From positions 866,984-903,334 of the forward strand of contig NZ_LWDV01000009.1 of assembly GCF_001693735.1 (NCBI RefSeq): DNA of 36,351 bases, read 5' to 3'. Of this stretch, positions 1-36,351 are shown one piece after another. The position numbers and the translations under genes are program-made. The notes under the pieces are model-generated. The model searched no databases and had not been told where the DNA came from. It was given only the letters and a program-made list of their open reading frames with translations. Origin of the DNA: Orenia metallireducens. GTDB taxonomy: Bacteria > Bacillota > Halanaerobiia > Halobacteroidales > Halobacteroidaceae. Positions within the stretch are counted from its first letter, which is position 1, and each line of letters opens with the position of its first letter.

Positions 1-150
1 TATTGTACTAGTAGAAGAACTGATATAATATAGAGATATTCTGACATTTTTACTTCAGTTTACAGTAGACAGTTAAGGTTTTTAAAAGCGAAGAGAATTT
101 CTGTTTGAACGAAGCAAAAGTTGAGCTGGAATTTAGAGTTTAATCAACAT
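1..150. repeat. Dispersed intergenic repeat, copy A (partial)
   Basis: The window opens inside a copy of a repeat seen at least six times here. Its left end (TACTAGTAGAAGAACTGATA, then a GATATT-CTGACATTTTT block) matches the left end of copy F at 29589. Its inner part (CAGTTAAGGTTTTTAAAAG, then TTCTGTTTGAACGAAGCAAA) matches copies B and C, and matches copy D in reverse. There is no reading frame. The 3' limit is not sharp. Confidence 0.6.
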
Positions 151-168
151 AACAAATTAGATTAATAT

Positions 169-204
169 AAAAAGAGTTTATAAGATCTCCTATAAACTCT
201 TTTT
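169..204 (-). terminator. Intrinsic terminator after the SLT-domain gene
   Basis: A 14-bp perfect stem (AAAAAGAGTTTATA / TATAAACTCTTTTT) surrounds an 8-nt loop. On the minus strand it ends in a T-run, 8 nt beyond the stop codon at 212. Confidence 0.85.
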
Positions 205-211
205 ATCAATT

Positions 212-868
212 CTATTCTAATTGCGAAAATTTATAAGCAAAATATTTATTAGCTGAAGAGCCATATGAATTTATCCTCTTTTTATAATAATTATAACGCC
301 CTAATACTTTGAAGAGATAATTATTATAAAGCTGATCTATATCCTTATTATCAGCACTACTAAAACCTTGATTATAAGAGATAATAATTTTATTAATCTC
401 TCCATCATATTGCTGATAAGCCAAACCTAAATAATATACGGTAAACCTAATCCCTAAATCTGTAGCATCTAACATTCTCCATTTATTATACTGCACACCC
501 ATATTCCTAGCAATCCATTTGGCAGTATCTACCCTCATACTAGAGATTCCTATACTCTCTCCCTGATCATAGTCTGATCTAGAGACAAAGTTGGTTTCAG
601 TCTCTATGATTGCTGTAATTAATAATGGATCAATTACTACATTTAATTCTTTAGAATAGTAATTTGACCAACTAACAATAGCATTTGCATATTCTCTTAC
701 TCTATCTTTGCTTAAAGTAATATTACTATTATAAGCTATATTATGAATATATTTTATCCTATAAGCTATATAATTTTCTAATACTTGATGCTCATAAGCA
801 TAAATATCATAACTGCAACTTAAGATAATAAACAACATTAATATAATATATGATAGCCTATGTTTCAC
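212..868 (-). CDS. Secreted lytic transglycosylase-like protein (SLT/lysozyme fold)
   Basis: The protein is 218 aa and probably cleaves peptidoglycan glycan strands outside the membrane. Residues 1-25 form a hydrophobic export signal; ILSC near residue 18 could be a lipobox, otherwise cleavage would fall near YAY. The block DPLLITAIIETETNF (residues about 81-95) is typical of SLT-family enzymes, with the expected catalytic Glu in IIETETNF. SIGISSMRVDTAKW corresponds to the family's G-x-x-Q/S-M loop, and a later ISYNQG block corresponds to the AYNxG motif. The start is GTG at 866-868, preceded 7 nt away by AAAGGAGG. It is a single gene with its own terminator. Family assignment is fairly sure; substrate and role (spore cortex, cell wall turnover) are unknown. 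Confidence 0.75.
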   Translation of the reverse strand: MKHRLSYIILMLFIILSCSYDIYAYEHQVLENYIAYRIKYIHNIAYNSNITLSKDRVREYANAIVSWSNYYSKELNVVIDPLLITAIIETETNFVSRSDYDQGESIGISSMRVDTAKWIARNMGVQYNKWRMLDATDLGIRFTVYYLGLAYQQYDGEINKIIISYNQGFSSADNKDIDQLYNNYLFKVLGRYNYYKKRINSYGSSANKYFAYKFSQLE

Positions 869-1156
869 ACTAAAGCCTCCTTTATATGGTATTTTATATA
901 TTAATCAAGAATATTTACTAATAAAAATATATTATAATCTTAGATTAATACTTTTTAACACTTTTTTCAAGTCATAAATTAAAATATTTTTCAATAATTA
1001 TATAAGTCTTTTCAAGCCCAATAAGTTTAGCAAAAATAATTTTACAAATATATCCAAAAAGAACTGCTAAAAATATATTCATTATAGATTAAATTTATTC
1101 ATAATTATGGTTTAATTTATATATCAATGAATATAATATATTCATTTCCTGAAATT

Positions 1157-1440
1157 GTGCGGAAATATTCCTTAAAGGACTGCCACACTTTCGAGTTGAT
1201 ACAATATGTAATTGTTAGTTAAATCTTTAGAAATAAAAAATCTTCTGTTTGAATTAAGCAAAGAGTCTAATTTAATGATAATAACTACCTTTAGTTGCTA
1301 AGTAAGTAGGCTCTATCATAGAAAGTCTTGATTAGATTTACCACGGAGAGTTTCTTTTTAAACTTAAAGTAAAATTCGTAATTTTGGTTACTTTTTAAAG
1401 AGTGAAGATCTTACTTTATGCCCATTAAATCTAACTATAT
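1157..1440 (+). repeat. Dispersed intergenic repeat, copy B (decayed)
   Basis: It aligns by eye with copy C. Shared blocks are the CACACTTT end block, GAGTTGATA, TCTGTTTGAA-AAGCAAAG, GGCTCT-TCAT(C)-GAA-AGTCTTGATT, GGTTACTTTTTAAAGAGT, and the closing CCCATTAAAT. Point changes and small indels are frequent, so this is an old copy. No open reading frame is present. Confidence 0.55.
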
Positions 1441-1500
1441 ATTTAAAATATAATGTATGATTAAAGAGAATTTAAACAATACTAATAAGGAACTCTAATT

Positions 1501-1509
1501 AAGGAGGGA
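1501..1509 (+). promoter_or_regulatory. Ribosome binding site that argues for an ATT start
   Basis: AAGGAGGGA is near-perfect, but the first in-frame ATG is 30 nt downstream at 1540, too far to be served by it. The only start-like codons at 5-8 nt are ATT 1513 and ATT 1516. Confidence 0.6.
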
Positions 1510-1515
1510 TTAATT

Positions 1516-1773
1516 ATTCAAAATCGAATCCAAGAAGGTATGATTCCTGCTGCCCTTGGTACTGTGGTAACAGGAGTAGGGATGAAACTTCGTTCTCTTA
1601 ATCCCACATTAGGTTGGGGAATTGCTGGCTTTGGTCTAGCTCATATTCTCTTAGGTGGCATAGAATTGGCTCAAAACAGATACGAGATGGGTGAGATAGT
1701 CAGTATCAGTGATGTGCCAGATGAATTATCTGATGAACTATCAGATGATATGCCCAATCAACAACTTTACTAA
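1516..1773 (+). CDS. Small membrane protein of unknown function, probable ATT start
   Basis: I do not recognise this family. Starting from ATT 1516 gives 85 aa (QNRIQEGMIPAALG...); starting from ATG 1540 gives 77 aa but leaves the strong AAGGAGGGA site unused. The middle (residues about 9-50) is glycine-rich and hydrophobic, with two likely short membrane helices (IPAALGTVVTGVGM and GWGIAGFGLAHILLGGIEL). The tail is acidic (DELSDELSDD) and polar. It is monocistronic, with a terminator 12 nt after the stop. It lies between two copies of the dispersed repeat. Function cannot be inferred from the sequence. Reality of the gene is supported by the ribosome site, the terminator and the amphipathic composition. 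Confidence 0.6.
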   Translation: MQNRIQEGMIPAALGTVVTGVGMKLRSLNPTLGWGIAGFGLAHILLGGIELAQNRYEMGEIVSISDVPDELSDELSDDMPNQQLY

Positions 1774-1784
1774 AATTAGAGTTT

Positions 1785-1811
1785 AAAAGGAGTTCATCTG
1801 GACTCCTTTTC
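1785..1811 (+). terminator. Terminator of the small membrane protein gene
   Basis: A 9-bp stem AAAAGGAGT / ACTCCTTTT with an 8-nt loop sits just after the stop at 1773. The trailing TTTTC is a modest T-run. Confidence 0.8.
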
Positions 1812-1865
1812 TTAATTAAGAGAATCATTATCTACTAAATATATCAATTTTATATGGTCACTTAA

Positions 1866-2290
1866 CTTTAAGTGAAATCTAAATATATCATTATATAGAG
1901 ATATTGCGACACTTTTTACATCAGTCTAGAATGTTAAGATCTTTAAAGGAGAAAAGAATTATTGTTTGAACGAAGTAAGTACTCTCAAAAAATAATAATA
2001 ACAATGGAATCTTTGAGATAGAACTTCTATATTTCTCAACTTCAATAGATATCGATTGCGGAGTGAGTGGGCTCTGCCACGAAGAGTCTTGATTGGGTTT
2101 ACCAAGAAAGGTTTGCAGAGTATTCTTCTCCGAGGAAGTACTCTTGGGGTGCAAAAGTAAGGCTCTCTTAGGCGTACCCCGTAGGAAGTAGTCTTGGGCT
2201 GCAACCTAAGATTTTGTCTACTTTTAAAAAGTAAAAGTGCTGCAATATCCCCATTAAATTTCACTTTTAAAATAGTTTATCTGTGCTAGC
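1866..2290 (+). repeat. Dispersed intergenic repeat, copy C, with terminal inverted repeats
   Basis: Left end GATATTGCGACACTTTT (1900-1916) is matched in inverted orientation by AAAAGTGCTGCAATATC (2233-2249), 15 of 17 positions. The inverted repeat extends outward: AAGTGAAATCTAAAT (from 1869) against ATTTCACTTTT (about 2258-2270). The middle carries an internal near-duplication (GAAGTACTCTTGGGGTGCAA at about 2133 and GAAGTAGTCTTGGGCTGCAA at about 2186). No protein is supported: the minus-strand frames here are low-complexity and not shared with copies A or B. Architecture resembles a MITE-like non-autonomous element. Confidence 0.65.
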
Positions 2291-2420
2291 CCAAGACTCT
2301 AAATTGAATACTTAAAAATTTATTAATATATCAATTTATTTACTAATAGCTTTTTGAATATCTCTCCTAACTTTATGGGATAATAAATAAAGAATTCATT
2401 ATAGATAAGGAGATGAAAAA

Positions 2421-2627
2421 ATGGATAGACTTGCTTTATTACTAGTCATCATTGGTGCTCTAAACTGGGGACTTATAGGATTATTTGGATTTGATTTAGT
2501 AGCTGCTATCTCTATGACCCATTTTGGTGACTTAAATCTAATGAACAGAATCATCTATTCATTAGTTGGATTGGCTGGACTATATTCTATCAGTCTATTA
2601 TTTAGAGATAGAAATGAAGTAGAGTAA
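2421..2627 (+). CDS. DUF378 small membrane protein
   Basis: The protein is 68 aa and entirely consistent with the DUF378 family (YuzA type). Its N-terminal motif LALLLVIIGALNWGLIG is diagnostic, followed by an FGFDLVAAI segment and a second helix (IIYSLVGLAGLYSISLLF), ending in a short charged tail. Two membrane helices are predicted. The function of the family is not known. The start ATG follows AAGGAGATGAAAAA. It is convergent with resA and shares a bidirectional terminator with it. Confidence 0.85.
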   Translation: MDRLALLLVIIGALNWGLIGLFGFDLVAAISMTHFGDLNLMNRIIYSLVGLAGLYSISLLFRDRNEVE

Positions 2628-2639
2628 CTTTAAAGCAAA

Positions 2640-2666
2640 GGGCTTCCTTAAAATTTAAGGAAGCCC
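2640..2666. terminator. Bidirectional terminator between DUF378 gene and resA
   Basis: GGGCTTCCTTAAA / TTTAAGGAAGCCC forms a 13-bp perfect stem. It lies between two convergent stop codons (2627 and 2679), so it probably serves both. Confidence 0.8.
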
Positions 2667-2678
2667 AATACATAATAC

Positions 2679-3269
2679 TTATCTATTCATTAAATCCTCT
2701 TTAATCTCTTCTAACTCATCCTTAGTAACCATCCCTCTTTTGATATATTGAATTCGACCTTCAGGGTCAATAAAATAAGATGTAGGAATTACGGAAGCAC
2801 GATAGAGGAATGCAACTTGACGATCTCTATCCAATAAAATTGGATAGTCATATCCACCCGTTTCCATAAATTTCTTTACATTTTCTTTATCTTCTCCGAT
2901 ATTAACCCCCACTACTACAAATTCATCTTTATTTTTCTGATGAAACTGATTTAAATCAGGCATCTCCTTACGACAGGGTGGACACCAAGTTGCCCAAAAA
3001 TTCAATAACAGGTACTTGCCCTGATAATCACTAAGATGGATATCCTCCCCCTCTAGATTATCTAAATTAAATTCTGGAGCATAATCCCCAATTCCAAGAC
3101 CATAAACATCTACTTTACTCTTAGCTTCCGATTCTTCTTTAACCTTAAAATCTTTTTGAATAAACTTAGTGCTATCCTTATTAGCTCCTTGACTATAAAA
3201 CATTACTCCACTAATCACTACTAAAATTGACAGAATGACTATAATCATTTTCAAACTTCTTTTACTCAT
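2679..3269 (-). CDS. resA: Membrane-anchored thioredoxin-like protein (ResA/TlpA family)
   Basis: This 196-aa protein reduces disulfides on the outer face of the membrane, using electrons passed by CcdA. An N-terminal uncleaved helix (residues about 8-26) anchors it. The AhpC/TSA-like fold starts at GDYAPEFNLDNLEG. The active site is WCPPC in NFWATWCPPCRKEMP (about residues 90-104). IPTSYFIDPEGRI supplies the cis-proline loop. ATG start follows AGGAGGGATTGAT. It lies 17 nt downstream of ccdA in the same direction, a classic pairing. In aerobes ResA serves cytochrome c maturation; no cytochrome genes are visible here, so the target may instead be another exported thiol protein or spore factor. 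Confidence 0.9.
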   Translation of the reverse strand: MSKRSLKMIIVILSILVVISGVMFYSQGANKDSTKFIQKDFKVKEESEAKSKVDVYGLGIGDYAPEFNLDNLEGEDIHLSDYQGKYLLLNFWATWCPPCRKEMPDLNQFHQKNKDEFVVVGVNIGEDKENVKKFMETGGYDYPILLDRDRQVAFLYRASVIPTSYFIDPEGRIQYIKRGMVTKDELEEIKEDLMNR

Positions 3270-3286
3270 ATCAATCCCTCCTAAGA

Positions 3287-3970
3287 TTAAAATATATAAA
3301 AATATCTACTTAAATTTTGAAATCTATTAAAGAGAAGTAGTAGTCCAAAAATAATCATTATTATTCCACTGATTTTAGAGATCACAGGTAAATATCTATT
3401 AATCTTTGGTGATAATCTTGTAAACTTATTAATAAATACCGCTGTTATTATAAAGGGGATTCCTAATCCTAAAGAATAAAAGATCAATAATAAAATTCCA
3501 CTACTCAAAGTAGCCTCAGTACCAGCATATAATAAGATCGAACCTAAAACTGTACCTACACAAGGGGTCCACCCTGCTGCAAAAGCCATTCCTATGACTA
3601 TAGAACTGACCCAATTACTAACTTCTTTAGGTTCACTAAACCTAAATTGTTTGTATAATAGATTTACTTTCAATAAACCACTCATATGCAAACCAAAGAT
3701 AATTATCAATATAGCACTAATCTTTGTAAATAAAGGTTTATAATAAGCAAAAATCCTTCCTAAATAACTTGCTGAGGCTCCCATTAGGATAAATATAATT
3801 GAAAAACCAATTACAAAAGCTATAGCTCTAATTAAAGTAAATACCTTCCCTTGCTCTGCTGTACTGCCTGTTATATAACTTACATAAGCAGGAACTAGTG
3901 GTAGAACACAAGGTGAGAGAAAAGAAATAAAACCGGCTGAAAAAGCAATAGATATTGAAATATTTTCCAT
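3287..3970 (-). CDS. ccdA: CcdA-type transmembrane thiol-disulfide electron carrier
   Basis: The protein is 227 aa, within the usual 220-240 aa for CcdA. It carries electrons from cytoplasmic thioredoxin across the membrane to ResA. Six helices are readable. The two conserved cysteines are in FLSPCVLPLVPAYVSY (near residue 21) and AAGWTPCVGTVLGSIL (about residue 136), each with the family's proline neighbours. ATG start follows CAGGAGGATTTT. It is the first gene of the ccdA-resA operon, divergent from the gene at 4322 across about 350 nt. Confidence 0.93.
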   Translation of the reverse strand: MENISISIAFSAGFISFLSPCVLPLVPAYVSYITGSTAEQGKVFTLIRAIAFVIGFSIIFILMGASASYLGRIFAYYKPLFTKISAILIIIFGLHMSGLLKVNLLYKQFRFSEPKEVSNWVSSIVIGMAFAAGWTPCVGTVLGSILLYAGTEATLSSGILLLIFYSLGLGIPFIITAVFINKFTRLSPKINRYLPVISKISGIIMIIFGLLLLFNRFQNLSRYFYIF

Positions 3971-4321
3971 AAAATCCTCCTGACTAAATTAACAATGTTA
4001 GTATCATTATATTTGAATATTATAATATATTCTAATTAAAAATATATCATATTAACTTTATAAATACAAAAACATTTAACTTTTAGTTAGTTGTATTCCC
4101 TATTAAAACCTAGTCTACTATTAAAGAATAAACTCTAATTTAGCTAATATATCTTACATAATTACTATTAAAACAATAAAATTAGAACTATTCTTATCCT
4201 CAAGACTATTAACCAAATCTAAATCATTAATATTACAAAAGGAAGATTAGATATTATCTAGAATTATTATAAATATAAATAAATTAATGAAACTATAAGC
4301 TTAGATTAGGAGGTATATCAA
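3971..4321. promoter_or_regulatory. Divergent intergenic region of ccdA and the DUF4163/DUF3298 gene
   Basis: This is a 351-nt, very AT-rich region that must contain promoters in both directions. I could not single out a consensus -35/-10 pair. TTAGGAGGTATATCAA supplies the ribosome site for the plus-strand gene. No other feature is visible. Confidence 0.5.
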
Positions 4322-5047
4322 ATGAAGAAAAAAATTTTAATTGGATTACTGATTTCAATGTTATATTCTAGTTCTCTTTATGCTACTACCCCTATAACTC
4401 TCAGCTCTTATAAAGAATCTACACCTTTAGAACAGATAAAAATTAAAGAAGAAAGAATCAAAATGGATAATAAATTAATTAAAATAGACTTAAAGATACC
4501 AAAGATAAGTGGTATGAAAAATAAAAAATTACAAAATAGGTTAAACAGAACCTTTAAAAATAAAATAGTTAACTTCAGTAATAACCTAAAAAATATAGCT
4601 AAAAAGCACAATAAAGATGCTCAAGATTATGAATTTCCTATCTATCCTTATCAATCATCTACCGACTATCAGGTTTATTATAATAAGGATAATATTTTAA
4701 GTTTAACTATTACTTATTATGAATATACTGGTGGTGCTCATGGTAATTACTTCAAAGAAGCCTTTAATATAAACCTCCATACTGGAAAAGAACTCTCTTT
4801 AGGGGATTTATTAGGAAAGAATAAAGATTATCAAAAGACTATTAATGATAAGATTAAAAATAAAATTAGGAAACATCAAGAACTGTATTTTGCTGATGAT
4901 ACTCATAATCTTAAAATACTCTCTAAAAATTCAAACTTTTATCTTCAGGAAAATAACCTAGTCATATATTTTCAGGTCTATGAAATTGCACCATATTCTA
5001 CTGGGACACCAGAATTTAAAATTCCTTTAAAGTTGTTTAAATTCTAA
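4322..5047 (+). CDS. Exported DUF4163/DUF3298 protein (RsiV/PdaC-like)
   Basis: The 241-aa product has a cleavable signal (MKKK, hydrophobic core, SLYAT at about residue 22). The N-terminal half (about 45-125) resembles DUF4163, with paired strand motifs and YQVYYNKDNILSLTITYYEY. The C-terminal half has the DUF3298 signature TGGAHGNY, then FNINLHTGKELSLGDLL and the closing YEIAPYSTGTPEFKIPL. These two domains occur together in the anti-sigma factor RsiV (lysozyme-binding ectodomain) and in secreted deacetylase PdaC. This protein has neither a cytoplasmic anti-sigma domain nor a deacetylase domain, so a stand-alone cell-wall or lysozyme-binding role is possible but unproven. Single gene. Confidence 0.8.
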   Translation: MKKKILIGLLISMLYSSSLYATTPITLSSYKESTPLEQIKIKEERIKMDNKLIKIDLKIPKISGMKNKKLQNRLNRTFKNKIVNFSNNLKNIAKKHNKDAQDYEFPIYPYQSSTDYQVYYNKDNILSLTITYYEYTGGAHGNYFKEAFNINLHTGKELSLGDLLGKNKDYQKTINDKIKNKIRKHQELYFADDTHNLKILSKNSNFYLQENNLVIYFQVYEIAPYSTGTPEFKIPLKLFKF

Positions 5048-5151
5048 TTTCAATAACAAACTCCCCGATATTAATTTATTTAAAATTACTTTGATTCAAA
5101 CTGATCCACAGCTAAAAATGACAAAAAACCAAATTATGTTAGGAGGATCTA

Positions 5152-5664
5152 ATGAAAATAATAGATAAAAATAATATCTTTACAGTTATTTTGTTATATA
5201 TTACTTGGATTATTATGACAGGTGATTTTTCCCTATCTTCTTTAGTAGTTGGATTAACTATTTCAACCATTGTAGTCTTAATTATTAATAGCTCATTTAC
5301 ACAGCTTTTTTCTAAAAAATTAATTACAAAACCATGGGCATTTTTATGGTACGCTATCTATCTAAGTAGCCAAATGTTTATAGCTAGTTATAAAGTAGCT
5401 TATTTTGTACTCCATCCAAAAAAGAATTTTAGACCTGCAATTGTTAAAATTCCTACAGATTTAGGAAAGAGAAATCGCTTAATTAAATTAACTATTTTAG
5501 CCAATTCTATAACTCTAACCCCTGGAACAATAACTATGGATTTAGATAGTGAAACCCATGGATTATATATTCATTGTCTAGACTTAAAATTTGAAGAAGA
5601 TAATAAAATTAAAGAGATGATTTTTGGTAAATTTGAAAGAATTATCAGGAGGATGTTTAAATGA
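5152..5664 (+). CDS. mrpE: Mrp antiporter subunit E (MbhA-like)
   Basis: The 170-aa protein is the first gene of a nine-gene operon. It has two or three N-terminal membrane helices (about 10-45 and 60-85) and a cytoplasmic C-terminal domain with the MrpE/MnhE block NSITLTPGTITMDLD followed by LYIHCLDL. MrpE is an accessory subunit needed for assembly of the Na+/H+ antiporter complex. ATG follows TTAGGAGGATCTA. Its stop overlaps the mrpF start by 4 nt (ATGA), showing translational coupling. Length is normal. Confidence 0.92.
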   Translation: MKIIDKNNIFTVILLYITWIIMTGDFSLSSLVVGLTISTIVVLIINSSFTQLFSKKLITKPWAFLWYAIYLSSQMFIASYKVAYFVLHPKKNFRPAIVKIPTDLGKRNRLIKLTILANSITLTPGTITMDLDSETHGLYIHCLDLKFEEDNKIKEMIFGKFERIIRRMFK

Positions 5665-5903
5665 TTGAAATTATAATAATAGTAATTTTACTTTCTGCTT
5701 TATTGACCTTTTATAGAGTCATCAAAGGTCCAACAGTCTTTGATAGAATAGCTGCTGCTGATTCAATTGGCATAATGTTCCTGTTAATCTTGGTATTACT
5801 AAGCTTATATTTTCAACGGGAAATCTTTATAGATGTCGCTATAGTCTATGCTCTGTTATTGTTCGTCGATGTATTGATTATGGCTAAATTCTTCGGACAT
5901 TAA
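5661..5903 (+). CDS. mrpF: Mrp antiporter subunit F (MbhB-like)
   Basis: This 80-aa membrane protein has three helices. The family motif RVIKGPTVFDRIAAAD sits between helix 1 and helix 2, and the last helix carries VAIVYALLLFVDVLIMAKF. MrpF is a small scaffold subunit of the complex and has been implicated in cation or bile-salt export in other species. The start overlaps mrpE. Its TAA stop (5901-5903) lies inside the ribosome site of mrpG. Confidence 0.92.
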   Translation: MIEIIIIVILLSALLTFYRVIKGPTVFDRIAAADSIGIMFLLILVLLSLYFQREIFIDVAIVYALLLFVDVLIMAKFFGH

Positions 5904-5910
5904 GGAGGGG
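5902..5910 (+). promoter_or_regulatory. Ribosome binding site for mrpG, deciding an ATT start
   Basis: AAGGAGGGG lies 8 nt (counted from GGAGG) before ATT 5917. No ATG, GTG or TTG occurs in frame between this site and the conserved MrpG N-terminus. Confidence 0.75.
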
Positions 5911-5916
5911 ATCAAA

Positions 5917-6264
5917 ATTATTAAGTTACTCGGTTATTTTTTAGTTATAAATGGAGCTTTTTTCTTCTTAGTCACTACTATTGGTATGATTAGATTTGAA
6001 GATTTTTATACTAAGTTACATATAGGGTCTAAATGTTTGACAGGTGGAGGTATCTCGGTTCTTTTGGGAGTTATCTGTTTTAAGGGGCTTTCCCTCTATT
6101 CTTTAAAATTATCTTTAATCATTGTCTTCTTAATTATTAGTAACCCAGTTACTAGTCATGCTCTAGCTAGAGCAAGTTATTATTCTAAGAGTGGTTCTAT
6201 TGCAGAAAGATCCCACTTAATAAGAGATGACTTAAAAGAAAAGAAGCATGGTGGTTTATTATGA
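5917..6264 (+). CDS. mrpG: Mrp antiporter subunit G (MbhC-like), non-canonical ATT start
   Basis: Read from ATT 5917 the product is 115 aa. It begins (M/I)IKLLGYFLVINGAF, which is a normal MrpG first helix. Starting at the first in-frame ATG (5986) would delete that helix and truncate the family to 92 aa. The family core IGMIRFEDFYTKLHIGSK follows, then helices 2 and 3 with SNPVTSHALARASY. MrpG is an accessory subunit required for complex activity. The stop overlaps the next start (ATGA). ATT 5920 is an alternative start. The ATT start is inference from frame, family length and ribosome site spacing. Confidence 0.88.
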   Translation: MIKLLGYFLVINGAFFFLVTTIGMIRFEDFYTKLHIGSKCLTGGGISVLLGVICFKGLSLYSLKLSLIIVFLIISNPVTSHALARASYYSKSGSIAERSHLIRDDLKEKKHGGLL

Positions 6265-6500
6265 TGGAAATGATAGTATATTTATTATTATTATTTATCC
6301 TATTAACTGCTTTTTTTGCATCATTTACTAAGGATTTAGTAAATTCATTGATTGCCTTATCCCTATTAAGTTCAACTCTTGTTATTCTATTTATAATATT
6401 ACAGGCTCCTGATGTAGCTCTAACTGAAGTAGTAGTTGCTAGTGGCATTACTACAGGTTTCTTTATCATTACAATCGATAAGACAGGAGGAAAAAGATGA
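6261..6500 (+). CDS. MbhD-like subunit (equivalent of part of the MrpA C-terminus)
   Basis: The 79-aa protein has three membrane helices and matches the MbhD/DUF4040 family. The diagnostic block is APDVALTEVVVASGITTGFFI (last helix; residues about 50-70). In standard Mrp operons this segment is fused into the C-terminal part of the giant MrpA; here it is a separate gene, as in archaeal Mbh and Mrp-Mbh operons. It starts inside the mrpG stop and overlaps the next gene by 4 nt. It likely forms part of the lateral Na+ path near MrpA/MrpB homologues. Confidence 0.82.
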   Translation: MMEMIVYLLLLFILLTAFFASFTKDLVNSLIALSLLSSTLVILFIILQAPDVALTEVVVASGITTGFFIITIDKTGGKR

Positions 6501-7204
6501 GGAAGATATATATACTAATCCTAATTCTTGGCTTAGGAATATTATTGTTTATCAATTTCTCAGATCTATTTGAAGATAGTAACCTAGCTAATAATAAGTA
6601 TCAACTCAGCCAACATTATATTGAAAATGGGGTCAAAGATACTGGTGCTATTAATCTAGTAACTGCTATCTTATTTGATTATAGAGGTTTTGATACCTTA
6701 GGTGAGGCTACAGTTATCTTTATTGTTGTATCTGCCATATCATTATTGGCTACCAAAGAAAGAGTTTTTGTTTCAGATACAAACTTCTCCCAGATTGTTT
6801 ACCAAAATATAAGCTTTATTATCCCTTTTTTATATATCTTAGCCTTCTATTTAATCGCTTATGGTCACCTATCGCCTGGAGGTGGTTTTGCTGGGGGAGT
6901 AGTTATAGCAACTACCTTCATTTTATTAAAAATTACTTTTGGGATTAGATATGTAAAGGAAGAAGAAGCTTTAGGGAAAAAATCACTTTTAGAAAGCCTT
7001 GGAGCAATCTCTTTTGTATTAACTGGACTGCTAGGAATATTATTAGGATATAACTTTTTAGCAAATGGTCAGACTAGCCTTTATTTAGGGATTGCAGGTC
7101 AATTGGTTAGTGCAGGGATTATTCCTATTTTAAACCTTGCTACTGGTATTAAAGTAGGATCAGGTCTGGCAATTATATTTCATCGTTTAGTAAGGGAGGA
7201 ATAA
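6497..7204 (+). CDS. mrpB: MbhE-MrpB fusion subunit
   Basis: The 235-aa protein joins two modules. Residues about 1-90 match MbhE, with DTGAINLVTAILFDYRGFDT and a following helix with GEATVIFIVVSAI. Residues about 95-235 match MnhB/MrpB, with the conserved loop YGHLSPGGGFAGGV and the later GLAIIFHR. MbhE is normally the end of MrpA or a separate subunit. The fusion to MrpB is common in bacteria with Mbh-ordered operons. Six to eight helices in all. It overlaps its upstream neighbour by 4 nt and ends 1 nt before mrpC. Confidence 0.87.
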   Translation: MRKIYILILILGLGILLFINFSDLFEDSNLANNKYQLSQHYIENGVKDTGAINLVTAILFDYRGFDTLGEATVIFIVVSAISLLATKERVFVSDTNFSQIVYQNISFIIPFLYILAFYLIAYGHLSPGGGFAGGVVIATTFILLKITFGIRYVKEEEALGKKSLLESLGAISFVLTGLLGILLGYNFLANGQTSLYLGIAGQLVSAGIIPILNLATGIKVGSGLAIIFHRLVREE

Positions 7205-7205
7205 C

Positions 7206-7541
7206 ATGGAATCTATTTATTTAGTAGTAATTATTTTATTCTGCCTTGGTCTCTATACAACTTTAACCAATACTAATCTAATCAAGATAATTATCGGAAT
7301 TAATATTATGGATTCATCCCTAGTTCTATTATTAGTAGTTTTAGGATATAAGCCTGAGGGAACTGCTCCAATAATTGACCAACAATACTCTATTATTGTT
7401 GATCCTATTCCACAAGCCTTAGCTCTAACAGCAATTGTAATAGGTGCTAGTATTACGGCATTGATGTTACTATTAACTATTAAACTACATCGAAACTATA
7501 ATACCCTTGATATTTCAGAAATTAGGAGGTTAAAGGGATGA
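7206..7541 (+). CDS. mrpC: Mrp antiporter subunit C (NuoK-like)
   Basis: This 111-aa protein has three membrane helices with the NuoK/MnhC pattern. Helix 2 reads IIIGINIMDSSLVLLLV, followed by the loop PIIDQQYSIIVDPIPQALALTAIVIG, a hallmark of MrpC. It is homologous to complex I subunit NuoK and links the antiporter modules. ATG follows AGGGAGGAATAAC. Its stop overlaps the start of the first mrpD-like gene by 4 nt. Confidence 0.93.
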   Translation: MESIYLVVIILFCLGLYTTLTNTNLIKIIIGINIMDSSLVLLLVVLGYKPEGTAPIIDQQYSIIVDPIPQALALTAIVIGASITALMLLLTIKLHRNYNTLDISEIRRLKG

Positions 7542-9034
7542 TAGATATAATTTGGTTGATAATAGTTCCTTTATTAGCAGGGTTCTCATTATTTTTCATT
7601 GATCTTTATCTGCCAAAATTAAAGGGAATATTTATTTTAAGTAATGGCTTACTTATCTTTTTACTCAGTATTAGCTTATTGATTAAGGTTATCGACCATC
7701 CTCTTATCTATAATTTAGGTAATTGGAAGCAAGGTTTAGGAATAAGTTTAATTGTTGATCCTTTAGGAGGATTATTGGCAGTATTGATTACTTTTATAAG
7801 TTTTATTATTCTCTCTTATTCTCTAAGTTATATCCAAATCAATCAACTTAAATATTATACACTCTTATTTCTATTAATTACTGGAATGCTAGGAATGGTC
7901 CTAACAGGAGATTTATTTAATCTCTATGTCTTTTTTGAAATCACCTCTATTATCTCCTATGTACTAGTGGCTTTTAATAAGAAGGATATAGCTTTTGAAG
8001 CAAGCTTTAAATATATGATTATAGGCTCAATCAGTGGAATTTTAATCTTATTGGCTATCATCTTAATCTATCAGAGTACTGGAACATTAAACTTAGCTCA
8101 ACTAGTTATCACTGCTAAAAATATTCCATTAAAGCTTAAACAAGTGATTGCAGTTTTGCTTCTGATTGGCTTTGGTTCTAAATTTGCCTTAGTACCTTTA
8201 CATACTTGGCTACCTGATGCTCACTCTACTGCTCCATCATCAATCAGCGCCTTATTATCTGGAGTTGTAATCAAGGTATTCTTATATGCTTTACTTCGAG
8301 TCTTGTTTGTCATTTTTAGAGTAGAAGAGTTATTAGCTTTAAAGTTAAATCTAGTCTTTCTTTATGGTGGAGTTATTACTTTATTAACAGGGCATCTCTT
8401 AGCTTATAGACAAAATAATTTAAAGAGATTATTGGCTTATTCAAGTATTGCTCAAATTGGTTATATATTAATTGGAATAGGGGTGTTTAATGCAGCAGGT
8501 TTAGAAGGAGCTATTTATCATATAATCAATCATGCTGTGGTAAAAGGGGTCTTATTTATGACTGCTGGCATCTTAATCCTTAAAGCTAAAAAGAAAGATA
8601 TTGCCGATTTAAAGGGAATCGCCTACCAATTACCCCTTAGTAGCTTTATCTTTACTATCTCTGCTTTAAATATAGTGGGACTGCCACCCTTTAATTCCTT
8701 TATCAGTAAATGGATATTAACCACTGCTGCTTTAAAGGCTGGCTTTATAATACCTGCTATCTCTATCCTTATTGGTAGTCTAATTTCTTTAAGTTATTAT
8801 TTAAAGATAATTATTTTATTCTATACTAAGGTGACAGAGAAGATAAATATTATATCAATACCTTATCAACTACAATTAGGACCACTGCTTTTATCACTAT
8901 CTTATCTTCCTTTAGCTTTTTTTCCAGACTTTTTACTATTGTTCATTAAAAAAGCACCATTGTTTCTATTAAAACCTATTAATTATCACAATATCTTATT
9001 AGGAGGAGAAAAATGGTTAGGGTTATTTGGCTAA
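7538..9034 (+). CDS. mrpD: Mrp antiporter subunit D, first paralogue
   Basis: The 498-aa protein is a proton-channel subunit of the NuoL/M/N family with about 14 helices. Functional residues of the family are present: Glu134 in GDLFNLYVFFEITS, Lys215 in GFGSKFALVPLHTWLPDAH, and the late lysine in GLPPFNSFISKWIL. It would carry protons coupled to Na+ movement by the complex. It is very similar along its length to the next gene, with Glu134 and Lys215 at identical positions, so the pair arose by tandem duplication. It overlaps mrpC at the start and the next gene by 22 nt at the end. Confidence 0.92.
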   Translation: MIDIIWLIIVPLLAGFSLFFIDLYLPKLKGIFILSNGLLIFLLSISLLIKVIDHPLIYNLGNWKQGLGISLIVDPLGGLLAVLITFISFIILSYSLSYIQINQLKYYTLLFLLITGMLGMVLTGDLFNLYVFFEITSIISYVLVAFNKKDIAFEASFKYMIIGSISGILILLAIILIYQSTGTLNLAQLVITAKNIPLKLKQVIAVLLLIGFGSKFALVPLHTWLPDAHSTAPSSISALLSGVVIKVFLYALLRVLFVIFRVEELLALKLNLVFLYGGVITLLTGHLLAYRQNNLKRLLAYSSIAQIGYILIGIGVFNAAGLEGAIYHIINHAVVKGVLFMTAGILILKAKKKDIADLKGIAYQLPLSSFIFTISALNIVGLPPFNSFISKWILTTAALKAGFIIPAISILIGSLISLSYYLKIIILFYTKVTEKINIISIPYQLQLGPLLLSLSYLPLAFFPDFLLLFIKKAPLFLLKPINYHNILLGGEKWLGLFG

Positions 9035-10485
9035 TTATCTTACCTTTATTGACTGCCTTTAGCTTAGGATTGATAAAATTATATTTTAAAAGATACTTTA
9101 ATTCCATTATCATTATCAGCTCTACAGCTCATATTATTTTAACCTTTATAGTTGCTAATCAAGCCATCAAAGAACCTCTAGTCTATAATATCGGTAACTG
9201 GAGCCCACTATTAGGGATTACCTTAGTTATAGATGCATTTTCAGCTTTATTCATCTTAGCAATTGTAGCCTTATCTTATCTAGTAACCCTTTATTCTATC
9301 AACTATATTAAAAGAGATAAGATAAAATATCATACTCTATCCTTATTATTATTAGCTGGAGCTATAGGGATAGTTATTACAGGAGATTTATTCAATTTAT
9401 ATGTCTTCTTTGAGATAGTTTCTATTAGTTCATATGCTCTAGCAGCTATTAATAAGGATACAGAAAGCTTTGAAGGATCTTTTAAATATTTAATCTTAGG
9501 CTCAATTAGTGGGGTTTTTATCCTATTGGCTATTATCTTAATCTACCAAAGCACTGGAACATTAAACCTTGCTCAAGCTGCCGTTAATTTTAAAGAGGTA
9601 GGTAGCAGTCTAAAGATTACAATCTTAATCCTTTATTTAATTGGTTTTTCTAGTAAATTTGCTCTAGTCCCTTTACACAGCTGGTTAGCAGATGTCTATA
9701 CTAAGGCTTCTGTTACCTTTAATGCTTTATCATCAGGTATTGTAATTAAGACCTCTTTATATGCTTTAATTAGAATTATTTATATCTTATTTGGAGTTGA
9801 ATTTATTATAGATATTGGTTTGCAAGATATCTTGGTTTATTGGGGGACATTGACCTTTATAGTAGCCCACCTATTGGCTTATCAACAAACTGGCCTTAGA
9901 AGGTTATTAGGATATTCTAGTATTGCACATATGGGCTATATTATTATGGTCTTTGCTTTAGGAAGTAAAGGAGGCATTATAGCAGGAGGCTATCATCTAA
10001 CTAACCATATAATAATGAAAGGGACATTATTCCTAGCTACTGGTATATTTATCTATAATCTTAAAGATGATAAGATATCAAAACTTACAGGTTTAGGAAG
10101 GACTCTACCCTACTCCTCTTTAGCCTTTGCTCTAGCAGCCTTTGCTATTATTGGTTTACCACCCTTTAATGGCTTTGTAAGTAAATGGTTAATCATCCAA
10201 CAAGTTTTAGAATCTAACTACTCTATACCAGCCTTTTTAATCTTAGTTGGTAGTCTATTATCATTAATTTATTATCTAAAGGTAATTAAAGAGTTATATT
10301 ATAAATTCAATGATGAAAAGATGATGTTTAAAGAATCTCTAATGTTAAAGCTACCAACTTTAACTCTAAGTATACTCTGCTTAGTATTAAGCCTATTACC
10401 TAGTTTTGCTCCTAAATTAATAGAAACACTCCCAAAGTTTTTAATAAACAGAGGTAATTATATCAATCTTTTACTAAGGAGGTAA
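9013..10485 (+). CDS. mrpD: Mrp antiporter subunit D, second paralogue
   Basis: The 490-aa protein is a NuoL/M/N-family proton channel. It has Glu134 in VFFEIVSISSYA, Lys215 in GFSSKFALVPLHSWLADVY, and a late lysine in GLPPFNGFVSKWLI. The loop ADVYTKASVTFNALSS replaces the more usual PDAHSTAPSSISALLSG of the first paralogue; the usual histidine of this loop is absent (DVYTKAS), so proton handling may differ. The start lies 22 nt inside the preceding gene, after AGGAGGAGAAAA. Seven nt separate it from the third channel gene. Confidence 0.9.
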   Translation: MVRVIWLIILPLLTAFSLGLIKLYFKRYFNSIIIISSTAHIILTFIVANQAIKEPLVYNIGNWSPLLGITLVIDAFSALFILAIVALSYLVTLYSINYIKRDKIKYHTLSLLLLAGAIGIVITGDLFNLYVFFEIVSISSYALAAINKDTESFEGSFKYLILGSISGVFILLAIILIYQSTGTLNLAQAAVNFKEVGSSLKITILILYLIGFSSKFALVPLHSWLADVYTKASVTFNALSSGIVIKTSLYALIRIIYILFGVEFIIDIGLQDILVYWGTLTFIVAHLLAYQQTGLRRLLGYSSIAHMGYIIMVFALGSKGGIIAGGYHLTNHIIMKGTLFLATGIFIYNLKDDKISKLTGLGRTLPYSSLAFALAAFAIIGLPPFNGFVSKWLIIQQVLESNYSIPAFLILVGSLLSLIYYLKVIKELYYKFNDEKMMFKESLMLKLPTLTLSILCLVLSLLPSFAPKLIETLPKFLINRGNYINLLLRR

Positions 10486-10492
10486 ATCAAAT

Positions 10493-12052
10493 ATGAATCC
10501 TGGAATTATCTATCTTCTCGGTACAGGGGTATTATTCTTCACTCGAGATAAATTAAGAGAATTTATAGCTATAGCTTTATCTATTTTAGCTATAATAGTG
10601 ATTTATAATCTGACTGTTGATCAGAGTTTAATAGTCTCTTTCTTAGATTTTAATTTAGTCTTATTAAAAGTTGATAATATTAGCAAAATAATCGGATTAT
10701 CTTTTGCCTTTTTTGGGCTATGTAGTATGATTTATGCTAGTAATTTATCTGATGGAAAGTATTATATTTTATCCCAACTCTATATCGGTAGCTCAATAGC
10801 TATTTTATTTGTGGGAGATTTCTTCTCCTTCTATATCTGCTGGGAACTTATGACTATCAGCTCTTACTTTTTAATCTTTAATAATGAGAAACCTATTACC
10901 AAACAGACAAGTTATTATTACTTCATCATGCAGATGGTGGGAGCAATCAGCCTCTTATGGGGAATCTTGTTACAGTATACTGGAACAGGTAATCTTGAGT
11001 TGACAAATATAAAGTATGGTCTACCCTTCTTCCTCTTAGCAATAGGGATTAAGTTAGCCTTTATCAGTCTACATACTTGGCTACCTCAAAATTATAGTAA
11101 TGTTCCCTTTCATATCAGTGTTCTCTTATCAGCCTATACCACCAAGGTTGGAGTTTATGGCTTATATAGACTCTTAAGTGGACTTAACTTTTTAGGATAT
11201 GCAGGTATCATTACTGCTTTGTCAGGAGTCTTCTTAGCCTTAAGACAGACTAAGGTACGCAAGCTTTTATCTTACCATATTATCAGCCAGATTGGTTATA
11301 TGATTACTGCAATTAGTGTGGGTACAACTTTAGGAGCAGGTGGAGGGATTATTCATTTGATTAATAATATTCTCTATAAAGGGCTATTATTTATGGTAAT
11401 TGGAATCATAATCTATAGGACTGGTAAGGAAGACTTAATAGAACTAGGTGGCTTAGCTAAAAAGCTCCCTTTGCTGACCTTTTATGCCATTATTGCAGCC
11501 CTGTCAATTACTGGATTCCCCTTCTTCAGTGGCCATATTAGCAAATTAATAATTAAAAAAGCTCTCCATAATCAAATTTTAAGCTGGGGATTATATTTAG
11601 CAGGAATAGGTACTTCCCTTTCATTTTTAAAAGTAATATATTTTGCCTTCTTTAGAGAGTTGGATGAAGAAGTTGAGATCAATGATAAGTCAGATAAAGC
11701 TATGCTCTTTGGTATGGGCTTAATTACTACTGTACTACTAGTGATTGGTTTAAACCCCAAGCTCTTAACAGACTTTTTAGCTTTAGATAACAAAGTACAT
11801 TTCTTTTCTCTTAAGTATATCTGGAAAGGGATAGAACCTATCATCCTAGCTACTATCATCTTTAAAGTAGCTCATGATATTATCAAGCCCCATCATCATA
11901 AAGTTAGAGCTATTGATATCTATCCCTTATTAGCTAAAGGAATAGAGTACCCCAGTAAAGCTTTAAGTTATGTCCATAATGGGGATTTAGGTAGGTATCT
12001 TCTCTGGGTAGTATCTACTCTATTGCTATTATGGATTACACTATTATTTTAG
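10493..12052 (+). CDS. Third MrpD/NuoL-like proton-channel subunit
   Basis: The 519-aa protein is more divergent than the two preceding paralogues but keeps the family plan: Glu118 in SFYICWELMTISSYF, Lys187 in AIGIKLAFISLHTWLPQNYS, and FPFFSGHISKLI near residue 350. It has an extra C-terminal segment with a histidine-rich loop (KPHHHKV, about residue 463) and a final helix, LLWVVSTLLLLWITLLF. It may stand in for the N-terminal channel half of MrpA, which is missing as such. Alternatively it could be a HyfB/EchA-like ion pump subunit. ATG follows AAGGAGGTAAATCAAAT. It is the last gene of the operon. Confidence 0.85.
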   Translation: MNPGIIYLLGTGVLFFTRDKLREFIAIALSILAIIVIYNLTVDQSLIVSFLDFNLVLLKVDNISKIIGLSFAFFGLCSMIYASNLSDGKYYILSQLYIGSSIAILFVGDFFSFYICWELMTISSYFLIFNNEKPITKQTSYYYFIMQMVGAISLLWGILLQYTGTGNLELTNIKYGLPFFLLAIGIKLAFISLHTWLPQNYSNVPFHISVLLSAYTTKVGVYGLYRLLSGLNFLGYAGIITALSGVFLALRQTKVRKLLSYHIISQIGYMITAISVGTTLGAGGGIIHLINNILYKGLLFMVIGIIIYRTGKEDLIELGGLAKKLPLLTFYAIIAALSITGFPFFSGHISKLIIKKALHNQILSWGLYLAGIGTSLSFLKVIYFAFFRELDEEVEINDKSDKAMLFGMGLITTVLLVIGLNPKLLTDFLALDNKVHFFSLKYIWKGIEPIILATIIFKVAHDIIKPHHHKVRAIDIYPLLAKGIEYPSKALSYVHNGDLGRYLLWVVSTLLLLWITLLF

Positions 12053-12107
12053 ATTAAATTATTAGCAAGACTAGCTCTATAGATAGCTACTTTTATTAAT
12101 CTAAAAT
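12046..12107 (+). terminator. Long stem-loop at the end of the Mrp operon
   Basis: ATTTTAGATTAA (12046-12057) pairs perfectly with TTAATCTAAAAT (12096-12107), with a smaller TAGCT/AGCTA hairpin inside. It overlaps the stop codon. No T-run follows, so it may terminate transcription weakly or protect the mRNA end. Confidence 0.45.
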
Positions 12108-12216
12108 AACTAACCCTCTATAATTGTATATTAAATTTTGAATATTAATTTCTCTATTAAAGAATACTAAGACTAGTCAAAAGTACTTAAATCTTTTTTC
12201 ACAAGGGGGAATTAAT

Positions 12217-12567
12217 ATGACTACAGCAATGCAAACACATATGGACAGATATCAAAAATGTATCGATATCTGTAACAAGTGTATGACTGAATGTGAATTC
12301 TGCTTAGATGCTTGTATGCATGAGCCAGATGTAGATGCTAGAGTTGACTGTATGAGCCTGTTATTAGACTGTATAGGAATCTGTGCCCTGTCTGCTAAGT
12401 ATATGGCAGGTAATAGTCGATACGCTCAACAAGTATGTGGATTATGTGCAGAGATCTGTGATGCTTGTGCTGATGAATGTGATAAGTTTAAAGATAATCA
12501 TTGTCAAACTTGTGCAGATATCTGTCGCCAATGTGCAGCAGAATGTCGTGCAATGGCAACTGCATAA
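12217..12567 (+). CDS. csp: Cys-rich four-helix bundle protein (Csp-type copper storage)
   Basis: The 116-aa protein has 19 cysteines, mostly in CxxC and CxxxC spacing along four amphipathic helices (for example CIDICNKCMTECEFCLDAC, and CADICRQCAAEC at the end). This is the DUF326/Csp pattern, in which cysteines lining a four-helix bundle bind many Cu(I) ions. No signal peptide is visible, so it resembles the cytosolic Csp3 type. ATG follows CAAGGGGGAATTAAT. It is monocistronic. I see no CsoR or CopY operator upstream. Another metal-binding or redox role is possible. Confidence 0.85.
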   Translation: MTTAMQTHMDRYQKCIDICNKCMTECEFCLDACMHEPDVDARVDCMSLLLDCIGICALSAKYMAGNSRYAQQVCGLCAEICDACADECDKFKDNHCQTCADICRQCAAECRAMATA

Positions 12568-12570
12568 ATA

Positions 12571-12612
12571 TATAAAAGGATATAGGGCATATATGCCCTA
12601 TATCCTTTTATA
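12571..12612 (+). terminator. Perfect 42-nt palindrome terminator after csp
   Basis: TATAAAAGGATATAGGGCAT on the left is matched by its exact complement on the right with no loop mismatch. TTTTATAATAA follows on the plus strand. It lies 3 nt after the csp stop. Confidence 0.8.
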
Positions 12613-12700
12613 ATAATCCAAGTTTATTTTACTATATAACTAGCTATTTTTTAAATTTCAACTCTTTTAGTCATCACTACTCATTCTTTACTCATTACTA

Positions 12701-13288
12701 TTATTCTAATAACTCAGCAATCTTAGCCATAATAACCTCTCCTGCTACTCTCATCTCTTCCTTTTCTAACTTACGTTCATAAAATTCATCTAAGGTAAAA
12801 GGCTTTCCTATATTAATCTTTAAGTCTTCTTTGAAGGGATGCTGGGTACCATTTAGTCCGACAGGAACAATCGGAGCTTTAGATTTGACAGCCAACATCA
12901 CTGCTCCCAACTTAGCTTTCCTTAGCTTACCAGTTTTGCTTCTAGTTCCTTCAGGAAACAACCCTAATGCTTCTCCATCCTTTAGCAACTTTAAAGCAGT
13001 TTTAATCGCTCCCATATCTGCTGCACCTCTTTTAACAGGAAAAGAACCTACCGCTCTCATATATGCATTCTTAATAAATCCATCAAAAAGCTCCTCTTTA
13101 GCCATAAAATGTACATGTCTATTTAAAGAACAACCTAAGATTGGTGGGTCAAAGTTACTTTGATGATTAGCTACTACTATTATCCCACCTTCTTTAGGGA
13201 CATTCTCTAAGCCCTCGATCTTCCAGCCTGCTCCATAGCCAAACAAACCTCTCAAAGCTATGCAAGTTGCTTTATATGTAAAACCCAT
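12701..13288 (-). CDS. plsC: 1-acyl-sn-glycerol-3-phosphate acyltransferase
   Basis: The 195-aa protein acylates lysophosphatidic acid to phosphatidic acid at the membrane. Motif I is NHQSNFDPP (HX4D, about residue 41), motif III is LFPEGTRSKTGKL (about residues 110-122), and motif IV is KAPIVPVGLNGT. Length is typical for the short bacterial PlsC. The start ATG is 1 nt after the cmk stop, and its AGGAGG ribosome site is made of the last codons of cmk (Gln-Glu-Val), so the two are translationally coupled. The cmk-plsC pairing is common in clostridia. Confidence 0.93.
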   Translation of the reverse strand: MGFTYKATCIALRGLFGYGAGWKIEGLENVPKEGGIIVVANHQSNFDPPILGCSLNRHVHFMAKEELFDGFIKNAYMRAVGSFPVKRGAADMGAIKTALKLLKDGEALGLFPEGTRSKTGKLRKAKLGAVMLAVKSKAPIVPVGLNGTQHPFKEDLKINIGKPFTLDEFYERKLEKEEMRVAGEVIMAKIAELLE

Positions 13289-13289
13289 A

Positions 13290-13964
13290 TTATACCTCCT
13301 GACAGATATTCAATATCTCTTCAACTACTTGTCCAATATCTAACTTCGTTGTATCGACTCGAATAGCATCTTCTGCTTCAGTCAAAGGAGCTACTTCACG
13401 ATTTTTATCTATATTATCACGACGAATAATCTCAGCTTTAATCTGTTCTAAATTAACATCCTCACCTTTATCTATTAATTCATCATAACGTCTTTGAGCC
13501 CTCTGTTCAACAGAAGCTGTTAAAAAAACCTTAATATCAGCAGCTGGTAATACAATCGTGCCAATATCTCTTCCATCCATTACTACTCCACCAGATTTAG
13601 CCATATTTCTTTGTAATCTTACCATCTCTTTCCTTACCTTTGGTACCTTAGCAACTACAGAGACATTATTGCTGACCTTATTATCTCTAATCTCTTCTGT
13701 TACATCTTCTCCATCAAGGATTACTAAATTATCTTCTCCAGCCTTAACTAACTTAATATCTGTACTTTCAGCTAAAACCCCTAGTTTTTGCTCATCTTCT
13801 AGATCATAATCTTTACTTAAAGCCTTTAAAGTTAAAGCTCTATACATAGCACCTGTATCAATATAGATATATCCTAATTTTTCTGCTATAATTTTAGCTA
13901 CAGTACTCTTACCTGCTCCTGCTGGTCCATCAATTGCTATAACTAAGTCCTTTTCTAATTTCAT
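13290..13964 (-). CDS. cmk: Cytidylate kinase
   Basis: The 224-aa enzyme phosphorylates CMP and dCMP using ATP. The P-loop is GPAGAGKST (residues about 13-21), followed by IDTGAMYRALTL. GGVVMDGRDIGTIVLP is the CMP-binding DGRD block, and RRDNIDKNREVAPL is the LID region. Length is normal. ATG follows GGAAAGGGAATGATAGTTT. It is the first gene of the cmk-plsC operon. The usual downstream partners ispH and rpsA are absent. Confidence 0.96.
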   Translation of the reverse strand: MKLEKDLVIAIDGPAGAGKSTVAKIIAEKLGYIYIDTGAMYRALTLKALSKDYDLEDEQKLGVLAESTDIKLVKAGEDNLVILDGEDVTEEIRDNKVSNNVSVVAKVPKVRKEMVRLQRNMAKSGGVVMDGRDIGTIVLPAADIKVFLTASVEQRAQRRYDELIDKGEDVNLEQIKAEIIRRDNIDKNREVAPLTEAEDAIRVDTTKLDIGQVVEEILNICQEV

Positions 13965-14430
13965 AAACTATCATTCCCTTTCCAACTCTTAATTTCTATC
14001 TTCAAATTACTCTATTCGAGAAAGATAATATTTATCCTTTAGTAATTATTATGCTTCTCTTTATATAAGCGATCATAGCTTAATAGTTCTCTTATCTAAA
14101 TAAAAGAACCCTTTTTATTATACTAAAATTTCAAAATAAAAGCAAAATCACCTTAGTATTTTTAATAAATTTACAGGGAGTTGATAAAGGTTATCAAACA
14201 AATAACTATGTGAAATCTAAATAGACAATATCATTTCTTATATTATCCAATTATATTAAGACATAAACACCAAAAGTAAACTTAGTCTTAATTATAAGTA
14301 TATTAATAGCATGATGAGATTTTTTAAAAACCTTAACTGTTAACTATGCACCATATACTATCAACTCAAAAAAATTGTTGCAATACCCTCATAAAATGGC
14401 ACTACTCTATGTAAAACCTTCCTTCAATAA
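13965..14430. other. Intergenic region upstream of cmk
   Basis: This AT-rich stretch holds the presumed cmk promoter (not resolved), a GTGAAATCTAAATA block at about 14211 shared with the flank of repeat copy C, and repeat copy D (about 14310-14400). No gene is apparent. Confidence 0.5.
14310..14400 (-). repeat. Dispersed intergenic repeat, copy D (partial, inverted)
   Basis: Read on the minus strand it begins with a GTATTGCAACA end block, then TTGAGTTGATAGTATATG as in copy B, then AACAGTTAAGGTTTTTAAAA as in copy A. It stops there, so only about the left quarter of the element remains. Confidence 0.55.
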
Positions 14431-14456
14431 AATAAAGTGGCTTAAGCCACTTTATT
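14431..14456 (-). terminator. Terminator of the sigma factor gene
   Basis: AATAAAGTGGCTT / AAGCCACTTTATT is a perfect 26-nt palindrome directly abutting the stop codon at 14457-14459. Confidence 0.75.
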
Positions 14457-15287
14457 CTATAAAAAATCTTTTAACTTTTTACTTCTAGTAGGGTGCCTCA
14501 TTCTTTGTAAAGCTTTCTTCTCTATCTGTCTGATTCTTTCACGGGATAAATTGTAATCCTGCCCAATCTCATTTAACGTTCTAGTTCTTCCATCTAATAA
14601 ACCAAACCTCAACTCCAAAATCCTCTTCTCTCTTTTTGGGATTGTATCTAACATCTCATCTAATTCTTCCCTTAATATCATATCATAAGTAATCTTATCT
14701 GGAGTAGGCATCGTTGGATCTTCAATTACATCTCCTAAATAAAAGTCATCTTCTTCACCAACAGGACTATCTAAAGAGGCAGGTTCTTGTAATAACTCTT
14801 TAATCAACCTCACCTTCTCTTCAGATATATTCATCTCTGTAGCGACTTCTTCTACATTAGGATCTCTACCCAACTCCCTTGACAATATATTTATCGTCTT
14901 CAAATAACTATTCATTACCTCCCAAATATGGGCAGGAATTCTAATAGTTCTTGCTTTATCAGCTAAGGCTCGGTTGATTCTTTGTCTAATCCACCAAGTA
15001 GCATAAGTACTAAATCGATACCCTTTTTGATAGTCAAATTTCTTAATAGCTTGCATTAAACCCAAATTCCCTTCTTGAATTAAATCCAAGAAATCAAGAC
15101 CTTGACCTAAATATTTTTTAGCAATACTAACTACCAACCTCAAATTAGCTTTAATTAAAATTTTCTTAGCTTCCTCATCGCCCTCAGATATCCTTCTAGC
15201 AACCATCTGCTCCTCTTCTGCTGATAACAGTTCATGGGCTGACTGCTTTAAATACAATCTAATTCCATCATGTAATAGTGATTCCAA
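14457..15287 (-). CDS. rpoD: RpoD/SigA-family sigma factor lacking region 1.1
   Basis: The 276-aa protein carries regions 1.2 through 4.2. Region 1.2 is [19 protein letters not shown]; region 2 includes [35 protein letters not shown] and [15 protein letters not shown]; region 4.2 is [20 protein letters not shown], ending in RSKKLKDFL. The recognition helices look like those of SigA, so it should read TTGACA/TATAAT promoters. It is about 90 residues shorter than typical SigA because region 1.1 is missing. It is not next to dnaG, the usual rpoD partner, so it may be a group 2 (SigA-like, non-essential) factor. Start is TTG at 15285-15287 with AAGGAGG 8 nt upstream. Confidence 0.88.
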
Positions 15288-15630
15288 ATCCTCCCCCTCC
15301 TTCGATAAAACCTTTTATTTTAAGAGTAAACACTATTTTATTATCTAATTAGAATTTAGATTAATATATAGAAAAATTAGTTGGAAATTATAAAAGGTTC
15401 TGATTTATATCTATTCTTAATTATTTAAAAATTTTACTTATACGTAACTATTTCTAAACAAAAAGATTTTCCCCTTCATTTTTATCTGATATAATTGATA
15501 ATCCTAAAAAATATTAATACTGCCAGAATAAATGTAATATTATATTTATTCTAAATATTAACAACTTATACTAAAAATAATATAATTATTGAATAAAAAT
15601 CTAATTTAAATAACTTTACCTATAATAAAA
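15288..15630. other. Intergenic region, no gene seen
   Basis: About 340 nt of AT-rich DNA between the sigma gene start and the terminator of the CBM26 amylase. It must hold the sigma gene promoter, but I could not pick one confidently. Confidence 0.5.
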
Positions 15631-15653
15631 AGGGATACCCTAAAGGTATCCCT
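15631..15653 (-). terminator. Terminator of the CBM26 amylase gene
   Basis: AGGGATACC / GGTATCCCT is a 9-bp stem with a 5-nt loop. On the minus strand it is followed by TTTTTATTATA, a textbook intrinsic terminator. Confidence 0.9.
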
Positions 15654-15675
15654 AGATTACAATCATAATATTAAG

Positions 15676-17745
15676 TTATTGAACAAGTAAGAATCTTCCT
15701 GATAATCCATCTACATTTATATAGTAACTTCCAGAGTTACTAATCTCTTCATCAGATAGTAAGTCTACTAATTTACTTCCTCCTACTTGGCTAGAAGAGA
15801 TTGATATAGTTGTCGGTTGAGTTCCTGTATTTAACACATAAACTATCTTTTCACCAGTATCTAAATCAATCTTAAGATCAGCATATTGGGTCTGGTTAGC
15901 TACTAAATTAGTTCTATCACCATTCCATAATGCTGGATGTGCTGCCCTTATATTCATTAATTGAGTAATATAATTCTTTAGATCATTCTCTTGAGCTGTA
16001 AATCCTGAAATTTTACCATTATCTCTAGAAACATGGTCATCATAATAACCAAGGTCTCCTTCATAGATAAAACCTTCAACCTCACGACCAATCTCATCAC
16101 CATAATAGATTGTAATTGGTCCTGTGTAAGCTGCTATAAAGCTATAAGCTGCTTTATATCGTTTCCAGTAATCACTATGCTCTTTACCATATCCTAAATT
16201 CGGTGCTCTTTGAATCAAGTCTCCAAATCTAACTAAATCATGGTTAGTTAACATTAAGTTTGGATGTGCATAATCTGGATAAATATCATGGCTTGCAAGA
16301 CCTTGATTCAATACTGAAGCTGGCTGACCATAAGCACCACTTTGTTCAGTATGCTCTTGAGTAGCCAATACTTGAACTAAACTATAACGCATTGGGAAAT
16401 CAAAACAAGATTCTAGACCATCTTGACTATATCCCTGTTGATTAATCTCATTTTGACCCTTCCAAATCTCTCCTACCATATAACCTAAAGTTCCCCACTC
16501 TTCTCCGCGATCTTTACGTGCCTGTGCTGCACTCTCCACTGCTACCTTGATTTCATGCCAGTAATTATGTCCATTTTGGTATAATTGATAAGCCTGATCT
16601 AATCTCCAGCCATCTACTCCATACTCTTCAATCCAATAGGTTGCTACATTCTTGAAGTATTCCAAACTATCTGGGAATACTGTTTGATATCCATACCATT
16701 GAGTAGCACCATCTACTACCCCATTTATTGGATTAGCACCGTGATGACCAAATACACCATCTAAGAATACATACATGCCTAAACTATGAGCCTTATCAAC
16801 TAACTCTCTAAACTCTTCATTAGTTCCAAAGTTAGGGTCGATATTATAATAGTCATCGGCAAAATATCCTGTTGCTTGACCTTTTATCGTCCCTGTTACA
16901 GAATTGAATACAGGTGTCATCCAGATAGCATTCATCCCTAGACTCTTAATATATTCAAGAGAATTGATTATACCTCTTAGATCACCATTATGATAGCTAG
17001 GTCCATATCCATCACCATATCCTCTTGGTGTTCCATCTTGGAAGGATTCCACCATAACTTGATAAATTCTCAAATTATCAACATCAGCATTTGTTACATT
17101 GTTGGAACCACCTGGCTTACTATCATACCAGACTCCATCTTTATACCACCATTCTCCTTGACTACGGGATAAATCTGCACTTTGATCTCCAGTACTTGAA
17201 ATGAAGATAATATTTAAAGAAGTGTATCCATCAAAAGATGCTACATACCAACTATCACCCTCTGATATCATTGCTGATCCTGGCCAACTACCAGATGGTT
17301 CTTCTGTATCTGTCCATGTATAAATACTCGGTGTTCCGTTTGCATCTTTATAATGTACTATTACTTTTGAACCTGTATTTGACCCTTCTGGATTACTATC
17401 ATACCATGTTCCGTCCTTATACCACCATTCTCCTTGACTACGGGATAGATCTGCACTTTGCCCTCCAGTGCTTGGGATAAAGATAATATTTAAAGAAGTA
17501 TATCCATCAAACGATGCTATATACCAGCTATCACCCTCTGATGTCATTGCTGATCCTGGCCAACTACCAGATGGTTCTTCTGTATCTGTCCATGTATAAA
17601 TATTCGGTGTTCCATTTGTATCCTTATAATGTACTTTTACCCCATTAAAATCTGTTGCTTCTGTAGGCAGAGCAACAAAAACTAACATAAGTAAAGCAAG
17701 TGTTGCTAACAAGACTATTCTTCTACTCTTAAATCCTCTAAACAT
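15676..17745 (-). CDS. Secreted GH13 alpha-amylase with two CBM26-like starch-binding modules
   Basis: The 689-aa protein hydrolyses alpha-1,4-glucans outside the cell. A signal peptide covers residues 1-30. Two tandem modules of about 92 residues follow (about 35-118 and 127-210), each with YTWTDTEEPSGSWPGSAM and SQGEWWYKDG, as in CBM26. The GH13 barrel runs from about 222. Conserved residues: nucleophile Asp383 in GVDGWRLDQAY, acid Glu426 in MVGEIWKG, stabiliser Asp503 in LTNHDLVRFG. A short beta domain ends the protein; there is no C-terminal anchor, so it is probably released. ATG follows AAGAGGTGAGATTTA. A CG-centred palindrome similar to the one before the lacI-type gene lies upstream (17837-17850). 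Confidence 0.92.
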   Translation of the reverse strand: MFRGFKSRRIVLLATLALLMLVFVALPTEATDFNGVKVHYKDTNGTPNIYTWTDTEEPSGSWPGSAMTSEGDSWYIASFDGYTSLNIIFIPSTGGQSADLSRSQGEWWYKDGTWYDSNPEGSNTGSKVIVHYKDANGTPSIYTWTDTEEPSGSWPGSAMISEGDSWYVASFDGYTSLNIIFISSTGDQSADLSRSQGEWWYKDGVWYDSKPGGSNNVTNADVDNLRIYQVMVESFQDGTPRGYGDGYGPSYHNGDLRGIINSLEYIKSLGMNAIWMTPVFNSVTGTIKGQATGYFADDYYNIDPNFGTNEEFRELVDKAHSLGMYVFLDGVFGHHGANPINGVVDGATQWYGYQTVFPDSLEYFKNVATYWIEEYGVDGWRLDQAYQLYQNGHNYWHEIKVAVESAAQARKDRGEEWGTLGYMVGEIWKGQNEINQQGYSQDGLESCFDFPMRYSLVQVLATQEHTEQSGAYGQPASVLNQGLASHDIYPDYAHPNLMLTNHDLVRFGDLIQRAPNLGYGKEHSDYWKRYKAAYSFIAAYTGPITIYYGDEIGREVEGFIYEGDLGYYDDHVSRDNGKISGFTAQENDLKNYITQLMNIRAAHPALWNGDRTNLVANQTQYADLKIDLDTGEKIVYVLNTGTQPTTISISSSQVGGSKLVDLLSDEEISNSGSYYINVDGLSGRFLLVQ
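17102..17655 (-). repeat. Near-identical tandem 276-bp repeat encoding the CBM26-like modules
   Basis: The two starch-binding modules repeat with a 276-nt period (for example CACCATTCTCCTTGACTACG occurs at 17145 and again 276 nt on). Third-codon positions are mostly identical too, so the duplication or gene conversion is recent. Such a direct repeat can gain or lose a module by recombination. Confidence 0.8.
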
Positions 17746-18160
17746 TAAATCTCACCTCTTTAATTATTTACAATCAATTAAGATTGTTTTTAGGTTGCTA
17801 CTGTATATCTAGTTAATCAACATAGCCTAACCATTAAAATCGATTAATCATCTTACAAAATACTTTCAAACTTAATAAAAATACACAATTGTTATTATAA
17901 ATTAAAATTCTTATAAAATTATAGTCTTATAATTTACCATCCCCTCTTTTATCAGAATATAAAAAATTAATTACATTATCACCTCCTCCTAAAAATTATT
18001 AGATATAATCTTTTTGTCAAAATTTACTTTACTAAAATCATTATTAATCTTAAGTAAAATCAAACATACTTTTTTATTCAAATAAGTAATTATTTTGATT
18101 TTCAAGGTCAATATTTAAATATTGACCTTGAAAATATTAAAATTTAATCTTTAAAATATT
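17746..18160. promoter_or_regulatory. Intergenic region between the two amylase genes
   Basis: On the minus strand it holds, in order: the 38-nt palindrome at 18098-18135; a strong AGGAGGAGGT ribosome site (17981-17990) followed by ATG immediately followed by TAA (17971-17976); and GATTAATCGATTTTAA (17836-17851), a CG-centred LacI-type operator candidate about 90 nt upstream of the amylase start. No clear -35/-10 pair could be fixed. Confidence 0.45.
18098..18135 (-). terminator. Perfect 38-nt palindrome downstream of the CBM25 amylase gene
   Basis: ATTTTCAAGGTCAATATTT pairs with its exact complement. It lies 26 nt beyond the stop codon. No T-run follows on the minus strand, so it may act as a transcript-end stabiliser or a weak terminator. 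Confidence 0.55.
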
Positions 18161-20944
18161 TTAATTTAAATAACTACCATAATCTGCTACTTTCCCAAAA
18201 CCATTTAAGACATATACTCTTAAGTTACCTTTTCCAGAACATTCAGCAGTTAAGGTATTATTTGTGACATTAATTGTATCACCTGTTACTGCATCTACAT
18301 AAGTTCCATTAGGAACATTATAGAATGTAGCTGTTCCAGAAACTGTTACTAAAGCAAAGCTATCAACAGCCTCATCAGTATATCTTCTCTTAAATGCTAG
18401 ATAATTACCAGAAATATCAGCTGTTGAATACTGACCTTTCTGTAATGCTGGTACAGCTCTTCTAATTAAGTTTAAGCTTCTAATATGTTGAGCTAATGGA
18501 TAATTTAAAGTGTCTGCTATTGTTCCTGTAGCATTAGAATATTCTCCAAAACCATCTACAGTTATAGATCCTTCAATACGATCTCCAAAATAAGCTCTCC
18601 CTGTTTCAGCTAAAGGAGCATTTGGCCCTACATCAATTGGCATACCCTTTTGGAACTCAATCTCACTTCCATAATAGATAGTTGGAATTCCACGGAAGGT
18701 AAACATTAATGATAAATTCTCCGCCCAAGTCTCTTGGCTTCCAGCAAATCTCTGATTCTCTGGAGCACCATCTGGAGCATAATCATGGGAGTCTACATAA
18801 GTGACATTCCATGTTGCATCATTATAATATTGATCTCCACTTAAAGCCACACCAAAGGAATCATAAGCATTATTAAAGTTCCAATGCATTGGAAAGTCAA
18901 TCTGATCTAAACCTGAACGCATAGACCAATCTGGCTGATGATAGTTATTACCTGCTAAGAAGGCATTATCAGATGTTGGCTCATTATTAACAGAACTATT
19001 ATCTGCCCAATGCTGTTCTACAGAAGCTTTGTTAGTAGCTTTATCTCCCCATGGATATGAAGCAGATTCTTTCCATGTATAGAAAGGAACTGAAATAGCT
19101 GGAATACCACTATTCCAAATCTGACGATAACGGGCTGCAACCTCACCAAACATAAAGAAGTCATCTCCACCTCTTGCTTTAAAGGCTGGATTGAAATATT
19201 TGTTAAAAGTCAATCTACTGATATGCTTAACAGTATCAACACGGAATCCATCTACTCCCATATCAATATAACGATTATAAGCATTTATTAAGTAGTTAGC
19301 TACTTCAGGGTTCTCTGTATTTAAATCAACACAGTCTCCTGCTATCTGTCCAGTCTGTACTGTATAACCTTCCCACTGTAAGCTCTTCTCATGATGGTAG
19401 ATATGTTCAGTATCTTCACTATCCTCTTTCATCGCTGCTATTCTAGCTCCATACTGTTGATTTGAAGTTATTGAACTATAATCTCCACCTTGATAAGTTT
19501 GAGCAGCATTCTCTAATCTTGAATTAGCTACTAATGTATCTGGATTATCAAGACCGATATAATTACCATTAGCATCTTTCTTAAATAATGGATATAAATT
19601 CTCTTCTCCAAAATTACTAGAATGATTAAATACTACATCTTGAATTATCTTCATACCCTTAGCATGAACTGCATCAATTAAATCTTGGTAAGTAAAGTCA
19701 TCAGATTCATATCGTGGGTCAACCTCTGTAAAATCTACTGCATGGTATCCATGATAATCATAACCACTAGCATTCTTGACAACAGGTGTAATCCAGACTG
19801 CACTAAAGCCAAGTGCCTTAATATAGTCTAATTTCTCTGCTAAACCTTTGAAATCTCCTCGCCATGCTGGATCATTATTAGCAACATTTCCTGCACTCTC
19901 ATCAGCCCAACAATATTCATTATTACTTGAATCACCATCATAAAAACGAGTTGTCATTACAAAATAAATCGTCTCTTCTCTAAAGTCAACCCCTGTGTCT
20001 ACACCTTCACCGATATAATATCTAAATCTAACTTCTGTTCTATTTCCTGAAGCATCAATTGCCAAGGTATTAATTGTCATACTCTCATTAATATCTATAG
20101 TCTCTCCGTAATATAGCTCACTATCTATTTCTTGAGGTTGACTCCCATTGGTAGTATAATATAATCTTGGGGCTGGATCCTCATTATCACTAACATCAAA
20201 GGTTATTGAGATAGGATTCTCATATCTTTGTGCTACAAGACTTGGAGTTATTGTAGGAGGTGTTGTATCACCTAGTTCTACTGGCTTTCCTGCTGTAATT
20301 GTACCGCTATCGAAGATTGAATCTCCTTGATTAAAGAAGTAGTTTAAACTTCCATTACTATCCCAATTGCCATTCCCATCATTAAAGCAGACTTCTGCTT
20401 GTGTTGCACTTCCTAAATTTATTGTATAAACACTATATCCGTCATATTCAGAATCTAACATAGCTACTCCTGGAGCTGTAGTCCAAATACCACCTACTGG
20501 ACGATAGTGAATATATGGTGTTGTATACCCTCTCTTATAATAAATTGTTGCTTGATTAGTTATAACTTGTGGTTCCCCCGAGTTAATGATACCGTTTGCA
20601 TATGTTGATATTCCCTGGTCAAACCAATAATTTGAACCTCCATTACTATCCCAATTGCCATTTCCATCATTGAAACAGACCTCTGCTCTAGTTGCACTTC
20701 CTAAATCGATAGTATATACACTATATCCTGCAAATTCTGATTCAGACATAGCTACTCCTGGAGCTGATGTCCAACTCCCGCCCTCTGGACGATAATGGAT
20801 ATACGGTGTTGCATATCCTCTTTTATAATAAATTGTTGCTGTATTTGCTGCTGATGCACCTTCTGTAAATACCATCAACGTTGTTAATAGCACCATAACT
20901 GATAGTGCTAAAAACAAGCACCTCTTATCCAAAACTCGCTTCAT
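18161..20944 (-). CDS. Large secreted GH13 alpha-amylase with two CBM25-like modules
   Basis: The 927-aa protein degrades starch outside the cell. Residues 1-32 form a signal peptide (LLTTLMVFTEGASAAN). Two starch-binding modules (about 36-115 and 133-212) each contain TPYIHYRP, APGVAM and EVCFNDGNGNWDSNG, as in CBM25. A bacterial Ig-like segment (about 228-312, DTTPPTITPS to SGNRTEVRF) links to the barrel. Catalytic residues: Asp570 in GVDGFRVDTVKHI, Glu601 in MFGEVAARY, Asp721 in YVDSHDYAPDG; DVVFNHSS is region I. A beta-sandwich ends the protein. ATG follows GGAGGGATATT. It is separately promoted. Two amylases with different binding modules suggests complementary attack on granular and soluble starch. 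Confidence 0.92.
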   Translation of the reverse strand: MKRVLDKRCLFLALSVMVLLTTLMVFTEGASAANTATIYYKRGYATPYIHYRPEGGSWTSAPGVAMSESEFAGYSVYTIDLGSATRAEVCFNDGNGNWDSNGGSNYWFDQGISTYANGIINSGEPQVITNQATIYYKRGYTTPYIHYRPVGGIWTTAPGVAMLDSEYDGYSVYTINLGSATQAEVCFNDGNGNWDSNGSLNYFFNQGDSIFDSGTITAGKPVELGDTTPPTITPSLVAQRYENPISITFDVSDNEDPAPRLYYTTNGSQPQEIDSELYYGETIDINESMTINTLAIDASGNRTEVRFRYYIGEGVDTGVDFREETIYFVMTTRFYDGDSSNNEYCWADESAGNVANNDPAWRGDFKGLAEKLDYIKALGFSAVWITPVVKNASGYDYHGYHAVDFTEVDPRYESDDFTYQDLIDAVHAKGMKIIQDVVFNHSSNFGEENLYPLFKKDANGNYIGLDNPDTLVANSRLENAAQTYQGGDYSSITSNQQYGARIAAMKEDSEDTEHIYHHEKSLQWEGYTVQTGQIAGDCVDLNTENPEVANYLINAYNRYIDMGVDGFRVDTVKHISRLTFNKYFNPAFKARGGDDFFMFGEVAARYRQIWNSGIPAISVPFYTWKESASYPWGDKATNKASVEQHWADNSSVNNEPTSDNAFLAGNNYHQPDWSMRSGLDQIDFPMHWNFNNAYDSFGVALSGDQYYNDATWNVTYVDSHDYAPDGAPENQRFAGSQETWAENLSLMFTFRGIPTIYYGSEIEFQKGMPIDVGPNAPLAETGRAYFGDRIEGSITVDGFGEYSNATGTIADTLNYPLAQHIRSLNLIRRAVPALQKGQYSTADISGNYLAFKRRYTDEAVDSFALVTVSGTATFYNVPNGTYVDAVTGDTINVTNNTLTAECSGKGNLRVYVLNGFGKVADYGSYLN

Positions 20945-21180
20945 AATATCCCTCCATTTTAATATAGATTAATTTTAAGTAAAAGACTTATTCTCTTTTC
21001 TGACCTTTCTTCTTCATCCCTCCCTTCCTTTGATAGTAAGTTAAGAGTTTAAAAACAACTCTCCTTAATTACAATTTATAACACCTTTGTTAATAATGGA
21101 TTATAGTGTGGTTAGAAAATTTTAACATTTTGTGAATTAAACTGATAATTTAACCTATCCAAAAAATCAAATAATATCAG
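20945..21180 (-). promoter_or_regulatory. Long leader and promoter of the CBM25 amylase gene
   Basis: A TATAAT -10 box lies at 21100-21105 (minus strand) with a poor -35. This predicts a leader of about 150 nt. The leader contains a small hairpin (AGAGTT / AACTCT near 21050) and a 9-codon open frame (20988-21017, MKKKGQKRE) preceded by a purine-rich GGAAGGGAGGG. No CG-centred operator like that upstream of the other amylase is present. Confidence 0.45.
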
Positions 21181-21343
21181 CTATATATCCAATCCCTTTT
21201 CCATTATTAATAAAATTAATTTATCTACCTCTCTACTTAATCTTATAACCTCTTCATCTAGAAGTTCCCCTTTTTCTATTACCTTCTTTAATAACATTTC
21301 CCATTTTTTCTAAATTATCCTCTATTCTAATCTTATTAGGCAT
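21181..21343 (-). pseudogene. Spo0E-like sporulation phosphatase gene with a frameshift
   Basis: Spo0E-family proteins (about 50-60 aa) dephosphorylate Spo0A~P. Starting at ATG 21343 (after AAAGGGTGAAAAAC) the frame reads MPNKIRIEDNLEKMG. A +1 shift then gives MLLKKVIEKGELLDEEVIRLSREVDKLILLIMEKG and a TAG stop. The SREVD element matches the family's S-x-E-L-D signature. The interval is 163 nt, one more than a whole number of codons, consistent with a single inserted base. An internal ATG could still make a 38-residue product. Either a real pseudogene or a sequencing error. Confidence 0.6.
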
Positions 21344-21629
21344 GTTTTTCACCCTTTCTTATAAAATCTTATACTAGTTTATTTAGAAGTAAATTTTTAA
21401 CTTTATAAATTATCTCCTCTATCATTAATTATTCTTTAGTTTACTAAAAACACCTCCATAACCATAATATATATTAATTGCCGCTTTTATTAAGGAAATT
21501 TGATACTATCAAATTAGCAAATTAATAAATAAGAATCTTACTCAATATATAAAGCAAACAGCTGATTTTAGATTTAAAAATTAGCTTAACCCCTTATCCA
21601 CCTGCACTAATCTGATAGTATAAATAAAG
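21344..21629. other. Intergenic region, no gene seen
   Basis: AT-rich DNA upstream of the Spo0E-like gene. It probably carries its promoter; nothing else is recognisable. Confidence 0.5.
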
Positions 21630-21665
21630 AAGAGTAAGTAACTTTTTAAAAAGTTACTTACTCTT
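21630..21665 (-). terminator. Palindromic terminator overlapping a stop codon
   Basis: AAGAGTAAGTAACTTTTT and its exact complement form a 36-nt palindrome. It includes the final codons and stop (21658-21660) of the DUF2238-like gene. Confidence 0.75.
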
Positions 21666-22302
21666 CTTTATTTATTCCATCTCTTGACAAAAGGCTTCGA
21701 ACTAGATTTCTTAAATAAGATGCCCCTCGTCTCTTTAAATATATATATCCCATTGTAGAAGAGAATAAAGCACCTAGAGAATCTACTATCAAATCCCACA
21801 TTGTATCTACTAGACCAGATTTCTGCATATTCAACCCAAAAATAGAATCCATAGTAAACTCAAAAATCTCCCATAACCCCCCTACACTCACTGCAAATGT
21901 AAAAGAAAATATAGCAATAAATAAAGGGCTTAAAGCTAGATTTACTTTAGTATCCTTATTTAGTATATATATTAACACAAATCCAATAAATCCCAAAATC
22001 ACCCCTGATAGGGCATGGAGCATAATATCCCACCACCAAAACTTTAGATAATACTCATTTAACTCCCCTAAATATAATGAAGCGAAGATAAATACTAAAG
22101 TTATTAACTGAAAAACTGGAGGGATATAGATATAATTTTTATCCCTTAAAAAAGTTGGTAAATAGGTTAGCGCTAATGTCAATATAGATGTAAATAGATT
22201 CAACCAATTCTTAGTTAATACATTTCCAATTATTGCTCCTAATAAGAGTAGTCTAAATAGATTAGCACAGATCATATATACTCGCTGCCTATTATTTAAC
22301 AA
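21658..22302 (-). CDS. DUF2238/YjdF-like membrane protein
   Basis: The 214-aa protein has six or so membrane helices. Conserved polar motifs inside helices or loops are WWWDIMLHALSGVILGFIGF (about 90-110), GGLWEIFEFTMD (about 145) and DTMWDLIVDSLGALF (about 165-180). This His/Glu/Asp pattern resembles the DUF2238 (YjdF) family; the acidic and histidine residues could bind metal. No biochemical role is established to my knowledge. Start is TTG 22300-22302 after AAAGGAGGAATTTAC. Single gene. A VanZ-like protein is a less likely alternative. Confidence 0.7.
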   Translation of the reverse strand: MLNNRQRVYMICANLFRLLLLGAIIGNVLTKNWLNLFTSILTLALTYLPTFLRDKNYIYIPPVFQLITLVFIFASLYLGELNEYYLKFWWWDIMLHALSGVILGFIGFVLIYILNKDTKVNLALSPLFIAIFSFTFAVSVGGLWEIFEFTMDSIFGLNMQKSGLVDTMWDLIVDSLGALFSSTMGYIYLKRRGASYLRNLVRSLLSRDGINKEE

Positions 22303-22524
22303 GTAAATTCCTCCTTTCTTTAAAAATGAATTATATAAGTTATTAAAGTAAAAAGATTAATTAGAACATTATTTTTGCTATAATATCTATAATATTTATT
22401 AATACTCATCGATGTTACTTCAAAATAGATATTAAGACAGTAACAGGTAAAGAAATAAGATTGTTATTCCTCACTTGTCATCAGATTATTGTAATAGCAT
22501 TATTGAACTATCATACTATTTAAA

Positions 22525-22572
22525 TTAATAAAAGAGGATTTGAAAGAATTCTTTCAAATCCTCTTTTATTAA
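22525..22572 (-). terminator. Perfect 48-nt palindrome terminator after ssb
   Basis: TTAATAAAAGAGGATTTGAA continues into its exact complement with GAATTC at the centre. It lies 10 nt beyond the ssb stop and ends in CTCTTTTATTAA on either strand. Confidence 0.85.
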
Positions 22573-22582
22573 TAACTAATTA

Positions 22583-22930
22583 TCATGCCGTTGCCTGTTT
22601 TTCAGACTTACTCTTACCTAAAAATTTAACATTCTTAGCTACAATCCCTGTCTTGTAACGCATCTCTCCACTATCTTGGTCCTTCCAACTATCTATCTGT
22701 ATCCTTCCTTCGATTGCTACCAATCTACCTTTCTCTAAATTATCAGCACATTGTTCAGCTAACTTCCGCCAAACCTCTACATAAATAAAATCTGTCTTCT
22801 GCTCTCCGCCTCTGCTCTTATACTCTCTATCAACAGCTACCACAAGAGTTGCCTTTTTTGTTCCACTAGAAAAGGTCTTTAACTCAGGATTACAGGCCAA
22901 TCTACCAACTAAATTAACTTGATTCACCAT
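22583..22930 (-). CDS. ssb: Single-stranded DNA-binding protein, short paralogue without acidic tail
   Basis: The 115-aa protein is one OB fold: MVNQVNLVGRLACNPELK, then TDFIYVEVWRKLAEQCADNLEKG and VAIEGRIQIDSWKDQD. The usual SSB length is 140-175 aa with a disordered acidic tail ending in DDDIPF that recruits partner proteins. Here it ends KSKSEKQATA, basic and tail-less. It is not between rpsF and rpsR, so this is likely a second SSB (SsbB type in Firmicutes, used in competence or stress). ATG follows AGAGGAGCTGAGTTTTA. Confidence 0.9.
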   Translation of the reverse strand: MVNQVNLVGRLACNPELKTFSSGTKKATLVVAVDREYKSRGGEQKTDFIYVEVWRKLAEQCADNLEKGRLVAIEGRIQIDSWKDQDSGEMRYKTGIVAKNVKFLGKSKSEKQATA

Positions 22931-23010
22931 TAAAACTCAGCTCCTCTTTTTTATTTCCTGTTATAATAACCATTAATTCCACATTTATACATAAGAAAGT
23001 TACTTTTTAT

Positions 23011-23048
23011 TAAAATAGGGTGATGGCTATAGCCATCACCCTATTTTA
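23011..23048 (-). terminator. Perfect palindrome terminator overlapping the cca stop
   Basis: TAAAATAGGGTGATGGCTA and its exact complement give a 38-nt palindrome. The cca TAG (23041-23043) is part of it. It may also insulate the downstream ssb promoter region. Confidence 0.8.
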
Positions 23049-24342
23049 AATTTAATATATCCTTCGCATACTCTAACCCTCCAACTAAATCTGAGAACTT
23101 TCCATCTAGTTGTGCCTGGTAAATCTCCTTTAATAAGACTCCTAGTCTCTTACTAGGCTCTACTCCTAAATCTATTAGATGCCTTCCCATTACTAATGGC
23201 TTTATCTCATCTTTTACCTCATTATAAACTTCCATAATATTATCTATATAGCTTATATCAACTTGCATTCCTCTTCCTAAAACATCAGCTTGATGCAACT
23301 TCAATAGTTGTGGTATATCAATTTGAGTTGCTAACTTTCTAATAGCTTTCTTAGATAAGTGCTTTCTTAAATTCAAAGGTCTCATGTGATACTTAACTAA
23401 CTTTTTAACCTTTTCTATTAATTGTTTATTATCTGTAATCTTATTAAGAAATTCCTCAACCCTATCAGCACCTGCTTGTTCATGTCCATAGAAATGAATT
23501 CTATCTCCTGATTGCTTAACTTGAATATAAGCTTTACCTACATCATGGTAGAGTACTGCTAACATTAGAGTAATATTGCGTTCTTCTATTGGTAATACAT
23601 CTAAGGCTAACATAGTATGTTCAAAGACACTACCTTCAGGATGGTATTTTTCTCCCTGCTCTATTTCTGATAACTGCTCTATCTCAGGGAAAAAATCAGC
23701 CAATATACCAACTTTCTTCATCCATCTAAAAGCTATGGAAGGATTTTTAGCCTTTAATAGCATCTTCTCTATCTCAATAAAAATCCTCTCTTTTGCTATT
23801 TTCTTTAGTTCTAGAATTAAATTTTTGCATAATTCTTCAGTCTCTTTATCAACTTCAAATTCAAACCTTGCTTTAAATTGCGCTACTCTTAATATCCTTA
23901 AAGGATCTTGTTGGAAAGTATCTCTATTAACATAAGCGATTATCTCTCTCTTTAAATCCTCTCTCCCACCATAGATATCTATAATTTTATCATCTAAAGG
24001 GTCATATAATATAGAGTTAATAGTTAAATCTCTTCTTGAAGTAGCCTCCTCTACACTCATTGCAGGGTCTGCTATCAACTTCTTTTTCTGTCTACCCTCT
24101 ATGATTTGTTGGGGAAAAGAAAACTCATACTCTCCTAATAGATAGATAGGGTAGGATTTCCCCACTAGTCTAAACTCCCCATAATTGGCTAATATCCCTT
24201 CTAACTCTTGAGGACTGATTTGATAGACTTCTATATCAATATCCTTACTATCTAGTCCTAAAAGTTTATCCCTAACATAACCACCAACAATATAGGCTTG
24301 ACCACCAATAGTTCTGATATCTTTAAAGATTGACTTTAGCAT
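23041..24342 (-). CDS. cca: CCA-adding tRNA nucleotidyltransferase with HD domain
   Basis: The 433-aa protein is a class II nucleotidyltransferase. The head domain has GGYVRDKLLG (residues 20-29) and the metal-binding Asp34 and Asp36 in SKDIDIEVY. RRDLTINSILYDP and the QQDPLRILRVAQF motif follow (motifs B and D). The C-terminal HD domain has YHDVGKAY and HFYGHEQAGADR, as in HD-type enzymes; this half often carries phosphatase activity. It adds CCA (or the final A) to tRNA 3' ends. Poly(A) polymerase I is a related alternative. ATG follows AAAAGGGGTCGTTGTT. It stands alone. Confidence 0.9.
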   Translation of the reverse strand: MLKSIFKDIRTIGGQAYIVGGYVRDKLLGLDSKDIDIEVYQISPQELEGILANYGEFRLVGKSYPIYLLGEYEFSFPQQIIEGRQKKKLIADPAMSVEEATSRRDLTINSILYDPLDDKIIDIYGGREDLKREIIAYVNRDTFQQDPLRILRVAQFKARFEFEVDKETEELCKNLILELKKIAKERIFIEIEKMLLKAKNPSIAFRWMKKVGILADFFPEIEQLSEIEQGEKYHPEGSVFEHTMLALDVLPIEERNITLMLAVLYHDVGKAYIQVKQSGDRIHFYGHEQAGADRVEEFLNKITDNKQLIEKVKKLVKYHMRPLNLRKHLSKKAIRKLATQIDIPQLLKLHQADVLGRGMQVDISYIDNIMEVYNEVKDEIKPLVMGRHLIDLGVEPSKRLGVLLKEIYQAQLDGKFSDLVGGLEYAKDILNLK

Positions 24343-24478
24343 AACAACGACCCCTTTTCCAATATGTATAGCTATAATTATATTGACTTATTGTCCAGTT
24401 AAATATTTATACTAAAGAGAGATATTATAACAATTTAGTAACTAGTACCAAATAACATATAACCATTAAAAACTCAAC

Positions 24479-24501
24479 TTATCACCTGTTACTGGTAATA
24501 A
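24479..24501 (-). terminator. Possible terminator after the DUF2935 gene
   Basis: TTATCACC / GGTAATAA pairs with one mismatch around a 7-nt loop. A short T-run (GTTTTTAA) follows on the minus strand after a 6-nt gap. Confidence 0.4.
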
Positions 24502-24518
24502 TATAACTTATCTCTACC

Positions 24519-25328
24519 TCACTCTTGCTCTCTAGGCTTGGTAGGATCACATTTTGGAGCATTTAACTCAGAAGACTGGGCTAATTTAATCAAATAATAA
24601 CATTCTTCACGATACATGTGGTCAGTCAATAGGACAGTAACATTACCTAATAATTCTTCATTATATTCTAATCTTTTTAACCTTTGCAAAAAATCTTGGA
24701 ACAATTCCATCTCTGCTTTGACCTGGCGATTAAAGCGCCTTAATGCAGGGAAAGTATCTAATCCAGTTCTTAAATAACCTGAAAACTCTACTGCTCTTAA
24801 GTGAAAATCTCTGAAATTCTTAGTAAAAGATTTGCTCTTCTCCTGTAAGTTCTGCTCTACAAAGTCCAATGATGCTCCAATGGAAGCTGAATGCCCATAA
24901 GCATCCTGTAACCATAATAGATGGCTTTCTATAGGATGCTTAGCTGGAGGCGCCTCTCCTCTAATTAAATATTCCAATATACAAAGATATCTCTCCAACT
25001 CATTGACCATATGATTAATAAAAGTTGGAGTCATATTTATTGAAACATCCTCTATTAAATCCTTTTCTAACAGATCCAACTTAAAGCCTCGAAGTTCTAT
25101 TGCTTGCTGATAAGCAATCTCATTTAACCTTTCAACTTCAGATCTTGATAATGATTCTCTCGCCCTATTAAGTAATGAATCAAAACTGTCAATAAAATTC
25201 TTAGTTATCTCTATCTCATTATATTCCTTAGGGCTTAATGAGTTATAAATAAACCTAGAATGATCTCCTAAAATTTGTAACCAAAAACGATGCTCAAACA
25301 ATGCACTATGCAGATAATCATTTTGCAA
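24519..25328 (-). CDS. DUF2935 four-helix protein, putative metal-binding
   Basis: The 269-aa protein is all-helical and soluble, with an internal duplication typical of DUF2935. Repeat one begins LFEHRFWLQILGDHSRFI (residues 9-26), repeat two ESHLLWLQDAYGHSASI (about 134-150). The conserved Glu and His of each repeat (EH...GDH, ESH...YGH) look like ligands of a ferritin- or hemerythrin-like di-metal site, but this is inference. The C-terminus is proline-rich and charged. Start is TTG 25326-25328 after AAGGAGGGGATAATC. Single gene. Function unknown; the family is common in spore-forming Firmicutes. Confidence 0.8.
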   Translation of the reverse strand: MQNDYLHSALFEHRFWLQILGDHSRFIYNSLSPKEYNEIEITKNFIDSFDSLLNRARESLSRSEVERLNEIAYQQAIELRGFKLDLLEKDLIEDVSINMTPTFINHMVNELERYLCILEYLIRGEAPPAKHPIESHLLWLQDAYGHSASIGASLDFVEQNLQEKSKSFTKNFRDFHLRAVEFSGYLRTGLDTFPALRRFNRQVKAEMELFQDFLQRLKRLEYNEELLGNVTVLLTDHMYREECYYLIKLAQSSELNAPKCDPTKPREQE

Positions 25329-25442
25329 GATTATCCCCTCCTTTTTAAATAATTATATGTTAAATAAAAAGAAAGATGTTTGCATTGTTTAATTAGTCAC
25401 TCTGTTTTTCCAACTTTCTTAAAATTATATTCAAAAATAAAA

Positions 25443-25500
25443 ACACCCCTAAGGTAGAAATCTCACAGTAATCTATTACTGCATCTACTTCAAGAGGTGC
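25443..25500 (-). terminator. Elaborate stem-loop downstream of dnaN
   Basis: On the minus strand, CACCTC...AGTAGA (outer arm) pairs with TCTACC..GGGGTG, and CAGTAAT-AG-ATTACTG makes a perfect inner hairpin. GTTTTTATTTT follows. It is more structured than a plain terminator. Confidence 0.65.
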
Positions 25501-25546
25501 CTATTATATCAATTGCTTATTGGTTTCCTTTATTTCAATCTTTAAA

Positions 25547-26647
25547 TCAAGCACTTCTTACAGGCATAATTACACAGATATAATCTCCTGATTGACTCTT
25601 TACTACTCCTGGAGCTAAAGGACCAGATAACTCTAAAGTAACCTCTTCATTATCAACTGCCTTTAAAGCATCAATTAAATAATTAGCATTAAATGCTATT
25701 TCTGTTTCATCACCACTTAAGGAGATACTTACCCTTTCAAAAGCCTGTCCTACCTCAGGGGCGTTTGCAGTAATTACCAGTTCATCTTGAGCAAAATTTA
25801 ACTTTATGATATTGGCATCTTGTCTTGCCAATAGAGCAGCCCTTTTAATTGCCCTTAACAACTTCTCTTTATCGGCCTTGGCCTGAATAGCACTAGTATT
25901 AGGAATTACATACTTATAGCTTGGGAATTGCCCTTCAATCAGACGTGATATCATTATAATCCCTGAAAAACTGAATAAAATTTGATTGTCAGTAATAATG
26001 ATCTCTAACTCTTCATCAGAATTGTCAAGCAATCTACTTAATTCTTTAATAGTTTTAGCAGGAATAATAGACTCCAACTTTACTTCTTGATCCTCAAGTG
26101 GATTATGACAGTAAGATAACCTATAAGTATCTGTAGCTACTAACTTAATCTCCCCTTCTTCTAATAATAATAAACCACCATTTAAAAAAGGTTTACTTTC
26201 ATCTTGAGATATAGCAAATTCAACTTGGTTAATCATATCTTTAAATTTACTTTGAGCAATGCTAAATCTATACCCAGACTCTATCTCTGGTAATGTTGGG
26301 AATTCGTCGGCTGCAAAGCCATTAATATTAAATTTAGAATGACCACATTTGATAAAAGCCGTATTATTAGACAGGTTAACTTCCATTCTAACCATATCAT
26401 TTGGTAATTCTTTAATTATATTACCAAAATAATTAGCTGGTAAAACAATCTCTCCTCCTTCTATTATATTCGCATCTACAAAGGACTCAATTCCTATCTC
26501 TAAATCTGTTCCAATTAACTTTAATTGATCTCCTTCTGTCTTTAATAAAATTCCCGATAAAATCGGTAACGTAGTCTTAGTAGATACCCCTTTTCTAACA
26601 GTATTTATACATTGATGAAATTCTTTTTGATTTACTTCTATCTTCAT
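25547..26647 (-). CDS. dnaN: DNA polymerase III beta sliding clamp, orphan copy
   Basis: The 366-aa protein has the full three-domain clamp. It opens MKIEVNQKEFHQCINTV and includes TTLPILSGILL, DLEIGIE, ATDTYRLSYC (about 170) and RLIEGQFPSY (about 235). The last residues, IMPVRS, match the family's MPMR ending that lines the partner-binding groove. ATG follows TAGGAGGTACTT. It is not next to dnaA or recF and no DnaA boxes are seen upstream, so this is either a second clamp or a relocated sole copy. The domain closing motif PVR instead of PMR is a minor change. Confidence 0.92.
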   Translation of the reverse strand: MKIEVNQKEFHQCINTVRKGVSTKTTLPILSGILLKTEGDQLKLIGTDLEIGIESFVDANIIEGGEIVLPANYFGNIIKELPNDMVRMEVNLSNNTAFIKCGHSKFNINGFAADEFPTLPEIESGYRFSIAQSKFKDMINQVEFAISQDESKPFLNGGLLLLEEGEIKLVATDTYRLSYCHNPLEDQEVKLESIIPAKTIKELSRLLDNSDEELEIIITDNQILFSFSGIIMISRLIEGQFPSYKYVIPNTSAIQAKADKEKLLRAIKRAALLARQDANIIKLNFAQDELVITANAPEVGQAFERVSISLSGDETEIAFNANYLIDALKAVDNEEVTLELSGPLAPGVVKSQSGDYICVIMPVRSA

Positions 26648-27190
26648 AAGTACCTCCTAATAAAATTTATCATATTTTATATTATTAAGTAAGCTATCTG
26701 ATTTAATTAAGTATAAATAAGAATATCTTAAGCTTTATAGTATGATATTTAGTATATCCCAAATCCCCTATCATATCTTATCATCTTTAGTACCTACTTT
26801 TCAATTATTTAATAGAATAAAATCTTATTATATAACTATAATGATTATATTACCATGCTTTTTAGTCTTTAAAATTAAAAAAGTTCAATTACTATTTAAT
26901 TTACCTTATGTAATCTATTAATACCAGTCATGCTAGTAGAAGATTAAAAGATATTGCACCATTTTAATGTGAGTGTATTTAAATTAAAGTTTTTGATATT
27001 CAAACTATCTGAACATCTCCATTAATATTACTACCTATAATGAACTAATATAATATATTCCATCAAAATTTAGAATTGACACTATTTATCTACATATTAA
27101 ACAGGCATATCCATATTATACTACTTTTCAAAAGTATTTTCTATTGTTATAATACCTAAAGTTATTGTAATAAAAGTCAATCTAAAGATA
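26648..27190. other. Intergenic region upstream of dnaN
   Basis: AT-rich. It contains repeat copy E near 26929-26970 and otherwise no recognisable gene. No DnaA-box cluster or other origin signature is visible. Confidence 0.55.
26929..26970 (+). repeat. Dispersed intergenic repeat, copy E (end fragment)
   Basis: TGCTAGTAGAAGA at 26930-26942 followed by GATATTGCACCATTTTAA matches the left ends of copies A and F. The rest of the element is missing or too decayed to see. Confidence 0.5.
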
Positions 27191-27225
27191 AAAAGCATGT
27201 GATTAAAATATTGTCACATGCTTTT
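27191..27225 (-). terminator. Terminator of the former aldose epimerase gene
   Basis: AAAAGCATGTGA / TCACATGCTTTT, a 12-bp perfect stem with an 11-nt loop. On the minus strand it ends in a T-run. It lies 51 nt past the galM remnant stop. Confidence 0.85.
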
Positions 27226-27275
27226 ATTAATCTAAAGTAATAATCCAATATCTATAAAATTACTTAAGCTATAAA

Positions 27276-27398
27276 TTAATCTACATAGAATCTATAACTA
27301 GTCTTTGCTTCATAAATATTCTCTGGGCTATAAGTCTTAGTTTCTAAACTATCTAAATTGATTGCATTTGGATAATCTTGAGTCTCTAAGCAGAGTGA
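27276..27398 (-). pseudogene. galM: 3' fragment of aldose 1-epimerase (galM)
   Basis: About 40 codons remain, reading SLCLETQDYPNAINLD, then SLETKTYSPENIYEAKTSYRFYVD and a TAA stop. This is the galactose mutarotase C-terminus, with the conserved CLETQ-x-x-P element that holds the product, and a final Y-x-F strand. The 5' part is gone: the fragment starts exactly at the end of an IS3-family relic and no matching sequence appears on the other side. Its own terminator survives. It points to a lost sugar-use gene next to the LacI-type regulator. Confidence 0.75.
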
Positions 27399-27409
27399 GG
27401 TTCCCCCAT

Positions 27410-27830
27410 TCAATTAGACACATAATTTAGCGGTTTTTCTCTTTTTTCGTACTCTACTAGACTTTTATAATCTAAAGTTGAATGCATTCTAAATCTGTTA
27501 TAGAAAATCTCAATATACCCGAATATATCTTGTCTTGCTTATTGTCTAGTTTGATAACTAATATTATGGATTAATTCTGTTTTTAACGTTCCAAAAAAGC
27601 TCTCTGCCACTTCATTATCCCAACAGTTACCTTTGCGACTCATTGACGATTTAAATCCACTTTTCCATAATAGCTTTTGGAAATCATGACTTGCATATTG
27701 GCTGCCTCGATCTGAATGAAATATTAAAACTTGGCACATCCTCTCTACAGCAAATTCTTTACTATAATCTCGGATGAAACCATATTTTACTGTGGTTTCT
27801 TTGAGAAGATGCTTACTGCCTTTTTTAAAA
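27410..27830 (-). pseudogene. IS3 transposase orfB, internal deletion plus nonsense codon
   Basis: It starts like a normal orfB ([21 protein letters not shown]) and jumps directly to the second catalytic block ([12 protein letters not shown]). About 130 residues including the first Asp of the DDE triad are missing. The Glu-containing region [20 protein letters not shown] is intact. A TAA after SYQTRQ interrupts it, and the tail [20 protein letters not shown] continues in the same frame to TGA 27410. Confidence 0.8.
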
Positions 27831-28089
27831 TATTACGTTCTTCTTTAGCAATGCGTAATTCTTTTTTTAATCTTTAGATTTCTTCCTCTTCAGGTGAAAG
27901 TTTTTGTTTTCCTTTGCCTGGAAAAGCTAAATCACTATTATCTCGATATTCTTTGCGCCATCTAATTAGAGTATTATAATCAAGGCCTAAATCTTCAGCA
28001 ATGTCTTTACAGGTTTTATCTAAATTAAAACTTAATTCAACAGCTTCACGCTTAAACTATTCGTCATATGTTCTTCTATTTTTACTCAT
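27787..28089 (-). pseudogene. IS3 transposase orfA with two nonsense codons
   Basis: One reading frame of 100 codons from ATG 28089 encodes MSKNRRTYDE, a TAG, then [20 protein letters not shown] with the helix-turn-helix, RWRKEYRD, and a TAA before [19 protein letters not shown] (leucine zipper). Both stops stand where the family has glutamine (CAG, CAA), so each is a single C-to-T change. Confidence 0.8.
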
Positions 28090-28155
28090 TTTAAATCACC
28101 CTTTGAGTAAGTCTATTATACATCTTAACTTACTGTCTCATAAATAGGGGGAATC

Positions 28156-28426
28156 TTACTTGGCAAAAGAACTTATATAAAATTAAAAAGAGTATATAGT
28201 CATATGAAATATAAAAAAGAATTTAAATTATTAGTTATAGATGTATACAGATTAGTATAGATTAAAATCAAATAATAATTATGTTTTTAATTAATCTCTT
28301 ATAGTCCAAAAACTACTTTCAAGGCATCTGTATCCATGATTCTTAATAAAATTTTTTGTTCTATCTTTAGATTCTAAATTAACTTAATTATTTCTAATAT
28401 AAAATCCTCATCAAATACCATATATA
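28156..28426. other. Intergenic region between the IS3 relic and the LacI-family gene
   Basis: AT-rich sequence with no recognisable gene. No terminator for the regulator gene is apparent. The missing 5' part of galM is not here. Confidence 0.5.
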
Positions 28427-29425
28427 TCAAGTAGATTCTCGTTTAACTAACTTTGGTAATACACTTTTATGTTGTGGTTCTTCTTTTGAGCCTTTTATTC
28501 TATCAAATAACATGTCTATAGCAAGTTTGGACATCTTCTCTTTAGGTAAAGCCATAGTAGTTAACTTTGGTCTAACATAGGTGGCTACGCTGTCATCAAA
28601 TCCAATAATGGCTATATCTTCTGGTATATCCATCTTAAGCTCATTTAGCTTATCTATAACTCCTGTTCCCATCACATCATTATAAACAAAGATAGCAGTT
28701 AATTCAGGCCTTCTTTTGATTAATTTTTCAGTAAGTCTAAAGCCTTCTCCTCTAGAAAATTCACTTCCTAATTCTATATAATCTTCATTTATATCTATTT
28801 CTGATTCCTTTAAAGCTTTTTTAAAGCCAGCAAGCCTGTCTTCTGTTGTCTTACTATTTTGGACACCAATAAAGCCAATATGAGAATGACCTGCATCAAT
28901 TAAATGCTTAGTAGCAATAGCCCCTCCATCCACATTATTAATTGTAACTGTATCAATCTCATCTATTATTCTACCTCCAGCTAAACCAACTACAGCAATA
29001 CCTTCTGAAGTTATTGTTTCAATAAAATCACTTTCAGTAATCTCCCAAGTTAATGTAGTAATAATTCCATCTACCCTATTTTCTAATAAGTTCTTCATGT
29101 ATAACTCTACTCTATCGGTTTTGCTTTCAGTATTACATAGATAAACACTATATCCTCTTTCAAAAGCCATATCCTCAACAGTTTTAGCTATCTGAGAAAA
29201 GAATTTATTATCAATAGCTGGAACAAGATGAGCAAGGGTATTGGTTTCTTTTCTAGAAAGAGCCCTTGCTATCCTATTAGGTCTATAATTTAATTCTTCT
29301 ATAGCCTGCTCAACTCTTTTAGTTAGCTTATCACTTACATTAACACCTGAATCAGTATTGATAACAGCAGAAACTGTAGCCACTGAAACGCCAGCAAGTT
29401 TTGCAACATCTTTCATAGTAGCCAT
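28427..29425 (-). CDS. LacI/GalR-family transcriptional regulator
   Basis: The 332-aa protein has the N-terminal helix-turn-helix MKDVAKLAGVSVATVSAVIN (residues 4-23), the hinge helix NYRPNRIARALSRKETN, and a periplasmic-binding-protein-like sugar domain (about 62-330) with HIGFIGV, RLAGFKKAL and AIIGFDDSVAT. It is expected to bind a CG-centred palindrome and release it on binding a sugar. ATG follows AGGGGGTTTAATAA. A consensus promoter and a candidate self-operator lie upstream. The galM remnant and the two amylases in the window make a role in sugar or starch use plausible, but the effector is unknown. Confidence 0.9.
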   Translation of the reverse strand: MATMKDVAKLAGVSVATVSAVINTDSGVNVSDKLTKRVEQAIEELNYRPNRIARALSRKETNTLAHLVPAIDNKFFSQIAKTVEDMAFERGYSVYLCNTESKTDRVELYMKNLLENRVDGIITTLTWEITESDFIETITSEGIAVVGLAGGRIIDEIDTVTINNVDGGAIATKHLIDAGHSHIGFIGVQNSKTTEDRLAGFKKALKESEIDINEDYIELGSEFSRGEGFRLTEKLIKRRPELTAIFVYNDVMGTGVIDKLNELKMDIPEDIAIIGFDDSVATYVRPKLTTMALPKEKMSKLAIDMLFDRIKGSKEEPQHKSVLPKLVKREST

Positions 29426-29508
29426 TTATTAAACCCCCTAGTCTTATAAGCTATAAATCATAATAAATTCTAACTGTTTAGCTATCCTTTATATAGTAAT
29501 TAATTACA

Positions 29509-29524
29509 TTCTAACCGATTAAGA
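29509..29524 (-). promoter_or_regulatory. Candidate self-operator of the LacI-family gene
   Basis: On the minus strand TCTTAATCGGTTAGAA is CG-centred with TTAA/TTA arms. It sits just downstream of the -10 box, where repressor binding would block transcription. TTAATCG(A/G)TT recurs upstream of the CBM26 amylase. Confidence 0.5.
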
Positions 29525-29527
29525 TTT

Positions 29528-29557
29528 ATTATAACTATACCTAATACTTCCTGTCAA
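29528..29557 (-). promoter_or_regulatory. Sigma-A type promoter of the LacI-family gene
   Basis: TTGACA (29552-29557) and TATAAT (29528-29533), both perfect, are separated by 18 nt on the minus strand, about 100 nt before the start codon. Confidence 0.8.
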
Positions 29558-29588
29558 GCAATCCTTATAATTTTTAATATATAACGCC

Positions 29589-29875
29589 TTGTGCTGGTAT
29601 AAGAACTGATACAATAGAGAGATATTGCGACACTTTTATAGTTAAAAATTAAGTTCAAAACCTCACACCTCACCCCTTAATCCCCCTACGAGTAATACAG
29701 TTCAATTACTCTTCGTACACAACCAGTCTCTCCTTAACTAATGAGTGGGGAAACTCTTTCTCTTTTACTTTTCTCCCTTCTCCTAAGGTAGGAGAAGGGG
29801 TTAGGGGATGAGGTATCAAAGTGTCGTAATATACCCATAAAAGACACTATTGATATTTAAATTTAACTAGCACAA
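29589..29875 (+). repeat. Dispersed intergenic repeat, copy F, complete with nested inverted ends
   Basis: Outer ends are TTGTGCTGGTATAAG (29589) and its near-complement AACTAGCACAA (29865-29875). Inner ends are GATATTGCGACACTTTT (29621-29637) and AAAGTGTCGTAATATAC (29818-29834). The left 55 nt match copy A closely. The interior differs from copies A-C: it holds a second inverted pair (CCTCACCCCTTAATCCCCC near 29662 against GGGGTTAGGGGATGAGG near 29798) and a CTCCTAAGGTAGGAG hairpin. No frame is present. About 287 bp. Confidence 0.65.
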
Positions 29876-29975
29876 TGGGTTAAAGTATCAATTTTTTATT
29901 CTCAAAATCAAAGTAATATTATATCTCTAATTCAAATATTAATAAATAAGGAATCTCAACAAAGGAGGGAGCCCT

Positions 29976-31220
29976 TTGAAAAATGATATTAATAAAAGAG
30001 CAATCAACACAAAGGCTCTAATTGCGATCTTATTTACAATCTCTTTAATTATATTTTCAGAACAAGCCTTTGATGCCGCTGTAAGTGGCTTGCATACTTG
30101 GTGGGAAGTTGTATTTCCGGCACTCCTACCTTTCTTTATTATGGCGGAAATCTTAATGGGACTGGGAGTAGTCCATTTTATGGGGACATTATTAGAACCC
30201 TTGATGCAACCTGTCTTTAAGGTCCCTGGAGTTGGTGCTTTTGCTTTTGCTATGGGTCTGGCTTCTGGATACCCTATCGGTGCTAAGATTACTGGTAACT
30301 TAAGAAGAAAGAAACTCTGTACCCAAGCTGAAGGAGAGAGATTGGTCTCCTTTACTAATACTGCTGACCCTTTATTTATGATTGGTGCTGTAGCTGTAGG
30401 GATGTTTGGTAATGCTAAACTAGGTACTATTTTGGCCCTAGCCCATTATATCTCCTGTCTAATTGTTGGTATAGGTTTAAGATTCTATAATCCCAAAGAG
30501 AATAATCAAGATGTTTCTCGTAATAATGATACTGAAGGAAACATCTTTACTAGAGCTTTTAGTGAGCTATACCAAGCTAGAAGAAAGGATGGTAGAAGTT
30601 TAGGACAACTGATTGGAGATGCCACTAAAGAGTCTCTTAACACTTTATTATTAATTGGAGGATATATTATCTTATTCTCTGTCTTAACAAGAGTACTTGC
30701 TCTAGTTGGCTTTACTAAATTGATAACTGCTGGAATAGTATTTGTCTTAAAACCCTTTGGCTTTGACCAGTCCCTTGTCTTACCTATTATTAGTGGATTA
30801 TTTGAAATAACCAATGGCTCTCATTTAGCTAGTCAATCTATGGCTCCATTGAATCAAAAAATAATCATCACTAGTGGTATTATTGCTTGGAGTGGATTAT
30901 CTGTTCATGCACAGGTTGCTACTATGATTAATGGTACTGACTTACGGATGAAACCATATCTCTGGGCAAGGGTATTCCACGGAATAATAGCTAGTCTTGT
31001 TACATACTTCTTATTCGAGCCTTTGGAAGCCATCTCTTCTAATCTAATTACACCAGTTACATCTCTAGCTAATAGAGTCAATTATACTATTGGATACTGG
31101 GATCATTTTACCAAAATGTCCAGCGGATTACTATTATTTTTAGGATTTTTGATCTTTACATCTTTAACTATCTATTTTATTAAGAAGATTAAACTTGTAA
31201 TGTTTCATTATTCAGAATGA
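29976..31220 (+). CDS. ylbJ: Sporulation integral membrane protein YlbJ
   Basis: The 414-aa protein is a nucleoside-recognition (Gate) domain membrane protein required for spore cortex formation in Bacillus. Family motifs: GLHTWWEVVFPALLPFFIMAE (about 38-58), ASGYPIGAKITGNLRRK (about 96-112), FTNTADPLFMIGAVA (about 128), and ISGLFEITNGSHLAS (about 270-284), then SGLSVHAQVATMI. About ten helices. Start is TTG 29976-29978 after AAAGGAGGGAG. Length is normal. It marks the organism as a spore former or recent descendant of one. Single gene with a terminator. Confidence 0.93.
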   Translation: MKNDINKRAINTKALIAILFTISLIIFSEQAFDAAVSGLHTWWEVVFPALLPFFIMAEILMGLGVVHFMGTLLEPLMQPVFKVPGVGAFAFAMGLASGYPIGAKITGNLRRKKLCTQAEGERLVSFTNTADPLFMIGAVAVGMFGNAKLGTILALAHYISCLIVGIGLRFYNPKENNQDVSRNNDTEGNIFTRAFSELYQARRKDGRSLGQLIGDATKESLNTLLLIGGYIILFSVLTRVLALVGFTKLITAGIVFVLKPFGFDQSLVLPIISGLFEITNGSHLASQSMAPLNQKIIITSGIIAWSGLSVHAQVATMINGTDLRMKPYLWARVFHGIIASLVTYFLFEPLEAISSNLITPVTSLANRVNYTIGYWDHFTKMSSGLLLFLGFLIFTSLTIYFIKKIKLVMFHYSE

Positions 31221-31222
31221 TT

Positions 31223-31251
31223 AAAGCAGAGTATAGAAGCTCTGCTTTTTT
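31223..31251 (+). terminator. Terminator of ylbJ
   Basis: AAAGCAGAG / CTCTGCTTT is a 9-bp stem with 8-nt loop, followed by TTTTTT. Confidence 0.9.
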
Positions 31252-31331
31252 AATTGATAATATTTGTCTATATTACAATCTGTTTTTAATCTATCTTCAA
31301 TCCCTAATTTGTACTTATTATATTTTCTTGA

Positions 31332-31832
31332 TTACACAACTCTTTTACATAATTCATATTTATATAAGATTAAATCTTTAATCTTATATATCTCTTCTTC
31401 ATATAAATCTGTCATTTGAATTATTTCTTCTACTTCTATGCCCTTCTTTAACATACTTATTACTATCTTTTCTATATCTTTCTCTTTAGCCTTCTTCAAC
31501 ACCATCTCTTCATCACGTAACCACTTTAACCTAGCTTCATATAATCTCGTTTATCATCATTAAGATACATGGTATCAAGTACCTTAATTACTTTTTCAAT
31601 GCTTCTGATCTCAGTTAACTGAGCAGAAATATTGTAGCTATATTCTCTTAGGATACCATTACCACCCTTCTCAAAGAGCTTATTCCCTACTCGGTCTAAC
31701 TACTTCCATCAGCTTTAATCATCTTAACTACTCGATAGTGGTGATATTCCATTCATAGTCCGTCTCTTCAGAAGTTCTAATAATCTGATCAGTGACATTA
31801 TAACTATCGTCATAGAGATACTCTCTCTTCAT
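31332..31832 (-). pseudogene. Decayed Rpn-type nuclease/transposase-associated gene, first copy
   Basis: Several frames must be joined. A 5' piece reads MKREYLYDDSYNVTDQIIRT; the middle reads GGNGILREYSYNISAQLTEI; the 3' piece reads DEEMVLKKAKEKDIEKIVI, then MLKKGIEVEEIIQMTDLYEEE and a TAA at 31332-31334. Stops and shifts separate them. The last part resembles the C-terminal tail of Rpn (PD-(D/E)XK nuclease-family transposase) proteins, which end in a charged helix and a short helix-turn-helix. The 5' piece I do not recognise. It lies just upstream of, and parallel to, a second, clearer Rpn remnant. Confidence 0.5.
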
Positions 31833-31917
31833 TAATAGTGGTTATGCCTATGCAGATTATACTAAACTGTTTTAGTACAAATCTTGACTAGTTCAATTAC
31901 ATTGCCATATCTTATTA

Positions 31918-31942
31918 AAAAAGACAACCCTTTTACAGGTTG
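31918..31942 (-). terminator. Terminator of the second Rpn pseudogene
   Basis: GGCAACC / GGTTGTC (one G-U pair) with a 7-nt loop, followed by TTTTTT on the minus strand. Confidence 0.8.
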
Positions 31943-31956
31943 CCTACTACATTTCG

Positions 31957-32699
31957 TTAAATATCATATTTTTCTTTAATCTTCTCTACTTCCTACCTAT
32001 CTAAATCAGTCATCTTAACTGTCTCATTTACACTGATACCATTTTTACTATCTTCTCTATACCTTTCTCTTCTCCTCTTTTCTCACCTATCTCTATCCCT
32101 ATCTCAATTCCCTCTTGCTTATACCGACCTACACTTCTAACATAATTATTAATCATTCTTTCCACTTCCTGTGGATTTGATTCTTCTATTATCTTTTCTA
32201 ACCTTTCCTTCTCTTCTGCACTAAATCCCGAACTTGAAAGGCGTTTTTACCATTGTTTCATATAGTTATATCTTCATTCATAGATTTTAATACATTGGCT
32301 AACTTCCTTAACCTCTCTATAACTCTTTGCCTATCTTTCTTCTGATCTAATAAAAATACTGAAGAAATTACATTAGCAGTATTAAGCAATTCTTCTTCTA
32401 AATAACAATTGATATCAAATAATATATATTCAAAGTCAATTAGATAACTTCCAAAACTCTCGTAACCATTAAACATTTCCTTAAAATTGTTTATTGCTGT
32501 CCAGCTACTTTCTCCATTATAAAGCACCCTTGAAATAATGGCTGGAAATCTAAAATCTTTTCTTTCTCGTTCATTCTTGTCTGTATTGTTATATCTATCC
32601 CTAAGTAACTCTACCATATAGGATAATAGCCTAAAAGGCATCGTAAAATCTACATTTGATTGCAATTCTAACAAACAGTAAAATATTACATCCTGTTCT
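31957..32699 (-). pseudogene. Rpn-family nuclease/transposase gene, 5'-truncated and frameshifted
   Basis: Rpn proteins are PD-(D/E)XK nucleases that promote RecA-independent recombination. The surviving frame from about 32699 reads EQDVIFYCLLELQSNVDFTM, in which ELQ is the E-x-Q form of the catalytic motif, then PFRLLSYMVELLRDRY and a helical body. After NEDITI at 32258 the frame breaks and resumes as GFSAEEKERLEKIIEESNPQ, a typical Rpn tail, closing with EKIKEKYDI and a TAA at 31957-31959. The N-terminal third is missing where the IS200 remnant begins. Confidence 0.75.
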
Positions 32700-33118
32700 C
32701 TAAATTATATCCTGTATATTATCTAATCCTTGATTTTCAATATAATTTCTTATGGTTTCTTCATTTACGCTTCCTACTGTTGCACAAAAATATCCTCTTG
32801 TCCAAAGATACTGCCCCCAATATTTCTTCTTTAATTCTGAAATTCTTCTTGTATTAACCTTGATGATCTTCCTTTCAAATATTGGACTAGTTTACTAGGT
32901 GCTAGACTTGGTGGGCATGATATTAACCTGTGAACATGGTCTTTTCCTATACTACCTCTTATAATTGTGATACTTCTACTTTCACATCCTTGTCTTATCA
33001 ATTTTCTTAGTCGCATTTATATATTTTTTGTAAGAACCTTATATCTATATTTTGTTACCTATATTATATAGTACTTAATATCATATACTGCATGACCTTT
33101 CTTCGTATATTCAACCAT
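32700..33118 (-). pseudogene. tnpA: IS200-family tnpA (Y1 transposase), multiply broken
   Basis: From ATG 33118 (after AAAGAGGTGATTAGT) it reads MVEYTKKGHAVYDIKYYII, a TAG where the family has Trp (WVTKYRY), then KYRYKVLTKNI and a TAA. The body continues MRLRKLIRQGCESRSITI and the metal-binding GKDHVHRLISCPPSLAPSKL; a one-base deletion follows EEF, after which LKKKYWGQYLWTRGYFCAT and the tyrosine helix NEETIRNYIENQ complete the family plan. Stop at 32700-32702. About 139 codons, full length but dead. Confidence 0.85.
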
Positions 33119-33179
33119 ACTAATCACCTCTTTAATGAATAGTATGTCATTTCTTACAATATTTTAAAAACTAAAAGCG

Positions 33180-33205
33180 TATACCGCCTAAAGGCGGTGG
33201 TTTTA
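33180..33205 (-). repeat. IS200/IS605-type end hairpin
   Basis: ACCGCC-TAAA-GGCGGT (33183-33198) followed by GGTTTTAGACC is the kind of subterminal hairpin that TnpA recognises. It lies 62 nt upstream of the tnpA start, marking the left end of the dead IS200 element. Confidence 0.65.
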
Positions 33206-33232
33206 GACCAAGCGCATGGAAAATAAATCTCT

Positions 33233-33298
33233 AAGTCTAACATAAGTCAGCTTTGCTTTCATTTATGCTCATAACTGGGATGTCGCTAAGGTGCTGTT
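33233..33298 (-). repeat. 5' fragment of the group II intron, second copy
   Basis: On the minus strand AACAGCACCTTAGCGACATC followed by CCAG...GAGCATAAATGAAAGCAAAGCTGACTTATG matches the start of the intron at 35182. Homology ends near 33233, where IS200-related sequence begins. It lies 50 nt downstream of the metallopeptidase stop. Confidence 0.7.
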
Positions 33299-33347
33299 CG
33301 TATAATAGAGTACATAACCGTTCAATCTGGGACGAAGTAGCCCTTCT

Positions 33348-34229
33348 CTATTCTCTTACCAATAATTTATAAATCCCATTCAATAATTCTTGAGATATTT
33401 TACTTGTATCTCCAGTAACAACTTGAGTAAATGAATTTGCAATTATTTCTTCTGGATGTTCCAAATATTTCATTTCATTTGCTACAGGATTTTTTAACCT
33501 ATTAATATCTTGTCTACTAATTAATTTGGACTCTTTTAAAACTTTATAATAACTATCATCTTCTTCTAAAATTAACATTTTAGTTGTAATACTTTTTAGA
33601 ATATCTTGGGTTGAATCTATATTTTTCCTATCCGCTTTTATAAGTATTATCGGAACAACAGGAACTAAATCTTTTTTTAAATATACCCATGTACAATAAT
33701 TTATAGTTGGGGCATCTGGATTAGTTAATTTAATTGACTTTAATTTATCTGATAGTATAATATTATTAATTTTCTTATATCCTAAAATTGCATATAATTT
33801 CTCTCTTAACGATGGAAAGTTTTTAGAAATAACATGAAATAATTCATGAATTATTAATTTTTTCAGCTTAACTTTATCATCACTATTAATTCGTTTTGAT
33901 GGTAAAATAATAGCATTTTCTCTAGTATAAGCAGAATTCCATTCCTCTAAACCATTAGTTTTAACAATATATATTGGTTTTGAAATATTGATATGTAAAT
34001 TTAGTTCTTTTTTTAATTCAGATAAAATATCCTTTAATTTTAAAATTTCTCCTTCTTCCCATTCTAAAACACATGATTGCAAGAACTCAATAAATTCTTT
34101 CTCCTTTATAGATTCATTTTTCTTCATCTTTAAAGCATATTCATGTGGTGATAATTCTTTTAAATATTGGTCTCGTTTAGCAATTATTTTTTTACTTTTT
34201 TGTATATTAGCAAATTCAAATAATATCAT
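33348..34229 (-). CDS. Orphan HExxH zinc metallopeptidase-like protein
   Basis: The 293-aa protein is soluble, with no signal peptide or membrane segment. His128-Glu129-x-x-His132 in LIIHELFHVISKNF is a zinc-binding HExxH helix. A second acidic motif, HPEEIIANSF (about 258-267), fits the E-x-x-x-N glutamate ligand of gluzincin-like or ImmA-type peptidases. Residues 1-80 are charged and helical. Between the motifs lies NPDAPTINYCTWVYL. I do not know the exact family. ATG follows GGGAGGTTTATAA. Its ribosome site lies about 10 nt from the 3' end of the intron, so the intron may supply its transcript start. A regulatory protease or toxin-like peptidase is possible; no partner gene is adjacent. 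Confidence 0.65.
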   Translation of the reverse strand: MILFEFANIQKSKKIIAKRDQYLKELSPHEYALKMKKNESIKEKEFIEFLQSCVLEWEEGEILKLKDILSELKKELNLHINISKPIYIVKTNGLEEWNSAYTRENAIILPSKRINSDDKVKLKKLIIHELFHVISKNFPSLREKLYAILGYKKINNIILSDKLKSIKLTNPDAPTINYCTWVYLKKDLVPVVPIILIKADRKNIDSTQDILKSITTKMLILEEDDSYYKVLKESKLISRQDINRLKNPVANEMKYLEHPEEIIANSFTQVVTGDTSKISQELLNGIYKLLVRE

Positions 34230-34251
34230 TTATAAACCTCCCTCAGGGCTA

Positions 34252-35182
34252 GTCGGGTAAGTTAGGAGCTTTACAGCTCCCTTCTCCCCTAAGAACCGTA
34301 CTTGATAATTTCACGTCATACGGCTCAAGCAGTTATCAACCAATCTTCGGATTGGCAGTAACAAACTTTAATCTGTTACTTGACCTTTCAGAATATGAGT
34401 CCGTTAACTTTACTAGTCTGCGGTCACCCACTCATACGAGTTATTTGGCTTGCCACATTCACAAAGTTCTTATTCCTTCCAGCCTCAAACCACTTATAGA
34501 AAGTCAGCCTCCTTTCAGAATAGGGCAAATTTTGAACCACTATCCATCTCATTACAAGATGACATTCACTTCTTTCAATCTCTTCTACCCACTGAGTATT
34601 GTATTAACATTACTGTTAACCTACCTGATATTTCAGGAACCCATTGGGCTTACCCAGTTCTATACCTTAGCCAATTCATACTGTCTTAGGTTCTACCTTT
34701 ACTCCGAAGATATTAGTCTATTTGTCAAGCAATACGAAAAGTTACTTGACCCCATCTCTCACCTTTTGGTCATAGTGTCTCAGCCTTATTTCACTATTTA
34801 CGTTTGACGAAACTTGCAGTAGTTCAACTCATTTAACCATAACAGTATATTTATCCTAGCAATTCACCTGCTTTAGGCTAGCAGGGTATTTCACATTGTC
34901 TCTATCGCTTAGCACCCAGTCGTTACCAATCACACACCGATAGATAGAATTACCTCAAATAGAATAGGTAGTCCAAAGGTCTACTTTACAGTAGACTTAG
35001 ACAACCTAAGATATAGCTTACCCCCTGTTATTTCAAGGGCTGGTCGTACTGACGTATAACGTCCCGCAGCTTCGCCACGTCCCCTCCAACGCTCTCAATC
35101 TTTAATCAAAACTAACATCCTGACATAAGCCAGCCCCACTTTCTATTTATCCTCTCAGCTGGGATGTCGCTAAGGTGCTGTT
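34252..35182 (-). mobile_element. ORF-less group II intron
   Basis: About 931 nt on the minus strand. Domain V is 34293-34326, exactly the canonical 34 nt: GAGCCGTAT at its 5' side (AGC triad), a GAAA loop, and GTACGGTTC at its 3' side. Domain VI (34252-34290) is a GGGAGCT-GTAA-AGCTCC hairpin followed by TAACTTACCCGAC, with a candidate branch A. The 5' portion carries the GCGACATCCC block shared with two fragments elsewhere in the window. Nothing resembling a reverse transcriptase is encoded. It must therefore depend on a protein from elsewhere, or be immobile. The 5' end is unsure: I do not see a GUGYG start. Confidence 0.75.
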
Positions 35183-35252
35183 ATAAAGACATTTTGCGTT
35201 CTCCAAACCTTATAATCTCCCTACCAATCTTCAATTTCCATTTAAATTTCTA

Positions 35253-35284
35253 TTGAATATTATGTAATACAAATGTTATAATAT
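35253..35284 (+). promoter_or_regulatory. Promoter and candidate operator of the toxin-antitoxin pair
   Basis: TTGAAT (35253-35258) and TATAAT (35277-35282) are separated by 18 nt. ATATTAT (35257-35263) and ATAATAT (35278-35284) form an inverted repeat overlapping both boxes, as expected for autoregulation by the AbrB-type antitoxin. Confidence 0.6.
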
Positions 35285-35300
35285 AAGTGAGGTGATAACT

Positions 35301-35525
35301 ATGCAAACTATAAAAATTCGTAAAGTTGGAAATAGTTATGGATTTACTATTCCTAAAGAAGTCATGGAAAAATATCATTTGAAAGAAGGAGAAGAACTCC
35401 ATCTTATTGAAGAAAATGATGGTTTTACATTAACTCCTTACGACCCTGAATTTGAAGAATGGACTAAATCTTTTGAAAAAACAAATCAAAAATTCAAAAA
35501 CGCATTAAAGGAACTATCTAAATGA
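35301..35525 (+). CDS. AbrB/MazE-type antitoxin (SpoVT-AbrB fold)
   Basis: The 74-aa protein starts MQTIKIRKVGNSYGFTIPKE, a swapped-hairpin AbrB DNA-binding domain, followed by EGEELHLIEENDGFTLTP and a charged tail (residues about 50-74) that should wrap around the toxin. The start is ATG 35301 with AGGTGAT just upstream; a GTG at 35292 would sit inside that ribosome site. Its stop overlaps the toxin start by 4 nt, so the two are coupled. Doc is usually paired with Phd; an AbrB-type antitoxin is an alternative pairing. Confidence 0.85.
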   Translation: MQTIKIRKVGNSYGFTIPKEVMEKYHLKEGEELHLIEENDGFTLTPYDPEFEEWTKSFEKTNQKFKNALKELSK

Positions 35526-35914
35526 AAAATGTAAATTTTATTCCTAAAAAGATCATACTATATTTCCATGAACAACTCATCCAAATTTATGGTGGTAGCA
35601 CTGGAATAAGAGATGAAAAACTTCTTTATTCTGCTATCGAGCAGCCTAAAAGCACTTTTGAAGGCAAGTATTTGCATAACAATATATTCAAGATGGCATC
35701 AGCTTATGGGTTTCACTTATGCAAAAATCATCCATTCGTAGATGGCAATAAACGAATTGCTCTTGTTGCTATGGATACATTCCTTCAAAATAATGGTTAT
35801 GAAATAACTGCTTCTGAAAAAGAAACCTATAAAATAATGATAAAACTATCATCTGAAAATCTTTCAAAAGATGAATTAACAAAATGGTTAAAAGAAAATA
35901 CCACTTCTATCTAG
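35522..35914 (+). CDS. doc: Doc-family toxin (Fic fold)
   Basis: The 130-aa protein resembles Doc, which phosphorylates elongation factor Tu and stops translation. The signature HPFVDGNKRIAL (about residues 80-91) contains the Fic motif HPFxDGNKR with its catalytic His. The N-terminal IQIYGGSTGIRDEKLLYSAI and the middle EGKYLHNNIFKMASAYGFHL are typical Doc blocks. Length is normal. No premature stop is present, so it looks functional. ATG overlaps the antitoxin stop. It is followed by a terminator. Confidence 0.92.
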   Translation: MKNVNFIPKKIILYFHEQLIQIYGGSTGIRDEKLLYSAIEQPKSTFEGKYLHNNIFKMASAYGFHLCKNHPFVDGNKRIALVAMDTFLQNNGYEITASEKETYKIMIKLSSENLSKDELTKWLKENTTSI

Positions 35915-35952
35915 CTTCTTGATAATTTAATTTCTTTATTAAGAAGCTTTTT
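35913..35952 (+). terminator. Terminator of the toxin-antitoxin operon
   Basis: AGCTTCTTGATAA pairs with TTATTAAGAAGCT (one bulge), and TTTTTCTT follows. It overlaps the doc stop. Confidence 0.8.
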
Positions 35953-36228
35953 CTTATATTACGTATAACTATTTTTTCAATACAATACTTAAAAGTCCTA
36001 AATAAAAATGTAATAAATGATAAATTTTATGTTTTTTACAGAAATCAAATCAAAATTACTGAATTATATAAATGCTAATTTACTCTAGCAATAAATATAA
36101 AATGTCCAAAACTAATCATTTGGTGATAAATTCAAGGCAAAGATATTATTTTTACAACATCTATCCCTGAAAACTATGTGTTTTTTGTTTTTAATCAAAC
36201 CACAAAACTTCCATTTAGCAAAATGTCT
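35953..36228. other. Intergenic region, no gene seen
   Basis: AT-rich, between the toxin terminator and the third intron fragment. A minus-strand frame in 36112-36318 spans the fragment boundary and has no family resemblance, so it is not called. Confidence 0.5.
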
Positions 36229-36351
36229 TATAACGTCCCGCAGCTTCGCGACGTCCCCATAAACGCTCCAACTTCTAATCAAAGCTACCATCCTCACATA
36301 AGTCAGCCTTGCTTTCATTTATCCTTTCTAGTTGGGATGTCGCTAATCTGC
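36229..36351 (-). repeat. 5' fragment of the group II intron, third copy
   Basis: On the minus strand from the window edge it reads TTAGCGACATCCCAACTAG, then AAAGGATAAATGAAAGCAAG, GCTGACTTATGTGAGGATGG, and GGGACGTCGCGAAGCTGCGG ending GACGTTATA. This follows the intron at 35182 for about 120 nt and then diverges. It may continue beyond the window. Confidence 0.7.

Follow-up and report, generated by a model that had tools for sequence, protein, structure and literature searches.

Group 3 Mrp antiporters are defined in PMC8415708 by the absence of mrpA and the presence of one or several mrpD genes. The stand-alone group 3 Mrp of P. furiosus (mrpEFGBB'CD) is described in the same source as having the Mbh gene order and no mrpA or redox module, and its deletion showed a role in the pH response with Na+. 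The operon analysed here, from Orenia metallireducens, resembles it in all of these structural respects, but it encodes three channels instead of one, i.e. two more channel genes (PMC8415708). The same order, E-F-G-DUF4040-MnhB-C followed by three channels, is found on haloarchaeal plasmids (Haloarcula marina NZ_CP100409.1 and Haloterrigena turkmenica NC_013747.1). The three-channel kind is therefore already known, as these plasmids share the E-F-G-B-B-C-D-D-D layout. Their third channel is annotated as 'Na(+)/H(+) antiporter subunit D' (NCBIfam PRK12668), the model that is also the best match of the third Orenia channel (D3). Unlike in Orenia, the haloarchaeal DUF4040 gene holds MbhD(+E), and the second haloarchaeal channels and the second Orenia channel (D2) fall on different tree branches. 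The haloarchaeal TM15-TM16 linker seems longer (about 76 vs 36 residues), by a crude hydropathy measure that misses TM15 in several proteins.

Other systems also carry multiple channels. In the P. furiosus MBS, MbsH' (6u8y_X) resembles D3 and MbsH (6u8y_H) resembles D2; according to PMC7684303 this complex, unlike the Orenia operon, combines a redox arm containing MbsM with two channels. By their published descriptions, two further Mrps are comparable: the group 3 Mrp of Ca. Nitrospira alkalitolerans, in which two genes following mrpD, NuoM- and NuoL-like, were read as extra mrpA/mrpD-like genes (PMC7784846), and the Mrp of Aphanothece halophytica (mrpCD1D2EFGAB), which has two mrpD genes and an mrpA in a gene order unlike that of Orenia and is reported as a functional Na+/H+ antiporter in E. 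coli (PMC5703873). The 2M complex I and Complex_I_3 likewise have extra channel subunits in an antiporter-derived array, but in their descriptions a redox arm is present and the HL helix is longer, neither of which is seen in the Orenia operon (PMC7117926, PMC9040806). No paper on a three-channel Mrp in Halanaerobiales or Orenia was found among the open-licence literature.

The nine-gene operon and its three channels

The window, i.e. the whole 36,351-nucleotide stretch that was analysed, contains a nine-gene operon in the order E-F-G-MbhD-(MbhE+MrpB)-C-D1-D2-D3. Genes, order and coordinates were verified with Pfam and on the DNA, so the original prediction had the gene order right. The Pfam domains along the operon are MNHE, MrpF_PhaF, PhaG_MnhG_YufB, MbhD, MbhE and MnhB (in one protein), Oxidored_q2 and three Proton_antipo_M:

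5152..5664, + strand, MrpE / MbhA homologue, 170 aa (PF01899 MNHE, 5.6e-36)
5661..5903, + strand, MrpF / MbhB homologue, 80 aa (PF04066, 7.1e-14)
5917..6264, + strand, MrpG / MbhC homologue (PF03334, 1.5e-24)
6261..6500, + strand, MbhD homologue, corresponding to MrpA TM17-19 (PF13244, 8.4e-16)
6497..7204, + strand, MbhE module, corresponding to MrpA TM20-21, fused to MrpB / MbhF (PF20501, 7.6e-10; PF04039, 3.2e-23)
7206..7541, + strand, MrpC / MbhG / NuoK homologue (PF00420, 1.1e-25)
7538..9034, + strand, D1, MrpD/MbhH-type channel (PF00361, 3.9e-63; best solved chain 6cfw_H, MbhH)
9013..10485, + strand, D2, MrpD/MbsH-type channel (PF00361, 1.7e-56; 6u8y_H, MbsH)
10493..12052, + strand, D3, MrpA-N / MbsH'-type channel (PF00361, 6.5e-44; best solved chain 6u8y_X, MbsH' of the P. 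furiosus MBS)

Homologues of MrpB, C, E, F and G are thus present in a single operon with several mrpD genes and no mrpA gene, the largest channel being 519 aa, as in group 3 Mrp (CPA3). The single large MrpA (TM1-21) of groups 1 and 2 is replaced by D3, MbhD and MbhE+B. D1, D2 and D3 are the only three PF00361 matches in the genome. The prediction that this Mrp combines the gene order of Mbh with three channel subunits is supported. In the alignment, the MbhD homologue retains the PDVALTE motif, including its acidic residue. The first ATG of MrpG occurs only at 5986, and an ATT codon at 5917 is preceded by AAGGAGGGG; since this ATT is found at identical spacing in three related genomes (G001, G002 and G003), MrpG probably starts there. 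A promoter and terminator scan gave no excess over shuffled sequences.

The proton-path Glu and Lys residues are intact in all three channels. D1 keeps Glu134, Lys215, Lys246, Lys336 and Lys391, D2 keeps the same key residues, and D3 keeps Glu118, Lys187, Lys218, Lys296 and Lys351. All three channels are under purifying selection, with dN/dS values for D1, D2 and D3 of 0.16, 0.14 and 0.12 against G001 and 0.26, 0.23 and 0.11 against G002.

D3, the split MrpA and the bracing helix

The family profile of D3 aligns with MrpA up to residue 629 of 6z16_A and residue 609 of 7qru_A, and runs through MrpA TM16. Placement by hydropathy and profile alignment gives a C-terminus composed of TM15, a linker (HL) and TM16. 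An AlphaFold2 model of D3 from a six-row alignment had a mean pLDDT of 45.3 and was not used. At the level of sequence, D3 is the equivalent of the N-terminal module of MrpA and of MbsH'. Together with MbhD and MbhE, for which the equivalent MrpA segments are given in Table 2 of PMC8415708, it makes up a complete MrpA spread over three genes. The giant MrpA is thus missing as a gene, as had been predicted, but its parts are covered. Likewise, the 'two extra MrpD-like channels' of the original prediction do not hold in function: D3 is the counterpart of MrpA's N-terminal half, and the operon therefore exceeds standard Mrp by a single channel.

A complex-I-like array of three braced channels would be expected to keep the proton-path residues in all three, as is the case here, and to have an HL longer than that of two-channel relatives, which was not found. 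As crude hydropathy misses TM15 in several proteins (gaps 76-83), the length of HL was read from the distance between motifs and from the alignment. The TM15-TM16 segment is 58 residues in 4/4 three-channel and 6/7 two-channel D3 proteins measured, and the seventh two-channel protein aligns ungapped over TM15-TM16. Where the motif search gave no match (G004_c4 and most Halanaerobium rows), alignment and total open-frame lengths were used. D3-type frames are 513-514 aa in all 10 three-channel Halanaerobium operons, and 514, 514 and 519 aa in the two-channel G029, G033 and G013. The segment thus has the same length whether an operon has two channels or three, and D3 bears no sign of having adapted to a third. 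For complex I variants with additional pumps, a 26-residue HL insertion is reported (PMC9040806), and HL is said in PMC7684303 to lengthen with pump number. The unchanged segment is a minor puzzle if HL length is held to track channel number.

Duplication of MrpD among relatives

MrpD is the sole duplicated subunit. D1 and D2 are 47% identical, and D2 overlaps D1 by 22 nt and has its own Shine-Dalgarno sequence. In the tree, D2 falls with the sole MrpD of relatives that have two channels, and D1 is the copy that those relatives lack. Both are retained in 4/4 three-channel genomes of the Orenia type, and the tree indicates that D1 has been kept since before Orenia and the genus of G003 split. 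The duplication is of uncertain age: a single clade of D1 and D2 from the four genomes was only mildly rejected (AU p=0.033), and the branches of the G003 rows are long.

Two-channel versions of the operon are common among relatives. Three-channel operons with adjacent duplicates were found in 4/4 Orenia-type genomes and number 10 in Halanaerobium and 4 in a third family (f7). Halanaerobium G029 and G033 retain only the c2-type copy, and the sole MrpD of G013, which belongs to another genus, groups with c1. A common origin for the first copies of Orenia, Halanaerobium and f7 was strongly rejected (p about 1e-65). The third channel thus seems, from the tree, to have been gained independently by MrpD duplication in Orenia and its kin, in Halanaerobium and in f7. 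The tree with the haloarchaeal channels left out G043_c1 and G040_c3 (too short), the name channel was given only to rows of at least 380 aa, and the single-MrpD set left out G031, whose gene is cut by the contig.

In an array of braced channels, D1 and D2 would each be expected to have diverged on one face only. In a first comparison of face divergence between D1 and D2, with half-channel boundaries set by eye, post hoc p-values were 0.09 (Orenia) and 0.10 (G021), and the losses in Halanaerobium were all in c1 (14 in TM3-7, 1 in TM8-13). The comparison was repeated with literature boundaries (TMH4-8 and TMH9-13; PMC7419157), more genomes and 66 sole-sole control pairs, for which |T| had a median of 0.061 and a 90th percentile of 0.123. 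The Orenia value (T=+0.084, p=0.25) was within the spread of these single-MrpD controls; Halanaerobium gave T=-0.070 (p=0.27) and f7 T=+0.110 (p=0.07).

Channel arrangement and coupling

The reading that we favour, with a probability of roughly 0.55, is an Mrp-type antiporter of group 3 that stands alone and would exchange Na+ (or K+) for H+, with MrpA in pieces (D3, MbhD and MbhE fused to B) and MrpD duplicated, and in which D1, D2 and D3 would most likely form a side-by-side array. A less likely alternative is that D1 and D2 replace one another, each complex containing one of them plus D3, so that one operon would supply two two-channel Mrp isoforms. The unlengthened D3 bracing segment, the complete key residues of both D1 and D2, and the lack of significant half-specific divergence in either are all consistent with this exchange. 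Either kind of MrpD can also serve alone, because G029 and G033 keep the c2-type and G013 the c1-type. However, the duplicates have stayed adjacent in 4/4 Orenia-type, 10 Halanaerobium and 4 f7 operons, and the overlap of D1 and D2 in a shared operon, without separate regulation, suggests equal dosage. That D1 or D2 is a redundant or decaying functionless copy is improbable. Two-channel versions persist in many relatives, and loss of c1 was sampled twice in Halanaerobium (G029 and G033), but the reading frames are intact, D1 predates the split from the G003 genus, dN/dS for D1 and D2 is 0.14-0.26 and their key residues are intact in 4/4 genomes. A non-functional channel copy, which would have counted against the original prediction, is therefore not indicated by tree, dN/dS or key residues; neither D1 nor D2 looks dead.

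Docking onto a separately encoded oxidoreductase, in the manner of Mbh, Mbs or complex I, is very improbable. The operon does resemble Mbh, as described in PMC8415708, in its gene order and in having MbhD and MbhE split, and the genome does encode two NiFe hydrogenases. PF00146 (NuoH/MbhM), the family of the membrane anchor in such links, had no match in the O. metallireducens genome or the other 7 genomes of the family (8/8 without), in a search that was positive in 11/14 control genomes, and none of the operon genes encodes a redox or hydrogenase-like subunit. The hydrogenase genes lie on contig C7 and at 668-671 kb of contig C9, far from the window (C9, 867-903 kb). Their small subunits carry NiFe_hyd_SSU_C, a domain that is typically found in uptake hydrogenases but not in those of group 4, and both enzymes are accordingly assigned uptake-type small subunits. 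A redox-linked complex (Mbh, Mbs or complex I) was rejected, since no NuoH homologue was found and the hydrogenases are of another type. Coupling of the antiporter to a redox module is thus very unlikely on domain content, and the suggested link to an oxidoreductase found no support. An Rnf-type subunit is present elsewhere in the genome; Rnf is a possible source of ion-motive force.

In the favoured side-by-side array, the subunits would follow the order C-D1-D2-D3, mirroring the genes, with the third proton unit next to MrpC. As proposed for Mrp, protons would enter by way of the channel subunits, and Na+ would be expelled via the MrpA-C/B/C/E/F/G part. In the coupling model of PMC7419157, about 2 H+ are exchanged for each Na+ and there is one MrpA-MrpD coupling point. 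A third channel could possibly alter the number of ions moved per cycle: if one proton is coupled per channel, about 3 instead of about 2 H+ would be exchanged for each Na+. The cell could then sustain a given Na+ gradient with roughly half the membrane potential, which would be a good match for a halophile living by fermentation.

How many protons each channel subunit moves in Mrp or complex I is an unsettled question. Orenia, the G003 genus, Halanaerobium and f7 include close relatives whose redox-free operons are much alike except that some have two channels and others three, and therefore whether one more channel means one more proton can be addressed without a redox arm. More tentatively, the stand-alone Mrps of halophilic anaerobes may repeatedly and independently have gained a third channel, by duplication of MrpD and in one case of the gene of MrpA-N type, while the bracing helix kept its length, and may work as three-proton 'high-gear' or isoform-switching antiporters, unlike the extra-pump variants of complex I. 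If so, the gains and losses in close relatives would form a natural series for relating stoichiometry to channel number.

The operon and its setting

The Mrp operon lies in the window (866984-903334 of contig 9; genome of 3.47 Mb in 12 contigs) of an Orenia-like host from the Halobacteroidaceae, Halanaerobiales. Its nine genes were named from Pfam matches, and the three channel genes, termed D1, D2 and D3, are the only PF00361 matches in the genome.

5152-12052, + strand: nine genes, MrpE, MrpF, MrpG, MbhD, MbhE+MrpB, MrpC and three channel proteins
7206-7541, + strand: MrpC
7538-9034, + strand: D1
9013-10485, + strand: D2
10493-12052, + strand: D3
12217-12567: gene for a four-helix, Csp-like protein for copper storage (NCBIfam match weak and under the cut-off)
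12571-12612: 19-pair inverted repeat directly behind the Csp-like gene

The operon is flanked upstream by a PdaC/DUF3298 protein gene and downstream by the copper-storage-like gene; these are missing beside the operons of most relatives, and the PdaC gene was seen in one other genome only (G001). In MrpG, no ATG, GTG or TTG is present near the expected start (5903-5925). AGGAGGG(G) is followed after 6 nt by an in-frame ATT; three family genomes (G001, G002 and G003; loci L045, L047 and L048) have this ATT at the same spacing, and the four sequences suggest a conserved, rare ATT start codon. Residues 33-36 of MrpC are N-I-M-D, and most relatives carry D or E there; for MBH, the Na+ ligands proposed to replace the Mrp histidines are an Asn and an Asp at a site of this kind (PMC7419157).

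Identity of the three channels

D1 and D2 share 47% identity over 489 residues, D3 and D1 37% over 335. The best solved-structure matches are MbhH (6cfw_H) for D1, MbsH (6u8y_H) for D2 and, for D3, 6u8y_X. The latter, a chain of 618 residues from P. furiosus MBS, is read here as MbsH′ on account of its length and the description in the paper. 6u8y_X also came first (195 bits) for a profile built from 14 D3-type proteins, which aligned to MrpA up to residue 629 (6z16_A) and 609 (7qru_A), beyond the channel domain. Together with the published equivalences, in which MrpA TM1-16 corresponds to MbsH′ and TM17-21 to MbhD plus MbhE (PMC8415708, Table 2), these alignments indicate that D3, MbhD and MbhE are MrpA in split form and that D1 and D2 are two MrpD subunits, giving a predicted complex with one channel more than standard Mrp.

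The operon belongs to an already known kind of Mrp, since the published definition of group 3 Mrp calls for the absence of mrpA and for mrpD ‘sometimes with multiple copies’ (PMC8415708), haloarchaeal plasmids are annotated with the same nine-part order and three channels, and similar gene sets have been described in Nitrospira and cyanobacteria. On a plasmid of Pararhizobium sp. A13 (L069), a complex I operon has a pair of MrpD-like genes in addition to NuoM and NuoN; the product name of one of the pair is identical to that of the NCBIfam match of D3, and the operon looks like the rhizobial ‘green’ complex I (PMC9040806).

The original prediction also envisaged a link to an oxidoreductase encoded elsewhere. 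This is made very unlikely by the absence of PF00146 matches in all eight family genomes, the host's own included (the same search was positive in 11 of 14 control genomes), and by the two NiFe hydrogenase large subunits (one on contig 7, one at 668-670 kb of contig 9), which adjoin maturation genes and small subunits with NiFe_hyd_SSU_C. An RnfD-type protein encoded on contig 10 is a possible source of ion-motive force.

Gain of the third channel and the bracing helix

Three-channel operons are present in four of the eight family genomes (G000-G003). G006 and G007 have a two-channel operon, G004 has two, and G001 carries one in addition to its three-channel operon; D3 has no match in G005. 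The G004 pair are complete and in tandem (L049), and in G010 (L052) the end of one two-channel operon precedes a complete one. Class-wide counts refer to the loci examined, not to all genomes of the class: three-channel operons were found in 10 of 12 Halanaerobium-like genomes (f3, g15; G029 and G033 have two channels) and in 4/5 of family f7, where the G057 locus stops at a contig edge. G025 has four channels altogether (L063, 5856-15482; open frames of 499, 546, 493 and 723 aa), and its genome has a NuoH match below cut-off only (2e-4). The three-channel operon of G030 (L080, 6915-11341) has two D3-type channels, the doubled gene being of MrpA-N type, not MrpD.

In the trees, D1 and D2 of Orenia and its kin cluster in one clade with the single MrpD proteins of related genomes, and the channel pairs of Halanaerobium and f7 sit in a different clade. 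A tree constraint that unites all first copies in a single clade was rejected (AU p ~1e-65), as was one that unites all second copies (AU p ~5e-7). These results point to at least three independent MrpD duplications; one further duplication, of the MrpA-N-type gene, is indicated in G030 (SH-aLRT 92). D2 groups with the relatives' single MrpD and D1 branches outside them, but a grouping of D1 and D2 as one clade was only mildly rejected (AU p=0.033), so the age of D1 is uncertain.

Across this superfamily of complexes, the channels are spanned by an amphipathic helix, HL, which is short in MBH, longer in MBS and reaches its greatest length in complex I (PMC7684303); where complex I has extra pumps, the helix carries a 26-residue insertion (PMC9040806). 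The D3 span between TM15 and the TM16 Trp measures 58 residues in 4/4 three-channel and 6/7 two-channel relatives, and the seventh aligns gap-free. By hydropathy, the linker has ∼36 residues in D3 versus 80 in E. coli NuoL. Third-channel open frames of Halanaerobium are 513-514 aa in 10/10 three-channel operons, and the two-channel counterparts in G029, G033 and G013 have 514, 514 and 519 aa. The third channel was thus gained without a longer brace. Neither this constancy nor the repeated channel gain in Halanaerobiales was found in the literature searched.

The constant brace leaves two readings: the three channels may form an array of which HL holds only some members, or D1 and D2 may be alternative subunits. 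A test for face-specific divergence was suggestive in its first version, but gave no significant signal with boundaries taken from the literature and with controls.

Proton path and proposed coupling

The TM5 Glu and the Lys residues of TM7, TM8, TM11 and TM12 are all kept in D1, D2 and D3 of the window, as in Orenia-type first (4/4) and second (4/4) copies and all 11 D3-type rows examined. The TM11 histidine is kept in D1 and D2 and variable in the D3-type rows (N 7, H 3, G 1; n=11), and the TM12 residue is Lys in D1 and D2 versus Glu in E. coli NuoM. Simple NG86 estimates of dN/dS for D1, D2 and D3 were 0.16, 0.14 and 0.12 against G001 and 0.26, 0.23 and 0.11 against G002, with a high dS for D3 in the latter.

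In a published Mrp model, coupled MrpA-N and MrpD channels admit two protons per Na+ expelled, with the TM5 Glu of MrpD facing a Na+ site near MrpC and its TM12 Lys facing MrpA (PMC7419157). If D1, D2 and D3 form an array, extension of this model predicts that an in-line third channel would add one more coupling point and one more proton. At zero ΔpH, the attainable Na+ ratio would rise as exp((n-1)FΔψ/RT), so that a given gradient would require only half as much potential at n=3 as at n=2.

Follow-up and report, generated by a model that had tools for sequence, protein, structure and literature searches.

A probable non-autonomous member of a group IIB-type intron family at integron attC sites in Orenia metallireducens

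The window, a 36,351-nt stretch of the Orenia metallireducens genome, contains a 798-nt group II intron without an open reading frame (ORF), located on the minus strand at positions 35049–34252, directly after an integron attC site. We propose, with a probability of roughly 0.78, that it is a non-autonomous derivative of a IIB-type intron with integron cassette junctions (attC) as homing sites, and that it is served in trans by a maturase. The sequence itself provides the ribozyme anatomy, the place 6 nt after the attC site, the relatives bearing a reverse transcriptase (RT)/maturase, the spread of copies and the empty sites. An earlier note, made from the window alone, had called the feature an ORF-less group II intron; the integron attC setting was missed there.

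Extent and fold of the intron

Two Rfam models match the minus strand. RF02012 (D1D4-7) matches the domain I segment at 34860–34971 with 60.6 bits (E = 3e-10, above threshold), and RF00029 (domains V–VI) matches 34252–34328 with 57.2 bits (E = 7.5e-9; threshold 40 bits). The group II intron match is therefore far beyond chance. No RT ORF was found within the intron, in which the longest stop-to-stop sense frame has 59 codons. The feature is thus a real ORF-less group II intron, and the covariance-model search that the earlier note had proposed bears it out.

The boundaries were set by alignment to ORF-bearing relatives, together with an empty-site comparison for one of them. The 5′ end is GUACGACCAGCC and the 3′ end is CCCGAC; position 34252 is about 8–10 nt upstream of the GGGAGG of the next gene, in agreement with the distance of about 10 nt given earlier to the ribosome site of a metallopeptidase gene. 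The first five bases, GUACG at 35049, differ by one change from the GUGYG consensus. They align with the GUGCG found in nearly all relatives (GUGUG in the others), which have G instead of A at intron position 3 (G3A). The earlier note was right that a canonical GUGYG is absent and wrong that no 5′ end is visible, and its suggestion of an unusual 5′ site stays plausible. It also drew the element out to 35182; the intron stops at 35049, and 35056–35184 is the attC site.

The full intron folds with a z-score of −3.3, better than 20 shuffles. In an alignment of nine introns, 172 of the 179 consensus pairs of domains I–III form in the window intron, and two-sided compensatory changes occur at 48 of the 179. 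Therefore, these domains do not fail to fold, which the earlier note had named as the outcome that would speak against an intron. Among the pair states private to the window copy, 10 are kept and 3 are broken.

Domain V has the predicted length of 34 nt (34326–34293) with the AGC triad at 34325–34323. Its distal helix (GACGU/UUAUC) contains C.A and U.U mismatches and is fully paired in all eight other introns compared. Because of these two mismatches, the description of this domain as intact was too strong, and they argue against current activity. Domain VI (34252–34291) has the expected candidate branch point, a bulged A at 34258, 7–8 nt from the 3′ end, and the intron ends in AY. The domain IVa segment (34430–34462) comprises the former ORF start, where AUG is now GUG, and an ACUC-GUAU-GAGU hairpin, and it is conserved in ORF-less relatives. 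In Ll.LtrB-type introns, the corresponding region is the main site of maturase binding; this hairpin is likely to be the maturase-binding site here.

The attC site and its integron

The sequence upstream of the intron recurs about 20 times in the same genome, as found by the first DNA search. Eighteen copies give the consensus TAAC-AGCANNTTAGCGACATCC...GGACGTCGCGAANNTGC-GGGAC-GTTA, an imperfect palindrome. Its arms are paired in 91% of the cells of this alignment, a value that drops to 23–55% upon register shifts, and the covariation score of the arms was attained by only one of 500 shuffles. The imperfect palindrome with conserved AAC/GTT and a covarying stem therefore represents the architecture of an integron attC site. 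A fold derived by RNAalifold from the attC alignment alone was different and weak, and it was replaced by this direct test of arm pairing. The site beside the intron (35056–35184, minus strand) was left out of the training of the model (R2), which was built from other attC copies, and it scored 127.6 bits (E = 8e-31); its R′ arm stops 6 nt short of the intron.

In this genome, the attC model found 32 sites. The 14 Halanaerobiia genomes searched all have one or more, with up to 77 in one of them (G003). attC arrays are widespread among Halanaerobiia. The G003 genome gave no match to the window intron at the thresholds used. Over seven genomes, an attC site ends exactly 6 nt upstream at 11 of 16 intron 5′ ends, including all the ORF-bearing ones. 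No recognisable intact attC adjoins several of the ORF-less relatives (G002:436k, G008:C8 and G004:612k).

Within the window, the next attC site lies at 36230–36351 (minus strand, 115.3 bits), cut by the contig end, and a degenerate site at 33174–33300 (minus strand, 33.4 bits, E = 2e-6) closes the intron-bearing cassette. Within the 3′ half of the degenerate site, AAACCACCGCCTTTAGGCGGT is reminiscent of the terminal hairpin of an IS200/IS605-type element, and a 46-nt match recurs at C9:832005. The cassette gene 3′ of the intron (33348–34229, minus strand) encodes 293 aa with a weak M1-peptidase-like match (PF01433, E = 5.5e-4, below the cut-off). Another cassette carries an AbrB-type antitoxin (TIGR02609) and Doc/Fic toxin (TIGR01550) pair at 35301–35914 on the plus strand, opposite to the array direction. 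Toxin-antitoxin cassettes in integrons are commonly transcribed in this way.

A tyrosine recombinase gene is adjacent to the array (L032:7346-8512, which is C9:757345-758511 of this genome, minus strand). Its product matches IntI4 (2a3v), scoring 226.8 bits with TIGR02249 (below the cut-off of 265) and 231.8 bits with NF040815 (above the cut-off of 220). The IntI-specific insert was not seen in it, about 40 residues being missing around the insert, and about 115 additional residues are present at the N-terminus. Five other genomes (G003, G004, G007, G008 and G009) have homologues close to attC sites. The protein is possibly an integron integrase of unusual build.

Relatives, maturase and target recognition

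A DNA search of the same genome revealed two full introns of about 86% identity to the window copy (C9:736544-738714 and C10:73369-75539) and, at C10:70368, a 5′ intron piece cut off by an assembly gap. The C9 and C10 introns sit directly after attC sites and are identical across 2171 nt, and the piece is identical across its 472 nt. The flanks of the C9 and C10 copies differ on the 3′ side and share 84% identity on the 5′ side. Identical introns behind 5′ exons that are only 84% alike indicate recent copying to separate attC sites. At C9:369752 (L034:2753), a one-base N gap directly after an attC site is followed by the intron 3′ end GTAAAGCTCCTGACTTACCCGAC and TTC; a further intron copy was probably lost there in assembly. 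The gaps at C10:66714-70364 and at the contig end probably conceal additional copies.

The C9 and C10 introns each encode a 488-aa RT/maturase (TIGR04416, 360 bits; RVT_1, RVT_N and GIIM, PF08388), in which a domain profile search found no endonuclease domain. The intact protein is the one that the earlier note had suggested looking for in the genome, and its idea that a protein acting in trans may serve the intron holds up as a working proposal. The closest solved protein is the group IIB maturase of Thermosynechococcus elongatus TeI4h (6me0, 494 bits), compared with 144 bits for LtrA and 99 bits for a IIC RT. Judged by its nearest solved protein, the family appears to be of group IIB type, possibly CL1.

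Full-length ORF-less introns were found in three other genomes, G002 (436487-437279, 797 nt), G008 (C8, 768 nt) and G030 (872 nt), and deleted ORF-less copies in G001 and G004. By matching loci, G008 is probably Candidatus Frackibacter sp. WG13 and G004 is probably Halonatronum saccharophilum. Related introns lacking the ORF are thus present in other Halanaerobiales. The plasmid and phage collections yielded mostly a domain V–VI piece and no full relative. Among the ORF-less introns, domain IV shows homology between genera (77–87% in four introns) and retains the hairpin at the former ORF start; the start codon is altered in three, and one has a UUCG loop. A single common ORF loss would fit this homology, but it is doubtful as a full account: domains I–III cluster partly by genus and not by ORF status. 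Some of the history is therefore likely to involve recombination with local copies that carry the ORF, or repeated loss. The G030:1642k copy keeps extra ORF remnants and looks like a separate ORF loss. Apart from this family, an attC-like end is followed by GGACATATCCAA[CT]GGGTG[CA]AAGTCCC[GA]TCAAGG both at L075:2054-2177 (G005) and in the 3′ flank of the G004:446k intron. This sequence resembles the beginning of another intron-like element at attC, unlike the one described here.

Empty sites define the insertion point. When the exons of the C9 intron are joined, they align over 135 nt with a paralogous cassette lacking an intron at C9:750.7k (83% identity), with one late gap and none at the junction, and a second intron-free paralogue at C9:752k also aligns. 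These alignments place the insertion of the C9 intron at GACA^T. The introns have the same orientation as the cassettes, and the first base of the 3′ exon is T at nearly all sites. The intron segment AACGU (candidate EBS2, 34800–34804) is conserved and is complementary to ACGTT at positions −13 to −9 of the 5′ exon (IBS2, 35062–35058), inside the R′ arm of attC. All five pairs form in 10 of the 14 copies tested, and the remaining four are copies without a recognisable intact attC. The candidate EBS1, UUUCGU (34734–34739), is in the loop of a 9-bp hairpin and forms four of six pairs with the IBS1 of the window copy, ACGTCA (35055–35050). Five relatives form all six pairs, and two relatives have cognate changes (GGGCAU with IBS1 AUGUCC; UGUCGU with IBS1 ACGACA); after these were noticed, an early guess for EBS1, UGUUGC, was discarded. 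Permutation of EBS1 among copies gave p = 0.055, which is only suggestive, as a single EBS1 is shared by eight of the ten copies.

Based on these features, we infer the following pathway. The maturase of C9/C10-type introns would bind the retained domain IVa hairpin of the ORF-less RNA, aid its splicing in trans and carry it into the DNA beside attC by reverse splicing. The target would be chosen by pairing of EBS2 with ACGTT of the R′ arm and of EBS1 with the last six exon bases, leading to insertion at GACA^T. Priming of the second strand may depend on replication, because the family protein has no endonuclease domain. The window copy probably arrived by such trans mobilisation and later lost some fitness, as G3A, the domain V mismatches and the weak EBS1 pairing would indicate.

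These three changes are each mild, and jointly they suggest a copy past its prime, whose present activity is doubtful. The odds are about even that the window copy is now an inert fossil that has stopped splicing and moving and is tolerated in the untranslated stretch between the attC site and the next ribosome site. The two domain V mismatches unique to this copy, the lost start codon and the visibly deleted state of other ORF-less copies in relatives point this way; however, nearly all domain I–III pairs form, and the private pair states are mostly kept. Since the fossil reading concerns the present state, it is compatible with the proposed origin by trans mobilisation.

The origin itself could be explained differently if the intron had been moved within a cassette by the integron recombinase instead of retrohoming at this attC. 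With its insertion point on the 3′ side of the G^TT crossover, an inserted intron is carried along with the downstream cassette. However, different introns have unrelated 3′ exons, identical introns stand beside attC flanks of 84% identity, and empty paralogous cassettes are known for the C9 copy; we consider cassette movement unlikely. Self-splicing without any intron protein, as described for C. tetani C.te.I1 (PMC4424553), would suit an intron lacking an ORF, but it is quite improbable given that close relatives in this genome encode an intact maturase and that domain IVa is retained. Membership in the IIC-attC class, classically linked to integrons, is suggested by the attC location and the endonuclease-less protein and is refuted by the AGC instead of CGC triad, the cassette orientation, the presence of EBS2, the target GACA^T instead of TTGT/T, and a protein far nearer to TeI4h than to a IIC RT.

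Known introns and significance

The trans-served IIB-type intron proposed here combines features of known systems. UHB.I2, from the Tanatar-5 soda lake, is one complete IIB1/CL1 intron just after an attC in cassette orientation; poor exon conservation was noted for it, and a role of the hairpin was speculated (Sonbol & Siam 2021, PMC7923331). It shares with the Orenia-type family the IIB type, the lack of an endonuclease domain, the position, the orientation and a hypersaline source. However, it has its own ORF and is a single copy on one contig with no reported 5′ exon conservation (PMC7923331), whereas the Orenia-type family is multi-copy and multi-genus, with ORF-less members and R′-arm pairing. 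The Halorhodospira halochloris elements H.ha.F1/F2 are also IIB-type introns within an attC array, but they belong to bacterial class E and are 5′-truncated fragments (PMC7923331). The IIC-attC introns (S.ma.I2 and kin) likewise insert at integron attC sites and lack an endonuclease; they differ in having a IIC ribozyme with a CGC triad, the opposite orientation, the TTGT/T target and no EBS2.

ORF-less bacterial group II introns are considered rare and are usually accompanied by a related protein (PMC4424553). The T. elongatus TeI4/TeI3 introns, which include the nearest solved maturase, are the closest parallel: ORF-less IIB derivatives next to ORF-bearing ones are mobilised by the protein of a relative (Mohr et al. 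2010, PMC2882425). TeI4h also works with a non-G first base, a known departure from the GUGYG consensus (PMC2882425). In contrast, these introns lie away from attC sites, and the TeI4h protein has an endonuclease domain (PMC2882425). A IIB intron after attC (PMC7923331) and trans-mobilised ORF-less IIB introns (PMC2882425) are therefore already published; the combination of both, the R′-arm pairing and the spread across genera appear to be new. The open-licence literature joining integrons with Halanaerobiales or Orenia contained nothing on such introns.

To our knowledge, introns linked to integrons were for a long time considered to belong to class IIC alone, whose members recognise the attC hairpin. 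If the IIB family reads the R′ arm of attC through base pairing, as it appears to, introns would have solved this target a second time, independently. We give an even chance to the broader proposal that the family uses the R′ arm as a homing site via ordinary EBS2 pairing, that every cassette junction of a host is a potential target, and that an ORF-less lineage persists in several genera on a borrowed local maturase. The family adds a bacterial case beyond T. elongatus in which ORF-less introns are apparently sustained by the protein of a relative, here in several genera, and it offers a natural system in which to ask whether there is any need for the attC hairpin.
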